Below the pieces are notes generated by a model that was given only the letters and a program-made list of their open reading frames with translations, was not told where the DNA came from and made no database searches. Positions 1-64,000 of a stretch of DNA of 64,000 bases are shown in pieces (the first letter of the stretch is position 1; the number at the start of each line of letters is the position of its first letter). Where the stretch lies: contig NZ_SODP01000001.1 of NCBI RefSeq assembly GCF_004365355.1, forward strand, positions 3,222,481 to 3,286,480, in the 5' to 3' direction. The stretch comes from Kribbella pratensis. Lineage in GTDB: Bacteria; Actinomycetota; Actinomycetes; Propionibacteriales; Kribbellaceae. The translations under genes were made by a program, and so were the position numbers.

Positions 1-28
1 ATCCGCACTCCTTCTCGCCGTGGACGGG

Positions 29-1342
29 TCAGCTCGCGACGTTGACGCCCTTGGCCTTCAGATCGTCGACGGTGAACTTCTGCATGTTCTCGAGCAGTTG
101 CCGGAAGGTGATCTTCTTGGTCACCGCCTGCGCCCACTGGTCCTGCAGCTCTTTGAAGACGCCCGTGTAGTTCGGGCCGACCACCCAGTTGTCCACTCCG
201 GACCGGGAGGCCTTGAGGATGACCGGCTTCGCCTCCGACCGGTGGCTGCCGAACAGCTTCTGCGGCACCGCGGCATCGACCCACGGCGACGGATCGGGCA
301 TCGCGCCCGGCCAGGCGTAGGAGCCGGTGGCCTTGTCGAAGGTGGCGTCGACCCCGTCCTTGGTGGTGTTCATCCAGATGCCCACCTCGCTGGCTTCCTT
401 GAGGTGCTGACATCCCTTCGGCACGAGCAACGCGCCCCCGTGAGCCGGGGTGGCGAACTTCGTCGCGCCGGCGAACTGCGGCAGGTCGACCGGCTGCCAG
501 TTGCCGATGGTCTTCTTGAAGTTCAACTCGTAGTTGGTCAGCTGCCAGGTAGAGGTCGGCAGCGAGACCATCTTGCCCTGGTCGAAGTAGGCGATCAGGG
601 CCGGCCGGTCCTGATAAGTCTGATTGGCGACCAGGTCGTTGTCGACCAACTGCTGAAGAATGTTGGCAGAGGCAACGGACTCGGGCGACAGGAAGTCGAC
701 CTTCCACGCATCGTCCTGCGCCGAGTACCAGGTCCCGCCGGCCTGCGTGACCAGGTTGACGAGCGTGCTCGGGTCCTCACCGGCCAGATTCATCACCTGG
801 ACGCCGTGCGGCTTGAGCGCCTTCCCGGCCGCGATCACGTCGTCCCAGGTCTTCGGCACCGGTACGCCGTACTTGTCGTAGGCCGCGCGGTTGACCATCA
901 TGAACGTCGGCCCGGTGCCCGTCGGGATGCCGTAGTACCTGCCCTGCACCTGCGCGCCCTTGAGCGAGGCCGGGTAGAACTTGCTCTCCGCGGGCTTCAG
1001 GTAGTCGGTCACGTCAGCGAGCAGGCCCTCCGCCAGCAGGGCCGGCACGTCACCGAAATTCTGCGCCAGGCAAGGGATCGCGCTGCCGGCCGCGACCGCG
1101 TTGCGCAGACCGGTCGCGGTGGTCGGAAGGTCAGCCTGCTTCACGAGCTTGACCTTGATGTCGGTGTGGGTGGCGTTGAACTTGTCCACCACCGGCTGGG
1201 CGTCCGCCCAGGCCCAGTACTCGATCTCGACCGGGCCGGAGGCGGATGTCTTGCCGGTGTCGCTACTGCTGCAGGCGACCGTGGTGGCGGCCAGGCACAG
1301 GGCGAGGCCGGCCAGCACGGCGCGACGGCTGTTTCTGGGCAT
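29..1342 (-). CDS. Family 1 extracellular solute-binding lipoprotein (sugar ABC transporter)
   Basis: A 437-residue lipoprotein. The N-terminus has twin Arg, a hydrophobic stretch and a lipobox TTVAC with the lipid-accepting Cys at about residue 24, then a Ser-rich linker. The mature part has the look of the carbohydrate-binding SBP_bac_1 family: IEYWAWADAQPVVDKFN near the start, and middle segments with IPTGTGPTFMMVNRAAYDKYG and PKTWDDVIAAGKAL typical of the hinge lobes. It should sit on the outer membrane face and deliver a sugar or oligosaccharide to an ABC permease. No permease or ATPase gene lies downstream inside the window; the gene ends 28 bases from the window edge, so they may lie beyond it. 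It is divergent from the lyase-like gene at 1576 and shares a paired operator with it, suggesting uptake of that enzyme's product. Ligand unknown. Confidence 0.9.
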   Translation of the reverse strand: MPRNSRRAVLAGLALCLAATTVACSSSDTGKTSASGPVEIEYWAWADAQPVVDKFNATHTDIKVKLVKQADLPTTATGLRNAVAAGSAIPCLAQNFGDVPALLAEGLLADVTDYLKPAESKFYPASLKGAQVQGRYYGIPTGTGPTFMMVNRAAYDKYGVPVPKTWDDVIAAGKALKPHGVQVMNLAGEDPSTLVNLVTQAGGTWYSAQDDAWKVDFLSPESVASANILQQLVDNDLVANQTYQDRPALIAYFDQGKMVSLPTSTWQLTNYELNFKKTIGNWQPVDLPQFAGATKFATPAHGGALLVPKGCQHLKEASEVGIWMNTTKDGVDATFDKATGSYAWPGAMPDPSPWVDAAVPQKLFGSHRSEAKPVILKASRSGVDNWVVGPNYTGVFKELQDQWAQAVTKKITFRQLLENMQKFTVDDLKAKGVNVAS

Positions 1343-1392
1343 GCGCGTATCTCCCGGGGTGGGCTAGGGGATCTGGGCTGGTGATACCTCTA

Positions 1393-1497
1393 TAGTTAAC
1401 GATTTCTATGCAAGCTAGGAGAAGAACTTGTTGCCGTCAAGGCCTTGTGCTCTTGCCGCGCGCTCCAGATGATGCCTAGCGTAGAAATCGGTAACTA
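1393..1497. promoter_or_regulatory. Paired inverted operators between divergent genes
   Basis: TAGTTAACGATTTCTA at 1393-1408 and TAGAAATCGGTAACTA at 1482-1497 are reverse complements of each other at 15 of 16 positions; their centres are 89 bp apart. Each has TAG...CTA ends and a central CG, as in LacI-type operators. They sit in the 233-bp region between the solute-binding protein and the lyase-like gene, so one factor probably controls both. No regulator gene is adjacent. Confidence 0.65.
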
Positions 1498-1575
1498 TGA
1501 CGTTCGCTGAGCGGCTCTCGCTGCGGCACGTCGTGCCTCACCCGCATTTCTCCTGCCACCGCCTCAGGAAAGAAG

Positions 1576-4500
1576 GTGCTGTCTGTGTATCCAACTCCAG
1601 CCGCTGCGCGGGGCCGGGTCCGGCGACTCGGCGCGTTCAGCGCAGCTCTCGTGCTCGTCACCGGACTCCTCTTCGCGGTGGCCCGACCGGCCGCCGCCCG
1701 CGACCTGGGCGGGTGTGCCCTGTCGTTCCAGTCCGCGGTCAGCCCACAAGGATTCGTACATCCCGGCGTCGGGCTCACCCAGCCGATCCTCGAGAACGCC
1801 CGCCGGCAGATCGCCGCCGGCGCCGAACCGTGGACCTCGTCATACCAAGCGATGCGGCAGTCGTCAGCGGCCGGTACGGCCGTGACATCGTCCAACCGCA
1901 GCAGCGGGGACCCGACAAAGCCTGCCTCCGACGCATTCAACAGCCAAGGCTTCAACGGCCGCTTCATCGCCGACGGATTGAAGTCCTACACCCAGGCAGT
2001 TCTCTACGTGCTCACCGGTGACGAGGTCTACCGCAAGAACGCGCTGGACATCATTCGCATCTGGGAGCAGATGGACCCGGCCAAGTACGAGTACTTCACC
2101 GACGCGCATATCCACACCGGAATCCCGATGAACCGGATGGTGTCCGCGGCCGACCTGTTGCGCTACACGTCGTGCGCCGACGAGGCGTACCCGTGGACCG
2201 ACGCGGACACGCAGGCGTTCACCCGTAACCTCGTCACCCCGGTCATCGAGACGTTCCAGAACGACAACAACCACTTCATGAACCAGCACAGCTACCCGCT
2301 GATGGGCGCGATGGCCGGTGCGATCTTCATGGACGACACCGCCCTCTACAAGCGGTCCGTCGAGTGGTTCACCGTGAACGCCACCGCGCAGGACCAGGGC
2401 TTCAACGGCTCGATCGCGCGGCTGTTCCGCTGGGTCGACCACAACGACAAGACCGGCGAGCCGATCAAGGACCCGCACGTCCAGCATGCCGAGATGGGCC
2501 GCGACCAGGCCCACGGCGGCGGTGACCTCACCAACGCCGTGATCATTTCCCGGATGCTGCTCGCCCAGGGCACGAAGGTCGACCCCGTGGCCGGCACCGT
2601 CTCAGATGCCCCGAACGCGGTCGGACCCTACGAGTTCCTCAACAACCGGATCCTCGCCACCGCCGACTACTTCTGGCGGTTCATGCTCGGCTACGACACC
2701 CCGTGGACCCCGATGGCGTACGCGATCTCGCCGGACGGCACGATCCGCGACACCTACAACCACATCGCCGACGGCTACCGCGGCCGGTATGTCACGGCGA
2801 GCTTCTGGGAGATCTACTACTACTACAAGTTCACGCTCGGCAAGGACGTCAAGACGATGGCGCCCTACTACGCCGAGGCCTATGCCAAACGCCCTGGCCC
2901 GCTGTACTCGCGCGGCGGTGTGATAGGCAACTACTGGGACGGCGTCGACGGCGGCGGCGACTCGTGGCTGTTCGCGCCGGCTGTGGCGGCGGGTGAGTCG
3001 ACCCGGCCGCTGGGCAACAACCCAAATCTCTACCAGGTCGAGGACCGGTACACCCGCCTCGCAGGGGAGGTCGAGGTCCGCGACGGGTACGTAAGCATGT
3101 CCTCCGGCTCGAAGATCGCCTATCTCAACGGTGCGACCGACCGGCCGAAGCTGGGCTTCCTCGTCCGCACCACTGGTGACGCGGTAATGCACCTGCACAC
3201 CGCCAGGAACGGACGCACCCTGAAACGCGACTATCCCGTGATCGTGCCGAACACCGGCGGTAAGTGGCGCTATGTCACGACCGACGGACCTATGGACGAC
3301 ATTCTGTTCATCGAGGTCGAGGGCGCCACTGTCGACATCGATCACATCAACATCAACGCCGCGGCCGAGCTGACCGGACCGGTCTTTCCCGCCGCCGCGG
3401 CCGATCGCGTGGTCGGCTGGGTCGGTGCCGACGCCACCGTCGACCTGGCGGCGACGGCCGCGAACGGCACGACCTACACCGCGAGCGGGCTTCCCAAGGG
3501 TGCCGTGCTCGACCCAGGGACCGGCGTCCTCACCTGGAAGCCGACCCGAGCCGGTACCTGGACGGTCACCGTCGCTGCCGACGACGGCACCACCATGGCG
3601 GCCCGCCGCGTCGCCCTCACCGCGGCTGGTGACCGCACGAGTGCCTTGATGCTCGCCGAGCGCGGGTACAACCAGCGGACCGTGTACGAGTCCGCGACGA
3701 AGGATGCCTACGGCAACGCCGTCGGCGCCGCGGACAAGCTGCGGACGAAGGGTTCGGACAGCGAGTACCTGGTCGCGCTGACCGACCTGGTCGGGGCGGT
3801 CGACGGACTGCGCCCGCTCTCGCCGACGATCGCGCTGGACGGCAGCCTCGATTACCCGGGCCTCGTCGCCTCGTCCACCACGGGCGACCGGATCGTCAAC
3901 CTGGTCGACGGCGACGAACAGACCGGCACCGTCTATCCCCAAGCCGTCAACCTCTCGCACACCTTCGACTTCGGTCCGGACTACCGGGTGTCCGCCACGA
4001 AGTTCGGCTTCCAGAGCAACATCTTCGCCGACCGGCTCGCCAACTCGGCCGTGTTCGGCTCCAACGACGGGGTCACCTGGGTCCGTCTCACCCCCGGGGT
4101 CACAGCGTTCACGCAGGACTACAACACGCTCGACGTCGCCAAGGATCTCCAGGACGACCAGTTCCGGTACCTGAAGATCCAGATGATCAAACAGTTGCCG
4201 GACGTGCTCTACGGGATCGTGCGCGGCGTGTTCGAGATGACCGAGTTCCACATCTACGGCCAACGGCACGAGATCGGCAACCTGGTGAAGTCGACCTCGA
4301 TCACGTCCGCACAGGCCATCGCGGGCAAGATCATGACAGGCGACACCGTCGACGTCGCAGTCACCACGAAGAAGCCACTCCAGCAGGTGACCGTCACCGT
4401 CCAGGGCGTAACGGCGAAGGCGAGTTCGGCGGACGGAATCAACTGGAGCGCCTCGGCCAAGCTCGACAACGTTGCTGCCGGCAACATACAGGTCGCGGTC

Positions 4501-5028
4501 GACTACCTCAATGCCGACGGCAAGGCCGGCCCGACCGCATACGGAACGACCGACGGATCGAAGCTCTACATCGCGGGCGACCCCGCACACTACATCGACG
4601 TTGCCAAGGTCGCTACCGTCACCGCCTCAGACAAGCAGTGGCCCGGCACCGGACTGGGCGCCGACAAGGTCGGCTACCTGCTCTTCGACCGCAACCCCGA
4701 TACGTACGGCGACCTGAACAGCGGACCGGGCGCCTACTACACCCTCGACTTCGGCTCGCACGCGACCGTACAACCCGAGGAAGTGCTGTTCCTGCCGCGG
4801 GCCACCCACCCGCAGCGGGCCAACGGTACGGTCGTCCAAGGATCGACCGACGGCCAGACCTGGACCGATCTGACCACCTCGCTGACCGGAGCAGTGGCGA
4901 ACACCTGGAGCGACCAGCGGACCTCGGGTGCGAACCACTACCGATACCTGCGCATCTACAACGCCACGAGCTGGTTCGGCGACCTGTCCGAGGTCGAGCT
5001 CTACGGCGACCTCAAGAACGACGCCTGA
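1576..5028 (+). CDS. Secreted alginate-lyase-like enzyme with Ig-like and two discoidin domains
   Basis: An 1150-residue secreted protein. The GTG start has AGGAAAG just upstream. A signal peptide (about residues 1-42, ending AARPAAA-R) precedes an all-helical catalytic region (about 50-420) with the alginate lyase/heparinase-like segment NNHFMNQHSYPLMGAMAG. Residues about 600-690 form a putative Ig (He_PIG) domain (ASGLPKGAVLDPGTGVLTW). Two F5/8 type C (discoidin) carbohydrate-binding domains follow, about 770-905 and 1010-1145; the last contains GANHYRYLRIYN. The family cleaves acidic polysaccharides by beta-elimination; the substrate here is not known. Divergent from a sugar-binding lipoprotein with which it shares operators, so the pair looks like a polysaccharide use locus. 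Confidence 0.8.
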   Translation: MLSVYPTPAAARGRVRRLGAFSAALVLVTGLLFAVARPAAARDLGGCALSFQSAVSPQGFVHPGVGLTQPILENARRQIAAGAEPWTSSYQAMRQSSAAGTAVTSSNRSSGDPTKPASDAFNSQGFNGRFIADGLKSYTQAVLYVLTGDEVYRKNALDIIRIWEQMDPAKYEYFTDAHIHTGIPMNRMVSAADLLRYTSCADEAYPWTDADTQAFTRNLVTPVIETFQNDNNHFMNQHSYPLMGAMAGAIFMDDTALYKRSVEWFTVNATAQDQGFNGSIARLFRWVDHNDKTGEPIKDPHVQHAEMGRDQAHGGGDLTNAVIISRMLLAQGTKVDPVAGTVSDAPNAVGPYEFLNNRILATADYFWRFMLGYDTPWTPMAYAISPDGTIRDTYNHIADGYRGRYVTASFWEIYYYYKFTLGKDVKTMAPYYAEAYAKRPGPLYSRGGVIGNYWDGVDGGGDSWLFAPAVAAGESTRPLGNNPNLYQVEDRYTRLAGEVEVRDGYVSMSSGSKIAYLNGATDRPKLGFLVRTTGDAVMHLHTARNGRTLKRDYPVIVPNTGGKWRYVTTDGPMDDILFIEVEGATVDIDHININAAAELTGPVFPAAAADRVVGWVGADATVDLAATAANGTTYTASGLPKGAVLDPGTGVLTWKPTRAGTWTVTVAADDGTTMAARRVALTAAGDRTSALMLAERGYNQRTVYESATKDAYGNAVGAADKLRTKGSDSEYLVALTDLVGAVDGLRPLSPTIALDGSLDYPGLVASSTTGDRIVNLVDGDEQTGTVYPQAVNLSHTFDFGPDYRVSATKFGFQSNIFADRLANSAVFGSNDGVTWVRLTPGVTAFTQDYNTLDVAKDLQDDQFRYLKIQMIKQLPDVLYGIVRGVFEMTEFHIYGQRHEIGNLVKSTSITSAQAIAGKIMTGDTVDVAVTTKKPLQQVTVTVQGVTAKASSADGINWSASAKLDNVAAGNIQVAVDYLNADGKAGPTAYGTTDGSKLYIAGDPAHYIDVAKVATVTASDKQWPGTGLGADKVGYLLFDRNPDTYGDLNSGPGAYYTLDFGSHATVQPEEVLFLPRATHPQRANGTVVQGSTDGQTWTDLTTSLTGAVANTWSDQRTSGANHYRYLRIYNATSWFGDLSEVELYGDLKNDA

Positions 5029-5064
5029 CACCAGCCAGCTCGTCCTCACACCACACGCAACAAA

Positions 5065-5092
5065 GCCCAGGTCGCCTCCCGGCGACCTGGGC
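5065..5092 (+). terminator. Perfect 12-bp hairpin terminator
   Basis: GCCCAGGTCGCC and GGCGACCTGGGC form a perfect 12-bp stem around a TCCC loop, 36 bases after the stop of the lyase-like gene. There is no strong U tail, which is common for actinobacterial terminators. Confidence 0.8.
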
Positions 5093-5385
5093 CGTCGCGT
5101 AGCGCCGGGCAGACCAGGCACCGCCGATCGGAGACGCCTGCGTCGGGTCTGCATGTTCAGCCGGACCTCGCCGCAGGAGCTATTGGCGTACATGAGCGTG
5201 CCTACGCCGAGCTTGTCGTAGCCGCCGCTGGCTGTACTGACCAGGCACGTCGGTCGAGATTGTGTGACGACACGAGGTGAATGTGTTTGATGGGTGAAGA
5301 CCTCCCGGCGTGGAGTGGAGCTGTCTAAGAACCGCTCCAACGACCAGGAGGCCTTCGCGTCTCACGCTAACGCTGCCTTGACTCC
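5093..5385. other. Non-coding stretch, nothing recognised
   Basis: About 290 bases between the lyase terminator and the end of the leftward solute-binding gene. Open frames cross it on both strands, but none resembles a known protein. Confidence 0.4.
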
Positions 5386-6522
5386 TCAGAACTTGCCGGG
5401 GGTCAATCCGAGGGTGTTGGTCGGGTCGGCCGGGTCCGGACCGACGACCTGGCCGACGTAGAGCTGCACCCGCGAGCGGAACCGCTCCACCGCGTCCCGG
5501 TCGCTCATGAACGACTGAAACCCGGCCACATCGGTCTGGTGATACGTGGCCAGCGGCCGCAGCCCGGCCGGTGGGGCGACGTCCTTGCGCACCGACCAGG
5601 TCCACGGAGCGATCAGTTGTTGCTGGGCCGTCCGGGACGTCAGCCAGCTCAGGAACAGCTTCGCGGCGGCCTTGTGCGGAGCGTTCTTGAAGATCGCCCC
5701 GTGCTGCACCCAGCTGTTGAACGGGTCGTTCGCCGGGAAGATCATGGTCGCGTTCGGCGTCGGATCGCCCGCCGTGCCGAGCGTCGCCAGGTAGTCCCCG
5801 GCCGCCACGGGTCCGGCCGAAAACGGCGTGCCGCGCACGAATGCGGGGTTCTGTGCGACCAGGGAACGCAGCCAGGTCCAACCGTACTTGTCGACGGTCA
5901 GCTTGAAGTCGTAAAGGACGGCGTCGTCATCGTTCGGGTACGTGAAGATCAGCTTCTTCTTGAATTCCGGCTTCAGTAGATCGGCCGCGGTGAACGCCGA
6001 CGGATCCGACCCGGCCTCCTTGGTGTTCACCATGTCGGCGAAAGCGCCGTAGAACACGCCGGTCCAGTAGCCCTGCGAGTCCTTGGCGTTGTCGAAGACC
6101 TCGTCGGAGCCGATGGGCCGGTACTTCAGCAACTGGCCGGCGCTCTTCCAGCGGTCGAAGTCCTGCACGGTCTGCAGCACGGCCACGTCAGCCACTTGGT
6201 CGTGGGTGGCGATCTGGTTGTCGATCCGAGCGTCGTGGATCTTGCTCAGATCGGTGACCAGATGGATTTTGACGCCGGGGAACTGCGCGGCGAACGCCTT
6301 GGCGATGAAATCCCACTGTCCCGGCTTGTCGCCGCCCATGTAGACGGTCACTTCGCCGCCATCGGCCTCAGCCTGGCGGTAGAGCGCCTGCAACTTTGCC
6401 TGCTCGCCCGACGCGCCGGCCGTGGCCTTCGTGCTCGCATCGGCGATGGCGTAGCTCGCGCTTGCCCCCAGCGCCACGACGGCCGCCATCAGCGCGGTGC
6501 CGGCCTTCCCGGTGAACCTCAT
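5386..6522 (-). CDS. Periplasmic-type solute-binding protein (Fe3+/spermidine-like class)
   Basis: A 378-residue exported binding protein. The frame can begin at TTG 6534, but the ATG at 6522 has GGGAGG five bases upstream and the TTG overlaps that Shine-Dalgarno, so 6522 is chosen. A signal peptide without lipobox Cys (ending about SASYAIADA) is followed by the class II binding-protein pattern EVTVYMGGDKPGQWDFIAKA, a FPGVKIHLV segment and KLFLSWLTS near the end, as in iron(III) or polyamine binding proteins. No permease is nearby. The divergent MarR gene at 6613 and the perfect paired operator between them imply MarR control. The ligand cannot be read from sequence. Confidence 0.82.
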   Translation of the reverse strand: MRFTGKAGTALMAAVVALGASASYAIADASTKATAGASGEQAKLQALYRQAEADGGEVTVYMGGDKPGQWDFIAKAFAAQFPGVKIHLVTDLSKIHDARIDNQIATHDQVADVAVLQTVQDFDRWKSAGQLLKYRPIGSDEVFDNAKDSQGYWTGVFYGAFADMVNTKEAGSDPSAFTAADLLKPEFKKKLIFTYPNDDDAVLYDFKLTVDKYGWTWLRSLVAQNPAFVRGTPFSAGPVAAGDYLATLGTAGDPTPNATMIFPANDPFNSWVQHGAIFKNAPHKAAAKLFLSWLTSRTAQQQLIAPWTWSVRKDVAPPAGLRPLATYHQTDVAGFQSFMSDRDAVERFRSRVQLYVGQVVGPDPADPTNTLGLTPGKF

Positions 6523-6536
6523 AACGCCTCCCAAGA

Positions 6537-6593
6537 GTTTGAACTCTCAAACATTCGGCTCGACCATAACCCGCTTTGTTTGAGAGTTCAAAC
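6537..6593. promoter_or_regulatory. Two perfect MarR-type operators
   Basis: GTTTGAACTCTCAAAC (6537-6552) and GTTTGAGAGTTCAAAC (6578-6593) are exact reverse complements. Each is itself a palindrome GTTTGA-N4-TCAAAC. Centres are 41 bp apart, about four helical turns. They fill the gap between the divergent binding protein and the MarR gene. Confidence 0.8.
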
Positions 6594-6612
6594 GTTCCGG
6601 TATGCTTGTCTG

Positions 6613-7107
6613 GTGAGCGACACCCCCTGGCTCTCCGAGGAGGAGATGCGCGCCTGGCTGGCATACATCGACCTTTCAACGCTGCTGGGCGACTACCTGG
6701 AGCGGCAGCTGCAACGGGACGCCGGCCTGTCACACGCGACGTACAACCTGCTCAGCCGGTTGTCCGTGGCCCCCGACCGGTCGCTGCGGATGAGCGAACT
6801 CGCCGAGCACCTGAAGGTCACCCGCAGCCGGCTCTCGCACGCACTGTCGGCGCTGGAAAAACGCGGCTGGGCGCGACGCACCGACGACCCGACGGACCAG
6901 CGCGGCCAACTCGCAGTGCTCACCGACGAAGGCTTCGCCGTCCTCGCCGCCGCAGCCGCCGGTCACGTCGCGGCTGCGCGCCGGGCGATGTTCGACCACC
7001 TCACGCCTGACCAGGTCCGCCAGTTCGCAGAGATCGGCGAGGCCATCATCAAGGGTCTCACCCACGAGGACGACTATCAGGCTGAGCTCCCCTGGCGGCG
7101 CAGATAG
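6613..7107 (+). CDS. MarR-family transcriptional regulator
   Basis: A 164-residue winged-helix regulator. The start at GTG 6613 (VSDTPWLSEEEMRAW) is chosen because homologous MarR proteins begin with this WLSxEEMxAW helix; there is no clear Shine-Dalgarno, so it may be leaderless. HTH: LRMSELAEHLKVTRSRLSHA (about 60-80), wing: RRTDDPTDQRGQLAVLTDEG (about 88-107), then the C-terminal dimerisation helix. It is the same subtype as the MarR gene at 40076. It lies divergent to a solute-binding gene with two perfect operators between them, so it very likely represses both itself and that gene. The last codons overlap an IS701-like fragment in another frame. Confidence 0.9.
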   Translation: MSDTPWLSEEEMRAWLAYIDLSTLLGDYLERQLQRDAGLSHATYNLLSRLSVAPDRSLRMSELAEHLKVTRSRLSHALSALEKRGWARRTDDPTDQRGQLAVLTDEGFAVLAAAAAGHVAAARRAMFDHLTPDQVRQFAEIGEAIIKGLTHEDDYQAELPWRRR

Positions 7108-7180
7108 CGCGTGAGGCCACCGCGTACGGGATGCAGCACCTGCTGTCCCGGGTCGGGAGCTGGAGCCGCCCGCACGACGC
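7080..7180 (+). pseudogene. Possible IS701-family transposase fragment
   Basis: A short out-of-frame stretch reads LAAQIAREATAYGMQHLLSR then WSRPHDA, resembling the GMQ-RLL motif near the N-terminus of IS701-type transposases. No other part of the transposase is visible, and the rest of the 7108-7342 gap shows nothing else. Confidence 0.35.
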
Positions 7181-7342
7181 GACCTGCCACCTCCCATTCG
7201 GAGCGGTCCCACCTGCGGCCTGGTTCGACGTCTGTGCAGTCAACGGCGCACTGTGGGGCCACAGGCAACTAACCTGCGACCACGAGGGAGCGGAATTGAG
7301 ACGTCAGAAGAGATGGCGGCGTGGCGGCACGGGAATGAGAGC

Positions 7343-8329
7343 ATGTCGGGCGTGACAGTCCGAATCAGTGACATCGAGCAGGCAGCCGAGGTGCTGCGTG
7401 GCGGCGGTTTGGTCGCCCTCCCGACCGAGACCGTCTACGGTCTGGGAGCCAATGCCGAGGACCCCGTTGCCGTCGCACGTATCTTCTCGGTGAAGGGCCG
7501 TCCGCCCTCGCATCCGCTGATCGTCCATATCGGCGGCGCGGAGTCTCTCGAGGCTTGGGTTGAAGACGTACCTGCGCCCGCGCGCGAGCTGGCCGAACGA
7601 TTCTGGCCCGGGCCATTGACGCTGGTCCTGAGGCGTGGCCGAAGGGTGCCACTCGAAGCAACAGGTGGCTTGGAGACGGTGGCCATACGGGTGCCGAACC
7701 ACCCTGTCGCTCTAGCGCTGCTTTCGGCGTTCGGTGGTGGTATCGCCGCGCCTTCGGCGAACCGTTTCGGCTCAGTCAGCCCGACTACCGCGAACCACGT
7801 CAGGAGCGAACTCGGCGACGCTGTCGACTTCGTGCTCGACGGCGGACCCTGCACGGTTGGCGTTGAGTCGACAATCGTTGACGCCACGGGTGAGATCCCG
7901 AGCGTGCTGCGGCCCGGAGGGGCGACCCGAGAGGACCTCGAGGCGGTCCTCGGACGCCCACTCGCGGTGCACTCGACCAGCCAGGTTCGGGTGCCTGGCC
8001 AGCATCCATCGCATTACGCGCCGAAGGCGCGGGTCGTCCTAGTCGCTCCTGAGAAGGTCATTGCCGAGGCCGAGCTCGCGCAGGAGCTCGGTCACCAGGT
8101 GGGAGTCATGGTTCCGCCAACCTCGTCGAACACGGCGGTCAACGCTCACGTCGTCGTGGCAGTTCCAGGTTCGATGGCCGCCTACGCGCACGAACTCTAT
8201 GGCTTCTTGCGCGAATTCGATCAGCGAGGTTGCGATCTCGTCATCGCGTCCTTGCCTGTCGAGGAAGGGCTCGGACTCGCGATCGCCAATCGGCTCCGCC
8301 GCGCCGCGGGACCGCGTGCCTCAGCGTGA
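7343..8329 (+). CDS. L-threonylcarbamoyladenylate synthase, Sua5 type
   Basis: A 328-residue protein that makes threonylcarbamoyl-AMP from threonine, bicarbonate and ATP for the t6A modification of tRNA position 37. The YrdC/Sua5 domain covers about residues 8-200, with GGLVALPTETVYGLGANA at the start, the KGRPPSHPL nucleotide-binding motif and FWPGPLTLVLRR. The C-terminal Sua5 domain (about 215-328) follows a linker with VPGQHPSHYAPKA, the typical lid segment. This long form differs from the short TsaC/YrdC form. The frame opens at 7253, but ATG 7343 is preceded by GGGAATGAG and gives the family N-terminus. Actinobacteria usually have another TsaC/Sua5 near prmC, so this may be an additional copy; that is inference. 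Confidence 0.92.
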   Translation: MSGVTVRISDIEQAAEVLRGGGLVALPTETVYGLGANAEDPVAVARIFSVKGRPPSHPLIVHIGGAESLEAWVEDVPAPARELAERFWPGPLTLVLRRGRRVPLEATGGLETVAIRVPNHPVALALLSAFGGGIAAPSANRFGSVSPTTANHVRSELGDAVDFVLDGGPCTVGVESTIVDATGEIPSVLRPGGATREDLEAVLGRPLAVHSTSQVRVPGQHPSHYAPKARVVLVAPEKVIAEAELAQELGHQVGVMVPPTSSNTAVNAHVVVAVPGSMAAYAHELYGFLREFDQRGCDLVIASLPVEEGLGLAIANRLRRAAGPRASA

Positions 8330-8335
8330 TCCGGG

Positions 8336-8971
8336 TCACGACCTGGCCGCAACCTCCAGCCCTCGCGCGGCTACCAACTGGGCGCTCCCATCGGCCAACC
8401 GGTAGCACAGCCCCACGACTGCGGTGTCGCCCGTGGCGACGCGATCGGCAAGCACCCGGGAACGATCCAGGAGTAGGTCAACCGTGTGCTTGATGTGCTC
8501 GGCCAGGATCTCATCGGGCTCCACGCGACCCGCGGCACGAGCTGCCAGCACGCTCGGCGTCACCCGCTCGACCACGTCGCGAACATATCCGGTGGGCGGC
8601 AGACCGTCCGCGAGCGCAGCGCACGCCGCCGCCACCGCGCCACATGAATCGTGGCCGAGCACGATCACCAGCGGGCAATCCAGAACGTCCACGCCATACT
8701 CGATGCTGCCCAGCACCTCCGGCCCGATCACATGGCCCGCAGTGCGGACGACGAACAGGTCACCCAGGCCGCGGTCGAAGATGATCTCGGCGGCCAGGCG
8801 TGAGTCGGAGCATCCGAACAGTACGGCGAACGGGCGCTGCCCCGGCGCGATCTCAGCGCGACGCGTCGCATCCTGATTCGGGTGCTCAGGTGCGCCGGCG
8901 ACGAAGCGCTCGTTGCCTGCCAGCAGCAACTCGAAAGCATCCTGAGGTTGCGGATCTTCGACCTCTGCCAT
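8336..8971 (-). CDS. Beta-class carbonic anhydrase
   Basis: A 211-residue cytosolic enzyme that interconverts CO2 and bicarbonate. The zinc ligands are visible: Cys54 in the CSDSR motif (with the Asp56-Arg58 dyad), His107 and Cys110 in VLGHDSCGA. AEIIFDRGLGDLFVVRTAGH is the family hallmark. It converges with the sua5 gene, the stop codons being only six bases apart; bicarbonate is a Sua5 substrate, but opposite orientation argues against co-regulation. Confidence 0.95.
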   Translation of the reverse strand: MAEVEDPQPQDAFELLLAGNERFVAGAPEHPNQDATRRAEIAPGQRPFAVLFGCSDSRLAAEIIFDRGLGDLFVVRTAGHVIGPEVLGSIEYGVDVLDCPLVIVLGHDSCGAVAAACAALADGLPPTGYVRDVVERVTPSVLAARAAGRVEPDEILAEHIKHTVDLLLDRSRVLADRVATGDTAVVGLCYRLADGSAQLVAARGLEVAARS

Positions 8972-9063
8972 GCCCAGATCCTAGGTCAACGACCACGATC
9001 ACCGCGCAGCCTGCCCTTCGGGTAAGCGCCGGACGGCACGCAATTGTTTGTTCCGCGTGGGAC

Positions 9064-9090
9064 CCATCCGGCGCCAGTACCGCGCCGAAG
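9064..9090 (+). promoter_or_regulatory. SigK-type promoter of the fasciclin gene
   Basis: CCATCC (9064-9069), 15 bases, then CCGAAG (9085-9090). The same arrangement, CCATCT-N15-CCGAAT, precedes the molybdopterin oxidoreductase at 10398. CCATCC/CCGAAT-like elements are the pattern described for mycobacterial SigK targets such as mpt70/mpt83. Confidence 0.6.
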
Positions 9091-9146
9091 TACCGATGTC
9101 AGCCGCGGAACGAGCCGTCGGCGTACATCGAAAGTGAGCCCTCGTC

Positions 9147-9818
9147 ATGCCCAAGAAGATCGTTCGCGCCGGCCTCGCCGCGTCTGCTCTGGCCCTCGTC
9201 CTCGCGACGGCGGCCTGCGGCAGCAACGACGACAACTCCAGCGGTACTCCGGCCACCAGCTCCTCCTCGTCCGCTCCCGCAGACACTCCGAGCGCATCGT
9301 CGTCTGCATCCGCGGACAACATGTCCGATCTCGTCGGCCCCGGCTGCGCCGACTACGCCAAGGCCAACGCCACCGGCGCTGGTTCGATCGACGGCATGGC
9401 GGCTGCTCCGGTCGCGACCGCGGCTTCGGGCAACCCACTGCTGAAGACCCTGGTCGCAGCCGTCTCCGGCAAGCTCAACTCGAAGGTCGATCTCGTCTCG
9501 ACTCTCAACGGCGGCGAATTCACTGTCTTCGCCCCGGTCGACACGGCGTTCGCGAAGATCCCGGCCGCCACCGTCAACACACTGAAGACCAACGACGCTC
9601 TCCTGACCAAGATCCTGACCTATCACGTGGTCTCCGGCCAGCTCGACCCGGCCGCCGTGGTCGGCAAGCACGCCACGGTGGAGAAGCAGGACCTCACCGT
9701 GACCGGCTCGGGCGACAGCCTGAAGGTCAACGGCGCCAACGTCATCTGCGGCGGCGTGAAGACCGCAAACGCCACCGTGTACCTGATCGACTCCGTACTG
9801 ATGCCGCCGGCCGCCTGA
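9147..9818 (+). CDS. Fasciclin-domain lipoprotein, MPT83/MPT70-like
   Basis: A 223-residue lipoprotein. The signal peptide ends in the lipobox ATAAC with Cys24, followed by a Ser/Ala/Asp-rich linker to about residue 55. [19 protein letters not shown] and the fasciclin domain (about 85-221) follow, including [18 protein letters not shown] and [13 protein letters not shown]. These surface proteins are thought to mediate adhesion; in mycobacteria the MPT70/83 proteins are under SigK/RskA. Here the gene has a SigK-type promoter and sits beside a decayed sigK and a membrane molybdopterin oxidoreductase, the usual company of this family in Actinobacteria. Confidence 0.9.
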
Positions 9819-9842
9819 TCGAACGCACAGCCTCATGGACCT

Positions 9843-9880
9843 GGACCGGTGCCACCATCAGTTGCCGATGGCACCGGTCC
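9843..9880 (+). terminator. 12-bp hairpin after the fasciclin gene
   Basis: GGACCGGTGCCA (9843-9854) pairs perfectly with TGGCACCGGTCC (9869-9880) across a 14-base loop, 25 bases after the fasciclin stop. Confidence 0.7.
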
Positions 9881-9926
9881 GGTCGCCTCTCCTGGTAAGG
9901 CGATTCTCTCCGGCGGAGGACCGATC

Positions 9927-10110
9927 GTGACCGACCTCCCCCACTCCCCTGGCCTGGGGGACTCGCGGCCAGCGACCGACTGCAGAGCTCGACGAGCTGA
10001 TGAACCGCGTCGCGAACGGGGACACGGCGGCCTTCAGCTCGCTGTACGACGTGACCGCGCCAGGCGTCTTCGGTCTCCTGCGCAATCCGGCGCAGTCCGA
10101 GGAAGTGTTG
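9927..10110 (+). pseudogene. Decayed sigK (ECF sigma factor) 5' fragment
   Basis: From GTG 9927 the frame reads VTDLPHSPGLGDSRPA, then a frameshift near 9985 is needed to continue with AELDELMNRVANGDTAAFSS and LYDVTAPGVFGLL, which is the SigK region 2 start. Some residues usually found between GLL and NPAQSEE are missing. Homology stops at about 10110, where an oppositely oriented tatB-like fragment begins. So the gene has a frameshift, an internal deletion and no regions 2.2-4. Assignment to SigK rather than another ECF factor rests on this motif and on the fasciclin/molybdopterin context. Confidence 0.65.
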
Positions 10111-10248
10111 TGCTCGGGCTGCCACCTCGCGGACCTTATTCAGCAGGCGTGCCGCCGTACGGACGAACTCCGGTAGCCGATCGGGGCCGAAGGCAACGAC
10201 TGCGACCAGACCTGTCACCAGAAATCCAGGGAATCCGATGTCGAACAC
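10110..10248 (-). pseudogene. Truncated tatA/tatB-like 5' fragment
   Basis: From GTG 10248 (AAGAAGG upstream) the leftward frame reads VFDIGFPGFLVTGLVAVVAF then GPDRLPEFVRTAARLLNKVR, the TatB membrane anchor, hinge (FGPDRLP) and amphipathic helix. After about residue 45 the frame runs into the antisense of the sigK fragment, so the protein lacks its C-terminal half. TatB works with TatC in twin-arginine export; this copy is unlikely to be functional unless short TatA-like forms are tolerated. Confidence 0.65.
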
Positions 10249-10363
10249 AGCTGGCCCTTCTTCGCCGAGAGTTGTCTGGGTCGTTCGGGATCTGTTCCTT
10301 GAAAGACCGTTGAACAGGGTCATGACCAGCACGACGTGTACCAAGAGCTTCGGCGCCACGCAC

Positions 10364-10390
10364 CCATCTGTTCGGTCCGTGGCGCCGAAT
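10364..10390 (+). promoter_or_regulatory. SigK-type promoter of the molybdopterin oxidoreductase
   Basis: CCATCT (10364-10369), 15 bases, CCGAAT (10385-10390). The -10 element ends only 7 bases before ATG 10398, so the transcript should be leaderless or nearly so. Confidence 0.6.
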
Positions 10391-10397
10391 ACTGTTC

Positions 10398-12047
10398 ATG
10401 TCAGTCATGTTGCGACGCCGGGTTCGTGCCGGCTTTGGTGGGCTTGTAGCTGCGGGGGCGGGGCTTGGTCTCGGCGAATTGGCCGCGGCGCTGGTCGGCG
10501 GCACGTCACCGGTGGTCGGGGTGGGGACGCAGCTGATCGACCTCGCGCCGGGTCCGGCCAAGGACTGGGCGGTGAAGAACCTCGGCACCGCCGACAAGCC
10601 GATTCTCGTTGGCGGCGTTCTGTTCGCGGTGGCGATCTTCGCTCTGCTGGCGGGGACCGTCGGCGCGTCCCGCCCACGCTTGGCGGTCGTCCTCACCATC
10701 GGCCTGGGTGTGCTGGCCATCCTGGCCGCCGCCACCGGGCGGACGCTCGCAACCAACCCTTTAACCCGGCTGCTGCCCGGTGTGGTGACTCTGATCGTCG
10801 CCACGGTCGGCATCGTCCTTATTCTCAGAGCCCTTGGTCCGCCGCCCTCGCCTCGGGCTGTCGGCAGCGCCGGCCCAGACGAGACCTCTACCGACGACGC
10901 GCGGCCTAGCAATCCACTTCGGCCAGGCCGCACGGACAGTGAGCCTGTTCCGACGGCCGGCGGGTCCGCAAGCGACGTACCTGGGTTCGATCGGCGGCGC
11001 TTTCTTGTCACGGCTCTGTCGATCGGCGCAGCCGGCGCGGCCGGGCTAGCGGTCTCGCGCCTTGTGCCTGGCGGCGTGGACGAGGCAACTCGTGCAGCGG
11101 TCAAGGTCCCAGCCCCTGGGAGTCCGGCACAGGCGCTGCCTGCCGGAGTGTCCGGAGACGTGGCAGGCGTGAGCCGGTTCTTCACCCCGAACAAGTCGTT
11201 CTACCGGGTCGACACGCTGCTGACGGTGCCGAAGGTCGATCCCCGGAACTGGGAGCTGCGCATCCACGGCATGGTCGACCGCGAGCTCCGGCTGAATCTT
11301 GCGGACCTGCTCGACCGGCACCTGATCGAGCGCGACATCACGCTGACCTGTGTGTCCAACGAGGTCGGCGGCCCGTACGTCGGGAATGCCCGCTGGATCG
11401 GCGTACCGATCGCCGAGATTCTCCGCGAGGCCGGAGTACAGGACGGCGCCGACGCGGTGAGGTCGACGAGCGTCGACGGGCTCACCATCGGCACACCGCT
11501 CACAGCCCTGACCGACGGACGTGACGCGATGTTCGCGGTCGCGATGAACGGCGAGCCGTTGCCGTTCGCGCACGGATTCCCGGTGCGGATGGTGGTACCA
11601 GGGCTGTACGGGTACGTCTCGGCGACCAAATGGATCGTCGACTTCGAGGTCACCCGGTTCGCCGACTTCAGCGCGTACTGGACCGATCGCGGCTGGTCTG
11701 TCGAGGCACCGATCAAGACCGCGTCGCGGATCGACGTACCCAAGGGCTTCGCCACCATCAAGGCCGGACCGGCCGTCGCGGCCGGCGTCGCCTGGGCGCA
11801 GCGCCGCGGCATCTCCAAGGTAGAGGTCCAGGTCGACGACGGCCCCTGGCGGCCCGCCAAGCTCGCAGCCGAGGACTCCATCGACACCTGGCGGCAGTGG
11901 ACATTCCGCTGGAACGCAACACCCGGCAACCACAAACTCACCGTCCGCGCGACCGACGCCGAAGGACACCTTCAGACCGCCGATCGCGCTGCCCCACGAC
12001 CGAACGGATCCAGCGGCCTGCACAACACGCTCGTGATGGTCGAGTAG
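10398..12047 (+). CDS. Membrane-anchored molybdopterin-dependent oxidoreductase (sulfite oxidase family)
   Basis: A 549-residue protein with two parts. Residues about 8-160 hold four or five hydrophobic segments (LVAAGAGLGLGELAAALVGG; ILVGGVLFAVAIFALLAG; LTIGLGVLAILAAATG; LLPGVVTLIVATVGIVLIL). After a Pro/Asp-rich linker an internal twin-arginine-like DRRRFLVTALSIGAAGAAG segment leads into the Mo-cofactor domain (about 250-450) with LTCVSNEVGGPYVGNARWIG, whose Cys is the likely molybdenum ligand, and a C-terminal Mo-co dimerisation domain (about 455-549, VEVQVDDGPW). Such proteins are common beside sigK/rskA and fasciclin genes and may repair or oxidise exported targets; that role is inference. 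Start at ATG 10398 agrees with the promoter; ATG 10407 is possible. Confidence 0.88.
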   Translation: MSVMLRRRVRAGFGGLVAAGAGLGLGELAAALVGGTSPVVGVGTQLIDLAPGPAKDWAVKNLGTADKPILVGGVLFAVAIFALLAGTVGASRPRLAVVLTIGLGVLAILAAATGRTLATNPLTRLLPGVVTLIVATVGIVLILRALGPPPSPRAVGSAGPDETSTDDARPSNPLRPGRTDSEPVPTAGGSASDVPGFDRRRFLVTALSIGAAGAAGLAVSRLVPGGVDEATRAAVKVPAPGSPAQALPAGVSGDVAGVSRFFTPNKSFYRVDTLLTVPKVDPRNWELRIHGMVDRELRLNLADLLDRHLIERDITLTCVSNEVGGPYVGNARWIGVPIAEILREAGVQDGADAVRSTSVDGLTIGTPLTALTDGRDAMFAVAMNGEPLPFAHGFPVRMVVPGLYGYVSATKWIVDFEVTRFADFSAYWTDRGWSVEAPIKTASRIDVPKGFATIKAGPAVAAGVAWAQRRGISKVEVQVDDGPWRPAKLAAEDSIDTWRQWTFRWNATPGNHKLTVRATDAEGHLQTADRAAPRPNGSSGLHNTLVMVE

Positions 12048-12230
12048 AACTCGGCCATTCGGGAACTAGTAGCACGCGAGCCGGCACCGTAGCGACACCC
12101 GTGCGATGCCGATTCCCCTTAGCGCAGGACGTCGGGAGTTGACCAGGATTCGTCCTCCCGGCGTCCTGCTCCACGTTCCCGGAGCAGGGCCGACCCGTCC
12201 ACCCGGGACGCAGTATCGAACGACTCGAAA

Positions 12231-12423
12231 TGAGCTTCGATGTCGCTACCTACGCAACTACAGCCGAACGACTGCAGTGGGACGACCTCAACCTGCAACA
12301 GTTCCGCACCCAGCGACTCTCGCAGGAGCGCTGCAACGCGTGCGCGACATGAGCGATGTCGAGACGCAGACGGGCTGCTATCTGCGAGATCTCCTGGTCA
12401 CCACCTCCACTGCACTCGACCAA
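12231..12423 (+). pseudogene. Broken 5' part of a conserved actinobacterial protein (ferritin-like?)
   Basis: ATG 12231 begins MSFDVATYATTAERLQWDDL NLQQFRTQRLSQ, then stops; a second frame continues MSDVETQTGCYLRDLLVT from 12349. The two pieces match the usual order of a common actinobacterial protein (WDDLD... then MxDVExxTxCYLRDLLVT), which I recall as ferritin-like. A frameshift separates them, and nothing recognisable follows residue 60 or so. Confidence 0.5.
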
Positions 12424-12579
12424 GTCCTCGAGGTACACGACATACCCACCGGCCCCGAGCACACCCGTGCCCTCCGCAAACGCCTCGGCTGGCAGAACGG
12501 CCCTTTGCGCGGGCAAATCGGGCTCGAGCTCGACTTCGAAGTCGTCGACGTCTGGACGGATCACCGATGAGCGCAAGCT

Positions 12580-12950
12580 GGTAGAGCTTTGCTGCCGGGA
12601 GTACGACGTAGCTGGTACCCCAGACGCCGGTGCCGAACACCGCGCCGTACCGGCCCTGGGGCCTGGGGCTTGGGCGTTGATCCGGCGACGACGCCGTAGG
12701 CGGCACCGTTCGCGATCCTGCATCCCGAGTGCGTGATGTTGTTGACCAGGGCCGCCCGGCGGTCCGGCAGCTTGCTGGCAACGCCCCTCGAACAACCGTC
12801 TCGCTCGTTCCACCGCCACGCTTGTACTCCGCGTGCAGGAGCGCGTCCATCGCGGGGTCCCGATCGTGCCCGCGACCAGGACACGGGCGACGGCTCCCCT
12901 CGAACTACGCAGGGCCAGGGAATCACCCTGGCGCGAGCAGGGTCTCCGAA
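12580..12950 (-). pseudogene. Frameshifted small membrane protein gene (DUF1440-like)
   Basis: Reading leftward, three frames carry successive parts of one protein: VARVLVAGTIGT, then MDALLHAEYKRGGGTSE, then LVNNITHSGCRIANGAAYGVVAG, then YGAVFGTGVWGTSYVVLPAAKLYQ. The last motif is typical of DUF1440-like integral membrane proteins. At least three frameshifts are required, so the gene is dead. Between 12424 and 12580 no family could be recognised on either strand. Confidence 0.5.
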
Positions 12951-12992
12951 GAGGCATCGTCGAAGCCATCAATCGATGCGTAGGAGCGGATC

Positions 12993-13895
12993 ATGACCAG
13001 CACGCAGCCGACGGAGGGCCTTGGGTACGACGTCTTCGTCAGCGAGGCACCGGCACAGCCGGGCACCCTGCCTAATGGAGCGCCGAGGAGCTTCTCCCCG
13101 ATTGCAAGCACCCTGATCTACGGGCAGCAGAACGCCGTCTTGTCGGATCCCGGCTTCAACCCAGCTGTTGTGAAAGACCTGGGCGACTGGGTGGCCGGCA
13201 AGGGACGCGAGCTCACCGACATCTACATCACCCACGGGCACGGAGACCACTGGTTCGCAGCTCAACTCCTCGCCGACCGGTTCGGCGCGCGCATCGTCGC
13301 GTCCGAGGGGGTGATCCGGCAGATGTACGCGAGTGTCGCCGCGCGCCCGTTCCTGTGGGACAAGATGTACGACGACATTCCGGAAGCGCCGGTCACCGCG
13401 GTCCAGGTGCCCGGCAACCGCCTCATGCTGGAGGATCACGAACTCCACATTGTCGATGTCGGCCACGGCGACTCCGACGACTCGAGCGTCCTGCACGTCC
13501 CAGACCTCGAGCTGGTCATTGCCGGTGACGTGATCTACAACGGCGCGCACCAGTACGTCGGCGATGCGTTGGGGCCCGACGGTCTCGTGCCCTGGCGGGC
13601 AGCGATCGACAACGTCGAGGCACTCGCGCCGCGCTTGATCGTCTCCGGACACCAGAACCGGCTAGGTGACGACGATGCCGTCCGCCAGATCGCGGCCACC
13701 CGGCAGTATCTGGATGACGCCGAGGCCGCCCTGAAGACCGAGACCACTGCCCTTGGTTACTTCAACCGCCTCATCGAACTCCATCCCGACTACGCCGGAC
13801 AGCTGATCCTCTGGGCCGGTGCTCGCGCGCAGTACGGCGTCCGCGAGCACCCGGACGAGGACAGAGGCAAGATTGTCGCCGGCGCATGGCTCTGA
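12993..13895 (+). CDS. Metallo-beta-lactamase-fold hydrolase
   Basis: A 300-residue enzyme with the metal site motif THGHGDHW (His81, His83, Asp85, His86), further ligands in IVDVGHGDSDDSS and VIAGDVIY, and a C-terminal His in IVSGHQ. The ATG is preceded by GGAGCG. Its N-terminus (VSEAPAQPGTLPNGAPRSFS) and length are like uncharacterised MBL hydrolases acting on lactones or thioesters; substrate unknown. It stands alone, between two decayed genes, without an adjacent regulator. It is one of three MBL-fold genes in 11 kb. Confidence 0.88.
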   Translation: MTSTQPTEGLGYDVFVSEAPAQPGTLPNGAPRSFSPIASTLIYGQQNAVLSDPGFNPAVVKDLGDWVAGKGRELTDIYITHGHGDHWFAAQLLADRFGARIVASEGVIRQMYASVAARPFLWDKMYDDIPEAPVTAVQVPGNRLMLEDHELHIVDVGHGDSDDSSVLHVPDLELVIAGDVIYNGAHQYVGDALGPDGLVPWRAAIDNVEALAPRLIVSGHQNRLGDDDAVRQIAATRQYLDDAEAALKTETTALGYFNRLIELHPDYAGQLILWAGARAQYGVREHPDEDRGKIVAGAWL

Positions 13896-13990
13896 TCGCG
13901 CCCGTTGCGGCAACCCGGCTCCAGCTGCGAGCCTGACGTAATTGCGCCGTTCACCGACCGGGCCGGGCGGGTGGGCGGCGCGGGTCCCTG

Positions 13991-14245
13991 GTGACGGCAG
14001 GGTGGGCACGGCAGATCGCGGACGGAGCCACCGATCTGCTCGCCTGCGCACCGGATGCCACCCGACTGCTGCTCGCCGCGGCCGGGCCGCGGTTCTACCC
14101 GTGCAGCCGCGTGGACGTGATCGTCATCGCACCCACCGGCCACGTGACCAACCTGCACCGCAACGCCGACCTCGCCTACCGCAGCATCACCGCACGGGCC
14201 GACCGCACCGTCGGAACTGCCAAGAAAGGTCAGTTGGTGTCATAA
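13991..14245 (+). pseudogene. 3' fragment of a secreted alpha/beta hydrolase
   Basis: Reads ATDLLACAPDAT, RFYPCSRVDVIVIAPTGHVTN and LHRNADLAYRSITARADRTV, matching the last 80 residues of the intact hydrolase at 32485. It keeps the catalytic-acid Asp and His region but lacks the nucleophile half. The stop overlaps the stop of the opposite HxlR gene by 16 bp, as in the two other copies. Confidence 0.8.
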
Positions 14246-14631
14246 CGGAGGCGCGACTCCGCGACATACTGCCGGTGCTTCTCGGCCCAGTCGATCAGTG
14301 CGCGGACCTGGCTGGAGAGAGTGGCTCCGACTGGCGTGAGGGTGTAGTCGACGCGAGGCGGCGAGGTCGGTGTGACGGTACGGTCGACCAGGCCGTCTCG
14401 CTCCAGGCTCCGCAACGTCAGGGTCAGCATGCGCTGAGAGATGCCGTCAACGGATCGCTGGAGCTCGGAGTACCGCTTCGACCCCGAGCCCAGTAGGTCC
14501 AGCACCAGCACACTCCACTTGTCTCCGGCCCGGTCCAGGATGTCGCGCAGCTGGCAGGTCGGGTGGCTGCCCCGGATCGGCTCGCGCACATTGGTGTTCG
14601 GTAGGCGGGTCAAACTGCCTTCTTCCGTCAT
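14230..14631 (-). CDS. HxlR-family transcriptional regulator
   Basis: A 133-residue winged-helix regulator. ATG 14631 gives the family N-terminus; CQLRDILDRAGDKWSVLVL (Cys at about residue 23) and RYSELQRSVDGISQRMLTLT are the HxlR helix-turn-helix, with wing TVTPTSPPRVDYTLTPVG. The N-terminal Cys in this position senses electrophiles or oxidants in some family members. It is divergent from the DUF5519/quinone oxidoreductase pair and an inverted repeat lies between them, so these are probably its targets. Parts of its 3' end are duplicated at 32378 and 38265. Confidence 0.92.
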   Translation of the reverse strand: MTEEGSLTRLPNTNVREPIRGSHPTCQLRDILDRAGDKWSVLVLDLLGSGSKRYSELQRSVDGISQRMLTLTLRSLERDGLVDRTVTPTSPPRVDYTLTPVGATLSSQVRALIDWAEKHRQYVAESRLRYDTN

Positions 14632-14650
14632 GCAGCCAGCATCCACAAGA

Positions 14651-14688
14651 CTTTCTGTACGCACAAGAAGTAACCAGCAGACAGAAAG
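14651..14688. promoter_or_regulatory. Inverted repeat, likely HxlR operator
   Basis: CTTTCTGT (14651-14658) and ACAGAAAG (14681-14688) are perfect inverted arms 22 bases apart, just upstream of the ATG at 14696 and of the divergent HxlR gene. Confidence 0.55.
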
Positions 14689-14695
14689 GCCTGTA

Positions 14696-15196
14696 ATGGT
14701 TGATCTCGATCTCGCGGCTCCGCCGGCTCGCCCTGGCCGCAGACCGGTCACCACCGGACGGATGATCCCTCACGACCAGCTGGAGCAGTTCTCTCCGCCG
14801 GAGATCAGGGCGGAGCTGATCGAGGCGGCGAAGTCGCTGCCTGGGGTGTTCACCGCCCGAAGTCAGGTGTCGGAACCGTCCTCTCTGGCACTCCGGCTTC
14901 ACCATCCCGCCGGCCCCTGGGAGGCATTCCTTCACCCGAGCCAGGACGAGTTCGGACACATCCACCGGGTCGGATTCCTGCATCTCACGGTGCCACGCGC
15001 CCTGATTGCCCCGCTGGAGGAGGCGGGCTGGATCGAGCCACATCCGATCAGCCGCCGCCCCGAGTGGCCCGACACGATCGTGATGTTCTACGCCCCGCGC
15101 GACGCCACGGAGCTGGCCGTCGCCATCGCCGTCGTGTCGGCCTCTTGGCAGCAGGCGGTCAATGATTCCAGTCGATCCACCAGTTTCGGGAAGTGA
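14696..15196 (+). CDS. Luciferase-domain (DUF5519) protein
   Basis: A 166-residue protein. LPGVFTARSQVSEPSSLALR then PAGPWEAFLHPSQDEFGHIH and VGFLHLTVPRALIAPLEEAG place it in the small DUF5519/luciferase-domain family, whose biochemical role is unknown; many members are predicted to bind small molecules. Translation from ATG 14696. It is followed immediately by a quinone oxidoreductase (stop and next GTG overlap) and is divergent from an HxlR regulator, so it is likely part of a quinone or electrophile response. Confidence 0.78.
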   Translation: MVDLDLAAPPARPGRRPVTTGRMIPHDQLEQFSPPEIRAELIEAAKSLPGVFTARSQVSEPSSLALRLHHPAGPWEAFLHPSQDEFGHIHRVGFLHLTVPRALIAPLEEAGWIEPHPISRRPEWPDTIVMFYAPRDATELAVAIAVVSASWQQAVNDSSRSTSFGK

Positions 15197-15204
15197 GCAG
15201 ACGA

Positions 15205-16122
15205 ATGCGTGCAGTTGCGTTCTCCGAGTTCGGCGCGGACCCCGTTCTCACCGAAGTGCCAACCCCTGAGCCGCAGCCGGACGAGGTGCTCGTCCGGGTT
15301 CAGGCGTCGTCGGTCAACGGGTTCGACCTTGGAGTCCTCGGGGGCTACCTCCAGGGCGTGTACGAATACGAGTTTCCGGTTGTACTCGGCAAGGACTTCG
15401 CCGGCGTGGTGGCCGGGGTCGGAGCCGAGGTGACCAGCCTGGCGGTCGGTGACCGCGTGTTCGGTGTTGTGATGCGCCCGACGCTCGGCCTCGGTGGCTT
15501 CGCCGAGTATGTGGTGGCAAGTCCGAAGTACGGGCTGGCCCGGATGCCGGAGCAACTCGACCACGCGCGGGCCGGCGCGCTCGGACTCGCCGGGACCGCC
15601 GCACTCAACGCGGTGGACGCGATCGCGCCGAAAGAGGGCGAGATCGTTCTCGTGTCGGGGGCGACCGGCGGGGTCGGCGCGTACGCGATTCAGCTCGCGG
15701 CGGCTCGCGGGGCATTGGTCATCGCGACGGCGCAGCCCGGTCCACCGGCGGCCTTCGTCACCGGGCTCGGAGCCACCTGGGCTGTTGATCCGGCCGACCT
15801 CGCCGCCCAAGTGTCCGGCATTGCACCCAAGGGCGTGCAGGCAGCTCTTCATCTGGCCGGCGACGGACCGACCATCGCCGGGCTGATCGCTCCGGGCGGG
15901 CGGCTGGCATCGACCGTACATTTCACCCCCGATGGGCTGGATCTCGAGACCACGATCGTGATGGCCGACCCCAGTCCCGAGACGCTGGACCGGCTGGCGG
16001 CTGACGTCACCGAGCGCCGGTTGCACGTCCCGCTCGCTCACACGTATGCCTTCGCGCAGACCGGACAGGCGATCGTCGACTTCACCCGCGGAACCGTGGG
16101 CAAGCTGGCAGTAACCATCTGA
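15205..16122 (+). CDS. NADP-dependent quinone oxidoreductase (zinc-free MDR)
   Basis: A 305-residue medium-chain dehydrogenase/reductase. MRAVAFSEFGADPVLTEVP and the GroES-like domain (about 1-120) contain VLGKDFAGVVAGVG; the Rossmann motif is VSGATGGVGAYAIQLA (about 152-167). Zinc-ligand cysteines are absent, so it is of the quinone reductase class. GTG 15193 overlaps the previous stop, but ATG 15205 gives the family N-terminus. Co-transcribed with the DUF5519 gene under the HxlR regulator. Likely reduces quinones or enones with NADPH. Confidence 0.88.
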   Translation: MRAVAFSEFGADPVLTEVPTPEPQPDEVLVRVQASSVNGFDLGVLGGYLQGVYEYEFPVVLGKDFAGVVAGVGAEVTSLAVGDRVFGVVMRPTLGLGGFAEYVVASPKYGLARMPEQLDHARAGALGLAGTAALNAVDAIAPKEGEIVLVSGATGGVGAYAIQLAAARGALVIATAQPGPPAAFVTGLGATWAVDPADLAAQVSGIAPKGVQAALHLAGDGPTIAGLIAPGGRLASTVHFTPDGLDLETTIVMADPSPETLDRLAADVTERRLHVPLAHTYAFAQTGQAIVDFTRGTVGKLAVTI

Positions 16123-16129
16123 GGTCGAC

Positions 16130-16335
16130 TCAGCGGTGGGAGGCTTTCTCCAGCTGATGGTCCAGGACGCGCGTCAGCAGGTCGATGAACTGCTCGCGCT
16201 CGGACTTCGTCAAGGGTGCCAGCAGGTCGTCCTGGACCGCGGCCAGAAGCTTGTCGAGCCCGCGGAGGCGCTGGCGCCCTTGTTGGGTGATGGTCATGAC
16301 GTTGCGGCGGCGGTCGGGAGGAGTCAGGGGCACGC
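16130..16335 (-). pseudogene. 3' remnant of a MarR-family regulator
   Basis: RRNVMTITQQGRQRLRGLDK then LAPLTKSEREQFIDLLTRVL is the wing and last helix of a MarR protein. No helix-turn-helix can be read upstream in any frame, so only the last 60 residues remain. The following bases to 16520 show no recognisable gene. Confidence 0.65.
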
Positions 16336-16521
16336 CTCACCCGGCCGCCGCCGGTCGATTCGTTGATTACGCCGACCAGATCGCCGGTATTGGGCGTGTC
16401 GTGAGCACAGTTGGCTGGTTCGCCGACGGGATTTCGAGCGCTTCGCCGACGATCGTGATGAAGACAATCATGGACAACCGCCACTGCCGACATGGACGTG
16501 GGTGGAAACTGAGCGGGGCGG

Positions 16522-16968
16522 TCAGGGCTGATTGTCGTCCGCACCTCCACTGTGCAGTTGAGCATCCAGGCCCGCCCGGTCGATCTGGATCCAGTACTCC
16601 GTGATGCGGTCGTCGGCGACGCGGTACACGGCGCTGGTCAGCTGTGTCAGAGGTGCGCCCGTCGGCGGCCGGCCATCGACAGTTCCGTCATGACGGCCGT
16701 GCTGGCTCCATCGGGCATATACCCGGTCGCCCTCGGCGATGAGTTCCTCGATCTCGATCGTGAAGTCGCCGTACAGGTCAGTCATCTGTCTGACGTGCTC
16801 GGCATAATCATGCGGCGAACGCTCGACGATGACCGGATTCTCGGCCTGCACCTGGTGCGCGAGCACCCGCGCAGCCAGAAAGCGGTCGGCATACTCCGGA
16901 TGCGCGCCGGATCGAACCTGTAGCAGGAATGCTCGCACGAGTTCCTTCGCACCGTGCATGTCGGCCAT
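16522..16968 (-). CDS. SnoaL-like ester cyclase / NTF2-fold protein
   Basis: A 148-residue NTF2-fold protein. ATG 16968 follows GGAGAG by four bases. MHGAKELVRAFLLQVRSGAH, DYAEHVRQMTDLYGDFTIEI and VYARWSQHGRHDGTVDGRPPTG are SnoaL-like features. Such proteins are polyketide cyclases, isomerases or simply small-molecule binders. It begins 19 bases after the stop of the NmrA-like gene in the same direction, so the two are probably one transcript. Confidence 0.82.
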   Translation of the reverse strand: MADMHGAKELVRAFLLQVRSGAHPEYADRFLAARVLAHQVQAENPVIVERSPHDYAEHVRQMTDLYGDFTIEIEELIAEGDRVYARWSQHGRHDGTVDGRPPTGAPLTQLTSAVYRVADDRITEYWIQIDRAGLDAQLHSGGADDNQP

Positions 16969-16987
16969 GTTCTCTCCGATCGTTGAT

Positions 16988-17869
16988 TCAGAACAGCTTG
17001 GCAACTCTTGCCGCCCCCTCGTCGGCCATCCAGTCCGCGAAGCTCATCAGCCCTGGGTACAGCGTCCGGATCGAAGCCACATCGGCGCCGTATCCGCCCT
17101 GCTGGTTGAGAAAATCGGCAGCTTCGGCCAGCGCGGGGTTGAATCGGCGGACGTCCTCGAGCGGCACCTGCACGTACGGAATGTGCCGTCCCGCGGCCTG
17201 AGACAGGATCGCGGCGATGTCCGGCGGGCGGAGTTCGTCGCCCGCGATGGTGACGGTTCTGCCGACGTATTGATCGGCGCCGGCGAAGGCGAGTCCGGCA
17301 AAGACACCGATATCGGCCAGGGCGATCAGTTGCTCGGGTACATCTGCCACAAACGGTGTCGCCAGTCTGCCGGTTTGCACGCCGAACGCCGGATCGACGT
17401 AGTTCTCCATGAATGAAACCGGACGCAGGATCGTCGCCGGGATATCACTACGGCGAACGTGCTCCTCGATCTCCCACTTGCTGCCGAACGCGCGAACATG
17501 ACGGGCCCGGTCGGCGCCCGCCACCGATGCGTACACGAGGTGTCGCACGCCCGACGAGACGGCGATGTCCGCGACGCTTCGGCCACGGCGTACCTCGTCG
17601 TCGTACGGAACGGCCGCCGCGCCCAAGGCTCCCTGCTGCACGCTGAACACTCCGTGAGCTCCCACGAAAGCGCGCTCCAGCGACGCAGGGTCGTCAAGGT
17701 GACCTGGCACGACTTCCGCTCCCGCGCGAGCCAGTCGCTGCGCGGCCACGCTCGCAGTATCACGAGTCACCGCTCGCACACCCCAGCCCTGCGAGAGCAG
17801 CCGAGCCGCGACCGCACCGCCTTGGTTGCCTGTAGCCCCGATCACGACGATTACATCCGAGATTGCCAT
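16988..17869 (-). CDS. NmrA-like NAD(P)-binding oxidoreductase/sensor
   Basis: A 293-residue atypical short-chain dehydrogenase. The dinucleotide-binding motif is VIGATGNQGGAVAARL (residues 10-25), followed by VRAVTRDTAS and SSGVRHLVYASVAGADRARH. The catalytic Tyr-x3-Lys of classical SDRs is not evident, as usual for NmrA/HSCARG-type proteins, which may sense NADPH or reduce quinones. The open frame extends far upstream, but ATG 17869 gives the standard start. First gene of a two-gene unit with the SnoaL-like protein. Confidence 0.85.
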   Translation of the reverse strand: MAISDVIVVIGATGNQGGAVAARLLSQGWGVRAVTRDTASVAAQRLARAGAEVVPGHLDDPASLERAFVGAHGVFSVQQGALGAAAVPYDDEVRRGRSVADIAVSSGVRHLVYASVAGADRARHVRAFGSKWEIEEHVRRSDIPATILRPVSFMENYVDPAFGVQTGRLATPFVADVPEQLIALADIGVFAGLAFAGADQYVGRTVTIAGDELRPPDIAAILSQAAGRHIPYVQVPLEDVRRFNPALAEAADFLNQQGGYGADVASIRTLYPGLMSFADWMADEGAARVAKLF

Positions 17870-17874
17870 CGTCC

Positions 17875-18170
17875 TCACTGTCCTGATGTCGATTCGCGCC
17901 CGCTCAACAGCACTGCTGAGTCCCGTGATCGATCGATCGCGAGGCTCAGGTCGAAGGCTCTCGGGCTGTGTCTCAGAGCCCCGACGGAGATCGCGTCGAC
18001 GCCGGTCCGGGCAATCGCGCGAGCCGTTCGCAGCGTTACTTTTCCTGATGCTTCGAGCAACACCGGCCTCGCACCGGTAACCGATCCGCGCAGGTCGACC
18101 AGCCGCCGGATCCTCCGCAAGTGCCCCGGCGGACGGCATCCCGCGCCGCGTTGAGTGGGAATGTGTTCTC
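17875..18170 (-). pseudogene. Decayed nadC (quinolinate phosphoribosyltransferase) 3' remnant
   Basis: Leftward frames read NTFPLNAARDAVRRG, then after a shift RPVLLEASGKVTLRTARAIA and RTGVDAISVGALRHSPRAFD, which is the C-terminal barrel of NadC (LEASG and TGVDxISVGALTHS motifs). The segment between the two (usual EVE and LLDNM motifs) is missing. Only about 90 codons remain, with an internal deletion and a frameshift. A nadB remnant lies at 42.9 kb. Confidence 0.75.
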
Positions 18171-18219
18171 GGCCAACGCCAAGAGACTCCTTTGATATCT
18201 GGGGTCGGACGTGTGGTTC

Positions 18220-19137
18220 TCAGACGCCGGCGGTTTCGAGAACCGGCCGCTCGCTGCTCGGGTTCCACGTCGCCCAGCGATGGATCATGGCCGGCGTGCC
18301 GATCCGGCCGAACACGGATCCCGCGAAGTGCCCGCCGGCAATGATGTCGTTCCCGCCGGCGAAACGGCGCAGAACCTCTCGACGGGTCGACCTGGAACGG
18401 TCCGGATCCACGTCGAACCTGAAGTTCCAGTCGGGATCGCTCACCTGGGCTTGCGTGTGCATAACGTCGCCGAGGATCACCAGCCGCCGATTTGACCGGG
18501 AATCGCTGACGATCACTGACGAGTGCCCGGGAGTGTGTCCTGCAGTCGGCAGGATCTCCAGGCCAGGCAGGTCGAAGCCCGGGTCGTCGACGAACCTGAT
18601 GCGCTCGGCCAACGGCCGCTGGACCGCCTCGAGGTGTGGGCCGACAACGTCTTCCACCCCGGACCAGTGATCCCACTCTTCACGCCGGACGTAGTGCGTC
18701 GCACGGGCGAACGTCAGTCCGTCGACAGAGCGCGTAGCCATACCGGGCGAGGGCGCCACATTCGTCGTCCATCCGACGTGATCGTGGTGGAGATGGGTGA
18801 AGAGTACGACGTCGATGTCGTCGGCGCCGATGCCTTCTTCGGCCAGGCTCTTCAGAAGACGTCCGCCACGGAAGCTGGCGAAACCCGGCACCTCGAAGTC
18901 GACCTCACCGAGTCCCAGATCGATCAACGCCGCGTACGACTGGGTTCGGACGAGGAAGGAACCCACACTGACCGGAAGCCTTCCGTCCTCGTCCAGGTAG
19001 GCGGCATGCCGCGCCCAGCCGTCCGGAGCACTTTCCGGAAAGACCTCTGTCGGGTGCAGCCGCACCTCGCCGTCCGGCAGGTAGGTGACCGTCGTGTCGC
19101 CGATCCTGACCTGCTCGCGTGATGCCACGTTCAGCAT
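18220..19137 (-). CDS. Metallo-beta-lactamase-fold hydrolase
   Basis: A 305-residue protein starting at ATG 19137 (GGGAGA upstream). Metal site FTHLHHDHVGW (His115, His117, Asp119, His120), PTAGHTPGHSSV, LGDVMHT and AGGHFAG supply the usual ligands. It resembles AHL-lactonase-like MBL proteins with a YLPDGEVRLHPTEVFP N-terminus. It is divergent from an HxlR regulator and three palindromes separate them, so it is probably induced by that regulator's ligand. Substrate unknown; lactones or esters are plausible. Confidence 0.87.
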   Translation of the reverse strand: MLNVASREQVRIGDTTVTYLPDGEVRLHPTEVFPESAPDGWARHAAYLDEDGRLPVSVGSFLVRTQSYAALIDLGLGEVDFEVPGFASFRGGRLLKSLAEEGIGADDIDVVLFTHLHHDHVGWTTNVAPSPGMATRSVDGLTFARATHYVRREEWDHWSGVEDVVGPHLEAVQRPLAERIRFVDDPGFDLPGLEILPTAGHTPGHSSVIVSDSRSNRRLVILGDVMHTQAQVSDPDWNFRFDVDPDRSRSTRREVLRRFAGGNDIIAGGHFAGSVFGRIGTPAMIHRWATWNPSSERPVLETAGV

Positions 19138-19171
19138 TCTGTGTCTCCCACTCGCCCAATGAAGCTGTCGC

Positions 19172-19291
19172 CACTTACTGTTCGTTAGCGTCTGCGTATC
19201 GCACAAGTACGCACTTGTAAGTGCGTACCCCCTGAACAAAGGGAAGTCTGCGTGCGACCGGCGTTGCCGAATCACTAACCAGCAGTTAGTG
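19172..19291. promoter_or_regulatory. Three palindromes between MBL hydrolase and HxlR genes
   Basis: A near-perfect 22-bp palindrome at 19207-19228 has arms GTACGCACTT and AAGTGCGTAC around GT. It is flanked by CACTAAC-N5-GTTAGTG (19273-19291, perfect) and a weaker copy CACTTAC-N5-GTTAGCG (19172-19190). The outer two are 101 bp apart, centre to centre, and each lies close to one of the divergent start codons. GTAC ends are common in HxlR operators. Confidence 0.6.
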
Positions 19292-19298
19292 TCGCGGT

Positions 19299-19751
19299 AT
19301 GACTCGGCAACCGACGCGACCACGGCCACGACCTGGCAGTCGCCATCCTGGCCGCGCCCGGCTGGCCGACGGACATCTGGCCAACGTCTACAGCGCTGCC
19401 TGCCCGTCTCGTCAGGCCCTCGACCGAATCGCAGACAAGTGGACGGTACTGATCGTCGGCGCACTCGAGCGCGGCCCCATGCGGTTCGGCCAGTTGCGCG
19501 ACGCGATCGACGGGATCAGCGAAAAGATGCTGACGCAAACCCTGCGCAGCCTCGAACGCGACGGCCTCGTCGCCCGCCACGACCACGGCAGCACTCCCCC
19601 GCAGGTCGACTATCGCCTGACAGAACTCGGCGCGACGCTCACCGCGCCGGTCGCCGCGGTCCGCGCCTGGGCGGAGCGCTACATCGTCGAGATCGAGACG
19701 GCGCGCGCCGCCCACGATTCCGGGCAGTCCCCGCGAAAGGGCAACACCTGA
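19299..19751 (+). CDS. HxlR-family transcriptional regulator
   Basis: A 150-residue regulator. An Arg/Pro-rich N-terminal tail precedes CPSRQALDRIADKWTVLIVG (family Cys at about residue 35), then RFGQLRDAIDGISEKMLTQT and wing HDHGSTPPQVDYRLTELG. It is divergent from the MBL hydrolase. The N-terminal tail lacks a clear Shine-Dalgarno at ATG 19299, so translation may be leaderless or start nearer the HTH. Confidence 0.9.
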   Translation: MTRQPTRPRPRPGSRHPGRARLADGHLANVYSAACPSRQALDRIADKWTVLIVGALERGPMRFGQLRDAIDGISEKMLTQTLRSLERDGLVARHDHGSTPPQVDYRLTELGATLTAPVAAVRAWAERYIVEIETARAAHDSGQSPRKGNT

Positions 19752-20006
19752 CGGCGGCACTCCCTCGATGCGGACAGCAACTCCGCTACCGGACGACCTC
19801 GTGGTCGAGGAAGGTCAGTCCCACTCGGATTCCGTGCGTGCCGATGAGGCGCAGCGGCACCTGCTCGCCGCTGCCGTCGAAGGGACGCTCCTTCACCGAA
19901 GCCGGCCGGACCCCGCCGGGCCGCCCCGCGCCCATCGTCGTACGGACACCACGAGCGACGAGAACTGATCACTCAGGGGCAAGGGTTCGGATCGGCTGGA
20001 CGTCGG
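19752..20006. other. Short gap with an unrecognised leftward open frame
   Basis: Leftward from about 19970 to a stop at 19789 one frame reads RPASVKERPFDGSGEQVPLR then THGIRVGLTFLDHEVVR, which has protein-like composition and could be the tail of a lost gene. I cannot assign a family, and no start is evident. Confidence 0.25.
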
Positions 20007-20411
20007 CTATTCCGCCAGGCCCGGAACGGTGCCCTGGGCAACCAGCTGGGCCTCGCCGTTGCCGACCGACCAATCGGCCAGGCCGGTCTCAGTCAGGACG
20101 ACGAACACGTCGTCCGGCCGCACGCCGGCTTCGGCCAGATTCTCGGTGATCCGCCGGTACAGCTCCAGCTTGAGTTTCTCCGGGCGCCCACCGACCAACG
20201 TGATCTGGACGTAGACGACGTCAGTGCGAGCCACGCCGAGATAGTCGGGATCGAAGACGAGCTCGCCGGGTTCATGGGTCGTGATGATCTGGAACCGGTC
20301 GCCGGCGGGAATTCCGATCGCGTCACGCAGCGCGCGATGCACACCCGCTGCGATCGCACCCCGAACCTCGGCCGTGTGACTGGTGGACAGATCGATGCGC
20401 ACCAATGGCAT
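20007..20411 (-). CDS. Tautomerase-family protein (4-OT/MSAD-like)
   Basis: A 134-residue member of the tautomerase superfamily. ATG 20411 is chosen because the next residue, Pro, must become the N-terminal catalytic base: MPLVRIDLSTSHTAEVRGAI. Length and RFQIITTHEPGELVFDPDYLG with VVYVQITLVGGRP match the fused two-repeat subgroup (malonate semialdehyde decarboxylase/tautomerase_2) rather than the 62-residue 4-OT form. A perfect 28-bp palindrome lies 20 bases upstream. No regulator adjoins it. Confidence 0.88.
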   Translation of the reverse strand: MPLVRIDLSTSHTAEVRGAIAAGVHRALRDAIGIPAGDRFQIITTHEPGELVFDPDYLGVARTDVVYVQITLVGGRPEKLKLELYRRITENLAEAGVRPDDVFVVLTETGLADWSVGNGEAQLVAQGTVPGLAE

Positions 20412-20430
20412 AGCAGGTCTCACTTCCGAT

Positions 20431-20458
20431 GTTATGTTTGATACTCATCAAACATAAC
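20431..20458. promoter_or_regulatory. Perfect 28-bp palindrome upstream of the tautomerase
   Basis: GTTATGTTTGAT (20431-20442), ACTC, ATCAAACATAAC (20447-20458): 12-bp perfect arms. It is AT-rich against its surroundings and fits a TetR- or MarR-type operator, but no regulator gene lies next to it; the rightward flank holds a cupin operon. Confidence 0.75.
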
Positions 20459-20545
20459 AGACTGCCAACACGCCCCCTCCTCGATGTTCGACGTACGGCG
20501 AACAACGTATAACTAGGCGACCGGACCAGCACGAGGGCCGGCATC

Positions 20546-20600
20546 TTGCGGGCGCAACAGGTCGCGTCTATATTCCGGAGAAATCAACAGATCCTGTTGA
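20546..20600 (+). promoter_or_regulatory. Sigma-70-like promoter with overlapping operator for the cupin operon
   Basis: TTGCGG (20546-20551), 17 bases, TATATT (20569-20574). The palindrome TCAACAG-ATC-CTGTTGA (20584-20600) sits at the expected transcription start, a position suited to repression. A further inverted repeat TGTTCG-N8-CGAACA lies at 20485-20504. The 5' leader to GTG 20720 is about 135 bases. Confidence 0.6.
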
Positions 20601-20719
20601 CGGTGTGTCGCTGGCAGCCGCTCGGTCCGCCACCCACACCACGGTCACAAGATCTCCCTTGAGAGGCGTCGCGATCGCGCCGCCAGGGCGCCTGCCGGTG
20701 CCTTGAAGGGAGAGTTCTC

Positions 20720-21187
20720 GTGTCGATCCACGCCTCGGCCGATTCGGTCCAAGAACAGACTGCCGACATGGGCAGCACCTCGTTCACGACGAAGGTTGTC
20801 TACGGCAACTCCGCCTCCTTGATGGTCGCGACCCGCCCGGCCGACTACCATTCGGCGCCGCACTACCACGACTGCGAGCAGCTGAACTGGCTGCAGAACG
20901 GCGAGCTGTGGGTATTCGTGGACGAAGCTGCGTACCACCTGCGGGCCGGCGATTTCATCCGCATTCCTGCCGGGCAAGTGCACTGGTCGTGGAACAAGGG
21001 CGATGCTCCGTGCACGCTGATCGAGGTGCACAGCCCGGGGCTGCACGCCGACCCGCTGGTGAAGAAGTTCGCGGTGAGCCTGCACCGCGACGGCGAGGTC
21101 CCGGACTTCCTCGGTTCGCCGGTCAACACGTTCCTTCCCGAGAACGCCTCGTTCGACCCGTCCGTCGCCGAACAGAAGGCGGAGTAG
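20720..21187 (+). CDS. Cupin-domain protein
   Basis: A 155-residue single-cupin protein. GTG 20720 follows GGGAGAG. Cupin motif 1 is visible as PHYHDCEQLNWLQNGELWVF (metal-binding His pair and Glu, about residues 51-70), motif 2 as AGDFIRIPAGQVHWSWNKGD. It may be a sugar or aromatic acid isomerase/dioxygenase-like enzyme or a ligand-binding protein. First gene of a four-gene operon with an MFS transporter, DUF3870 protein and MBL hydrolase. Confidence 0.85.
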   Translation: MSIHASADSVQEQTADMGSTSFTTKVVYGNSASLMVATRPADYHSAPHYHDCEQLNWLQNGELWVFVDEAAYHLRAGDFIRIPAGQVHWSWNKGDAPCTLIEVHSPGLHADPLVKKFAVSLHRDGEVPDFLGSPVNTFLPENASFDPSVAEQKAE

Positions 21188-21191
21188 CGCC

Positions 21192-22451
21192 ATGGACACG
21201 AATACGTCCACCGGCCAAGTCACCGGACGCGCGTCGCGGTACGCGTGGGTCATCGTCGCAGTGCTCTGGCTGACACTGCTGGTCTCGTACTTCGACCGGG
21301 TGGCGATCGCCGCTGCGCTACCGTTCATGTCGCGCGAACTCGGCCTGTCCCCTTCCGTCGTCGGGGTCGTCACCGGCGCGCTGTTCCTCAGCTACACGGC
21401 GGTCCAGGTCCCGGCGGGGTACCTGTCCGACCGGATCGGGCAACGCCGGGTCATCGCGGCCGCGATCGCCTGGTGGACGGTCTTCAGCTTCCTGACCGGG
21501 GTGGTCGCGAGCAGCTTGATCGCGCTCGTCGCCGTCCGGTTCCTCATGGGCGCGGGCGAAGGCTTCCACCCGCCGCCGCTGTGGCGAACCCTGTCCAACT
21601 GGTTCCCGTCCGGCGGACGGTCCAAGCCGTTGGCGCTGATGCTGACAGCACTCACCCTGGGGCCCGCGCTGGCTCCCGTGGTGGCGCTGCCCATCATCTC
21701 GTCGCTCGGCTGGCGCTGGGTCTTCTACCTGACGGCGATTCCGGGCGCGCTGACCGTGCTCCTCGTGCTCCTGATGCTCCGGGACTCGCCACTGAAGAAG
21801 AACCTCCGCACCGACGTACCGCCCAGCCGACACCTTGCCCAGAAACGGAACTGGCTGCTGCCGCACATCTGGCTGACGTTCGGTGCGTTCTTCTTCTTCG
21901 GTTTCGTCCTGTACGGCCTCATGAGCTGGCTGCCCACCTACCTGATCAAGTACCGCGGACTCACCCTCACCCATGCCGGTGTGTTCTCGAGTTCGCCGTA
22001 CCTGGCCGGAACCGCCGGACTGGTGATCGGCGCGTTCATGTGCCAGCGCTACTTCAACAACGTACGCAGGCGGTTCATCGCGGCGACGTACTTGCTGACC
22101 GCCGTGTCCATCGCGCTGACCGTCCTGGCTCCCACTGTGAACCTCGCCGGTCTCGCGCTCACCCTGTCGGGCTTCTTCCTGTTCGCGGGGCTGGGTCCGT
22201 TCTGGTCGGTTCCGATGGACATCGTGCAGCCGCACGAGGTCGGCATGTGGCTCGGTTTCATCAACATGGGCACGCAGATCTCCGGCTTCCTCGGACCGAT
22301 CCTGATCGGGTGGATGATCCAGACCACGGGCTCCTTCACGGTCGTGTTCCTCGCGATGATCTGCTCCCTGGTACTCGCCGCGGGCTGCCTGACGATGGCC
22401 CGCGCCAAGCCGGTGCCATCTGCCCTGATGCGTGCCTCGGTGCCGACATGA
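21192..22451 (+). CDS. MFS transporter, anion:cation symporter type
   Basis: A 419-residue permease with 12 hydrophobic segments. The N-terminal SYFDRVAIAAALPFMSRELG and the loop 2-3 motif GYLSDRIGQRRV are typical of the ACS family (tartrate, phthalate, glucarate-type organic acid uptake). ATG 21192 has GGAG four bases after the cupin stop. It presumably imports the operon's substrate, an organic acid or lactone. Confidence 0.9.
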   Translation: MDTNTSTGQVTGRASRYAWVIVAVLWLTLLVSYFDRVAIAAALPFMSRELGLSPSVVGVVTGALFLSYTAVQVPAGYLSDRIGQRRVIAAAIAWWTVFSFLTGVVASSLIALVAVRFLMGAGEGFHPPPLWRTLSNWFPSGGRSKPLALMLTALTLGPALAPVVALPIISSLGWRWVFYLTAIPGALTVLLVLLMLRDSPLKKNLRTDVPPSRHLAQKRNWLLPHIWLTFGAFFFFGFVLYGLMSWLPTYLIKYRGLTLTHAGVFSSSPYLAGTAGLVIGAFMCQRYFNNVRRRFIAATYLLTAVSIALTVLAPTVNLAGLALTLSGFFLFAGLGPFWSVPMDIVQPHEVGMWLGFINMGTQISGFLGPILIGWMIQTTGSFTVVFLAMICSLVLAAGCLTMARAKPVPSALMRASVPT

Positions 22452-22834
22452 GTACCGGAACGTCGATCGTTCTCCCTGCCGCCGAGCAGTGGCAGTCTGG
22501 GCTGATGGACATCGAGCACCACCTGATCGTCGTTGGCTACGCCAAGGTTCCGGCGATGTCCGCATCCCGCGCGGCGCACGAGTACCTGGCCGTCAGCCTG
22601 CGGATCGATCGCAGAACGGGCCAGGTCGTGCAGGTCGACTCGACCGCGGTGACCGGTCTCGTCCGCGAATGGATCGCCGAGCTGCTCCTCGGCCGGAATG
22701 TCACCGCGGACATCAAGCCGGTCATCGAGCAGATCGACCGGAACTACCTGGGACACGGCGCGGGCCCGATCAAGCAGGCGATCATCGACGCCTGGCGCCG
22801 CTACGCCACTCAGCACAGGGAGAACGAATCGTGA
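22448..22834 (+). CDS. DUF3870-domain protein
   Basis: A 128-residue protein. HHLIVVGYAKVPAMSASRAA and VDSTAVTGLVREWIAELLLG mark DUF3870, a small domain of unknown function often near transporters and hydrolases. ATG overlaps the MFS stop by four bases and its own stop overlaps the next GTG by four, showing translational coupling. Confidence 0.82.
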   Translation: MSTGTSIVLPAAEQWQSGLMDIEHHLIVVGYAKVPAMSASRAAHEYLAVSLRIDRRTGQVVQVDSTAVTGLVREWIAELLLGRNVTADIKPVIEQIDRNYLGHGAGPIKQAIIDAWRRYATQHRENES

Positions 22835-23700
22835 TCGGCGACCAGGTGACCTATGAGATCCATCGGCTGAACTTCGGCTCCGTCACGATCGACGAGTCCA
22901 TGCGGTTGCGAGGTATCGCGCCCGGCCACGTCATCGACGTACCCGCCCAGGGGTTTCTCGTCCTCGGCGGTCCGGGTCCGGTCCTCGTCGACGCCGGCTA
23001 CCGCGACACCGCTGTTCTCGGTGCGGGTGGGTCCGTCGGGCCAGGGCAGACATTCGAGGAACAGCTCGCCGCACACGACGTGGCACCTGGTGATCTGAGC
23101 TGCGTGATCATGACCCACCTACATCGCGACCACGCCGGGCATCTCGACAAGGTGCCGCTCGACGTACCCGTGATCGTCAACCGCAGCGAACTCGGGAACG
23201 CTTGCACCGGCATCCAGGGCCGCGCATATGCCCTCGACGACCTGCACCACCTGCTGGACAGGGTCTACACGCCCGGTGCGATCCAATTTCTGGACCTGGA
23301 GCAGTCCGGGCCGCAAGAAGTACTGCCGGGCATCGTCTGCCACCTGTCCGGCGGGCATACCCCCGGTTCGATCGGCATCGTCGTACCGACCTCCGAAGGC
23401 GAGGCGTACCTGTGCGGCGACCTGTTCTACGACGTCGAAGGCGCCTTGCACAGTCAGCCCACCGGGACGTTCACGGCCGGAGTCCAGCCGTCGGCCCTGG
23501 TCGTCTCGGATCCCGCGTTGAGCAACAACTTCACGACCTCGGTCGTAGAGGAGATCGGAGCGATCAAACGAGCACTCAAATACCGTTTCATCCTGCCCGC
23601 GCATGACGACCCCGGCGTCCTCGAGTCCGGTCGCTACATCGGCCGGATCGAGGGCCCTGTCGTACCGGGTCCGATCACGCCAGTGAAAACCGATCGCTGA
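22831..23700 (+). CDS. MBL-fold hydrolase, N-acyl homoserine lactonase-like
   Basis: A 289-residue metallo-hydrolase. The metal site is MTHLHRDHAGHL (His96, His98, Asp100, His101), then LSGGHTPGSIG, LCGDLFYD and LPAHDDPGV. Spacing and N-terminal HRLNFGSVTIDES are like AttM/AhlK-type lactonases, so a lactone substrate is plausible. GTG 22831 overlaps the DUF3870 stop. Last gene of the cupin-MFS-DUF3870-MBL operon, suggesting import and hydrolysis of a lactone or ester. Confidence 0.86.
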   Translation: MIGDQVTYEIHRLNFGSVTIDESMRLRGIAPGHVIDVPAQGFLVLGGPGPVLVDAGYRDTAVLGAGGSVGPGQTFEEQLAAHDVAPGDLSCVIMTHLHRDHAGHLDKVPLDVPVIVNRSELGNACTGIQGRAYALDDLHHLLDRVYTPGAIQFLDLEQSGPQEVLPGIVCHLSGGHTPGSIGIVVPTSEGEAYLCGDLFYDVEGALHSQPTGTFTAGVQPSALVVSDPALSNNFTTSVVEEIGAIKRALKYRFILPAHDDPGVLESGRYIGRIEGPVVPGPITPVKTDR

Positions 23701-23954
23701 GCAGCCGCCGTCAGAAGGTCAGGCCCAGACGAGCTGTCGCTCGTAGGTTTCCAGCACCGAGCCTGGCTAGCCGTTCGGCAGCGGACTGCTGCACCACCGA
23801 AGGCTGCGCATGCCTCAAGGCGTTCCTGTCGACCACGTTCCCGCGCTTCAAGCGCCGCAGTCCGCATAGTTGCCTTCTGCTGGCCGAGATACGTAAGGGC
23901 TGAGCCCAAGAGGGTACCGATGACCGCGATCACGGCAGCAATAGCTGGCTCCAC
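23634..23954 (-). CDS. Small membrane-anchored hypothetical, probably truncated
   Basis: A GTG start at 23954 gives MEPAIAAVIAVIGTLLGSAL as one transmembrane helix, followed by TMRTAALEARERGRQERLEA, a charged helix seen in many streptomycete hypotheticals of about 150-200 residues. After AFGGAAV the sequence no longer resembles them and the frame overlaps the end of the MBL gene on the other strand by 67 bases, so a frameshift near 23815 is likely. Confidence 0.35.
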   Translation of the reverse strand: MEPAIAAVIAVIGTLLGSALTYLGQQKATMRTAALEARERGRQERLEACAAFGGAAVRCRTASQARCWKPTSDSSSGPDLLTAAAQRSVFTGVIGPGTTGPSIRPM

Positions 23955-24169
23955 GGGAGTAGTGCATCACGAGGAACATCAATCGTGAACGACCCGAGGG
24001 CACAGCATGGTCGGCGCGCAAGCCGGTTGTGAACGCCGCGCCGACGAGGGCAGCGGGCCCGGTGAACGGTGCAGTCGAGGGTGCCGACCGGCGCTGATCT
24101 GAGGGCCCACGGTCGCTTGACCCTCTTCAAAGGACGAACCGGGCGCCATGGCCGAGTCACTCGCGTCAG
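23955..24169. other. Gap, nothing recognised
   Basis: No family, promoter or repeat was seen here on either strand. Confidence 0.3.
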
Positions 24170-24709
24170 CTAGTCGGGCCAGGCGACCGACCGGCCACCG
24201 TGAGACAGGTGGTTTTCGATGTAACTCTCAACGTAATCCTCGAGGGCTCTCAGCGACCAGTTACATTCAACGATGCCCCACCTACCGCGGTCATGCAGCA
24301 CTTGGCCGTTCGTGGTTATGTATACGCGGGAAATGTCATCGACAGTCACATCGACCGACCCATCTCGGCCGCGATGCACGCTTTCCCTTTGTCCGTATGA
24401 CTCGGAATAGATTGTCCAGCCCTGCAAGTCTGGTACCTCCACCGACCGCGGTATGAACCAGCGCCTCTGCGTCACGGTGCGCGAGCTTATCGTTTCGGGA
24501 TCTATTCCAGAGCCTACTGCCCAGGTGGCAAAACGCCGGATCAGGTCGCGACGCGCCTTTTGATCCGGGCTCACACGCGGTGGGCTGCTGGCGGCATCGT
24601 GGCTAGGCACTGCCGGCTCTTTGGTCCTTCTGGCCTCGGCCTGCTCACGCGCTGCAGTTGACGCGGCTTTTTCTCTCAGCCGCTCAACCCTTGCGTGCAT
24701 ATCACTCAC
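24170..24709 (-). CDS. Hypothetical protein
   Basis: A 179-residue soluble protein not recognised. From GTG 24709 (or ATG 24700) an N-terminal Ala/Arg/Glu-rich coiled-coil-like stretch (MHARVERLREKAASTAAREQ) leads to a more globular C-terminal half with WFIPRSVEVPDLQGWTIYSE and GRWGIVECNWSLRALEDYV. Base composition is lower in GC than its neighbours, suggesting recent acquisition. The open frame and amino acid use look genuine. Confidence 0.55.
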   Translation of the reverse strand: MSDMHARVERLREKAASTAAREQAEARRTKEPAVPSHDAASSPPRVSPDQKARRDLIRRFATWAVGSGIDPETISSRTVTQRRWFIPRSVEVPDLQGWTIYSESYGQRESVHRGRDGSVDVTVDDISRVYITTNGQVLHDRGRWGIVECNWSLRALEDYVESYIENHLSHGGRSVAWPD

Positions 24710-24766
24710 TGGTGACGCCCCCTTCGTGTCTGCTACTGCCAATGGCGGACGCCAGAGCAAAAACAC

Positions 24767-25123
24767 TTTACCCAGTCCTATGAGGAGGTCGCCATCAATG
24801 GCGACCTCTAGTAGCGCTTAAGGGCACCCCTCAGCTGCTTGGGCGCGACGTCCCCTTCCGCCTTCGCGGATCCGAGACCCGGAGCCTCCAACCAGTTCAT
24901 CTTCGACAAGCTGGTCATCGCCGCCGTGAAGGAGGAGACGATTGTCGCTGTGGCCGAGCTGCGCGAGCCGATCACCACGCCGGTCCACGAGGACCTCCGG
25001 AGCTGCACGGAGGCCAACGCAACGAACCTCGGCCATCTCTCTGATGGCGAAATTCGAAAATGAGTCCGCGCAGAATGCGGGCCTGCTAGATTCGGCGAAC
25101 ACAACTTTGCATGGGGGAAGTCG
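24767..25123. other. Gap with a doubtful rightward open frame
   Basis: An open frame at 24839-25063 reads ASNQFIFDKLVIAAVKEETI then AVAELREPITTPVHEDLRSC. It has protein-like composition but no recognised family, no Shine-Dalgarno at its ATG and overlapping frames on the other strand. It may be a remnant. Confidence 0.25.
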
Positions 25124-25576
25124 ATGGAGTCAGAAGCGCGGGCGCTGAGTGACTTCAGCGATCTGTTCGCAGTTACGGGCACCCGCCCGCCGATCGAGAT
25201 AGCGCAGGGTCTCGCAGCGCTCGCAGGCGACGAGCCGGTGTCACACCCTGTTTCCACCTACACGGGCTCAGGCTGGGAGTGCATCGGGCTGCTCGGCAAC
25301 TCGGTGCTCAGCGTCTCCGGGAAAAGCTCCGGCAAGGACTGGTTCAGCGGAAGCGTCCCGGACCACGCAAAGGTGAACGTGTGGGGCAGCCTGACCGCAC
25401 TGTCGGACGTGGTCGCCTGCCGGCTGCTCGAACTCCACTCACGAGGCCCGGCACAGTTCTGGACCCGGTGGGCATTGCAGTTGAGGAACGCTGACACTCT
25501 GCTCATCCCGTGGACCTACCGGGACGCACCTCGCCACGAGGCGTTCGCGCTCGAGGTCGCCAAGCGGATCCGCTGA
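25124..25576 (+). CDS. Hypothetical protein
   Basis: A 150-residue protein of no recognised family. GGGGGAAG lies six bases before the ATG. HPVSTYTGSGWECIGLLGNS and NVWGSLTALSDVVACRLLEL suggest a mixed alpha/beta soluble domain; the C-terminus RHEAFALEVAKRIR looks like a bacterial PH-type or small regulator tail. No signal peptide or membrane segment. It stands alone. Confidence 0.55.
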   Translation: MESEARALSDFSDLFAVTGTRPPIEIAQGLAALAGDEPVSHPVSTYTGSGWECIGLLGNSVLSVSGKSSGKDWFSGSVPDHAKVNVWGSLTALSDVVACRLLELHSRGPAQFWTRWALQLRNADTLLIPWTYRDAPRHEAFALEVAKRIR

Positions 25577-25648
25577 CATGAAGTAGGCCCGGAGCCCAAA
25601 GCGCCGGAGGCTGCGTGCTTCTGCCGACCACGGAGCAGAAGGTGGCCG

Positions 25649-25669
25649 GCGGGCCTGGGGCAGGCCCGC
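25649..25669 (+). terminator. 8-bp GC hairpin
   Basis: GCGGGCCT and AGGCCCGC pair perfectly around GGGGC, about 75 bases after the hypothetical gene at 25124. The gap to 25886 holds nothing else that I recognise. Confidence 0.4.
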
Positions 25670-25886
25670 GCTGGGGGGTATCGGGGCGTGACAGCAATAC
25701 CTAATGCCGGAGATGACGCGCTCGGCCGGCTGATCGGCCGCTGAGCCCGAAGCGATTCCTGCCGCACGGGTACGTTTCGCGCTGTCCTCAGGCTGGTCAT
25801 GCACGGCGCGCTGGCTCGACAGACCTCGTCTAGCCGAGTTCGGTGGACTTGTGCGGAGAGCCTGAATTCGAAGCAGGATTCATGGT

Positions 25887-26651
25887 TTAGGGTCGCGTGG
25901 TGCGCTCGCTGCTTGCCATCCTGTCGCGCTCGGCGCTGACGATCAGGAAGTTCGGCAGCGCGACGTAGGACTCGATCGCATCGATTCCGCTGTCTCGTGC
26001 GACCTGTGGATCCAGTCCCGGTTCGCACACTTCAATCACTCGACACCCGAGACCGATGACCTCGTTGATGTAGGCCGACAGCGGGCGGTGGAAGTCGGGT
26101 GCACAGCCCCCTGGCATCTCGTACTCATCCAGATACCGATCAAGCTGATAATGACCGTGATCCCGCCACGTCGGGTAGAGATTCTCAAACGCCGGATGAG
26201 TGATCGAGAACACGAACCGGCCGCCCGGCTTCAGCGCTCCGACGCACGCCGCCATCGCCGACTGCCAGGCAGGTATGGCGAGCAGCACCATGCTGCAGAC
26301 CACCGCATCGAACGGCTGACCAACCTCCGGCAACGTCGAGAGATCAGCCTACACAAACCTGATCCCCTGACGCCGCTCCTGCTCCATCCTCTGAGCGCGC
26401 GCCAGCAGCGCGGCAGCCGGCTCCACACCAACCACCTCAGCTCCACCTTCAGCCAACAGCCGACTCAAATAGCCTTCGCCACTGCCTGCATCGAGAACTT
26501 TCCGACCATCGACGGACCCCAGCATCCGGAGCAGGTTCCCATTCATCAAGTGGCGCTTGGGAAAGTCGCCCTGATCGTCGTACGCCTCAATCGCGTCAGT
26601 GGGCATCGCCGACCATGCTGCGATCGCCTCTGAGTTACTCATCGTGGACAT
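25887..26651 (-). pseudogene. Class I SAM-dependent methyltransferase interrupted by one amber codon
   Basis: From ATG 26651 (GGAGAGG upstream) the frame has the SAM-binding motif KVLDAGSGEGYLSRLL (about 51-66) and acidic VVGVEPAAA, then RQGIRFV at residue 100 followed by TAG at 26351-26349, and continues in the same frame with ADLSTLPEVGQPFDAVVCSM and LKPGGRFVFSITHPAF to a normal end (SAERDRM). Without the TAG it would be a 254-residue methyltransferase. Homologues generally have Gln there (IRFVQAD), so a single C-to-T change (CAG to TAG) would explain it. Either a recent nonsense mutation or a base-call error. Confidence 0.8.
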
Positions 26652-26703
26652 GCAGTCACACCTCTCCGACGACAGACAGGAAGGGACAGCCATGTAACCT
26701 ACC

Positions 26704-26727
26704 GCCCCGCCCCGCCCCGCCCCGCCC
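26704..26727. repeat. GCCCC pentanucleotide tandem repeat
   Basis: Four perfect GCCCC units plus GCCC, lying 53 bases upstream of the methyltransferase start; on the coding strand it reads (GGGGC)n. Simple repeats at promoter distance can slip in length. Confidence 0.75.
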
Positions 26728-26744
26728 AGCCAGCTCTGCATGCC

Positions 26745-27105
26745 GTTCCATCACCGGTCTGACGACCAGCGGACGCGGAATGCGCACGATCTTGATACAC
26801 AGAGTGTCAGGTAATTCACTGCTTACAACCTACTCTTCACTTTTCGGCTCCCCGGAGATACCACTCCTAAACCGGAGCCTCAGGTCGCCAAGACCAAGCG
26901 CTTGACTCATAGCCGCTGAGGACGCTGGAGTATCTGCGGCGTGCGAGATAGCGACGCTCGCGAGTGTGTGCTCGTGGCTCGCTTGTTGATCCCGTTCCAG
27001 GAACATCTCCGGGACCGCCAGGTCCGCGATCCTCGCCCTCGCGGCCCTCGTGATCGGTGCCCGACTCGTGGTCGACGCGGTCAACATTGGGAATGCTCGA
27101 ATACA
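26745..27105. other. Gap with possible gene debris
   Basis: Rightward bases about 27000-27100 translate as GTARSAILALAALVIGARLV VDAVN, a plausible membrane helix, and a leftward frame gives MFLERDQQASHEHTLASVAI. Neither can be assigned, and both run through stops or lack starts. No intact gene is seen. Confidence 0.3.
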
Positions 27106-27149
27106 TAGACAGTCTCCTGTCTTTCGATTACAGTAGACAGTTGCCTGTC
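27106..27149. promoter_or_regulatory. Paired TAGACAG operators upstream of the MarR-like gene
   Basis: TAGACAGTCTCCTGTC (27106-27121) and TAGACAGTTGCCTGTC (27134-27149), centres 28 bp apart, 22 bases before the GTG of the MarR-like gene. The same pair with the same spacing recurs at 35482, 35878 and 38696. Confidence 0.8.
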
Positions 27150-27170
27150 CATCTTAGAAGGAAGTTGACC

Positions 27171-27620
27171 GTGAACGCACCGACACTCCCCTTCGGCACC
27201 GCGATGGCGCTCGCTGAGCGCAACCTGCGTGGTCCGCTGATCCAGATCCTGACCGAGGAGGACCTTGAGCCCGGCGCGTGGTTCACGCTCAACACCCTCG
27301 GCCTGCGAGGGGCTACCCCGACGACGACCGTCAAAGAGCTGCTCTCCACCAGTGGGTACGACCACGCGAGCAGCGATGATCTGCTCAGGCGCCTCGCCGC
27401 CGTCGGACTGATCGAGGACGGCGATGAGCTACTCCGCCTCACCCCCGCAGGAGCCGAGCGCTACGAGTCCGTACGCGAGCGGATCGGCGCGGCGACCGGT
27501 CGGGTGTTCAGCCTCTTCGACGCGGCTCGGGTCGAGACAGCCCGCGCCCTTTTGCAACAGCTCGCCGAGACCGACCCGGCGACGATCGCCGAGATCGCAT
27601 TCGGCAAGGCACCAGCGTGA
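27171..27620 (+). CDS. MarR-like winged-helix regulator
   Basis: A 149-residue regulator starting at GTG 27171 (AAGGAAG upstream). LPFGTAMALAERNLRGPLIQ opens a MarR-like domain; KELLSTSGYDHASSDDLLRR LAAVGLIEDGDELLRLTPAG is the recognition helix and wing, and the C-terminal helix FSLFDAARVETARALLQQLA mediates dimerisation. It is the only gene directly behind a TAGACAGG operator pair that encodes a DNA-binding protein, so it is the best candidate for the factor that recognises this motif at four loci; that link is inference. Confidence 0.85.
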   Translation: MNAPTLPFGTAMALAERNLRGPLIQILTEEDLEPGAWFTLNTLGLRGATPTTTVKELLSTSGYDHASSDDLLRRLAAVGLIEDGDELLRLTPAGAERYESVRERIGAATGRVFSLFDAARVETARALLQQLAETDPATIAEIAFGKAPA

Positions 27621-27639
27621 GATCCCGCGCACAGGGCGC

Positions 27640-27665
27640 CCCCGCCACTATCTCCGGTGGCGGGG
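27640..27665 (+). terminator. 9-bp hairpin after the MarR-like gene
   Basis: CCCCGCCAC (27640-27648) and GTGGCGGGG (27657-27665) form a perfect stem 20 bases after the stop. The rest of the gap to 27894 has no recognised gene. Confidence 0.65.
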
Positions 27666-27894
27666 AGCGATCCAGGGGCTCCAGGCTGCGCTGAGGGCAG
27701 CGCTGGCCGGGCCGACGCCTCGTCACCGCAAAGCGGCGAACCTGAGGCGTCGTGGGGTTCCTTTCCTGGGCTAGGACCGGAGAAACCCCGGCGGCCCCTG
27801 CCGGATTTCAGCAGTTGTCGATTTCCGGGATGCTCCTTCGGCATAGGCACGGAAGACACCGAAAGTCGGTGCCAGGTGTTCATCGGAGTCCATC

Positions 27895-28356
27895 ATGAGA
27901 ACGAGGTCCGCGACCTTGACTAGCACGCCACCCACCCCGGCCAAGGTCCCGCTCCGCGCGCTGCTGCGGGTCAGCCTGGTCGCAACGGTCGCGGCTGCCG
28001 CCGCGACCGAGACACTGACGGCGATCGTCCGGATTGCCGGTGTCGACCTCGCGGTCGGCAATCCGGGCGGCAGCCCTTCCTCCGTCGTCCCGGTGAACGC
28101 CGGGGCGTGCGCCATCGCAGTCGCGATGTGCATGGTCACCGGTACGGCGATGGCGGCAATTATCAACTGGCGCTCTTCACGCCCGGCCCGTACCTATCGC
28201 ATCGCGGCCGCCGTGCTCGCCCTGCTGTCCCCCGTGGCGCCACTGACGGCCGCAGGTACCGACAACGCGACCAAGCTCACCCTGATCTGCGCTCATCTCC
28301 TGGCAGCCGCAGTCGTCATCACCATGGTGAGCCGCTGCCTCGCGGGCACGCGATGA
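27895..28356 (+). CDS. DUF6069 membrane protein
   Basis: A 153-residue integral membrane protein with four hydrophobic segments: LLRVSLVATVAAAAATETLT, INAGACAIAVAMCMV-type segment, IAAAVLALLSPVAPLTAAG and LTLICAHLLAAAVVITMVS, the pattern of DUF6069 proteins. Function unknown; these genes often accompany small regulators. The ATG has no strong Shine-Dalgarno. It precedes the DHFR-family gene by 68 bases. Confidence 0.75.
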   Translation: MRTRSATLTSTPPTPAKVPLRALLRVSLVATVAAAAATETLTAIVRIAGVDLAVGNPGGSPSSVVPVNAGACAIAVAMCMVTGTAMAAIINWRSSRPARTYRIAAAVLALLSPVAPLTAAGTDNATKLTLICAHLLAAAVVITMVSRCLAGTR

Positions 28357-28424
28357 CCCGGACAAAGCCGCCAGCACGCCACCCACAACCACCTACAAAG
28401 CTCCGACACACCGAGGAGACGATT

Positions 28425-28964
28425 ATGGGATCGATCAAGTCCAGCCTCTTCATTTCAATCGACGGCGTCATCGAGGCGCCCGAGACATGGCACTTCGACT
28501 ACTTTGACGAGGAGATGGGAGCAGTCGTCGGCACGATGATGAACGAGACCGACGCGACCCTGTTGGGGCGGCAGACCTACGAGGAGTTCGCCGGCTACTG
28601 GCCGAACGCCGACCCCGACGACCCGATCACCGCGCAGATGAACGGCGCGCGCAAGTACGTCGTGTCGAACACGCTCACCGATGCGACCTGGGAGAACTCG
28701 ACCGTCATCAACGGCGAAGTCGCGGCGAAACTGACCGCCCTCAAGCAGGACACCCGGCTCAGCACGACCGGCAGCGCCACCCTGGTACGCAGGCTGCTCG
28801 AAGCAGGCTTGGTCGACGAGTTGCATCTGCTGGTACACCCGGTCGTGGTCGGGAGCGGCAAGAAGCTGTTCGCTGACGGCGCGAAGGTATCGCTTGACCT
28901 GATCACCGCTACCACCTTCAAGACCGGCGTGGTGCACCTGGTCTACGCCCCGACCACGCGCTGA
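28425..28964 (+). CDS. Dihydrofolate reductase family protein (RibD C-terminal-like)
   Basis: A 179-residue reductase-fold protein with GAGGAG before ATG 28425. MGSIKSSLFISIDGVIEAPE, ATLLGRQTYEEFAGYWP, ARKYVVSNTLTDATWENSTV, and LHLLVHPVVVGSGKKLFADG are hallmarks of the RibD_C/DHFR-like family, which binds NADPH. Actual substrate unknown; it is usually annotated generically. Two further genes (YciI protein, ECF42 sigma factor) follow in the same direction. Confidence 0.9.
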   Translation: MGSIKSSLFISIDGVIEAPETWHFDYFDEEMGAVVGTMMNETDATLLGRQTYEEFAGYWPNADPDDPITAQMNGARKYVVSNTLTDATWENSTVINGEVAAKLTALKQDTRLSTTGSATLVRRLLEAGLVDELHLLVHPVVVGSGKKLFADGAKVSLDLITATTFKTGVVHLVYAPTTR

Positions 28965-29027
28965 TCACCGACCTGCACGATCCGTCCAGAATGGCTGGAC
29001 GTCGTTCACCACAAGGAGAACAGACAG

Positions 29028-29381
29028 ATGCGCTACATGGTCATGCACTACCAGACCGAGGCGATGGAGGACGGCGTCCTGCCCTCGCCCGAGGAGCAAG
29101 CCGCGATCGGCCAGTACATGCAGGAGGCGGCCCTGTCCGGGGTACTCCTCTCCGGCGAAGGTGTCGCGCCGAGCTCCGCCGGTGCCCGGCTCGAGGTCAC
29201 GGACGGCGAGGTGCGGGTCATCGACGGCCCGTTCGCGGAAGCGAAGGAGCTCATCGCCGGCTTCGCCATCCTCGAGGTCGACTCGCTCGCCGAGGCGGTC
29301 GAGCACGCGCGCAGGTTCGCGCTGTTGGTCGGTGTTGAGCGGCTCGACGTACGACGCGTCCTCGAGTTCTCCGACCTGTGA
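29028..29381 (+). CDS. YciI-family (DGPF domain) protein
   Basis: A 117-residue dimeric ferredoxin-like-fold protein: MRYMVMHYQTEAMEDGVLPS, then VIDGPFAEAKELIAGFAILE containing the DGPF motif. In Actinobacteria DGPF proteins are encoded next to ECF42 sigma factors, as here, where the stop overlaps the sigma factor GTG by four bases. ACAAGGAGAACAGAC gives a good Shine-Dalgarno. Confidence 0.92.
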   Translation: MRYMVMHYQTEAMEDGVLPSPEEQAAIGQYMQEAALSGVLLSGEGVAPSSAGARLEVTDGEVRVIDGPFAEAKELIAGFAILEVDSLAEAVEHARRFALLVGVERLDVRRVLEFSDL

Positions 29382-30688
29382 GGAAGGCGGCAACCATCGA
29401 CCGCCACAGCGCCGCCACGGACACCGCAGCCCTCGACACCACCGTGGCGACGCTGTGGCGCGTCGAGTCCCCCCGTGTCATTGCTCGCCTGGTTCGGCTC
29501 GTCGGGGACGTCGACACCGCCGAGGAACTGACCCAGGACGCGTTCGTCACCGCCATCGAGAAGTGGCGGAGCGAAGGCATTCCGAACAACCCGGCAGCCT
29601 GGCTGCACAAGTGCGCACGCTTCCTCGCCGTCGATCGGATCCGACGGCGCGACACCCTGCACAGCAAGTACCGGCAGATCGCTGCCACCAGCCCGCAGAC
29701 CGTGGCCGTCGACATCGACGAGGTCGTCGACGGCGACCTGGCCGACGATCTGCTCGGGCTCATCTTCATGGTCTGTCACCCGATCCTGTCCCCCGACGCC
29801 CGCTCGGCGCTCACTCTCAAAGTGATCTGCGGCCTCAAGACCGAGGACGTGGCCCGGGCCTTCCTCGCACCCGAGCCGACGATTGCCCAGCGCATCGTCC
29901 GAGCCAAACTCACGTTGGCCGCGGCAAGCATCCGCTTCGAGCTGCCGGAGGCGACCGAGCGCTCCGCGCGGCTCGCCGCCGTACGCGAGGTCATCTACCT
30001 TGTGTTCAACGAGGGCCACACCGCGACGAGCGGAGAGCAGTGGATCCGCATCGACTTGTGCACCGAGGCGCTCCGCCTGGGACGAATGCTGGCCAGCCTG
30101 ACTCCCCGCGATCCCGAGACGCTAGGACTTCTGGCGCTGATGGAGCTGCAGGCGTCACGCCTGAAGGCTCGCACGGGACCCCAGGGCGAACCAATTCTCC
30201 TGATGGACCAGGACCGCACGCGTTGGGACCAGTTGCTCGTCCGCCGTGGGCTTGCGCTCCTCCGACGCGTCGACGAACTTGGTGGGTCGGCCGGGCCCTA
30301 CTCGCTCCAGGCGGCGATCGCTGCCTGTCACGCGCGAGCCCGGACCGTCGCGGACACCGACTGGCACCGCATCACGGCGCTCTACGACGGGCTCGCTCAG
30401 ATCAGCCCGTCGCCGGTGATCGAGCTCAACCGCGCCGTGGCTACCGCGCAGGCATTCGGGCCGCACGCCGGGCTCGCCCTCCTGAGCCCTCTTTTCGATC
30501 TGCGCAGCATGCGCCGCTACCACCTGCTGCCGGCGGTCACGGGCGACCTGCTTTGTCGGGCCGGACGGCACGAAGAAGCCCGCCAGCAGTTCCTGCGGGC
30601 CGCAGCCCTGACAAAGAACAGCCAGGAGCGTTCGACCATGCAAGGACGAGCGGCGGAGTGCGCCTCCCGCCACGCCGATATACATTAA
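29378..30688 (+). CDS. ECF42-type RNA polymerase sigma factor
   Basis: A 436-residue sigma factor with a long C-terminal extension. Sigma region 2: LVRLVGDVDTAEELTQDAFV (about 45-65); region 4: LTLKVICGLKTEDVARAFLA with TIAQRIVRAK (about 145-175). A DUF6596 segment, VREVIYLVFNEGHTATSGEQ, follows, then TPR-like helices to the end. No anti-sigma factor is adjacent; in the ECF42 group the extension is thought to control activity and DGPF-protein genes are the main targets. Overlaps the YciI stop, so both are one operon. Confidence 0.92.
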   Translation: MRKAATIDRHSAATDTAALDTTVATLWRVESPRVIARLVRLVGDVDTAEELTQDAFVTAIEKWRSEGIPNNPAAWLHKCARFLAVDRIRRRDTLHSKYRQIAATSPQTVAVDIDEVVDGDLADDLLGLIFMVCHPILSPDARSALTLKVICGLKTEDVARAFLAPEPTIAQRIVRAKLTLAAASIRFELPEATERSARLAAVREVIYLVFNEGHTATSGEQWIRIDLCTEALRLGRMLASLTPRDPETLGLLALMELQASRLKARTGPQGEPILLMDQDRTRWDQLLVRRGLALLRRVDELGGSAGPYSLQAAIAACHARARTVADTDWHRITALYDGLAQISPSPVIELNRAVATAQAFGPHAGLALLSPLFDLRSMRRYHLLPAVTGDLLCRAGRHEEARQQFLRAAALTKNSQERSTMQGRAAECASRHADIH

Positions 30689-30868
30689 CGGTCGAGTCCC
30701 TCCGCGATTTGAAGCTGCTGTGGCGGTCCGGGAGTCTGGCCGGAGCCAGTTGATCATCGCGCGTTCCAGTCGGGGCCGCGGTTTGCCGACGCGCCGTACC
30801 GGGCCCAGTTGATGGCCGAGTTCCAGCCGGACAGTCCACCTCAACTAACACCGCGGATCCTGCTCGCA

Positions 30869-30914
30869 GCGATGCGGTCCGACTCCGACCGAGGTCGGAG
30901 CGGGACCGCATCGC
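30869..30914. terminator. Large two-part hairpin between convergent genes
   Basis: GCGATGCGGTCC (30869-30880) pairs with GGACCGCATCGC (30903-30914); inside, CTCCGAC and GTCGGAG form a second 7-bp stem with loop CGAG. It lies 14 bases beyond the protease stop and 180 bases after the ECF42 gene, so it probably serves both directions. Confidence 0.75.
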
Positions 30915-30927
30915 CGTGGTACTGGCG

Positions 30928-32196
30928 TCATCTGGTGGCGATGTCACCAGGAAGTGCGTTGACTGCGTCGGTGATCTCGGTGAAGTACTGGCGATTCGGT
31001 CCGGCGCCGGAGATGACGCCCTTGGCCTGGACCTGTCCGTTGCTGTCCACCGTGTAGACGGGGCCACCGGAATCGCCGTTGGTGACGTTCCCCGTTGAGG
31101 GCGGGATCCCGTAGGTGACATTGCGGGCCGTGCCGACATAGGTGCCGTTGTCGTAATAGTCGACGTCGTAACTGGCGGTCCTGACCGCGAAGCCACAGAT
31201 CTCGCCTGTCGTGGATCCGCCGGTGCAGTACTTGTCGAGTGGGTAGGACTTGCGGTTGAACCGGCCGATCACGTTGCGCCACAGGCTGGAGGTCGGGCCG
31301 CCGACGTAGATCCGGGCGTCACTGGCCCCGGTGCCGGCCGGGATCTGTACCAGGCCGAGATCGCCCCGGTCGTAGGGATCCCCGGGGTACTTGACAGTGC
31401 CGGTGCCGTCGTTCCAGTTGTTGCTGATCGTGTTACCGATCGACTCGACCACAGATGACACCGGTCCGCCGTTGGGGACGCAGTGCCCGGCGGTCAGGAT
31501 GCCGTGATAGCCGCCATTACGCCAGGCGAACGCAGCGGTGCAGTAATATCCACCTGGAACGTTGATCCGGGCACCGCCCAGAAAAGGGCTCCTGTCAGCC
31601 CTCCAGCCACCATAAGTTGCCCTTGGCAAGGGGATGCCCGGGGTCAGGTGGATCGCGACGTGATCTGCACCGAATCGGTCTGCGAGCGCTTTGCGCAGAG
31701 CGGCCGTGGCCGCAACTGCTTCAACGACCACCCGATTGCGCTCGATCTGCACGAAGGTGCCGTATACGCTGCCGTTGCCCGGCAGACCGGTGGCGCCGAG
31801 GCTGATCGCCTCGTGCTGGATTCGTCTCAGCGTCGCATAGTCGGTCGTGACGCTCCTGACTCGCACGGGAGCAACTGCGACGTTGGAGCGCGAAGACGCG
31901 GCGATCCGTTCACCGGTTCGGGTGACCGTGGTGGTGACCACCTCGCCGGTCGATCGGTCGTAGTACGCGCCACCGAGGTCATAAGGGTGCTCCTCCGCCT
32001 GCGCTTGAGCGGCGGCGACGGCGGCGGACACCTTCTCAGGCAGCGCCGTGCCGGCATCGAACGGGTCACTGGTGAACACTTCGATGTCGTCCGGGTCCCA
32101 CTTGGACTGGCCCAGCGCCGCTTGCATCTGGACTGCGCTTAGGCTCACGACCGCAACGGCCAAAGCGCCCGCCAGCCTTCTGTGATAAATCCTCAC
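30928..32196 (-). CDS. Secreted trypsin-like (S1-family) serine protease with propeptide
   Basis: A 422-residue exported protease. GTG 32196 follows GAAGGAG. Signal peptide about 1-29 (ending QAALG), a long N-terminal pro-region to about residue 200 (VEAVAATAALRKALADRFGA is typical of propeptides), then the chymotrypsin fold: catalytic His in GILTAGHCVP, Asp in YDRGDLGLVQ and Ser in NGDSGGPVYT. Cys pairs around TAGHC and ICGFAV. Similar to streptogrisin/alpha-lytic-like actinobacterial proteases. Convergent with the ECF42 gene. Confidence 0.9.
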   Translation of the reverse strand: MRIYHRRLAGALAVAVVSLSAVQMQAALGQSKWDPDDIEVFTSDPFDAGTALPEKVSAAVAAAQAQAEEHPYDLGGAYYDRSTGEVVTTTVTRTGERIAASSRSNVAVAPVRVRSVTTDYATLRRIQHEAISLGATGLPGNGSVYGTFVQIERNRVVVEAVAATAALRKALADRFGADHVAIHLTPGIPLPRATYGGWRADRSPFLGGARINVPGGYYCTAAFAWRNGGYHGILTAGHCVPNGGPVSSVVESIGNTISNNWNDGTGTVKYPGDPYDRGDLGLVQIPAGTGASDARIYVGGPTSSLWRNVIGRFNRKSYPLDKYCTGGSTTGEICGFAVRTASYDVDYYDNGTYVGTARNVTYGIPPSTGNVTNGDSGGPVYTVDSNGQVQAKGVISGAGPNRQYFTEITDAVNALPGDIATR

Positions 32197-32229
32197 TCTG
32201 TCTCCTTCATGGGATCATGCGAGAGCACT

Positions 32230-32345
32230 GCGGGCCGGGCGGTCCGCGGTGGGTTCAGACTGTGATGGTCGATCCAGACGGAGCTGGCGGCGGCGATGTC
32301 CTCGGGGCGGTCCTCGAGGGCGTGATGGCCGGCCTGCCCGAAGGC
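32230..32345 (-). pseudogene. 3' remnant of a haloalkane dehalogenase-like gene
   Basis: Leftward translation gives FGQAGHHALEDRPEDIAAAS, matching LAGHHTPEDQPEAIAASLVN at the end of the intact dehalogenase at 34580. Only this 3' end survives; no nucleophile region is present. Confidence 0.6.
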
Positions 32346-32377
32346 GTTGGTCTTCATGCGGCCGATGAGCTGGTCGT

Positions 32378-32500
32378 GTCGACTACACCCTCACGTCGGT
32401 CGGAGCGACTCTCTCCAGCCAGGTCCGCGCATTGATCGGCTGGGCAGAGAAGCGCCGCCAGTACGTCGCGGGATCGCGCGTCCGCTACCAGGCGAACTGA
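32378..32500 (+). pseudogene. 3' fragment of an HxlR regulator (second copy)
   Basis: VDYTLTSVGATLSSQVRALI GWAEKRRQYVAGSRVRYQAN and a stop match the last 40 residues of the intact HxlR gene at 14230 at 33 positions. The helix-turn-helix part is absent. Its stop overlaps the convergent hydrolase stop by 16 bp, exactly as at 14230. Confidence 0.85.
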
Positions 32501-33558
32501 GGTTTCTTGCCGGTTCCGACGGTGTGGTCGGCCCACGCGGTGATGCTGCGGTAGGCGACATCGGCGTTGCGGTGGAGGTTGATCACGTGGCCGGCCTGCG
32601 GGATGACGACCGCGTCGACTCGACTCCGGGGATAGAAGTGCTGCTCGGCCGCGGCGAGCGTTGCCGCCGACGAGCAATCGGTGGCGTCTGGGGCACAAGC
32701 GAGCAGATCGGCGGCTCCGTTCGCGATGAGGATCGGCAGGGTGAGCTCCTCGCTCACGCCCGGCGCATTGGCGTCGCCGATGCTGAAGATCTCGCCGAGG
32801 GTGTTGGTCTCCTTCGTCGCGATGTCCAGCGCCACGACACGCGGGTCCGCGTCGGCCAGGTAGTAGAAGAAGTCGGGGCGTTGCCTGTCCTGCGCCGTCA
32901 CATAGCCGCTGTCGCCGGGCGGCACCTCCGCGGCCAGCCGCGGAACCTCCGAGACCGGCTGACCTAGCTGGGCCAGCAGCCTTTGAGTGCTCGGCGAGAT
33001 CTTGTGCGCGCTGCCGGTCAGAATGAGCGCGTCCACGTCTCGGTAGCGCGAGGCCTCCAGCTTGGCGATCTCCGAGCCGTACGAGTGGCCGACGAGCACC
33101 ACCTTGGTGAAGGTCCGTCCGGAGATCGCGCCGGAACGCAGCGCGGCGACGATCTGATGGATGGTGTAGGCGTTGGACCCCAAGGTGACGTCGGTGCTAG
33201 CGGGATGAGAACTGCGCGCGACGCCGATGCGGTCGAGATTGAAGGTCGCGTACCCGGCCCGGTTCGCCCAGCGCACATAGGAATACTGAGCCGACTTGAA
33301 CGGGAAATCCCAATACAGATGGCTGTAGTTCAAGCCGTGGATCAGCACCTGCACGGTGGCGCCGGGCCGATGGTTGGGCGTGCAGAGCTGGCCCCAGATC
33401 TGGTACTGCGCCGGCTGGTCCGGCGCGATCGACACGGGCACTGTGACGTCTCGGCAGTGCGTCGCGGAATCGGACGCGGCGGCCGTCGCCAGGCCTGCGG
33501 CCGGTAGGCCGATCAGCAGGCTCGCAACGGCGACGGCGCGCAGGATGCGGTGAAGCAT
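32485..33558 (-). CDS. Secreted alpha/beta hydrolase
   Basis: A 357-residue exported hydrolase starting at ATG 33558. The signal peptide (MLHRILRAVAVASLLIGLPA to about residue 30) is followed by the hydrolase fold: oxyanion loop VLIHGLNYSH, nucleophile Ser159 in VVLVGHSYGSEIAK, acidic residue in NGAADLLACAPDATDC and catalytic His in IPQAGHVINLH. It resembles secreted esterase/lipase-like proteins of actinomycetes. It is the third gene of a leftward unit behind a dehalogenase and a quinone oxidoreductase. Fragments of its 3' end occur at 13991 and 38295. Confidence 0.87.
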   Translation of the reverse strand: MLHRILRAVAVASLLIGLPAAGLATAAASDSATHCRDVTVPVSIAPDQPAQYQIWGQLCTPNHRPGATVQVLIHGLNYSHLYWDFPFKSAQYSYVRWANRAGYATFNLDRIGVARSSHPASTDVTLGSNAYTIHQIVAALRSGAISGRTFTKVVLVGHSYGSEIAKLEASRYRDVDALILTGSAHKISPSTQRLLAQLGQPVSEVPRLAAEVPPGDSGYVTAQDRQRPDFFYYLADADPRVVALDIATKETNTLGEIFSIGDANAPGVSEELTLPILIANGAADLLACAPDATDCSSAATLAAAEQHFYPRSRVDAVVIPQAGHVINLHRNADVAYRSITAWADHTVGTGKKPQFAW

Positions 33559-33593
33559 GGTGGTGTTCCTGTTCTGATGGGATGGAGTCCGGG

Positions 33594-34574
33594 TCACGGT
33601 CGAAGGACCGTCTTTCCGACGGTTGCGCGCGATTGCAGGGCAGTGTGTGCGGCGGCGGCGTCCGCAAGAGGGAAGCGCTGCCCGATGACCGGAATGAGTT
33701 GTTTGCTGTTGACCGCTTCCAGGGCGCTCAGCTCCAGCGGTCGGGTGCCGCCCGGGCGCTGAAGGATCCTGGCGCCGATGGCGGACGCGGCACTGATGCC
33801 CCGACCGAACAGATCACCGGCCGACAGTTCGGTCAGCGAGCCTGACGACGAACCGAACATGATCAGCCGTCCGCCGACACCGAGCAGCTCCAAGGCCGCC
33901 CGACCGACCAGGCCGCCGACACCGTCGAGAACCAGCGTCACAGGCCTGCCCGCCAACGCGTCGCGCACGGCATCGGGCCAGCCGGCTTGGCTGTAGTCGA
34001 TGGCGTGGTGGGCGCCGGTGTGGGCGGCCAGCGTGACCTTGGCGGGGCCACCGGCTACGCCGACGACCGTCGCGCCAACCGCACGCGCCGCCTGGATCAG
34101 GAGTGTTCCGATGCCGCCGGCGGCCGCCGTGATGAGGACGACGTCATCGGCAGTCGGCACCGCAAGCTCGAGGATGGCCATCGTGGTACGGCCGGTGCCG
34201 ATCATCGCCGCCGCGGAATCTGCGTCGAGATCATCGGGGATGACGTGCACCGTCGCCGACGGGGCCAACGCGAGCTCGGCGTACCCGCCGCTGATCAGGC
34301 CGAGATCGGCGACGACGCGTTGCCCGAGGAGGCCCTGGTCGGCGTCGGCACCGATCTCGTCGACGACTCCAGCGACCTCGCGCCCGGGCGTCATCGGCAG
34401 GCTGGGAGCGACCCGCGGGCCTGCACTGCCTTGGCGAATGATGGTGTCCAGCAAGTGCACGCCGGCCGACTCGACTCTGATCCGCGCCTCGCCGCCCGTG
34501 GGGTGCGGGTCGGGCACCTCCTCCAGTAGGAGTTTGTCGGGGCCACCGAACGCGTACTGCCTGATCGCGAGCAT
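33594..34574 (-). CDS. Zinc-free quinone oxidoreductase (MDR family)
   Basis: A 326-residue NADPH-dependent reductase starting at ATG 34574, five bases from the dehalogenase stop. MLAIRQYAFGGPDKLLLEEV, MTPGREVAGVVDEIGADAD and the nucleotide motif ITAAAGGIGTLLIQAARAVG (about 145-165) are diagnostic; no zinc cysteines. Homologues reduce quinones and enals. Middle gene of the dehalogenase-reductase-hydrolase unit. Confidence 0.9.
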   Translation of the reverse strand: MLAIRQYAFGGPDKLLLEEVPDPHPTGGEARIRVESAGVHLLDTIIRQGSAGPRVAPSLPMTPGREVAGVVDEIGADADQGLLGQRVVADLGLISGGYAELALAPSATVHVIPDDLDADSAAAMIGTGRTTMAILELAVPTADDVVLITAAAGGIGTLLIQAARAVGATVVGVAGGPAKVTLAAHTGAHHAIDYSQAGWPDAVRDALAGRPVTLVLDGVGGLVGRAALELLGVGGRLIMFGSSSGSLTELSAGDLFGRGISAASAIGARILQRPGGTRPLELSALEAVNSKQLIPVIGQRFPLADAAAAHTALQSRATVGKTVLRP

Positions 34575-34579
34575 CGCCG

Positions 34580-35455
34580 TCAGCCCTCGCCGTCGAAGCG
34601 GAAATTGTGCTTGTCCAGCCAGTTGACGAGCGAGGCGGCGATGGCCTCGGGCTGGTCCTCGGGGGTGTGATGTCCGGCCAGGCCGTGTGTCTCGATCTCG
34701 AGAGCGGACACATTGGTCGCGCACCAGTCGACGATCTCCGGACCCATCATCGTGCCCGGGCCGGGTTCGAAGGTGAGCAGCAGCTTGGGCACGTCCGCGC
34801 TGGCGGCCAGCCACGCGTCGTACGCGACGATCCTCGCCACAACGTCGGCCGGCTGCCCGTCCAACGGCATCGCGCGCGGCCATTGCAGCAACGGCGTACG
34901 ACTCTCCCTGGTCGGGTACGGCCGCCGGTAGGTGTCCAACTCCTCGCCACTCAACCCGCGGGCGGTGGTCCTCGGCAACGCTTCCTCGATGAACGCGTTC
35001 TGGTCCAGGATCATCGCCTCGCCCACCCCCGGCGTCCGAATCGCCTCGAACAGAGGACGCGCCCCGGCAGGGAACTCCTCCCAGGACATCGGCTTCACGA
35101 TCGTTTCGGTGAAGGCGATGCCCTTGATCCGGCCGGGGTGGCGGGCCGCCCAGTCGAAGGCGAGAGCGCCGCCCCAGTCGTGGCCGATCAGCACGATCCG
35201 GTCGAGACCGAGTGCGTCGAACCATGCGTCGAGATAGCGGGCGTGGTCGTCGAACGTGTACGCAATGTCCGGCTTACCGGACTCCCCCATACCGATCAGG
35301 TCCGGCGCCAGACACCGGCCCGACTCGCCGACGATCGGCAAGATGTGGCGCCACAGGTACGACGTCGTCGGGTTGCCGTGGAGGAAGACGATCGGCGTCC
35401 CGGCGCCGATCTCCCGGTAGAACATGGTGGAGTGCAGAACAGGTGCGCTGGGCAT
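34580..35455 (-). CDS. Haloalkane dehalogenase-like alpha/beta hydrolase
   Basis: A 291-residue enzyme. The frame opens at 35602, but ATG 35455 (MPSAPVLHSTMFYREIG) has GAGAGG six bases upstream. [15 protein letters not shown] (halide-binding Asn28), nucleophile Asp93 with Trp94 in VLIGHDWGGALAF, and catalytic His about 262 in GLAGHHTPEDQP match DhaA-type (subfamily II) enzymes, which split carbon-halogen bonds to alcohols; activity on esters or epoxides is not excluded. A TAGACAGG operator pair lies 27-70 bases upstream of the start. Its promoter and first third are duplicated at 38.5-38.7 kb. Confidence 0.9.
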   Translation of the reverse strand: MPSAPVLHSTMFYREIGAGTPIVFLHGNPTTSYLWRHILPIVGESGRCLAPDLIGMGESGKPDIAYTFDDHARYLDAWFDALGLDRIVLIGHDWGGALAFDWAARHPGRIKGIAFTETIVKPMSWEEFPAGARPLFEAIRTPGVGEAMILDQNAFIEEALPRTTARGLSGEELDTYRRPYPTRESRTPLLQWPRAMPLDGQPADVVARIVAYDAWLAASADVPKLLLTFEPGPGTMMGPEIVDWCATNVSALEIETHGLAGHHTPEDQPEAIAASLVNWLDKHNFRFDGEG

Positions 35456-35481
35456 GACAGGCCTCTCGGACGATGACATAA

Positions 35482-35525
35482 TAGACAGGTGCCTGACCAA
35501 ACTAGTAACTAGACAGGCAGCTGTC
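35482..35525. promoter_or_regulatory. Paired TAGACAGG operators upstream of the dehalogenase unit
   Basis: TAGACAGGTGCCTGAC (35482-35497) and TAGACAGGCAGCTGTC (35510-35525), centres 28 bp apart. Confidence 0.8.
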
Positions 35526-35547
35526 AATACGGGTTCACTGCGAAGCG

Positions 35548-35690
35548 ATGCGGTTCGCTCTCCTCCTGGCGACGCGCCGGATCGCCGACCTGCACCCAGC
35601 AAACGCCAAGACCGACGCGCGCGACGCTTACGCGATCGCCGAAGCCGCCCGGTCGATGCCCCACGCGCTGCGCCGCGTCAGACAACTGGT
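35548..35690 (+). pseudogene. IS110-family transposase fragment
   Basis: RRIADLHPANAKTDARDAYA then IAEAARSMPHALRRVR is the DEDD-domain segment (KTDARDA) of IS110 transposases. Both ends are missing. The bases to 35875 show nothing further that I can assign. Confidence 0.75.
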
Positions 35691-35877
35691 TTGTTCTTGG
35701 TCGGGGCGACGTCGCAGACCGCTCCCTCGTAGCTCGTCGGAGTTGCTGTCATCGATGACTAACTGACGGGTCATCGACCCCAAGGCCGCTGCACAGCTGC
35801 AGGCGCTCCCGGCCTACCGCGACGCGATGCTGCGGCAGCAGAGCAACTGCTCTTCTTACCGAGAGACAAGACATCTT

Positions 35878-35919
35878 GACAGGCGACTGTCTATTTCTTA
35901 ATTTAGTCAGGCACTTGTC
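35878..35919. promoter_or_regulatory. Third TAGACAGG-type operator pair
   Basis: GACAGGCGACTGTC (35878-35891) and GTCAGGCACTTGTC (35906-35919), centres again 28 bp apart, 24 bases before the ATG of the secreted protein at 35944. This pair is less perfect than the others. Confidence 0.7.
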
Positions 35920-35943
35920 TAGTTGGTTCAATTTTGGAGCGCA

Positions 35944-36402
35944 ATGAAATCATCGACGAAACTCGTAGTTCTGGCCTGGATCCTCTCGGCCTTCCTCAGC
36001 GTCACGACCTTGAGCACCACTGCGGAAGCGGCGGTGTCCGGCTTCAGCATCCGCAACTCCCACAGCGGTAGATGCTTGAACGCGCCAGGAACCAACATGT
36101 ACCTAACCGATGCGCCGTGCAACAAGGACATCGCGAGTCAACGCTGGATCAATGTTGGCAGCATGTTGGAGAACAGGGCGCAGCCGTTTGCCGACTGGTG
36201 CGTGGCGGGTCAGGGTCACGAGGAGCGCGCTTTGCTCAAAGTTTGCAACAGCCCTGAAACCATCTGGTCGGTCAACTCTTTCCGTGACGGCGCCAGGGTC
36301 AAGATCTGGAACTCCACCTGCGGGTACCTCAAGGTGATGCCAACGGTGGGATGCGGTCGGGCCACCATCGCTACCTCCGACTACTGGTATATCGACTACT
36401 GA
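35944..36402 (+). CDS. Small secreted protein, ricin-type beta-trefoil-like
   Basis: A 152-residue exported protein. GGAGCGCA precedes ATG 35944. Signal peptide MKSSTKLVVLAWILSAFLSV to about residue 30 (TAEAA). The mature part FSIRNSHSGRCLNAPGTNMY and SQRWINVG repeats a CxL...Q-W pattern resembling one or more beta-trefoil (RICIN) lobes, with six cysteines. It may bind carbohydrate. It lies behind a TAGACAGG operator pair, so it should belong to the same small regulon. Confidence 0.75.
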   Translation: MKSSTKLVVLAWILSAFLSVTTLSTTAEAAVSGFSIRNSHSGRCLNAPGTNMYLTDAPCNKDIASQRWINVGSMLENRAQPFADWCVAGQGHEERALLKVCNSPETIWSVNSFRDGARVKIWNSTCGYLKVMPTVGCGRATIATSDYWYIDY

Positions 36403-36536
36403 CGGGTTCGGCTGGTCTCTCATCGGGCGCGGCCCAAGCTGTTCACAGCCGTCGAGGGATCAGCCGCTTCGGGGGGCCCATCCGGCACACTGGAACCTCC
36501 CGATCACCCAAACACGAGGCAGGTACGACTCTCATC
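36403..36536. other. Gap before a MarR gene
   Basis: No gene or clear palindrome was seen in these 134 bases. Confidence 0.3.
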
Positions 36537-37034
36537 ATGAGCAGGACAACCTCCGGCAAGCGGTCGCGGCTCTCCCTTCTGCTCCGCCTGCTGCACCGCG
36601 AATACACCGCCGGTATCGAGGCCTCGCTGATCGAAGCAGGTTTCGATGACATCCGATCCGGAGATGCGAAGGTGTTCCCCTTCGTTCCACCGGAGGGACT
36701 GCCGATTCGCGAGCTGGCTATCCGGGCCGGCGTCCGCAAGCAGACCATGGCGCAGTCAGTCACGCACCTCGAACGGGCCGGCTATCTTGACCGGCGTCCG
36801 AATCCACTCGACGGACGTTCCCAGTTGGTCGTACTCACCGAAAAGGGCAGGACCGTGCAGCCGATCGCCGCGACTCTGGGCGACAGCATCGAGACCCGCT
36901 GGGCTGAGCTGATTGGCGCGGACGAGTTCGACAAACTACACAGTCTCCTGCATGACCTCCTCGACCGGATCAGCGAAACAGACTCCGCCGCCACGGTTCG
37001 CCTGACATCCATCAACGACGTCCCGCTGGACTGA
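36537..37034 (+). CDS. MarR-family transcriptional regulator
   Basis: A 165-residue MarR protein starting at ATG 36537 (MSRTTSGKRSRLSLLLRLLH). HTH: LPIRELAIRAGVRKQTMAQS VTHLERAGYL; wing: RRPNPLDGRSQLVVLTEKG. The C-terminal helix ends with SETDSAATVRLTSINDVPLD. No TAGACAGG pair is in its own upstream region, so it is less likely than the gene at 27171 to be the regulator of that motif, although it is nearer to three of the four sites. Confidence 0.88.
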   Translation: MSRTTSGKRSRLSLLLRLLHREYTAGIEASLIEAGFDDIRSGDAKVFPFVPPEGLPIRELAIRAGVRKQTMAQSVTHLERAGYLDRRPNPLDGRSQLVVLTEKGRTVQPIAATLGDSIETRWAELIGADEFDKLHSLLHDLLDRISETDSAATVRLTSINDVPLD

Positions 37035-37640
37035 ACCACGCGACCTGGTCGCCGTCGATGTCGAGCACGATCACGGCAAATTGCGTGACGGGACAGAAGC
37101 ATCGCGGAGGGCCGCCTTTGACGGTGCAATGCTCAACGCCCAAAGACGGGACGGACCTGCGGGAGGCGTCGCCGATGATCAGCTGAGCGATCTTGTCACC
37201 CCCGCGGATGAGGGCCGGCCACCCGGGCCTTGCGCGCCATCGGCCGACATAGCCCCCACCTCCGGCGCAACGAATTTCTCCGTCACCACGTGCTGCACTC
37301 GCGGGTCGGCCTCGAAGCGGGGGCGCCTGGCCCTGTGTTCGCGGGTGCGCTGGGCCACCTGCCGAATCGCCGCCGGGTGCGGTCGATCGGCTCCGAGATC
37401 TCGGCGTACGCATAGCCGAACAGCGGGCGCAGCACGAACACCGCCCTCACCAACGGGCTGAGCGTTCCAGCGTGACCGGCATCGCCATCGATACCGCCTC
37501 GGCACGCTCAACCGGGTCGGCGGGCGTGATGACGGGCCGATCACTCCTCCCGCCGCCGACTGATCGTCGTACGGCCGGCCGGTGCGGCATTCACCGCGAT
37601 CCGGACCATAGACGCGCGAGGGTTCTCGATCCCGTCGCGC
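37035..37640 (-). pseudogene. Decayed ECF41 (SigJ-like) sigma factor
   Basis: Leftward, parts of one protein are spread over three frames: NPRASMVRIAVNAAPAGRTT ISRRREE (region 2-3 linker), AVFVLRPLFGYAYAEISEPI (region 4), then PAAIRQVAQRTREHRARRPR and VVTEKFVAPEV, then GGDKIAQLIIGDASRR and QFAVIVLDIDGDQVAWF from the SnoaL-like C-terminal domain. The order matches the intact ECF41 factor at 43411. At least three frameshifts and some stops kill it. Confidence 0.75.
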
Positions 37641-37761
37641 GTTGCGCTACTAACGCGATCGGCGAGTACCGAACCTTCGACCGCCCACAGACACAGGTTT
37701 GTCGAGCTGTACGGGGCTTTGCGATGTCATCGCGAATCCAAGCCTCCCGGGTCCGCCGAGA

Positions 37762-38136
37762 TCAGGATGAGACGATGTCCAGCACGAGGGTCGCAACCGC
37801 CAGCGGCAGAAAGAAGCAACTGCCGAGGAAGAACGTCTGTGAATAGTCGCTGACGCGCACGTGGGTGTAGGCGGCACAGACGAAGAACAGAACCAGCCCG
37901 ATCGCGGCTGCGGTGCCGACGATCGGTACTCCGGACAGGCCAAGGACCAGACCGGCTGCGCCGGCCACCTTGGCTGTTCCGATCGGGAACGTGAGCCAGG
38001 ATTGCGGGATGCCCGTGGCGGCGAGGGCCGGCCGCAGGACCTCCATGATCGGCCGCAGCCGCGTGATGGCCGCGAATCCCGAGAAGGCGTTGGCAGCCAC
38101 GGTGACAGAAGCGGTGATGACGTACGCGATGGACAT
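37762..38136 (-). CDS. DoxX-family membrane protein
   Basis: A 124-residue protein with four hydrophobic helices. AAGGATC precedes ATG 38136. FSGFAAITRLRPIMEVLRPA, LTFPIGTAKVAGAAGLVLGL and AAIGLVLFFVCAAYTHVRVS match DoxX-like proteins, small membrane proteins of uncertain redox role. It lies downstream of no intact gene; the decayed ECF41 gene beyond it is a typical ECF41 neighbour arrangement. Confidence 0.85.
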   Translation of the reverse strand: MSIAYVITASVTVAANAFSGFAAITRLRPIMEVLRPALAATGIPQSWLTFPIGTAKVAGAAGLVLGLSGVPIVGTAAAIGLVLFFVCAAYTHVRVSDYSQTFFLGSCFFLPLAVATLVLDIVSS

Positions 38137-38261
38137 GATCCTTCTTTCGCTGGGTTTTCGGCGCTTGTCGTAGCTGCCGTGGGCCGGCGCGGCGGCTCAA
38201 GGCAGGTCGTTCGCGAGCTCGTTGGACTGTGGTCGGTGCACCCTGATCGACTCATGGGGTA

Positions 38262-38310
38262 GCGCCGCCAGTACGTCGCGGGTTCAGGCGTCCGCTATGA
38301 CCCGAGCTGA
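38262..38310 (+). pseudogene. 3' end of an HxlR regulator (third copy)
   Basis: Only [15 protein letters not shown] and a stop at 38308-38310 remain. The stop overlaps the convergent chimeric hydrolase stop (38295) by 16 bp as in the other two copies. Confidence 0.7.
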
Positions 38311-38671
38311 GGTTTCTTGCCGGCTTCGACGGTGTGGTCGGCCCATGCGGTGATGCAGGGGTAGGCGGCATCGGCGTTGCGGTGGAGGTTGGTCACGTGG
38401 CCGGCGTGCGGGATGAGGACAGCGTCGACTCGACTCCGGGGATAGAAGTGCTGCTCGGCCGCGGCGAGCGTTGCCGCCCACGAGCAATCGGGCTTGCCGG
38501 ACTCCCACATGCCGATCAGGTCCGCGGCCGGACACCGGCCGAAGGCACCGATGATCGGCAGGATGTGGCGCCAAAGGTATGACGACGTGGGGTTGCCAAG
38601 CAGAAGACGATCGGTGTCCCTGCGCCGATCTCTCGGCAGGACATGGTGGATTGCAGAACGGATGTCGGCAT
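38295..38671 (-). pseudogene. Chimeric gene: dehalogenase 5' end fused to secreted hydrolase 3' end
   Basis: From ATG 38671 the frame begins [23 protein letters not shown], as in the dehalogenase at 34580. One base is missing near HGNPT, and the following frame reads [20 protein letters not shown] through [11 protein letters not shown], then switches without a gap to [20 protein letters not shown] and [17 protein letters not shown], the last 65 residues of the hydrolase at 32485. So two paralogues were joined and the product is frameshifted. Its upstream region carries the TAGACAGG pair of the dehalogenase. Confidence 0.85.
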
Positions 38672-38695
38672 GGTGAGCCTCTCGAGCCAACGATA

Positions 38696-38739
38696 TAGAC
38701 AGGCGCCTGATCAAAGTATCAACTAGACAGGCGCCTGTC
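38696..38739. promoter_or_regulatory. Fourth TAGACAGG operator pair
   Basis: TAGACAGGCGCCTGAT (38696-38711) and TAGACAGGCGCCTGTC (38724-38739), centres 28 bp apart; the second holds a perfect 14-bp palindrome GACAGGCGCCTGTC. It precedes the chimeric pseudogene. Confidence 0.8.
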
Positions 38740-38940
38740 AATATAACCTGGGCCGCGAACCAGCAAGGCCACCAGCCGAAGTTCTCCCGATGGATGCCGC
38801 GACGCTGGGCGCCCGCACTGCGGGCGGCCCCAGAGACAACGTCAGCCCACGCCGAGGTGGAGGGCTGTGTCCAGAGCGACTACTTGCCGTGCGGGCGCCC
38901 GGCCGAGGGACTGGACGCCGATACCCGCCCGAGAGTCGCC

Positions 38941-40023
38941 CTACCGTGACGGAAACACTGGCGCAGTCGAGTTGAGCTCCGAATTCTGACGCGCTCGCCC
39001 CGCCGGAATCGATTTGCGAAGACCCACGGCTCCCGGTGGTGATCCTTCAGCGGTCAGCTGGTATCCGGCGCGCTGGTAAAGGGCCTGGGGGCCGGTGCTG
39101 CGCGCGCCGGTGAACAACTGGATTGCGGTCGCATCACCGGGAGCGTGTGCTTCAGCGTGTGCGAGCAGTCGTTGCCCGAGGCCACGATGTCGTTGGTCAG
39201 GAGCGACCATCAGCCGGCCGATCAGCCAGTCTTCGCCCCCGCGTTTCCCGCGGACGGAGCCGACCAGCCGCCCGGCCGAGCGAACCACCCAAACGGACCA
39301 CTCGTGGAGTGCTGCCTCGACCTCGACGGCAGATTCGTGCAGGGCGGGGAGGTCCAGGGTCTGGTTTGCGACCGCCTCGTCGACCCAGCAAGCACGCTGT
39401 AGAACGACCAGTTCTGCGACGTCCGCCGAGGTGGCCGGCACGATCTGCTCATCCTCACTGCGCAGCGGTCGCATGACTTCGGCAGCCCGGGCAAGTTGCC
39501 CGAGAGCCGATCGGGCGTATTTCGTGCGGGAGTCTTTGCTGATCACTGTGCCGTCCGGCAGGTCGTCGGCAATGCGCAGGTAGATGTCGCCGCCGATCGA
39601 CAGCATCCGCAGTGACGTTGCCACCCCGCGGGCCATCTGCACGCCACGGGATCCGGCCGAGGTGTTGCCGTAGCCGATGAACAGGCACGGCTTCCACGCC
39701 CACTCACGGCTCAGATAGTCGAAGGCGTTCTTCAGGGTGGCAGGCATTGCGAAGTTGTACTCACCCGTGACGAAGACCAGCCCATCGGCGGCCTGGACCC
39801 GGCGGCTCCATTCCCGTGTGTGCTCGTAATGGTAGATCCCGGTCGAAGGGTGCTCAGGCTCGTCCAGAAACGGCAGACCGACCTTCGCCAGGTCGGCCAC
39901 CTCGATCGTGAGGTCCAGCTCGGTCGTGGTCGGCGCGGTGACTTGCAAGAACCAGTCCGCTACGGCGGGGCCTAGCCGACCAGGGCGGGTGCTGGCGATG
40001 ACCACCAGAATTTTCTTTGACAT
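38941..40023 (-). CDS. NADPH-dependent FMN reductase fused to a GNAT acetyltransferase
   Basis: A 360-residue two-domain protein. Residues 1-185 are a flavodoxin-like FMN reductase: KKILVVIASTRPGRLGPAVA (FMN phosphate loop) and VFVTGEYNFAMPATLKNAFD (family GEYN motif). Residues about 193-345 are a GNAT N-acetyltransferase: LIGRLMVAPDQRHRGLGQRL with the acetyl-CoA loop QRHRGLG, and GPQALYQRAGYQL. Both domains look complete and no stop or frameshift separates them. It is divergent from the MarR gene at 40076. ATG 40023 starts directly on the reductase; ATG 40053 would add ten residues (MSKKRVTVLD). Reduction and acetylation of one substrate is possible, but unproven. Confidence 0.82.
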   Translation of the reverse strand: MSKKILVVIASTRPGRLGPAVADWFLQVTAPTTTELDLTIEVADLAKVGLPFLDEPEHPSTGIYHYEHTREWSRRVQAADGLVFVTGEYNFAMPATLKNAFDYLSREWAWKPCLFIGYGNTSAGSRGVQMARGVATSLRMLSIGGDIYLRIADDLPDGTVISKDSRTKYARSALGQLARAAEVMRPLRSEDEQIVPATSADVAELVVLQRACWVDEAVANQTLDLPALHESAVEVEAALHEWSVWVVRSAGRLVGSVRGKRGGEDWLIGRLMVAPDQRHRGLGQRLLAHAEAHAPGDATAIQLFTGARSTGPQALYQRAGYQLTAEGSPPGAVGLRKSIPAGRARQNSELNSTAPVFPSR

Positions 40024-40063
40024 GTCCAAGACTGTAACTCTCTTCTTTGACATGTCAAAGAAG
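40015..40063. promoter_or_regulatory. MarR operator palindromes overlapping the start codon
   Basis: A perfect 22-bp palindrome at 40042-40063 has arms CTTCTTTGACA and TGTCAAAGAAG. A partial copy, CTTTGACATGTCCAAG (40015-40030), has its centre 30 bp away. Both ATG codons (40053 and 40023) of the leftward fusion gene lie inside these sites. The divergent MarR gene starts 12 bases to the right. Confidence 0.75.
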
Positions 40064-40075
40064 TAGGATGGCGAT

Positions 40076-40525
40076 GTGTCCGACACCAGATGGTTGACCG
40101 CCGATGAGGAACGCGCCTGGCGCGCAGTGCGGCGCCTGCTCACAGCACTGCCGTCCCGGCTGGCGCGAGACCTGAACCTGCTCGGGCTTTCTAGCGCGGA
40201 CTATGAAGTACTGAGCACGTTGTCAGAGAAGCCCGGCCGTCGTTGGGGGCTCAGGGACTTCGCGGTGAAGATGCAATGGTCCCGCAGCCGCCTTTCGCAT
40301 CACGTGAGCCGAATGGAGGCGCGCGGGCTGATCGAGCGCGAGCCTGATCCAGACGATGCGCGCGGCTCCATCTATCACCTGACCGATGCCGGTTTCGCGC
40401 TCCTCGAGCAGGTCGCACCACAGCACCTCGAGTCGGTCCGCCGCCGATTCGTCGATCACTTGTCGACTGAAGAACTCGCCCTGCTGGAGCGAGTGGCCAC
40501 CCGGATCGCCGATCTGCCCGACTGA
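40076..40525 (+). CDS. MarR-family transcriptional regulator
   Basis: A 149-residue regulator of the same subtype as that at 6613 (MSDTRWLTADEERAWRAVRR). HTH: WGLRDFAVKMQWSRSRLSHH; wing: EREPDPDDARGSIYHLTDAG. AGGATGG is the Shine-Dalgarno before GTG 40076. Together with the operators it should repress the divergent FMN reductase-GNAT gene and itself. Confidence 0.92.
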   Translation: MSDTRWLTADEERAWRAVRRLLTALPSRLARDLNLLGLSSADYEVLSTLSEKPGRRWGLRDFAVKMQWSRSRLSHHVSRMEARGLIEREPDPDDARGSIYHLTDAGFALLEQVAPQHLESVRRRFVDHLSTEELALLERVATRIADLPD

Positions 40526-40539
40526 CAGACTCAAAGCCG

Positions 40540-40920
40540 GGCGCAAGTGCTGCTTGACGTCTGCGGCGGTGGTAGGTGCGTTCGATCCAGGTGACGATCG
40601 CGAGTTTGTCGCGGGTGGACCGGGTTCGTCGGTCGAGAACGTTCTTCTGCTGGAGGGCGAAGAAGCTTTCCATGGCGGCGTTGTCGCCCGCGGCGCCGAC
40701 CCGACCTATCGTGCCGACCAGGCCCTGGTGTCCGAGTGCCCGCGCACCAACGTCCTGGACTGAACCAGCGATCCGCGGTCGACATGCAGGACGCAGCCGG
40801 CTACGTCCTGCGGCGAGCGACCGCCTTGCCTGGGCGAGCCGGCCGAGCGGGCCCGAGCGCCGCCAGCCAGTAATCGGTCACTCGCCCGCTGGTCATCTCG
40901 AGCGCGACTCGACGGGTTGT
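40540..40920 (-). pseudogene. IS3-family transposase (integrase core) remnant
   Basis: Leftward frames give GRVTDYWLAAL, LHVDRGSLVQSRTLVR, then after a shift GLVGTIGRVGAAGDNAAMES and MESFFALQQKNVLDRRTRST to TWIERTYHRRRRQAAL. This is the rve domain from the second Asp to the catalytic Glu (MESFF) of IS3/IS481-type OrfB. At least one frameshift near 40735 and missing ends. No terminal repeats were found. Confidence 0.75.
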
Positions 40921-41070
40921 CGTCGTTCGCCGCAATGAGCGGCCGGGAGGTTCTCGCTCGCCGGATCAGCGGCAGTGTGCGCTCCAAGCGAGAGGCGCGC
41001 TCGCGCTTCTTGGGCCTGCTGAGCACCCGCAGCACCGTCCAGGCTGCGCCCTCGATCCTCCGTTGCAGCG

Positions 41071-41763
41071 CTACTTCTTCCGCGCCTCGCGCCAGATCAT
41101 GGAGAGGAGGCTCGGGTTGTCCTGCGTTGTGATGACGTGAGCGACCTTGCGGACGAACCGTTGATCCGTCACTTGCTCGAGCATCGCCGCGGCCAGGTCA
41201 CGGCGCGAGGTCAGCCGCCCGGGTCCGTGCTCCTCGGTGATCGAGAACTTCGTCACGTCGGGCAATTCGAAGAGCCCGGACGGTCGCAGCACTGTCCACT
41301 CGGTGTCGCTGAGGCTGAGCAACTCCTCCAACCGCCGCATGTCGTCGTACACCGTCTTGCCCAGAACGCGCATGACGTATGGCTGGAGAACCCGATTGAA
41401 CAGGAAGCCGCCAGTCGGCTCGGGCTGCCCCGTCACCGCTCCCGAGGTGACGACTACCAACCGCGGTGTACCGAAACGCTTCATCGCGGCAAGTGTGTTA
41501 TGGCCGCCACGCGAGTAGACCTCCAACTCCTCCTTGCTGAACGGCGTCCCCAGTGCCGACAAGACCGCATCACTGCCATCTACCACGGGATCGACTGCGT
41601 CCTGGTTGAGGACGTCGCCACCTTCGACCACGAGTTTCGGGTGCCGCATGGGGAACTCGTCCGGTCGCCTGGTCAACGCCACTACATTGTGTCCGGCCGC
41701 CACCGCCTGCTGAGTCAGCAATCGCCCGGTCGGTCCGTTCGCGCCCAGGATCGTGATCCGCAT
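41071..41763 (-). CDS. NAD(P)H-binding oxidoreductase (NmrA/SDR-like)
   Basis: A 230-residue protein starting at ATG 41763 (GGAGATG upstream). MRITILGANGPTGRLLTQQA is the Rossmann motif; GSDAVLSALGTPFSKEELEV and RLVVVTSGAVTGQPEPTGGF follow, as in extended atypical SDRs that act on flavin or quinone substrates. A TGTCACA box lies 72 bases upstream. Second paralogue at 41857; both precede an ECF41 sigma gene and probably belong to its regulon. Confidence 0.87.
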   Translation of the reverse strand: MRITILGANGPTGRLLTQQAVAAGHNVVALTRRPDEFPMRHPKLVVEGGDVLNQDAVDPVVDGSDAVLSALGTPFSKEELEVYSRGGHNTLAAMKRFGTPRLVVVTSGAVTGQPEPTGGFLFNRVLQPYVMRVLGKTVYDDMRRLEELLSLSDTEWTVLRPSGLFELPDVTKFSITEEHGPGRLTSRRDLAAAMLEQVTDQRFVRKVAHVITTQDNPSLLSMIWREARKK

Positions 41764-41834
41764 CTGGCATCTCCACATTCATAGAGGGGCCGCTCATCGG
41801 CCCACACCGGATATGAGAGATTCGACCCGCAAGA

Positions 41835-41841
41835 TGTGACA
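41835..41841 (-). promoter_or_regulatory. TGTCACA box upstream of the oxidoreductase
   Basis: TGTCACA on the leftward strand, 72 bases before ATG 41763. The same heptamer is at 44424 and 46140. Confidence 0.4.
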
Positions 41842-41856
41842 CCGCCCGCCACGGGG

Positions 41857-42492
41857 TCAGTTGCTCACGACCACCGATTGGCGAATCGTCTCCGACATGC
41901 GCAGGACTGCAAGCATGCAATGCGCAGCATCCGCGCGGGACAACCGCAGACCCGGTCGAGGATCCTCCCCGGTGGCGACCCGGTAGTTCCCGCTCATGGC
42001 ACCATCGTTGAGCGGCGGCACCCCGACCGCGGTCCAGTCGAGCTCGCTGGCCTTTAGCAAGCTCTCCGTCAGGAGGAGGTCCGCGTAGTGCTGGTGGTGC
42101 ACGATGTCCCCGATGCCACTCAGCGCCTTCGCTATCAGGCTCCACGAGCCAGGACCCGGCAGAGTAGCGACGCCGGCCACGCTCACGATCACCAACCGGC
42201 GAACGGCCGACGCTTCCATCGCCATAACTATTGCAAGGGTGCCTTGAGAGACGATGCCCGCGCCGGCCCTGCCTCTTGGCCCGAGACAGGACAACACCGC
42301 ATCAGCACCCGACACCGCTTCCGCCAGCAGCGTAGGATCCGCTGAAGCGAGGTCTGCCCGGACAGTCCGGACCCTCCTGGTCAGGAGGCTCGGGTCGCGG
42401 ACGACGACGGTGACCTCGTGGCCGCCCGTAACGGCTTGCTCCAACAAATGGCGACCAACCCCACCGGTGGCAGCGAAGATGGTGAGTTTCAT
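41857..42492 (-). CDS. NAD(P)H-binding oxidoreductase (NmrA/SDR-like)
   Basis: A 211-residue paralogue with GGGAGG before ATG 42492. MKLTIFAATGGVGRHLLEQA, ADAVLSCLGPRGRAGAG and RRLVIVSVAGVATLPGPGSW match the NAD(P)-binding_10 family; the later SRADAAHCMLAVL is also common to it. It is 93 bases from the next leftward gene. Substrate unknown. Confidence 0.87.
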   Translation of the reverse strand: MKLTIFAATGGVGRHLLEQAVTGGHEVTVVVRDPSLLTRRVRTVRADLASADPTLLAEAVSGADAVLSCLGPRGRAGAGIVSQGTLAIVMAMEASAVRRLVIVSVAGVATLPGPGSWSLIAKALSGIGDIVHHQHYADLLLTESLLKASELDWTAVGVPPLNDGAMSGNYRVATGEDPRPGLRLSRADAAHCMLAVLRMSETIRQSVVVSN

Positions 42493-42857
42493 CCGACCTC
42501 CCTTGTGACGCGTACGTTGAGGGTCATGGACCACAACAGTTCGCAGTGACAAAGAGGTCCCGTCGTCGCCGCGCGATTCGTCAAGTCACTCACTGGTTTC
42601 TCTTTCGTTGCTCCATGCAATGGCGGAGCCGACTATTCGAACCGATGTTGTCGGTCGTGGATCACGTGGCGGCTGCCTCCTGTCGCTGGCCCGAGTAGTT
42701 GCGTCTATGGAGGCTCTCGTCACGCGAAATGTGACATCACGACGTCGCCAAGCCAGGCTGTGGCAGTGTCCGGTTCGCCGTCGAGGCGACAATCGAGGTG
42801 TATGGGGTTCACGCAAGAGCCGATTGCTCGAGACACCGAAATTCCCCGGCCTCACCC
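42493..42857. other. Gap, nothing recognised
   Basis: No family was seen here. TTGTCACT, a near match to the TGTCACA box, occurs on the leftward strand at 42545-42552, 53 bases before the oxidoreductase start. Confidence 0.3.
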
Positions 42858-43095
42858 GTGAGCTCACGCTTGGCGATGCCGGAGCGGATTCGCACGATCC
42901 TCAGCAGCTACGCCGGCATCCGCCGCGACGGCGCCGGCTTGAACGCCGCCGCGAACGAGCTCGACGCTCTGGGCACCGGACCGCTCACGACGGTGGCGCG
43001 GGCTGTCGTCGCCACGGCGACCACACGACAAGAAAGTGCGGCTGCCACTGGCGTTCCGACCGCCAACTTCTCCCCTCAGCCACACCCTGATCGCC
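42858..43095 (+). pseudogene. Decayed nadB (L-aspartate oxidase) 3' remnant
   Basis: RIRTILSSYAGIRRDGAGLN AAANELDAL, then LTTVARAVVATATTRQESA, then in a shifted frame GCHWRSDRQLLP. This is the C-terminal helical domain of NadB (arginine-rich SR-GCHxRxDxP end). The FAD domain is gone. NadB and NadC act in sequence in NAD synthesis; fragments of both are in this window, 25 kb apart. Confidence 0.75.
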
Positions 43096-43410
43096 GCGTC
43101 GCGAAAGATGCCGCATCAGGTTTGCCGTACCGTTCTTCGCATTGCTTTCCCGCGACCGGACAGTCGGGCCAGATGGACTGCGAAGCGACCGGAGCCGAGG
43201 AGGTAGGCCGGCGCCAGCTGCCACCGTGGTCCTTCGAGGACACGGGAAAGGTTGCCGCCAGCACCATCATGAGCAGGATGTGGCGCATGATCGACAGCGC
43301 CGATTCCAGGCGATCAGAACCAGTGACGCCCATCCACAGGGTGTCACGGAAGACAACTCCCGGATCCTCATCGCAGTCGCTCCGGTGCGCCCTCCCTACG
43401 ACCCGTAGGT
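43096..43410. other. Gap with unassigned open frames
   Basis: A leftward open frame (43076-43414) contains MRHILLMMVLAATFPVSS followed by hydrophilic sequence, but it shows no conserved motif and probably is debris. Confidence 0.25.
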
Positions 43411-44364
43411 TCACCTGACGTGAGTCAGCTTGTCAGGGTTCGACACCAGGTAGATTTCGCTGATTTGCTCGCCGTCCGGGGTCAGGTCCAACGAAAGAGC
43501 CGCAAATGGCATGTCACCGCGGAAGAACACCGCTGACGGTACGCCGTTTACCTCTCGGTGCCGGATGTCCAGTCCACGGGGGAAGCGGCCGACCCCGGCG
43601 GCCAGGGCTCGAGCGACCTTGGTCTGACCGAGGATCGGGTACTGGCCTGCGGCCGGTGCCTTGCCGCCACCGTCGGCCACCAGGATCACATCGGGTGCCA
43701 GCAGTTCCAGCAGCGCCTGCACATCACCGCCGGCTGCCGCGGCGAGGAACCGCTCGGTAGCCTGCTGTCTCAGCCGCGGTTCCACCGCATAGCGCGGACG
43801 ACGGGCCTGGACCTGCTCGCGAGCTCGATGCGCCAACTGACGTATTGAGGCGTGACTGCGACCGAGGATCTCGGCAGTCTCGTGATGGGCATAGCCGAAC
43901 ACCTCATGCAGAACGAAGACAGCACGCTCCAGCGGTGTCAGCGACTCCAGCACCACCAGCATCGCCATCGACACCGACTCGTTCCGCAGCGCGGCGCCGA
44001 CGGCATCGTCCGCCTCTGCGCCCGAGCCACCGGTCGCCGCATCGACAAGGGGCTCCGGCAGCCACGGTCCGACGTACGTCTCCCGCCGGCGGCGAATTGC
44101 TACTTGGCGGGCCAGGGCGCCATTGACCGCGATCCGGGCCAGGTAGGCACGGGGGTGGGCGATCTCCGCACCGGCCACCGACTGGTTACGCGCGTCCCAG
44201 GCGAGCCAGGCTTCCTGCAGCACGTCCTCGGTGTCCGAGACGGTTCCCAGGATGCTGTAGACGATGGAAAAGAGCAGTTCCCGATACTCGACGAACGTCG
44301 CCATCGCCGTTGTCGACAGATCGTCCGCCGAAGAGTCGTCGCCGCCCGACGTCTGATCCTGCAT
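43411..44364 (-). CDS. ECF41-family sigma factor (SigJ-like) with SnoaL domain
   Basis: A 317-residue sigma factor; AAGGAGCTCAGG precedes the ATG. Region 2: TFVEYRELLFSIVYSILGTV and DTEDVLQEAWLAW; region 4: ERAVFVLHEVFGYAHHETAE ILGRSHASIRQLAHRAR. The C-terminal SnoaL-like domain (about 205-317) has the group's motifs DGGGKAPAA and NPDKL. In ECF41 factors this domain replaces an anti-sigma factor and both contacts core polymerase and inhibits. Neighbours are NAD(P)-binding oxidoreductases, the usual ECF41 partners. A TGTCACA box is 60 bases upstream, hinting at autoregulation. Confidence 0.92.
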   Translation of the reverse strand: MQDQTSGGDDSSADDLSTTAMATFVEYRELLFSIVYSILGTVSDTEDVLQEAWLAWDARNQSVAGAEIAHPRAYLARIAVNGALARQVAIRRRRETYVGPWLPEPLVDAATGGSGAEADDAVGAALRNESVSMAMLVVLESLTPLERAVFVLHEVFGYAHHETAEILGRSHASIRQLAHRAREQVQARRPRYAVEPRLRQQATERFLAAAAGGDVQALLELLAPDVILVADGGGKAPAAGQYPILGQTKVARALAAGVGRFPRGLDIRHREVNGVPSAVFFRGDMPFAALSLDLTPDGEQISEIYLVSNPDKLTHVR

Positions 44365-44423
44365 CCTGAGCTCCTTCCGCCTTCGCTTCCGATCGCATAC
44401 CTAGAGCTCCACGGTCCGCTCAG

Positions 44424-44430
44424 TGTGACA
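44424..44430 (-). promoter_or_regulatory. TGTCACA box upstream of the ECF41 sigma gene
   Basis: TGTCACA on the leftward strand, 60 bases before ATG 44364. A TGTCACA -35 element is characteristic of ECF41 promoters; a -10 CGTC is not exact here (CGTG 11 bases on). Confidence 0.45.
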
Positions 44431-44564
44431 TCAAGGGCTTATCACTCTGCCCTAGGTCACTACGCGGCACTGGCCCAGGCCTGGAGCCTGACTAGCCTCA
44501 TATGCCTCTCCGAGATCGCAGCACCGACCGCGCTGGTGGTGCCAGTTCTCGTCGACAACCTTGA

Positions 44565-44930
44565 ATGGGCCGAGGCGAGATGGCGCTCCTCGCGGCGCTC
44601 GCCGCCGAGTCGGTCGGCGGGGAGTCGCTTCGTGACGCGATCTCCAAGACCGCACCCGACGCGACATTGGTCGTCCTGGGCGCGACCAGTGGTCAGAGGT
44701 CATCCATCGACATCTGCGACTTCATCGGTCTCGAGGATGGCCGGCTGGTCAACTACGTGTCGCACGCCGACCCGTCTCCGATCGGCCTGGATCTGCAACT
44801 GCTGGTGGAACTCGCGGCCACGAAAGCGCTGGTGATCGATCCAGGCATGACTGCCGATTGGACTCGCATCGACGAAGTCCCGGCTGGTCTCCCCGACCGC
44901 ACCCTTTCAGGCAAGGCAGTCTCACGATCC
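44565..44930 (+). pseudogene. 3' remnant of an MDR-family (zinc-binding dehydrogenase-like) gene
   Basis: GESLRDAISKTAPDATLVVL GATSG, ICDFIGLEDGRLVNYVSHAD PSPIGLDLQLLVEL and RIDEVPAGLPDRTLSGKAV are the last 110 residues of a quinone reductase-type protein. The GroES-like and Rossmann start are missing, so it is truncated at the 5' side. Confidence 0.7.
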
Positions 44931-44941
44931 GATGAGCAGTG

Positions 44942-44997
44942 CATGGAGGGGACAGTCCAGCCCTCCGAGGGCTCGTGCAGACCGTCCCCTTTCCATG
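44942..44997 (-). terminator. Hairpin after the exported dehalogenase
   Basis: CATGGAGGGGAC (44942-44953) can pair with GTCCCCTTTCCATG (44984-44997, two-base bulge), enclosing AGCCC/GGGCT. It lies just beyond the stop of the leftward dehalogenase at 45005. Confidence 0.55.
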
Positions 44998-45004
44998 GAG
45001 GCAA

Positions 45005-46081
45005 CTACCGCGTCCGCTCGATGAAGTCGTTGACTGCGGCGGCAAACTCGCTGGGCTGATCCTCCTGCACAAAGTGTGCGGCGTCCTTGATCACGACATG
45101 GGGCTGCCCCTGAGCGCCAGGTATCCGCGCGCTGAGTCCGCTGTGATCGCCGTGGAAGACATGATCCTGGTCGCTGAATACACACAGGAACGGAGTCCGC
45201 AGAGTCTCGAGCACGTCCCAGGTCTGACGGATGGCGGGATTCGCCTCGTCGTCGGCGGTGATCGGAATGAGTACGGCGAATCGACGAAATCCGTGCAGGG
45301 ACGGGTCGTCGGGGAACGGTGCGTCGTACCCTCTCCGCACGGCCGGCCGGAGGCCGGAAGTGGTGAAGTTCTCGATCACCTGGCTTGCTCGGAGTTGCTC
45401 CGTCCGTTGCGTGAGCTGCTGCCACTGGGCCAGGTAGGCCCATCCAGGTCCGAGGTCACGGCCACCTTCCGCAAGTCCGAAGTTCGACGCCACGATGCGC
45501 CGGAACCTGCTGGGTTCCCGAGCCAGCAGACGCAGACCGAGCATGCCGCCCCAGTCGTGGCAGACCATCGTGACGTCGCGGAGGTCGAGGTACTCGAAGA
45601 CGGCTTCCGCAAGCCAGTCGACGTGACGCTGGGAGGTGTACGCGAACCGATCGGTGAGCTTGTCCGACTTCCCGAAGCCGACGAGATCCACCGCGACGCA
45701 GCGATGCCCCGCCTCCACAAGGAGCGGAACCACGTGCCTGTACAGGTAACTCCACGAGGGGTTGCCGTGCAGAAGCAGAATGGTCTCACCGGAGGCCTTC
45801 GCCGGATCGGCCGGCCGCTCGTCGAGGTAGTGCATCCGTACCCTCGCACCGGACGCACCGCCCAGCTTGACGGACGCGAAATGCGTTTCGAACGGATAGT
45901 CCGGCAAAGTCGCGAACCGCTCAGGCGGTGTCCGGATGATCCCTCCGCTCGGGTCGACCACCGAGCCGTCGCCCAAGGCAACGGCCGCTTGGTTCGAACC
46001 ACCGACTGAGCCCAACACTGCTCCGCCGGTGATCGCCGTCGCAGCAGACAGCAGCCACCGCCTCTTGATCGTCTGATCCAT
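45005..46081 (-). CDS. Exported haloalkane dehalogenase-like hydrolase
   Basis: A 358-residue alpha/beta hydrolase with an N-terminal twin-arginine-like signal (IKRRWLLSAATAITGGAV). Catalytic features: HGNPSWSYLYRH (105-116), nucleophile Asp176 with Trp177 in VCHDWGGMLGLR, acid in FSDQDHVFHG and His in IKDAAHFVQEDQP. This is the DhlA/DmmA (subfamily I) pattern, which differs from the subfamily II-like gene at 34580. Secretion of such an enzyme is unusual. A TGTCACA-N12-CGTC element 43-66 bases upstream suggests control by the ECF41 factor next door. Confidence 0.88.
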   Translation of the reverse strand: MDQTIKRRWLLSAATAITGGAVLGSVGGSNQAAVALGDGSVVDPSGGIIRTPPERFATLPDYPFETHFASVKLGGASGARVRMHYLDERPADPAKASGETILLLHGNPSWSYLYRHVVPLLVEAGHRCVAVDLVGFGKSDKLTDRFAYTSQRHVDWLAEAVFEYLDLRDVTMVCHDWGGMLGLRLLAREPSRFRRIVASNFGLAEGGRDLGPGWAYLAQWQQLTQRTEQLRASQVIENFTTSGLRPAVRRGYDAPFPDDPSLHGFRRFAVLIPITADDEANPAIRQTWDVLETLRTPFLCVFSDQDHVFHGDHSGLSARIPGAQGQPHVVIKDAAHFVQEDQPSEFAAAVNDFIERTR

Positions 46082-46123
46082 GACGCTCTTCTCTCTCTAG
46101 GAGCACTTTCAGAGTCCTAGAGC

Positions 46124-46146
46124 GACGCCGCCCCACAGGTGTGACA
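46124..46146 (-). promoter_or_regulatory. ECF41-like promoter of the exported dehalogenase
   Basis: On the leftward strand TGTCACA (46146-46140), 12 bases, CGTC (46127-46124). Both elements agree with ECF41 promoter elements as I recall them; the spacing should be checked against known sites. Confidence 0.45.
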
Positions 46147-46256
46147 TCTCCACGGCCGTCCAGCCGCCCGCAGGGGTGGGACCTCGAGATTCAGCCCACT
46201 GCAGGGACACCGCCTGAGCGGCGGCGCCCCGGCTCGCTGGACGGTCCGGTCAGCGG

Positions 46257-46450
46257 AGGACCTGACACCTGAGGAAGGTCAGTTCGTGGCCAATGGCCCG
46301 CATATCGAGAAGATGCACGGCAACCTTGTCGCTGGTCGGGCCGAACAGCCGTGCCTCCGTCGCCGAGCACGACCGGGAGGACGCTCAGACGCAGTTCGTC
46401 GGCCAGGTCATGGTCCAGGAGCGCACGGATGAGAACTTGCGCGCAACAAG
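46257..46450 (-). pseudogene. Remnant of a dihydrofolate-reductase-family gene
   Basis: AQVLIRALLDHDLADELRLS VLPVVLGDGGT in one frame continues after a shift with RLFGPTSDKVAVHLLDMRAI GHELTFLRCQVL. This is the last 65 residues of a RibD_C-type protein like that at 28425. The N-terminal part is missing. The flanks 46147-46256 and 46451-46693 show nothing else. Confidence 0.75.
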
Positions 46451-46693
46451 CAGCCGCGGAATCCGTTACCTGCAAGGGATCCAAGCATCATTGAATAACG
46501 CTGATCAGTCTCAGCTGGAATCAGCGGTTTCCGGGTGCGTTCCTGGACGGCCCGCGTCCCCTCCAGCACACACCGGCCGATATCACGGCTCGTTCAGGTG
46601 ACAGGTCCTGGCAATTGTCGGTGGATGTCAAGTCAAAGTCTCCGGCTCTCACACGTTGAGCTCGGTCTGTGTTAGCGGGCCGAGGAGGCGGCG

Positions 46694-48007
46694 GTGGCGT
46701 TTGCGAAGGACAAGTGGACGAGGGCTGTCACGCAACCCGATGGGGAGGTGACGCGGGAGCGGGATGAGAAGCGTTGGGGGAAGGGGAAGCGGTGGTTAGG
46801 GGTTTGGATTGATCCGCGGGGGAAGGAGAGGTCGCGTGCGTTTGAGACGAAGACGCAGGCCTTGCGGTACGCGAACGCGATGGAGACGGATCGGGATCGT
46901 GGGGACTATCTCGATCCGAATGCCGGGAAGGTGCGGCTGGAGGAGATCTGGCCACGGTGGATGAAGTCGCGGACGGTCGATCCTGCAAGTGAGATTCTGT
47001 ACGAGTCGAAGTGGCGTCTCCACGTGGAGCCGGTCTTCGGACGGCGCATGGTCAAGAGCATCCTGCCGTCGGAAGTCGCGGTTTGGCTGACGGACATCAT
47101 CGGTGCCTACGGCCCGTCGACGGCCAGGAGCGCCTTCCTGGTGCTCAACGGGTGTCTGGAACTCGCGGTCGCTGATGAGCTCATCAAGCGCAACCCGGGC
47201 CAGTCGAAGATCGTCAAGAAACCGTGTCGACGATTCTCCAAGGTCGTGGCCTGGTCGGACGAGACGATCGACGGCCTCGTCGAGGCGCATCCTGAGCAAT
47301 ACAGGCTCATCCCGACCATCGGATCGGCTGCCGGTCTGCGGCAGGGAGAGCTGTTCGGACTCTCGGCGGACGACTTCGACTTCGATGAGCAGGTCATCAT
47401 GGTCCGCCGTCAGATCAAGCGGCTCGGCAAGGAATACGTCTTCGCGCTGCCGAAGAACGACAAGGAACGCTTCGTTCCCATGTCGGCTGTTCTGGCGGAG
47501 ATGGTCAAGGAGCACCTCGAGCGTTTCGGCACGACGACCATCTCACTGCCATGGGAACGCCTCGACGGCGAGATCCAGGACCATGCACTGCTTTTTACGT
47601 GGTTAGATGGACGTGAGATCCGCGCTGGTCTGTACAACCTGGTCATCTGGAAGCCTGCGCTCGTGACGGCAGGCGTCATCCCACCGCCCGCGAAGGACAG
47701 CAGGAGCCGTGTTCGCTTCAAGAGCGATGGCACGGCGGGGATGCACGCCCTGCGCCACTACTTCGCCAGCATCACTCTGGCGGATGGGGTCAACATAAAG
47801 GAGCTCTCCGAATACCTCGGTCACTACGATCCGGGATTCACGCTGCAGATGTACACGCATATGCTGCCCTCGTCCTACGACCGCGCCCGGCAGGCCGTCG
47901 ATCGGCGGCTCGAGCGACTTGCGCGGCGGCTGACGGACCAGTCACGGACCAGGGCGGCAACCGGCCCGGATCCAGAGGACCTCGACCCAGGGCCGGGGCT
48001 GCTCTGA
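46694..48007 (+). CDS. Tyrosine recombinase / phage-type integrase
   Basis: A 437-residue site-specific recombinase. GTG 46694 follows GAGGAGG. An N-terminal SAM-like arm (GVWIDPRGKERSRAFETKTQ, LEEIWPRWMKSRTVDP) precedes the catalytic domain with Arg216 (AAGLRQGELFGL), Lys254, His351/Arg354 (MHALRHYFAS), His377 (YLGHYDPG) and nucleophile Tyr387 (QMYTHMLP): all key residues are present. It presumably integrates an island or phage, but no tRNA, excisionase or phage structural gene is adjacent and no att repeats were recognised. Downstream only 38 bases separate it from the convergent acyl-CoA dehydrogenase. Confidence 0.92.
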   Translation: MAFAKDKWTRAVTQPDGEVTRERDEKRWGKGKRWLGVWIDPRGKERSRAFETKTQALRYANAMETDRDRGDYLDPNAGKVRLEEIWPRWMKSRTVDPASEILYESKWRLHVEPVFGRRMVKSILPSEVAVWLTDIIGAYGPSTARSAFLVLNGCLELAVADELIKRNPGQSKIVKKPCRRFSKVVAWSDETIDGLVEAHPEQYRLIPTIGSAAGLRQGELFGLSADDFDFDEQVIMVRRQIKRLGKEYVFALPKNDKERFVPMSAVLAEMVKEHLERFGTTTISLPWERLDGEIQDHALLFTWLDGREIRAGLYNLVIWKPALVTAGVIPPPAKDSRSRVRFKSDGTAGMHALRHYFASITLADGVNIKELSEYLGHYDPGFTLQMYTHMLPSSYDRARQAVDRRLERLARRLTDQSRTRAATGPDPEDLDPGPGLL

Positions 48008-48045
48008 GCTCCGAGCCAGCAGCAGCGAAATCCCCTACAACAAGG

Positions 48046-49257
48046 CTATTTGAGCTCGGCTGACGTCTTGCCCAGCAAGCGGCGGGCGACGATCAGTTGT
48101 TGGATTTGTTGGGTTCCTTCGAAGATGTCGAGGATCTTGCTGTCTCGGGACCATTTTTCGAGGAGTTCGTGTTCGGAGTAGCCGAGGGAGCCGGTTAGTT
48201 CTACGCAGCGGAGGGTTATGTCGTTGGCGGTGCGGCCGGCTTTGGCTTTGGCCATGGAGGCTTGGAGGGAGTTGGGTCGGGCGTTGTCGGCCATCCAGGC
48301 GGCCTGGAGGGTGAGGAGGTAGGCGGCTTCCCAGTCGGCTTCCATCGCGAGGTACGTCGCGGCGGCCGCGGGCTGGAGATGGACGGCGCGGTCGTAGTCG
48401 ACGTGTACGCCGGCCTCCGCCAACAGGTCCCGGGTGAGTTCCAGGGATGCGCGGGCGCAGCCGACCGCCATCGCCGCGACCAACGGGCGGGTGTTGTCGA
48501 ACGTCTGCATGACGCCCGCGAAACCCTGGTCGATGTCGGCGGTGCCGAGCAGGTTCTCGCGCGGTACGCGGCAGTTCTCGAAGCGGATGGTCGCGGTGTC
48601 GGAAGCGCGGATGCCGAGTTTGTTCTCCAGGCGTTCGACCGTCATACCGGGCGTGTCCTTCATGACGACAAACGACTTGATCGCGGCCCGGCCGAGCGTC
48701 TTGTCGAGCGTCGCCCAGACCACGACGGCATCGCAGCGGCCGCCGGCGGTGACGAAGATCTTCTCGCCGTTCAGGACGTAGTCGTCGCCGTCGAGCCACG
48801 CGGTCGTCTGGATGTTCGCGGAGTCGGAGCCGCAGTCCGGTTCGGTGATCGCCATCGCGGCCCACACCCCGTCGAACCGCCGCAGTTGCTCCTCGGATGC
48901 AACGGACGCGATGGCCGAGTTGCCGAGTCCCTGGCGCGGCATCGACAGCAGCAGTCCGACGTCACCCCAGCACATCTCCATGATCGACAGCACCGAGGAC
49001 AGGTTCGACCCGTTGACGACCTCGTCCCCTGACGCCGAATCCGAAGCACTACGCCGTACGCCGGAAGCGCCCGCGCCCGAACCGGTGCCTGAGGCACCTA
49101 ATCCGTCGACCATCGCGGCGAGCATGTCCAGCTCGACCGGGTACTCGTGCTCGGCCAGGTCGTACCGGCGCGAGTTCGGCCGCAGCATCTCCGCCGCGAC
49201 CTGATGCGCCTGGTTGACGAAGGCCCGGAACTTGCGCGGAGTCTCGAGGTTGATCAT
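48046..49257 (-). CDS. Acyl-CoA dehydrogenase
   Basis: A 403-residue flavoenzyme. MINLETPRKFRAFVNQAHQV starts at ATG 49257, which overlaps the stop of the upstream partner. Motifs: AMAITEPDCGSDSANIQTTA (FAD/substrate), YVLNGEKIFVTAGGRCDAVV, and IFEGTQQIQQLIVARRLLGK near the C-terminus, where the Glu of FEGT is the likely catalytic base. A Gly/Ser/Ala-rich insert (about residues 52-85) sits in the N-terminal helical domain. The pair of unlike ACADs encoded side by side suggests a heteromeric enzyme, as in actinobacterial FadE pairs; substrate unknown. Confidence 0.92.
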   Translation of the reverse strand: MINLETPRKFRAFVNQAHQVAAEMLRPNSRRYDLAEHEYPVELDMLAAMVDGLGASGTGSGAGASGVRRSASDSASGDEVVNGSNLSSVLSIMEMCWGDVGLLLSMPRQGLGNSAIASVASEEQLRRFDGVWAAMAITEPDCGSDSANIQTTAWLDGDDYVLNGEKIFVTAGGRCDAVVVWATLDKTLGRAAIKSFVVMKDTPGMTVERLENKLGIRASDTATIRFENCRVPRENLLGTADIDQGFAGVMQTFDNTRPLVAAMAVGCARASLELTRDLLAEAGVHVDYDRAVHLQPAAAATYLAMEADWEAAYLLTLQAAWMADNARPNSLQASMAKAKAGRTANDITLRCVELTGSLGYSEHELLEKWSRDSKILDIFEGTQQIQQLIVARRLLGKTSAELK

Positions 49258-50570
49258 CAGACCAGCACCGCCCCTTCCATCACGCCGATCGCTCGCAGGT
49301 CGCGGTACCAGCGCTCCACCGGATGCTCCTTCACGAACCCGTGCCCGCCGAGCAGTTGTACGCCGTCCGTCCCGATCTGCATGCCCTTCTCGGTACACAA
49401 CCGCCGCGCCAACGCCGCCTCCCGGGCGAACGAAAGCCCTTGTGCGGCACGCGATCCGGCCCGGTACGTCACGAGCTTCATCCCTTCGAGCTCGATCCCG
49501 ATGTTCGCCACCATGAACGCCACCGACTGGCGATGACTGATCGGCTCGCCGAAGGCTTCCCGCGAGTTCACGTACGGCGTGACGTAGTCGAGCACCGCAC
49601 GCGCCGTACCGAGGGCCAACGCACACCAGCCAAGCCGCGACAACCGCACGCATTCGGCGTAGTCATCCACGGACCCAAGTGGAACGGCCGGCACATCGGT
49701 CAAGATCACCCTGCTCAGTGAGGCCGCCCGCAACCCCATCGACGGTTCCGCCTCGATCACCACGCCCGGGTGATCTGCCTCCACCACGAACAGCCGCGGA
49801 CCGGCGTCGGTCTGAGCTCCGATCACGAACAACTCCGCCTCGGCGCCCCGCGGTACCAGCGACTTCACGCCGTTCAGCAGCCCGCCCGTGTACCGCGTCC
49901 GCAGCACGAACGGATCGAACACCGGCCGCGGCTCCACCAGCGCCAACGCGGCCGCCGGGACGGTCTGACCAGTGAACGCGGGCAGGTACGTCGCCTGTTG
50001 CGTCTCGTCGCCCCACAACGAGATCGCCGTACTCACGGCTGACGGCGCCAGACACGCGACCGCCTGCCCCATGTCGCCGTACGCGAGCGCCTCGGCGACC
50101 AGTACGCCGGTCATCGCGGACCGCTCGGTGACGATGCCGCCGAGCTGCTCCGGTACCTCGATCAGGCTCAGCCCCAGCTCGGCCGACGACTCCAGAACCT
50201 TGGCCTCCGTGGCGCAGCGGGTGTCGGCGGCGGCAGCAGCGGGCCGCAGTACGTCGGAGGCGAACGAGCGGACGACGTCGACCATCATCTGCTGGTCCTC
50301 GGTCGGCGTCAGGTCGAACCGCCCGGTCCCCTTGGCGGCAGGCAGCCGCGACGGCTCCGACAGGCCCGTCAGCTTCGTCGCGGCGGAGAACCGCCGGGAG
50401 AGAGCTCCCGCCGTCCGGAATCCGGTCTTGGTCGCCTCGAACACCGCCCGCTCGGCCGGCTTCCGCAGCCCGAACCGGTCGATCGCCCGCGACCGGGCCA
50501 GCTTGTTGAGCAGGGCCACACCGACCCCGATCGCGTCCCGTCGCCCGCGGGTCTTCTCCTGAAGGCTCAT
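49257..50570 (-). CDS. Acyl-CoA dehydrogenase (partner subunit)
   Basis: A 437-residue ACAD homologue with an N-terminal extension of about 80 residues (LLNKLARSRAIDRFGLRKPA). FDLTPTEDQQMMVDVVRSFA opens the core, EVPEQLGGIVTERSAMTGVL and REAFGEPISHRQSVAFMVAN follow, and it ends in WYRDLRAIGVMEGAVLV without the usual FEGT-xxIQ helix. The central FAD-contacting motif is poorly conserved, so it may be a non-catalytic partner of the next gene (ATGA overlap). Divergent from a LacI-type regulator. Confidence 0.88.
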   Translation of the reverse strand: MSLQEKTRGRRDAIGVGVALLNKLARSRAIDRFGLRKPAERAVFEATKTGFRTAGALSRRFSAATKLTGLSEPSRLPAAKGTGRFDLTPTEDQQMMVDVVRSFASDVLRPAAAAADTRCATEAKVLESSAELGLSLIEVPEQLGGIVTERSAMTGVLVAEALAYGDMGQAVACLAPSAVSTAISLWGDETQQATYLPAFTGQTVPAAALALVEPRPVFDPFVLRTRYTGGLLNGVKSLVPRGAEAELFVIGAQTDAGPRLFVVEADHPGVVIEAEPSMGLRAASLSRVILTDVPAVPLGSVDDYAECVRLSRLGWCALALGTARAVLDYVTPYVNSREAFGEPISHRQSVAFMVANIGIELEGMKLVTYRAGSRAAQGLSFAREAALARRLCTEKGMQIGTDGVQLLGGHGFVKEHPVERWYRDLRAIGVMEGAVLV

Positions 50571-50646
50571 ACCGCCAACTGTAAACCGAAGTTACAACCC
50601 AGGTCACGCTGGTAGCCTGACGCAACCGGCCGGAAGGAGCGCAGCA

Positions 50647-51630
50647 GTGGCGGTCAGCATGTCCGACGTGGCCCGCCACGCGGGCGTGTCCCAGCGCACC
50701 GTCTCGAACGTGGTCAACAACTACGTCCACGTCTCCCCCGCGACCCGCGCCCGCGTCCAGGCCAGCCTCGACGCCCTCGGCTACCGCCCGAACACCGCGG
50801 CCCGCCGCCTGCGCACCGGCCGCACCGGCACCGTCACGCTGGCCGTGCCCACCTTCCGCGAGCGGTACTTCGCCGACCTCGCCGAAGCCGTCATCGCCGC
50901 CGCCCGGGATCGCGGTACGACGATCCTCGTCGAGACGACCGGCGGCCGGCACGACCTCGAGGTCGAACTGCTCCGCGGTGGCGGCGACGTGCTCACCGAT
51001 GGCGTGATCATGAGCGCGGTCTCGCTCAGCCGCACCGACCAACGCAGTACGCACCCGGTCGTCCTGGTCGGCGACCGTGAGCCCGGCAGCGCGATCGACC
51101 ACGTCGGCATCAAGAACCGCGAGGCTGCGCAGGCGGCGGTTACGCATCTGCTCGACACCGGCCGGCGACGGATCGTCCTGCTCGGCGCGAACCACGGCCC
51201 GAGGCGCTCGTACCAACTCCGCCGCCAGGGCTATCAGGCCGCGCTGAAGAAGCACGGCATCGAGCTCGACCCCAAGCTGATCGTCGACTGCGACTGGACC
51301 ACCGCTGCAGCTGCGGATGCGGTCAGGCGCATCTTCGAAAAGCTCCGCCCTGACGGCATCTTCGCGATGAACGACTCGGCGGCGCTCGGTGCTCTGCGGG
51401 CGCTGCAGCGCGGCAAGATCGACGTACCCGGCGACGTGTCGGTCATCGGCTTCGACGACATCGTCGAGTCGAGTCTGTCGACGCCGACGCTCAGCACGAT
51501 CGCCCCGCTGCTCGACGATATCGCGAGCACGGCACTCGACCTCCTCGATGAGCAGCTCGACGACGATCACGTCCCGCAGCACCGGATGGCCGGCTACGAA
51601 CTCCGCGTCCGGGAGAGCACCACCCGCTGA
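50647..51630 (+). CDS. LacI-family transcriptional regulator
   Basis: A 327-residue repressor. HTH and hinge: MSDVARHAGVSQRTVSNVVN then RARVQASLDALGYRPNTAAR RLRTGRTG. The periplasmic-binding-like core includes SVIGFDDIVESSLSTPTLST near the end. Downstream is an alcohol dehydrogenase-like and a Gfo/Idh/MocA gene; a near-perfect palindrome with central CG lies before the first of them, so sugar or polyol catabolism under this repressor is likely. GGAAGGAG is the Shine-Dalgarno. Confidence 0.92.
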   Translation: MAVSMSDVARHAGVSQRTVSNVVNNYVHVSPATRARVQASLDALGYRPNTAARRLRTGRTGTVTLAVPTFRERYFADLAEAVIAAARDRGTTILVETTGGRHDLEVELLRGGGDVLTDGVIMSAVSLSRTDQRSTHPVVLVGDREPGSAIDHVGIKNREAAQAAVTHLLDTGRRRIVLLGANHGPRRSYQLRRQGYQAALKKHGIELDPKLIVDCDWTTAAAADAVRRIFEKLRPDGIFAMNDSAALGALRALQRGKIDVPGDVSVIGFDDIVESSLSTPTLSTIAPLLDDIASTALDLLDEQLDDDHVPQHRMAGYELRVRESTTR

Positions 51631-51665
51631 TCAGGCGTTCCCGGGACAAACCCTTGTGGGCAGGA

Positions 51666-51681
51666 TTTGCTACGTAGTAAA
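51666..51681. promoter_or_regulatory. LacI-type operator
   Basis: TTTGCTACGTAGTAAA is palindromic around a central CG with one mismatched pair, 10 bases before the ATG of the dehydrogenase and 36 bases after the LacI stop. Confidence 0.6.
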
Positions 51682-51691
51682 TTCCGGCGAC

Positions 51692-52699
51692 ATGACGCGC
51701 ACCGCCCTCGCCCCAAGGTTCACCGGCGCCGGAAAGATCGAGTTCGCGGACCACGAGTACCCCGACCCCGGACCCGGCCAACTCCTCCTCGCCGTCCAGG
51801 CCAACGCCCTGTGCGGCACCGACCGGCACCAGTACTACGACGGCTCGTCCGTCGTACCCGGACATGAAGCCGCCGGCACCGTCCTGCAAGCCGGCGAAGG
51901 CACCCATACACCTGTCGGCACCCGCGGCGCCGTGTTCCTGATGGACTTCTGCGGCGAGTGCCGCAGCTGCAAGCTGAACGCCACCAACCAGTGCCTGGCC
52001 AAGCGCGCCGACATGGGGTTCAGCCACGACGGCGGCTACGGGCCGTACGAGCTGGTGCACGAGTCGAACTTCTTCCCGATCACCGACGACATCGAGATCG
52101 GCAACGCGACGATGCTGCTCGACGTGATGGGTACCAGCAGCCACGCGATCGGGCGGGCGTCACTGGTCAGACCAGACGTCGAGAGCGTGTACATCGCAGG
52201 CGCCGGCCCGATCGGCCTCGGCCTGACGGTGATGAGCAAGCTCAAGTACGGCGACGACGTACCGGTCTACATCTCCGACTTCTCCCGCTGGCGGCTCGAC
52301 TTCGCCGAATCGTTCGGCGCGATCCCGTTGCTCGCGGACGATCTGAGCAAGGCCGGCTCTCCGGACATCGCATTCGACTCGTCGGGCAAGGAGTCCGCCC
52401 GCCGGGCCGCGCTCGACATCGTCAGCCAGCGCGGCGCACTGATCTGCGTCGGCCACGGCGAATCGCTCACCATCGACGTCTCCCGCGACCTGATCTCGCC
52501 GGAACACGCCATCCTCGGCAGCGAGTACTTCCGGTACGACGAGATGCCGGGCAACCTAGCGCTGCTGTCCGAGCACCAGGAGCTGATCTCCCGCGTGATC
52601 AGCCATCGCTTCCCGGTTGCGGAGATCGCCGATGCGTTCAGCCTGTTCATGAGCGGCGAGAGCGGGAAAGTCGTTGTCACGCAGGAGGGGGCGTCATGA
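51692..52699 (+). CDS. Zinc-dependent alcohol/polyol dehydrogenase-like protein
   Basis: A 335-residue MDR protein. The catalytic zinc region reads ANALCGTDRHQYYDG and VPGHEAAGTV (Cys about 37, His-Glu), the structural zinc cysteines are in DFCGECRSCKLNATNQCLAK, and the NAD motif is IAGAGPIGLGL. It resembles threonine/sorbitol dehydrogenase-type enzymes. ATG 51692. The stop overlaps the following ATG (ATGA), so it forms an operon with the Gfo/Idh/MocA gene, under the LacI repressor. Confidence 0.9.
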   Translation: MTRTALAPRFTGAGKIEFADHEYPDPGPGQLLLAVQANALCGTDRHQYYDGSSVVPGHEAAGTVLQAGEGTHTPVGTRGAVFLMDFCGECRSCKLNATNQCLAKRADMGFSHDGGYGPYELVHESNFFPITDDIEIGNATMLLDVMGTSSHAIGRASLVRPDVESVYIAGAGPIGLGLTVMSKLKYGDDVPVYISDFSRWRLDFAESFGAIPLLADDLSKAGSPDIAFDSSGKESARRAALDIVSQRGALICVGHGESLTIDVSRDLISPEHAILGSEYFRYDEMPGNLALLSEHQELISRVISHRFPVAEIADAFSLFMSGESGKVVVTQEGAS

Positions 52700-53661
52700 G
52701 GGTCGCGGTCGTGGGCGCCGGTGGGTGGGGCGAGCACCACGCCCGCATCTTCTCGCGACGCCAGGACACTGAGCTCTGCGGCATCTTCGGTCGTACGCCG
52801 GACCGCACGCGGGCGCGGGCCGAGAAGTACGGCACCACGCCGTACACCGACCTCGACGAGATGTTGCGCACCGAGCAGCCGGACCTCGTCACGGTCTGCC
52901 TGCCGAACGAGGACCACTACGACGTCACGCTGAAGCTGGTGCGGACCGGCGTACCGCTGCTGGTGGAGAAGCCGCTCGTGTTCGACCTCGCCGAGGCCGA
53001 CAGCCTGCTCGCGGAGGCCGGCGACAACTTCTTCGCGATCAACTTCAACCATCGGTACGCCGAACCCGTGCAGCGCGCGAAGGCGCTCATCGACGCCGGC
53101 GAACTCGGCGACCTCGTCTTCGCGACCTGGCGTTTCGGCGGCGAGGCGAACCACGGGAACTCCCCGCACGCCAACCTCATCGAGACCCAGTGCCACGGAT
53201 TCGACCTGCTCGAGCAACTGGTCGGACCAGTAGCCTCAGTAGCCGCGCAGATGACAGACAAGACGTACGGCGCCTTCAGCACGGTCGCGCTCGCACTCGA
53301 GTTCGAGAACCGCGCGGTCGGCACGATGCTCGGCACGTACGACTCGTCGTACGCCTACCCCGACACGCAGCGGATCGAGGTCAACGGCACGGTGGGCCGA
53401 CTGGTCATACATGACACCGTCCGCGCGCTCACGTTCCAGAAGGCCGACGACCCGGTCGAGCAGCGCTGGCACTCGACGTACTTCGACGACGAGTCCCGCA
53501 ACTTCGCCGGTACCTTCGACCGCCACGTCGACGCGCTGCTCACCGCACTACGCAAGGGCGAGCAACCACCCGTCCACGCACGCGCCGGCCGCCGGGCCCT
53601 GCAGCTCGCGCATGCCGCGATCGAATCCCACGAGAGCGGCCGCCGGGTCCGCACGTCCTGA
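52696..53661 (+). CDS. Gfo/Idh/MocA-family oxidoreductase
   Basis: A 321-residue NAD(P)-dependent enzyme. MRVAVVGAGGWGEHHARIFS (Rossmann), LVTVCLPNEDHYDVTLK, and the signature VPLLVEKPLVFDLAEAD with catalytic Lys in EKP; AHGFDLLEQLVG-like His-containing segment (QCHGFDLLEQL) supplies the second catalytic residue. Acts on sugars, inositols or their derivatives. Co-transcribed with the dehydrogenase. Confidence 0.92.
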   Translation: MRVAVVGAGGWGEHHARIFSRRQDTELCGIFGRTPDRTRARAEKYGTTPYTDLDEMLRTEQPDLVTVCLPNEDHYDVTLKLVRTGVPLLVEKPLVFDLAEADSLLAEAGDNFFAINFNHRYAEPVQRAKALIDAGELGDLVFATWRFGGEANHGNSPHANLIETQCHGFDLLEQLVGPVASVAAQMTDKTYGAFSTVALALEFENRAVGTMLGTYDSSYAYPDTQRIEVNGTVGRLVIHDTVRALTFQKADDPVEQRWHSTYFDDESRNFAGTFDRHVDALLTALRKGEQPPVHARAGRRALQLAHAAIESHESGRRVRTS

Positions 53662-53680
53662 CGTCAGTACGATCCACTCC

Positions 53681-54742
53681 ATGGACCGGACCAACGCACT
53701 CGTCGAGCGGATCTTCCGGAACGCCGGAGCCGCACTCGAGCTCTACTCCATCTACCTCGGCGAGCGCCTGGGGCTGTACCGCGCGCTCGCCGACGAAGGC
53801 CCCGCGACCTCGACCGAGCTGGCCGAACGCACCGGCACCAACGAGCGCTACATCCGCGAGTGGCTCGAGCACCACGCCGCCAGCGGTCTCATCGACGTCG
53901 ACAACACCAAGGCGCCACCGACCGAACGGCGCTACACCTTGCCGGCGGAGCACATTCCGGTGCTCGCCGACGAGGACGCCGTCAACTACCACGGCTACAA
54001 AGGCGTCGAGCTCGCGCGAGCGGCCCGGATGCTCCCGGATCTTGTGGAGGCATACCGCACCGGAGATGCCCCGCCACACCAACCATGGGAGCCCGAGGGG
54101 CGGGCCGAGTTCAACCGCCCGACCTACCTGAACCGGCTGGGCAAGGAATGGCTGCCCGCCATCCCCGAGGTCGACGAACGCCTCCGTGCCGACCCGCCGG
54201 CCCGCGTCGCCGACTTCGCCTGCGGCACCGGCTGGTCGTCGATCGCGATGGCCCAGTCCTATCCCCGGATCACCGTCCAGGGCGTGGATCTGGACGAGGA
54301 CGCCATCGCTGCAGCAACCGGGCACGCCGAAGAAGCCGGGGTGAGCGATCGGGTCACGTTCTCCGTCGCCAACGCATCCGAGACCTTGAGCGGACAGTTC
54401 GACCTGGTCACGATCCTCGAAGCGCTCCATGACATGTCGCGACCCGTCGACGCGCTACGCACCGCCCGAAGCATGCTCGCCGACGGTGGTTCGGTCCTGG
54501 TCCTCGACGAGCTGGTCGAGGACGAGTTCACCGCACCGGCGTCCGCTCTCGAGCAGTATCACTACGGCTGGAGCCTGATGTCCTGCCTCCCCGATGCGAT
54601 GGGCGACCCGGACTCGGCCGCGACCGGCGCGGTGATGCGCCCGGATACGCTCCGCCGCTACGCCACCGAGGCCGGGTTCAGCCAGACGCACGTGCTCCCG
54701 TTCCACACCGACCTGTTCCGCTTCTACCGACTCATCCCGTGA
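53681..54742 (+). CDS. Class I SAM-dependent methyltransferase with N-terminal winged helix
   Basis: A 353-residue protein. An N-terminal winged-helix dimerisation domain (TSTELAERTGTNERYIREWL) precedes the methyltransferase: ARVADFACGTGWSSIAMAQS (motif I, about residue 175), VQGVDLDEDAIAAA and LVTILEALHDMSRPVDALRT. The layout is that of O-methyltransferases or of arsenite/small-molecule methyltransferase-like transcription-linked proteins. Begins 19 bases after the Gfo/Idh/MocA stop; the end overlaps the convergent ECF42 gene by 11 bases. Substrate unknown. Confidence 0.87.
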   Translation: MDRTNALVERIFRNAGAALELYSIYLGERLGLYRALADEGPATSTELAERTGTNERYIREWLEHHAASGLIDVDNTKAPPTERRYTLPAEHIPVLADEDAVNYHGYKGVELARAARMLPDLVEAYRTGDAPPHQPWEPEGRAEFNRPTYLNRLGKEWLPAIPEVDERLRADPPARVADFACGTGWSSIAMAQSYPRITVQGVDLDEDAIAAATGHAEEAGVSDRVTFSVANASETLSGQFDLVTILEALHDMSRPVDALRTARSMLADGGSVLVLDELVEDEFTAPASALEQYHYGWSLMSCLPDAMGDPDSAATGAVMRPDTLRRYATEAGFSQTHVLPFHTDLFRFYRLIP

Positions 54743-55961
54743 TCGCGTCGGCCTTCGCCTGCAGGTAGCGCTGTTCCGGCAAGCTCGTCGTACGGCGAGC
54801 TGCCGCCAGGTAATGTTCGTGCGCTGTGGCGAGGTCGCCGGACCGCTCGTAGAGATGGGCGCGGACGGCGTCGAGGCGGTGGGTCTCGGTGATGTTCTTG
54901 TCGTCCTCCAGCGTCGCCAGCAGGTCGAGACCCGCCTGCGGACCCTCGACCTGCGAGAGTGCGATGGCGCGGTTGAGCGTCACCATCGGGTTCGGGGCGA
55001 GCTTCTCCAGCACGACGTACAGCGAGAGGATCTGCCGCCAGTCGGTCTTGTCCGCGCTCGGCGCCTCAGCGTGTACGGCGGCGATCGCGGCCTGTAGCTG
55101 GTACGGCCCGAGCCCTCCCCGCTGCAGCGTGTGCAGGATCAGGTCGGCGCCCTCGGTGATCTGCGCGCGGTCCCACAGCGACCGGTCCTGCTCGTCGATC
55201 GGCACCAGGCTTCCGTCCGCAGTCGTCCGCGCCGCCCGGCGCGAGTCGGTCAGCAACATCAACGCCAGCAGGCCCGCGGTCTCGCCGTCGTCCGGCAGCG
55301 CCGTACGCAACATCCGTGTCAGCCGGATCGCCTCCGCGGTCAACTCGACCCGCTGCAGCTCCTCCCCCGAGCTCGCCGTGTAACCCTCGTTGAAGATCAG
55401 GTACAGCACCTGTAGTACGACGCGCAGCCGCTCGGCCCACTCCGACTCCGGCGGCATCGCGAACCGGCTGCCCGCCGCCTTGATGCTCTTCTTCGCCCGG
55501 CTGATCCGCGGCGCCATCGTTGCCTCCGGCACCATAAAGGCCCGGGCGATCTCCGCCGTCGTCAGACCGCCGACCGCGCGCAACGTCAACGCGACCTGCG
55601 ACGCCGGCGTGACCGCCGGATGGCAGCACAGGAACAGCAACGTCAACGTGTCATCGGTGTCCGGAGCGTCGTCGACATCGGCGCCCGGGGCAACCAACTC
55701 CTCCGGCCCGGCCATCGCGGCCACACTGTCCTCACGCCGCCGCCGAGCGCTCTCGCTCCGGAACGCGTCCGTCAACCGCCGCGTCGCAACGGTGATCAAC
55801 CACCCACGAGGATTCGCCGGCACCCCGTCCACCGGCCACTGCGTCGCCGCCGCCAGCAAGGCCTCCTGGACAGCGTCCTCACACAGGTCGAACTGCCCGT
55901 GCCGCCGCGCCAAGAACCCCAGCACCTGCGGCGCCAACTCGCGCAGCAACCCGTCCACCAC
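54732..55961 (-). CDS. ECF42-type RNA polymerase sigma factor
   Basis: A 409-residue factor with C-terminal TPR-like extension. GTG 55961 has GGGGAGG seven bases upstream and lies two bases from the PPOX stop. Region 2: CEDAVQEALLAAATQWPVDG; region 4: LTLRAVGGLTTAEIARAFMV PEATMAPRISRAK; DUF6596: VLQVLYLIFNEGYTASSGEE. It is the second ECF42 factor of the window. Unlike the one at 29378 it has no DGPF protein next to it; the nearest gene is a PPOX-type protein. Confidence 0.92.
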   Translation of the reverse strand: MVDGLLRELAPQVLGFLARRHGQFDLCEDAVQEALLAAATQWPVDGVPANPRGWLITVATRRLTDAFRSESARRRREDSVAAMAGPEELVAPGADVDDAPDTDDTLTLLFLCCHPAVTPASQVALTLRAVGGLTTAEIARAFMVPEATMAPRISRAKKSIKAAGSRFAMPPESEWAERLRVVLQVLYLIFNEGYTASSGEELQRVELTAEAIRLTRMLRTALPDDGETAGLLALMLLTDSRRAARTTADGSLVPIDEQDRSLWDRAQITEGADLILHTLQRGGLGPYQLQAAIAAVHAEAPSADKTDWRQILSLYVVLEKLAPNPMVTLNRAIALSQVEGPQAGLDLLATLEDDKNITETHRLDAVRAHLYERSGDLATAHEHYLAAARRTTSLPEQRYLQAKADAITG

Positions 55962-55963
55962 GT

Positions 55964-56380
55964 TCAGTCCTCCCCGCGATACGTCCACCCCGACCACCCC
56001 TCAGCACGGATCGCAATCACCGGACCACGCGGCGGATCCGCCTCGTACTGCGGGTACTTGGCCACCAGCAACGCGACCGCCGCCGCGTCGGACGCCACTA
56101 CCCGCGCGACCCCGTCGACCCGGACCCACCACAGATGCGTCCAGTCCTCCTCGTACTCATCCACAAGTACTGCGACCCGCTCGTTCCCCGCGATGTTCCG
56201 CAGCCGCTTCAACGCAGTCGTCGTCTTGGGCTTCTGATCAATCCCGATGAACAACTCGTCCCCATGGACGGCGTACGTCACCGGCACGACATGAGGCCGC
56301 AGGTCCGGTCCGACAGTCGCGAGCCGTCCCACCCGCGCAGCCGCCACCCGAGCCCTACAACCAGCCTCGTCGAGTCTCAC
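55964..56380 (-). CDS. PPOX-class F420-dependent oxidoreductase
   Basis: A 138-residue flavin/F420-binding split-barrel protein: RVGRLATVGPDLRPHVVPVT, FIGIDQKPKTTTALKRLRNI, VAVLVDEYEEDWTHLWWVRV DG and PVIAIRAEGWSGWTYRGED. Matches the actinobacterial TIGR03668-type PPOX group, with unknown substrate. The GTG start overlaps the stop of the FAD oxidoreductase by four bases. Confidence 0.9.
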   Translation of the reverse strand: MRLDEAGCRARVAAARVGRLATVGPDLRPHVVPVTYAVHGDELFIGIDQKPKTTTALKRLRNIAGNERVAVLVDEYEEDWTHLWWVRVDGVARVVASDAAAVALLVAKYPQYEADPPRGPVIAIRAEGWSGWTYRGED

Positions 56381-57969
56381 CGTTGGAGTTGGCGCAGGGC
56401 GGCGGTGGGCAGGGTGCGGGTCACGGGGCCCAGGAAGGAGGCGTCGCGGATCGCGGTGCGGGCGGCCAGGTGGCCGCAGGCGCCGTGGACGCCGCCGCCG
56501 GGGTGGATGGCGGAGCTGCCGAGGTAGAGGCCGGTGACGAAAGTGCGGGCGCTGCCGAGGCCGATGGTCGGGCGGAAGACGAGTTGCTGGTGCAGCTGCA
56601 TCGTGCCGCCGCCGAGGGCCCCGAAGCCGAGTGCTGCGTTGCTCGACTCCAGCGCGGACGGTCGCTGCAGGTCGCGGGCGATGACGAGGTCGCCGAAGCC
56701 CGGGGCGAACCGCTCGATCGCGCGCTCCATCCGGCCGGCCAGCTTCTCCGCGGCCGCGTCGTCCGCGATCCCGCGCGGCAGGTGCGAGTACGCCCAGACC
56801 GCCTCGGAGCCCTCGGGCGACCGGGACGGATCCGACTTCGTGGTCTGTCCGATCAGCAGGAACGGCTGCGCCGGGATCCGCCCGGTGTCGAGATCCGCGG
56901 AGACGTGGACCAGATCGTCAGCCGTCCCACCGAGGTGTACGACGCCGGCCGAGCGGGCCTCCATTGCCTTCCACGGAATCGGGCCGCTGAGCCGGAAGTT
57001 CAGCTTGACCGTCGGGTAGTCCCACTCGAAGCGGTCATCGAGATCACGTCGCAGCCCCGCCGGAATGAGTGCCTCCGGCAACAATTCGCCGTACAGCGCC
57101 GGTGCCGACGTGTCCGCGATGACGGCACGTGCGACCGAGATGGTCTCGCCGGATGCAGTGTGTACGGCGGTCACGCGGCCCGCGGACACGGCGACGCCTG
57201 TCACCGGCGTACCCGAGGTCAACAGCGCGCCGGATCGCTCGGCCCGGCGTACCAGAGCAGTGGAGAACGCCGATGATCCGCCGGCGGCGACCGGATACCC
57301 GACGTCCTGCGCCAGCATCGAGAGCAGCCAGCCCATCGTGCCGCTGACGCTGCCCGACAACGGCGCGTCCGCGTGCAGTGCGTTCCCGGCCATGATCGCC
57401 GGGCCCTGCCGCCCGGTGAACAGCTCCTGCCCCATTCGGTGCATCGGCATCGCCATGAACCGGGCGAACCGCAGCAGCTCCCCCACCGAACCGAGCTTCC
57501 GCGCCAGCTTCAGCCCCGGGCCGACCGGCGGCCAGGTGGTGAGCAGCGCGCTCAGCAACGGCTCGCGGATCGAGACGTACTGCTGGTACAGCCGCAGCCA
57601 GGCTTCACCATCGCCAGGGTGCTCGGCGCCGAGCGACTTCGCGGTGTCCTCGGGATCCGGGTGGATCGCCGCCGCAGCGCCGTCCTCGTCGAGCAGGTGC
57701 ACCAGCGGCAGCGGGGCGTTCGCCCATTTCAGGCCGAACTTCTCCAGCTCCAGGGCCCGCATCACCGGGGACGCGACCCCGAGCGGGTAGTTCGAACTGA
57801 AACGATCACTGGTCCAGCCGCCCTCCTCGGTCGACCGGACCGCACCGCCGAATGTGTCGGCGGCCTCCAGCAGCAGCACGTCCCAGCCCGCGTCGGCAAG
57901 CGTGATCGCGCTCACGAGCCCGTTCGGCCCGGAACCGATCACCACGGCATCAACCCTGCGCGGCAGCAT
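56377..57969 (-). CDS. FAD-dependent oxidoreductase, phytoene desaturase/PYROXD2-like
   Basis: A 530-residue flavoprotein. VVIGSGPNGLVSAITLADAG and LLLEAADTFGGAVRSTE are the FAD-binding motifs; AVIADTSAPALYGELLP lies in the substrate half; the C-terminus IHPGGGVHGACGHLAARTAI is the second FAD contact. This is the CrtI/PYROXD2 group, whose actinobacterial members are mostly uncharacterised. No carotenoid genes are nearby, so a carotenoid role is not supported by context. Confidence 0.87.
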   Translation of the reverse strand: MLPRRVDAVVIGSGPNGLVSAITLADAGWDVLLLEAADTFGGAVRSTEEGGWTSDRFSSNYPLGVASPVMRALELEKFGLKWANAPLPLVHLLDEDGAAAAIHPDPEDTAKSLGAEHPGDGEAWLRLYQQYVSIREPLLSALLTTWPPVGPGLKLARKLGSVGELLRFARFMAMPMHRMGQELFTGRQGPAIMAGNALHADAPLSGSVSGTMGWLLSMLAQDVGYPVAAGGSSAFSTALVRRAERSGALLTSGTPVTGVAVSAGRVTAVHTASGETISVARAVIADTSAPALYGELLPEALIPAGLRRDLDDRFEWDYPTVKLNFRLSGPIPWKAMEARSAGVVHLGGTADDLVHVSADLDTGRIPAQPFLLIGQTTKSDPSRSPEGSEAVWAYSHLPRGIADDAAAEKLAGRMERAIERFAPGFGDLVIARDLQRPSALESSNAALGFGALGGGTMQLHQQLVFRPTIGLGSARTFVTGLYLGSSAIHPGGGVHGACGHLAARTAIRDASFLGPVTRTLPTAALRQLQR

Positions 57970-57978
57970 GCTTCGAGA

Positions 57979-58806
57979 CTAACTTGACCGGGACGAGATC
58001 TCTCGCATGAGGGTGGTCACCTCGCGGGCGCGCCCGATCATGGCTGGGTCGACCATCCGGCCGTCGGGCAGGACGATAACGCCGCCGTCGGAGACACCCG
58101 CCTTCTCAACTGCCTCCAGGAGCGCTTCCGCTTCGGCCAGCTGGACAGCGGTCGGCGTGAAGGCTTCGACGATCGTGGACAGCTGGCGCGGGTGGATCGC
58201 CGTACGACCGACGAAGCCGAGCGTCCGCCCCTCCAACGACGTACGCCGAAGCCCGTCGAAGTCGTCCACCCGGGGATACACCGACATCATCGGCGCGCCC
58301 AGCCCGGCCGCCCGGGACGCCGACACCAGCCGACTGCGCGACCACGCCAGCCCGGCCGGATCGTCAACGCCGAGCGCGCTGGACAGATCGGCCTCACCCA
58401 GCGCGATCGCGATCACCCGCGGATCGGCGGTGGCGATCTCGAACGCACGCTCAACACCCAGCGGCGACTCGATCAGCGCAGTGATCCTTGCCGACGGCAC
58501 CTTCTCCAGCACGGCCCGCACATCGGCCGCGCTCTCGACCTTCGGCAGCCGGATCCGGGCCGACGGTACGGCGGAGACCGCGGCCAGATCGTCCTCGATC
58601 CACGGCGACCCGAACGCGTTCACCCGGATCTCGACCGGCCCGTGCGCGTTCGCCGCGATCCAGGCGATCGCCCAGCCGCGCGCGTCCGCCTTCGCGTCGA
58701 CCGGTACGGCGTCCTCCAGGTCGAACACCACCAGATCGGGGCCCGCGGCAACAGCTTTCGCGAACCGGTCCGGCCGGTTGGCCGGAACATACAGTGCCGT
58801 CAGCAC
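57979..58806 (-). CDS. HpcH/HpaI-family CoA-ester lyase (citrate lyase beta-like)
   Basis: A 275-residue TIM-barrel enzyme. LYVPANRPDRFAKAVAAGPD LVVFDLEDAVP is the family N-terminus; ARIRLPKVESAADV and ITALIESPLGVERAFEIA hold the Mg and Glu/Asp ligands; MMSVYPRVDDFDG and GRTAIHPRQLSTIVEAF follow. Members cleave malyl-, citramalyl- or other 3-hydroxyacyl-CoA esters. GTG 58806 is used. The CoA transferase gene lies 31 bases upstream, an apt partner: acid activation, then retro-aldol cleavage. Confidence 0.9.
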   Translation of the reverse strand: MLTALYVPANRPDRFAKAVAAGPDLVVFDLEDAVPVDAKADARGWAIAWIAANAHGPVEIRVNAFGSPWIEDDLAAVSAVPSARIRLPKVESAADVRAVLEKVPSARITALIESPLGVERAFEIATADPRVIAIALGEADLSSALGVDDPAGLAWSRSRLVSASRAAGLGAPMMSVYPRVDDFDGLRRTSLEGRTLGFVGRTAIHPRQLSTIVEAFTPTAVQLAEAEALLEAVEKAGVSDGGVIVLPDGRMVDPAMIGRAREVTTLMREISSRSS

Positions 58807-58837
58807 CTTGAACGCCCCCTCCAGGCCATTACACGGA

Positions 58838-60025
58838 CTACACGACTCCGGCAGCCCGTAGCGCGTCGAGTTGGTCGGGGGTGACGCCGATCTCCGCGAG
58901 CACCTCGTCGGTGTTCGCGCCGTGCGGCCCGCCGGCCCAGCGGATCGACCCCGGCGACTCGGACAACCGGAACAGCACGTTCTGCATCTGCACCCGACCG
59001 CCGAGCTCGTCGTCGTCGACGCTGACGATCGTCCCGAGTGCGGCGTACTGCGGATCGGTCATGATCCCGCGGATGTCGTGCACCGGGCCGACCGCGGCCT
59101 CGGCCTTCTCGAACTCGGCCATCACCTCGTCCAGACCCCTCGACGCGATCCACGAACCGACCGCGTCGTCCAGCTCGTCCGCGTGCTCGGCCCGCTCCCG
59201 CCCGGTCGCGAACCACGGCTGCGCGACCAGGTCGGCCCGTCCGACCAGCGTCACCACCCGCTCGGCGATGCTCTGCGAACTCGTCGACACGGCCACCCAT
59301 CGACCGTCCGCGGTCTTGTACACGTTCCGCGGCGCGTTGTTCGACGACCGGTTCCCCAGCCGCGGCTGCACGTACCCGGTCTGCTGGTACGCCGTGATGC
59401 CGCCGCCGAGCATCATCAGGATCGGCTCGATGATCGCCATGTCGATCACCTGCCCTGCCCCGGACCGATCCCGCTCGCGCAACGCGACCAGGACGGCGTA
59501 CGCCGTGGCGAGCGCGGTGATCCCGTCCGCGAGCCCGAACGGCGGCAGCGTCGGCGGACCGTCCGGCTCACCGGTGACCGCCGCAAACCCACTCATCGCC
59601 TCGGCCAAGGAGCCGAACCCGGGCCGCCGCGACCACGGACCGACCTGCCCGAACGCCGTCACCCGCGCGATCACCAACCGCGGGTTCGCCTCGAGCAACA
59701 CGTCCGGCCCGAGACCCCAGCGCTCCAAGGTGCCCGGCCGGAAGTTCTCGACCAGGACATCGTGAGTCTTGACCAACTCGAGGAACACGTCCCGCCCGCG
59801 GGACAGGTCGAGCGTCGCGAGCCGCTTGTTCCGCCCGAGCGTCTTGAACCACAGCCCGACGCCGTCTTTCGAAGCACCGTGCGTCCGCGCGGCATCCGGC
59901 CGCGACGGGTGCTCGATCTTCGTCACGTCGGCGCCGAAGTCACCGAGGAAGGTCGCCGCCAGCGGTCCCGCGAACAGTGTCGCCGCCTCGAGCACCTTCA
60001 CCCCGTCGAGAGGAGCAGGCCTCAT
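58838..60025 (-). CDS. Family III CoA transferase (CaiB/BaiF)
   Basis: A 395-residue enzyme. MRPAPLDGVKVLEAATLFAG PLAATFLGDFGADVTKIEHP is the hallmark N-terminus; VENFRPGTLERWGL and VTAFGQVGPWSRRPGFGSLA are further motifs. Many homologues have Asp after PGF (PGFD); here it is Gly, so the usual catalytic Asp may be missing or shifted and should be checked by alignment. ATG 60025 overlaps the stop of the glycosidase-like gene (ATGA). Transfers CoA between acids. Confidence 0.9.
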   Translation of the reverse strand: MRPAPLDGVKVLEAATLFAGPLAATFLGDFGADVTKIEHPSRPDAARTHGASKDGVGLWFKTLGRNKRLATLDLSRGRDVFLELVKTHDVLVENFRPGTLERWGLGPDVLLEANPRLVIARVTAFGQVGPWSRRPGFGSLAEAMSGFAAVTGEPDGPPTLPPFGLADGITALATAYAVLVALRERDRSGAGQVIDMAIIEPILMMLGGGITAYQQTGYVQPRLGNRSSNNAPRNVYKTADGRWVAVSTSSQSIAERVVTLVGRADLVAQPWFATGRERAEHADELDDAVGSWIASRGLDEVMAEFEKAEAAVGPVHDIRGIMTDPQYAALGTIVSVDDDELGGRVQMQNVLFRLSESPGSIRWAGGPHGANTDEVLAEIGVTPDQLDALRAAGVV

Positions 60026-62010
60026 CCCGCACACCTGAAGCCGATGGTCTCCGAACGGTCGAGGCCACCGCCGGTCAGCACCAGCTTGAAGCTGACCTCG
60101 GGCGGCTGCGGCCCGCCGTCGGCATACCAATCGGAGCCCTCGGCCGCGTAGTGCGAACCACCCTTGAGGATGCAGAACCGGCTGCGGCCGTCGCGGTGCT
60201 CGCTCTCGGTCAGGTTCCACACCAGCGGCTCGCGGCGTTCGAACCCGTCGACAGCCGCCGCGACCTGCCACTCGTCCTCGGTCGGCAGCCGCCCGCCACG
60301 CCACGCGGCGTACGCGCGCGCGTCCGGCAGGTCGACGTACGTCACCGGGTGGTCCTCGGTCCCGGGAACCGGTGCGCCCTCGACCCAGTGCTTCAGGAAC
60401 CGGTTCGCGACCACGGGCCGGTATCCGGTCGCCTTGAGGAACTCGGAGTACTCCTCGTTGGTCACCTCACGCACCGCGACCGAAATGCCGGACAGCTCGA
60501 CCTCGCGCTTGACGGTCTGCATGTCGTGCAGGCGAGGCGGCAGCGGCTTCCACTCCTCGACGTACGGCGCTGTGTCGTACAGCCCGGTCTCGCGCCGCCG
60601 GTGCCGCACGATCAACGTCCGCTGCCCAGCCGGTACGTCGACCGTCGCGCCGATCGACGCGTCACCGGCGACAGCCGGCACCGCGACCAGCTCGGCCGGG
60701 CGCATCGGGAACGCGGACTCGCGGACATGCGCCCGCGCCATCGTGCCCAGCCGACGCGCTGTCGCCCGGCACGAAGTTCCGGCGGTCGCGCCGACCCGGA
60801 TGATGCCGGCAACACCACGGCCAGGCACGACCAGGTGCACACCGTCGTCGTCCGCAGTGATCGGGACGCCCGACGTCACGTCGTACCAGTCGCCGACCTG
60901 ATCCTCGGAGCGCAGCACGATGCCGTCGAAGTCCTCCTCGTCGCGGTTGATCAGCGTCCAGAAGGTGATGTCGGCCAGGTCGAACCGTGATCCGTAGACG
61001 CCGTGGTCGCGGGCCTTCTCCGGGATCTCCGGGGTCAGCTGGATCCAGTCGCCGTCGATCAGCACCGGCGCGAACGCCCGCTGCGCGGCGACCATCCGGC
61101 GCAGGGTCGCGCGGTCGCGCGCGTTCCAGCCGACCCAGGCCGAGAAGACCGACTCCCAGACCAGCATGCCGACGCCGTTGACCCAGGCGGACTGCAGCTC
61201 ATCGCTGTGGTCGCGGTTCCACCGGCGGGTGTGATGCATCATGTGCCGGCGCTCGAACAGGTGCGCACGCAGCACGCCCGGCGCCTCCGTGTCCGCGAAC
61301 CACTGCGCCCAGGACAGCGCGTGGTCCGAGATCCTTGCCATCGGCAACCTTGACTCGCCCTCGAACGCGATCGCCGGGTTCGCCCGGCGGAGCGCGCGGG
61401 TGAAGGCCGGATCGCCTTCCTTCAACGTGTCCAGGAAGACGCCGTCGACAGCGAAGTCGGTCACCAGCGCCGCGAACTCGTCCGCGTCGGAGCGGGCGGA
61501 CCGGCGGGTGCCGACGTCCCACGGGTTGTAGTCGAAGAACACCTTCAGTCCGAGCCGGTGCAGGTCGTCGATCAACGCCCGCAGCCCCGGCACGTCCCGG
61601 TAGAAGTCGAACTGGTTCCGGTCGTCGATCCCGATCACCGGGTACGCGTGCCAGAGCACGATCGCGTCGTGCCCGCCGAACTCGTCGAGCCCGTGCTGGA
61701 CGAACTTCTCCGGCGTGAACTTCCCGGTCTCGACGTCGTACAGCAGGTCGTCCCAGAGCCAGACCAGCGCCACCGAGTACGCCGTCTGGGTCCATTCACG
61801 ACCGGGCTCGTCGTAGTGCGAGCCGTCGTACCGCGTCCGCTCGATGGCGCCGAACCGCCACTCGGCCAGTTTGGCGCGCCACCGCGGCAGGTCGACCGGG
61901 TCTTCCGGCGCACCGAGGATCTTGGCGTCGTCCAGGAAGGACAAATCGGTCCCGAGCCCCAGGTCGACCCTCGCGGGCAGATCGATGGGCCGCGGTTCGA
62001 GCGGATTCAC
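60022..62010 (-). CDS. Glycosidase-like TIM barrel fused to an FGE/sulfatase-modifying-like domain
   Basis: A 662-residue protein with no signal peptide. Residues about 50-340 look like a glycoside hydrolase TIM barrel: YSVALVWLWDDLLYD, HRLGLKVFFDYNPWDVGTRR and TDFAVDGVFLDTLKEGDP, the last with an Asp in a typical acid position. A beta-rich middle (about 340-490, VLRSEDQVGDWYDVTSGVPI) follows. Residues about 495-662 are an FGE-sulfatase/SUMF1-like domain: VREVTNEEYSEFLKATGYRP, GGRLPTEDEWQVAA, ILKGGSHY and IGFRCAG. The Cys pair used by true formylglycine-generating enzymes (GGS...C...YC) is absent (GGSHYAAEGSDWY), so this domain is probably a binding or structural one. GTG 62010 overlaps the ribokinase stop. 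Confidence 0.75.
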   Translation of the reverse strand: MNPLEPRPIDLPARVDLGLGTDLSFLDDAKILGAPEDPVDLPRWRAKLAEWRFGAIERTRYDGSHYDEPGREWTQTAYSVALVWLWDDLLYDVETGKFTPEKFVQHGLDEFGGHDAIVLWHAYPVIGIDDRNQFDFYRDVPGLRALIDDLHRLGLKVFFDYNPWDVGTRRSARSDADEFAALVTDFAVDGVFLDTLKEGDPAFTRALRRANPAIAFEGESRLPMARISDHALSWAQWFADTEAPGVLRAHLFERRHMMHHTRRWNRDHSDELQSAWVNGVGMLVWESVFSAWVGWNARDRATLRRMVAAQRAFAPVLIDGDWIQLTPEIPEKARDHGVYGSRFDLADITFWTLINRDEEDFDGIVLRSEDQVGDWYDVTSGVPITADDDGVHLVVPGRGVAGIIRVGATAGTSCRATARRLGTMARAHVRESAFPMRPAELVAVPAVAGDASIGATVDVPAGQRTLIVRHRRRETGLYDTAPYVEEWKPLPPRLHDMQTVKREVELSGISVAVREVTNEEYSEFLKATGYRPVVANRFLKHWVEGAPVPGTEDHPVTYVDLPDARAYAAWRGGRLPTEDEWQVAAAVDGFERREPLVWNLTESEHRDGRSRFCILKGGSHYAAEGSDWYADGGPQPPEVSFKLVLTGGGLDRSETIGFRCAG

Positions 62011-62927
62011 AGGTACACCTCCGCATAACGCGCGTCGATTGCATCCCCGTGAGGCACCGAGGAGATCGCCCCCGCGGCTTGAACACTCAATGAAGCAGCA
62101 ACGTTAGCGCGTCGGACGGCGTTCGTCAGGTCGCTTCCCGTGATCGAGTCGTTAGCTGACGCAGCAGCTAACCCGGAAGCCAATGCTGCGGCCAGCACCC
62201 CACAGAACGTATCGCCCGCAGCCGTCGTGTCCACCACCTCGACAGGTACCCCGGGAACAGCGATCTCACCCTCGTCCCGGGTCAGGATGACCGCGCCGTC
62301 ACCACCCAAGGTGACGATCGCCGCCGGCACCTTCTTCAGCAGCGCCGACCGGTCCGGACCGCCGATGGCCTCCGCCTCGGTCTCGTTCACCACCAGCAGG
62401 TCGACCTCGGCGAGCAACTCGGCCGGCAGGTCCGCGGCCGGGGCCGCGTTGAGGATGAAGTACGTCGATGCCGCGGCCGCAGCCTGCACCGTCGGAAACG
62501 GGATCTCCAACTGGGAAAGCACGATTTTCGCTTGTCCGATGGCGGCCAGCGCGTCAGCGGACAACGTCAGCTCGCCGTTCGCACCCGGGGCGACCACGAT
62601 CGAGTTCTCGCCGCTGTCCTCGACCGTGATGATCGCCGTACCGGTCGGGGCGTCGCCGGTCGTCGCCAGCGAGAGGTCTACCCCGGAGCCGCCGAGCGCA
62701 TCGCGCAGGAGCGCGCCGCCATCGTCCGCACCGAACGCGACGACCATCGCCGTCCGTGCACCCGCCCGCGCCGAGGCGACCGCCTGGTTGGCTCCCTTAC
62801 CGCCCGGACCACGGCTCATCACACCCGCGAGAACGGTCTCTCCGGGACGCGGAATCCGCTGGACCGGTAACACCAGATCCACATTCGCACTGCCGACCAC
62901 GACAACATCCGGAACCTCAGACTGCAC
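62007..62927 (-). CDS. Ribokinase (PfkB family)
   Basis: A 306-residue sugar kinase. VVGSANVDLVLPVQRIPRPG ETVL, GPGGKGANQAVASARAGA and VDTTAAGDTFCGVLAAAL (catalytic Asp in the GD motif) are diagnostic; ribokinase is the best match, phosphorylating D-ribose at O5, though other pentoses or nucleosides are possible. GTG 62927 overlaps the end of the ADP-ribosylglycohydrolase gene by 11 bases. Confidence 0.9.
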   Translation of the reverse strand: MQSEVPDVVVVGSANVDLVLPVQRIPRPGETVLAGVMSRGPGGKGANQAVASARAGARTAMVVAFGADDGGALLRDALGGSGVDLSLATTGDAPTGTAIITVEDSGENSIVVAPGANGELTLSADALAAIGQAKIVLSQLEIPFPTVQAAAAASTYFILNAAPAADLPAELLAEVDLLVVNETEAEAIGGPDRSALLKKVPAAIVTLGGDGAVILTRDEGEIAVPGVPVEVVDTTAAGDTFCGVLAAALASGLAAASANDSITGSDLTNAVRRANVAASLSVQAAGAISSVPHGDAIDARYAEVYL

Positions 62928-64000
62928 CCCGCGACACCTCCACAGTCCTAGCCGCCAGTTCGTCGATCGCGATCTGGTTCATTCCCGGGAGGCTTGTGGT
63001 CACCCGGTTGTCCAGTGGTGTGGACCACTCTGCCGGAACCCCGCGCGTCGCGCCAAACACGGCACCCACCGTGGCGCCGGCCGAGTCGGTGTCCCAGCCG
63101 CCCATCACCGCGCGACCGATCGCGGTGGTGAAATCCGGAGCCGTCAGCGCGTACGCCGTGAGTGCGGTGTTGTTCACCGCGTGCACCCAGTGCAGGTCGC
63201 CGTACTCCGCATGCAAAGCGTCCAGCGCGTCGTCGAGTTCCGCATCGGCGAGCGTGAGCCCGAAGCGGACGGCGCGGGCGATCGCACCCTGGCCGTTGAC
63301 CACCTCGAGGCCGGCGACAGCGGCCCTGACCGGGTCGTCGAGGACCAGGGCGGCCGCGGACATGGCGGCCACCCAGAGTGCGCCGTCGACCCCGGCGCCG
63401 GTGTGGCTGAGCCGGGCGTCGACGAGGGCCAGCCGTGCGGCCGCAGTACGGTCGCCGGGGTTCGCCCAGCCGTAGGCGTCGGTGCGGATCTGCGCGCCGA
63501 TCCACTCGCGGAACGGGTTCCCGACGACGGCCGCGCGGGCCGGGTCGACACCCTCGAGAAGGTTGCGGTAGGCAACACGTTCCGCGGTGAACACGCGTCC
63601 GGCCGGCAGTTCGTTCAGCCAGCTCAGCGCGACGTCCTCGGTGGTCAGTCCACGACCGTGCCGCTCCAGCATCAGCAGGGCGAGGATGGCGAAGTTGATG
63701 TCGTCGTCCTCGGGCATGCCGTTGATGACCTCGCGCAGGCTGTTCACCTTCGACCGCCGGTTCCACGGCCACCGCTGCTGCACGTCGTCCGGTACGCCGA
63801 CAGCGGTGATGTACTGCGTCAACGGCCACTGCCCTGAGGCGGCGAGGATCTCCCGGATGCCCTCGCGCGGGATCTTCTCCACCGGCTTGCCGAGCAGGTT
63901 GCCCGCACACCGGCCGAGCCACGCGTTCAACGTCCTCGCCTCGAGGTCCACCGCCTCACCGAGCGACGGCAGGTCAGGGATCTCCGGCTCGTGCCACGCC
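62917..64000 (-). CDS. ADP-ribosylglycohydrolase family protein (partial, cut by the window edge)
   Basis: The frame has no stop before the right edge, reading EPEIPDLPSLGEAVDLEART from the last bases, so the true start lies beyond 64000. LGRCAGNLLGKPVEKIP, NGMPEDDDINFAILALLMLE (acidic triad) and GGWDTDSAGATVGAVFGA (second metal site) mark the ADP-ribosylglycohydrolase/DraG fold with two Mg ions. It may release ribose or ADP-ribose from modified proteins or nucleosides. Being next to ribokinase makes ribose salvage plausible. Confidence 0.88.
   Translation of the reverse strand, partial: AWHEPEIPDLPSLGEAVDLEARTLNAWLGRCAGNLLGKPVEKIPREGIREILAASGQWPLTQYITAVGVPDDVQQRWPWNRRSKVNSLREVINGMPEDDDINFAILALLMLERHGRGLTTEDVALSWLNELPAGRVFTAERVAYRNLLEGVDPARAAVVGNPFREWIGAQIRTDAYGWANPGDRTAAARLALVDARLSHTGAGVDGALWVAAMSAAALVLDDPVRAAVAGLEVVNGQGAIARAVRFGLTLADAELDDALDALHAEYGDLHWVHAVNNTALTAYALTAPDFTTAIGRAVMGGWDTDSAGATVGAVFGATRGVPAEWSTPLDNRVTTSLPGMNQIAIDELAARTVEVSRGAV

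Follow-up and report, generated by a model that had tools for sequence, protein, structure and literature searches.

A short segment (38231-38745) of the stretch of Kribbella pratensis DNA analysed here (64,000 nucleotides, referred to as the window) is a chimeric pseudogene. It is probably what remains of a duplicate of a cassette that consists of a MarR repressor gene, a twin operator and the genes of a dehalogenase, an oxidoreductase and a hydrolase. After this second copy had arisen, one internal deletion at a short microhomology would have removed its middle, thereby joining ~66 dehalogenase codons to the last ~64 hydrolase codons, and the remainder would then have decayed, with its native frame broken. 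The lower divergence of the half that holds the hydrolase and HxlR sequences is best accounted for by conversion from the intact copy at a later time, or by a recombination history of greater complexity. Because the two halves are unequally diverged, we present the deletion as the most likely mechanism and not as a settled one.

Structure of the relic

The following features were assigned to the relic:

38231..38310, + strand, HxlR-type regulator gene, 3'-end remnant that converges on the hydrolase tail with a slight overlap
38295..38491, - strand, hydrolase-derived part, last ~64 codons and stop codon, about 92% identical to the intact hydrolase
38488..38491, junction, CCGA on the sense strand (overlap of the blastn matches)
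38488..38671, - strand, dehalogenase-derived part, about codons 1-66 (blastn, tblastn)
38671..38745, - strand, promoter with twin operator, up to the homologous ATG at 38671 (-35 and -10 by inspection)
38698-38711 and 38726-38739, - strand, the two sites of the twin operator (motif search)
38741-38736, - strand, -35 box TTGACA, with a -10-like TACTTT 17 bp further (by inspection)

The window was compared with itself by blastn (E cut-off 1e-3). On the hydrolase side, 38261-38491 matched 32451-32681 (231 bp, 91.8% identity, E 1e-92), a stretch made up of the hydrolase 3' end and the tail of the HxlR gene. On the dehalogenase side, 38488-38743 matched 35268-35529 (262 columns with 47 mismatches and 6 gap positions, 79.8% identity, E 4e-61), which comprises the promoter, the twin operator and ~66 codons. 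The two matches, each to a different intact parent, overlap at 38488-38491, and the junction between the parents is consequently sharp. An earlier note had described this segment as a fusion of a dehalogenase promoter, operator pair and 5' end with a hydrolase 3' end; the pairwise alignment bears out both parents, their orientation and their coordinates, places the junction at 38488-38491, and the operator pair is indeed present at 38698-38739. Beyond what that note described, the hydrolase side runs past the stop codon into the HxlR 3' tail. Compared with the intact copy, the dehalogenase-derived part carries a 3-bp and a 1-bp gap, and 35 of the 42 bases of the twin-operator stretch are kept.

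The sense sequence at the junction, CCGA, is also found in the intact hydrolase and in the dehalogenases of four of the five cassettes found in other genomes (L062, L064, L065 and L128, the exception being L063); the intact dehalogenase of the window reads CGGA at this position, unlike CCGA. Judged from the homologues, the junction likely lies at a 4-bp microhomology. In the coordinates of the intact copy, the missing middle of the relic measures 2,586 bp (~2.59 kb). When 38200-38760 was used as query against the own genome, six places matched: the relic itself, three related places in the window and two places elsewhere that resemble the dehalogenase part more distantly and coincide with full dehalogenase homologues. 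None of these places besides the relic matches both halves, and tblastn found no trace of a MarR or oxidoreductase gene belonging to the relic.

The homologous dehalogenase ATG of the relic lies at 38671. Read from there, the sequence changes frame around codon 24 and reaches a stop after 51 codons (38516-38671), short of the junction, because one base is missing near 38600 relative to the intact copy. In tblastn the dehalogenase matched in two different frames, with 38671-38588 corresponding to residues 1-29 and 38597-38478 to residues 27-66. The earlier note was therefore wrong in having the start codon and 55 N-terminal residues follow the dehalogenase, though right in calling the segment a pseudogene. 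A longer frame of 148 residues (38741-38295) starts at a TTG whose first base is that of TTGACA, the sequence interpreted as the -35 box; initially this longer frame does not coincide with that of the dehalogenase. A single frame is shared by just ~40 dehalogenase residues (27-66) and ~64 hydrolase residues, and this post-frameshift frame is open across the junction. The relic promoter may still bind the MarR repressor, though it would drive no full protein.

The intact cassette

The parents of the relic and their neighbours in the window are:

32485..33558, - strand, intact alpha/beta hydrolase, parent of the relic 3' half (domain search)
33597..34574, - strand, quinone-oxidoreductase-like / zinc-type dehydrogenase, second cassette gene (domain search)
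34580..35455, - strand, intact haloalkane dehalogenase, parent of the relic 5' half (NF002938, 424.9 bits, cut-off 241)
35482..35527, - strand, twin operator of the intact dehalogenase (motif search)
35566..35685, + strand, fragment of an IS110-type transposase between the intact dehalogenase and a lectin-like gene (PF01548, 6e-9, 36.3 bits, cut-off 29)
36540..37034, + strand, MarR-family regulator of the cassette (PF12802, 36.0 bits, cut-off 27; PF01047, 31.0 bits, cut-off 24.6)

The dehalogenase aligns over residues 5-282 of 291 with AncHLD5 (6y9g), its best solved relative. The HGNP and HDWG motifs, the Glu and the His are aligned; the conserved positions Asn, Asp, Trp, Glu and His have catalytic roles in this family. 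By inspection of its N terminus, which resembles a signal peptide, the hydrolase looks like a secreted protein. The regulator exceeds the Pfam cut-offs for MarR proteins, and its gene lies about 1 kb from the operator. A search of plasmids with the hydrolase returned 11 records, all below 60% identity.

Further observations were made in the neighbourhood of the relic. One open frame (38941-40026) combines an FMN-reductase domain with a GNAT acetyltransferase domain and is divergent from a MarR-like gene at 40076, with a perfect 22-bp inverted repeat (40042-40063) between the two. Two stretches of ~93 bp, 37410-37501 and 43889-43981, are 75% identical to each other; the open frames tested around 37410-37501 gave no Pfam match.

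The cassette in other genomes

Relatives were searched with the parent genes as queries, and the fusion itself was searched in the own genome. Among genome contigs 38 dehalogenase loci were found, several of which end early at contig ends. Four of the 38 combine a MarR homologue (64% identity or more) and an adjacent oxidoreductase gene with a twin operator before the dehalogenase, namely L062 in Microbispora corallina, L063 and L064 in Actinomadura and L065 in Nonomuraea. A rescan of all 38 loci for twin sites (spacings 12-17, up to three mismatches) returned the same four only. L083 has a 46% MarR homologue without a twin site, and L084 a single twin match at four mismatches, far from the dehalogenase.

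In L062 the genes stand in the order dehalogenase-oxidoreductase-hydrolase on one strand, and the MarR gene lies ~1.8 kb from the operator with other open frames between. The hydrolase was matched at E ≤ 1e-60 in 10 of 297 genomes of the Microbispora family, which are an even draw from a larger group; its gene context was inspected in two of these ten, L062 and L128. The latter, from the same family as L062, is a second hydrolase-bearing cassette with the order dehalogenase-oxidoreductase-hydrolase on one strand, and its twin operator before the dehalogenase has a spacing one base shorter. Both parents thus occur in the same order and orientation in two independent genomes, and a single internal deletion in such a cassette suffices to produce the fusion. 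The closest relatives of the cassette lie outside the genus, which suggests that it was probably acquired horizontally. Short matches (about 25-115 bp) were seen in 13 of 57 relatives, with at most seven candidates scored per genome.

Some individual loci deserve mention. In L048 (genome G027, 9221-10083) a dehalogenase homologue appears as two overlapping pieces (73% and 67% identity), perhaps a frameshifted copy. In L047 (genome G019) a single operator-like site with one mismatch (8115-8128) stands ~83 bp before a 72%-identical dehalogenase, with no second site seen beside it. A lone, exact GACAGN4CTGTC lies where the Microbispora MarR gene starts (3283-3296 of L062), which would fit autoregulation. 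Among the literature titles listed, none describes the dehalogenase cassette or the twin operator, although this is no proof that these are unpublished.

Copies of the hydrolase/HxlR junction

Further debris of the same kind was found in the window:

14015..14236, + strand, third relic, hydrolase 3' end (residues 278-355, 68% amino acid identity)
14230..14631, - strand, intact HxlR-type regulator, convergent with the third relic (PF01638, 2.6e-27)
32253..32373, - strand, degenerate dehalogenase 3'-end fragment that adjoins an HxlR tail (blastn, tblastn)
32374..32500, + strand, HxlR 3'-end remnant located where the intact hydrolase ends (79% amino acid identity to HxlR residues 91-133)

The convergent hydrolase/HxlR junction is present three times within 25 kb: as an intact hydrolase with an HxlR tail (32374-33558), as a hydrolase tail with an intact HxlR gene (14015-14631) and, in the relic, with both tails. 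In the blastn self-comparison the third occurrence, which the earlier note did not contain, spans 14015-14356. We infer that the hydrolase-HxlR pair was copied and that different parts were then lost from each copy. In the L062 and L128 loci the hydrolase has no HxlR match as a neighbour, and hence the HxlR tail is no part of the cassette elsewhere. The earlier note had also mentioned fragments at 32230. This is borne out in part by 32289-32340, which is 84.6% identical to the dehalogenase 3' end at 34634-34685 (blastn), but over its full alignable length the fragment reaches only 54-59% identity to four dehalogenase 3' ends.

Divergence of the two halves

In the trees of either half the relic groups with the intact copy as its sister (FastTree support 0.951 for the dehalogenase half and 0.921 for the hydrolase half). 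In the dehalogenase half the branches measure 0.081 for the intact copy and 0.213 for the relic, in the hydrolase half 0.014 and 0.104. The two copies differ at 31 of 181 positions in the dehalogenase half and at 16 of 197 in the hydrolase half (Fisher P 0.012); with flanks, the numbers are 47 of 256 and 19 of 231 (P 0.0013). With the distance from the intact copy to L062 as the scale, divergence is 3.0 times (1.5-6.3) greater in the dehalogenase half, and the hydrolase half accordingly looks younger. Equal divergence of the halves, as predicted by the internal deletion of a duplicated cassette, was thus not observed (P 0.012).

Among all differences between the two copies, synonymous ones number 15 of 31 in the dehalogenase half, which does not fit neutrality (expected fraction 0.26, P 0.007); the hydrolase half, with 3 of 16, does fit it (P 0.78). 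A direct test between the halves gave P 0.06 when synonymous changes were compared and P 0.22 when third positions were. Among the changes that could be assigned to the branch of the relic, 1 of 11 is synonymous in the dehalogenase half and none of five in the hydrolase half, which fits decay. The former count disfavours a long functional life of the relic dehalogenase, though most silent changes, and many at third positions, were not assignable.

Origin of the fusion

The order of the halves favours the deletion reading: they stand in the cassette's own order. So do the sharp junction between two parents, the sister relation of relic and intact copy in both halves, the frameshift with its early stop, the lack of any other place in the own genome that matches both halves, and CCGA at the junction in the hydrolase and in four of five cassette dehalogenases. 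Several points speak against it. One duplication followed by one deletion predicts no unequal divergence, no trace of a MarR or oxidoreductase gene of the relic's own remains (the gap between MarR gene and operator being ~1.8 kb in L062 and ~1 kb in the window), the window dehalogenase reads CGGA at the junction, and no HxlR gene stands beside the hydrolase in L062 and L128. The unequal divergence goes against the simplest story, and for this reason a contribution of conversion, or a history with more steps, is still considered. The earlier note had invoked gene conversion or unequal recombination inside a small gene set; for the junction neither is required, as a single deletion suffices, but the divergence does leave room for later conversion.

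Alternatively, an older, diverged dehalogenase copy with its operator could have been joined by ectopic recombination to a recently copied hydrolase-HxlR tail, so that the halves never belonged to one cassette. We consider this unlikely, although the unequal divergence, the excess of synonymous differences in the dehalogenase half only (15/31, P 0.007, against 3/16, P 0.78) and the threefold presence of the hydrolase-HxlR tail within 25 kb would all be explained by it. Two independent events would have had to hit exactly the order and orientation of the cassette, and in its dehalogenase half, too, the relic groups with the intact copy as sister. Moreover, only 1 of the 11 changes assignable to the relic's own branch is synonymous, and the direct tests between the halves gave P 0.06 and P 0.22.

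That the fused or the 51-codon open frame is a new gene, expressed and selected, is very improbable, even though the twin-operator stretch keeps 35 of 42 bases and the post-frameshift frame is open through the junction. The catalytic residues of the dehalogenase, namely the nucleophile Asp, the Glu and the His, lie beyond the ~66 codons retained. A functional fusion protein was rejected on account of the frameshift and of a start codon within the -35 box.

It is still harder to believe that gene conversion made the junction directly, with the end of the intact hydrolase copied over a portion of another dehalogenase gene. Such a tract would account for the less diverged 3' half, but conversion needs homology. 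The two intact genes share the alpha/beta hydrolase Pfam models, but as they gave no nucleotide match to each other (blastn, E 1e-3), direct conversion was rejected.

An assembly artefact is the least credible explanation of all, because both halves carry private differences from the intact copy (19 of 231 positions; 47 mismatches in 262 columns), and the piece lies inside a 3.46-Mb contig of this 8.4-Mb genome of six contigs. The internal deletion of a second cassette copy is retained as the probable origin of the relic.

Twin operators and the MarR subfamily

The twin operator consists of two GACAGN4CTGTC sites whose starts are 27-31 bp apart. Searched at one fixed spacing with up to two mismatches, the own genome contains four twin sites (27108, 35484, 35878 and 38698), all of them in the window and within 12 kb. 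Besides those of the relic and the intact dehalogenase these are:

27106..27151, + strand, twin operator before gene 27171-27620 (motif search)
35876..35921, + strand, twin operator before the lectin-like gene 35944-36402 (motif search)

Gene 27171-27620 gave weak SCO6745-family / HTH_67 matches and the lectin-like gene lectin matches, in both cases under the curated cut-offs. No homologue of the lectin-like gene was found at E ≤ 1e-8 in the 57 relatives, and tblastn found no MarR homologue beside 27171-27620 in the window.

At the fixed spacing, one of the 37 other genomes of the genus contains a twin site, located before a homologue (81% identity) of the 27171 gene, and a MarR homologue of 43% identity flanks this site on the opposite side. 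Two further relatives (L130 and L131) have the same arrangement at spacings 16 and 17, and were for this reason missed in the fixed-spacing scan. In L129-L131 the MarR homologue is divergent from the 27171-type gene across the same kind of operator. The pattern read backwards, used as a control, had no match in all 38 genomes of the genus. Single sites alone are no better than controls: one count gave 7 forward and 2 reverse sites, all nine in the window, against 4 and 6 for the reversed control, and a second count gave 11 sites, five of them in the window, against 8. What stands out is the twin arrangement alone.

Outside the genus, the genomes of L062-L065 contain exactly one twin site each at the fixed spacing. 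A MarR search of the 297 Microbispora-family genomes yielded 13 loci, four of them (L135, L137, L139 and L140) in genomes already counted. A twin site stands beside the MarR gene in 11 of the 13, between that gene and a dehalogenase-oxidoreductase pair (n = 7) or a homologue of the 27171 gene of 30-50% identity (n = 4). The twin site of L141 appears only at four mismatches; L137 is L062's own MarR gene, with the operator outside the short locus, and L142 is without a twin site. A control with swapped halves gave no match in 173,736 bp over 22 loci. By its distribution in these genomes, the twin operator is tied to this MarR subfamily across genera, and the earlier suggestion that an operator travels with the gene agrees with this conserved association. 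One 3.4-kb locus (L146, genome G572) contains a 57%-identical dehalogenase together with a perfect twin operator and homologues of both the MarR gene and the 27171 gene; this co-occurrence links the two types of twin-operator target.

From this association the MarR protein 36540-37034 is the putative reader of the twin operators. Whether its regulon is enlarging by operator copying is rather doubtful. Four promoters in 12 kb, against one copy in each of four other cassette genomes, would then include those of the lectin-like gene and of a dead gene, and the latter copy might act as a decoy that binds the repressor or might drive a short peptide.

Comparison with known systems

The relic is useful as a marker, as it indicates that parts of the dehalogenase cassette were present more than once. 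It also led to a cross-genus module, in which a MarR subfamily is combined with twin GACAGN4CTGTC sites, the gene behind them being either a small SCO6745-like one or the first of a haloalkane dehalogenase operon. MarR-family repressors encoded beside their target operon are a known general kind. Here too, the MarR gene adjoins a palindromic operator, and this operator overlaps the -35 region predicted for the target operon. The system differs in its twin operators, four copies of which occur in this genome.

The parent gene 34580-35455 belongs with the haloalkane dehalogenases (NF002938, 424.9 bits; DhaA-like PDB structures). The relic, however, keeps only about the first 66 codons and is hence not a dehalogenase.

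Duplicated (non-processed) bacterial pseudogenes fused by internal deletion are likewise a known general kind. The relic resembles them in being a decayed copy near its intact parent, with a frameshift, a probable short-repeat deletion and the gene order kept. It differs from them in that its halves are unequally diverged and that a recognisable twin operator remains. In kind, it is an ordinary pseudogene, a well-understood form of genome debris.
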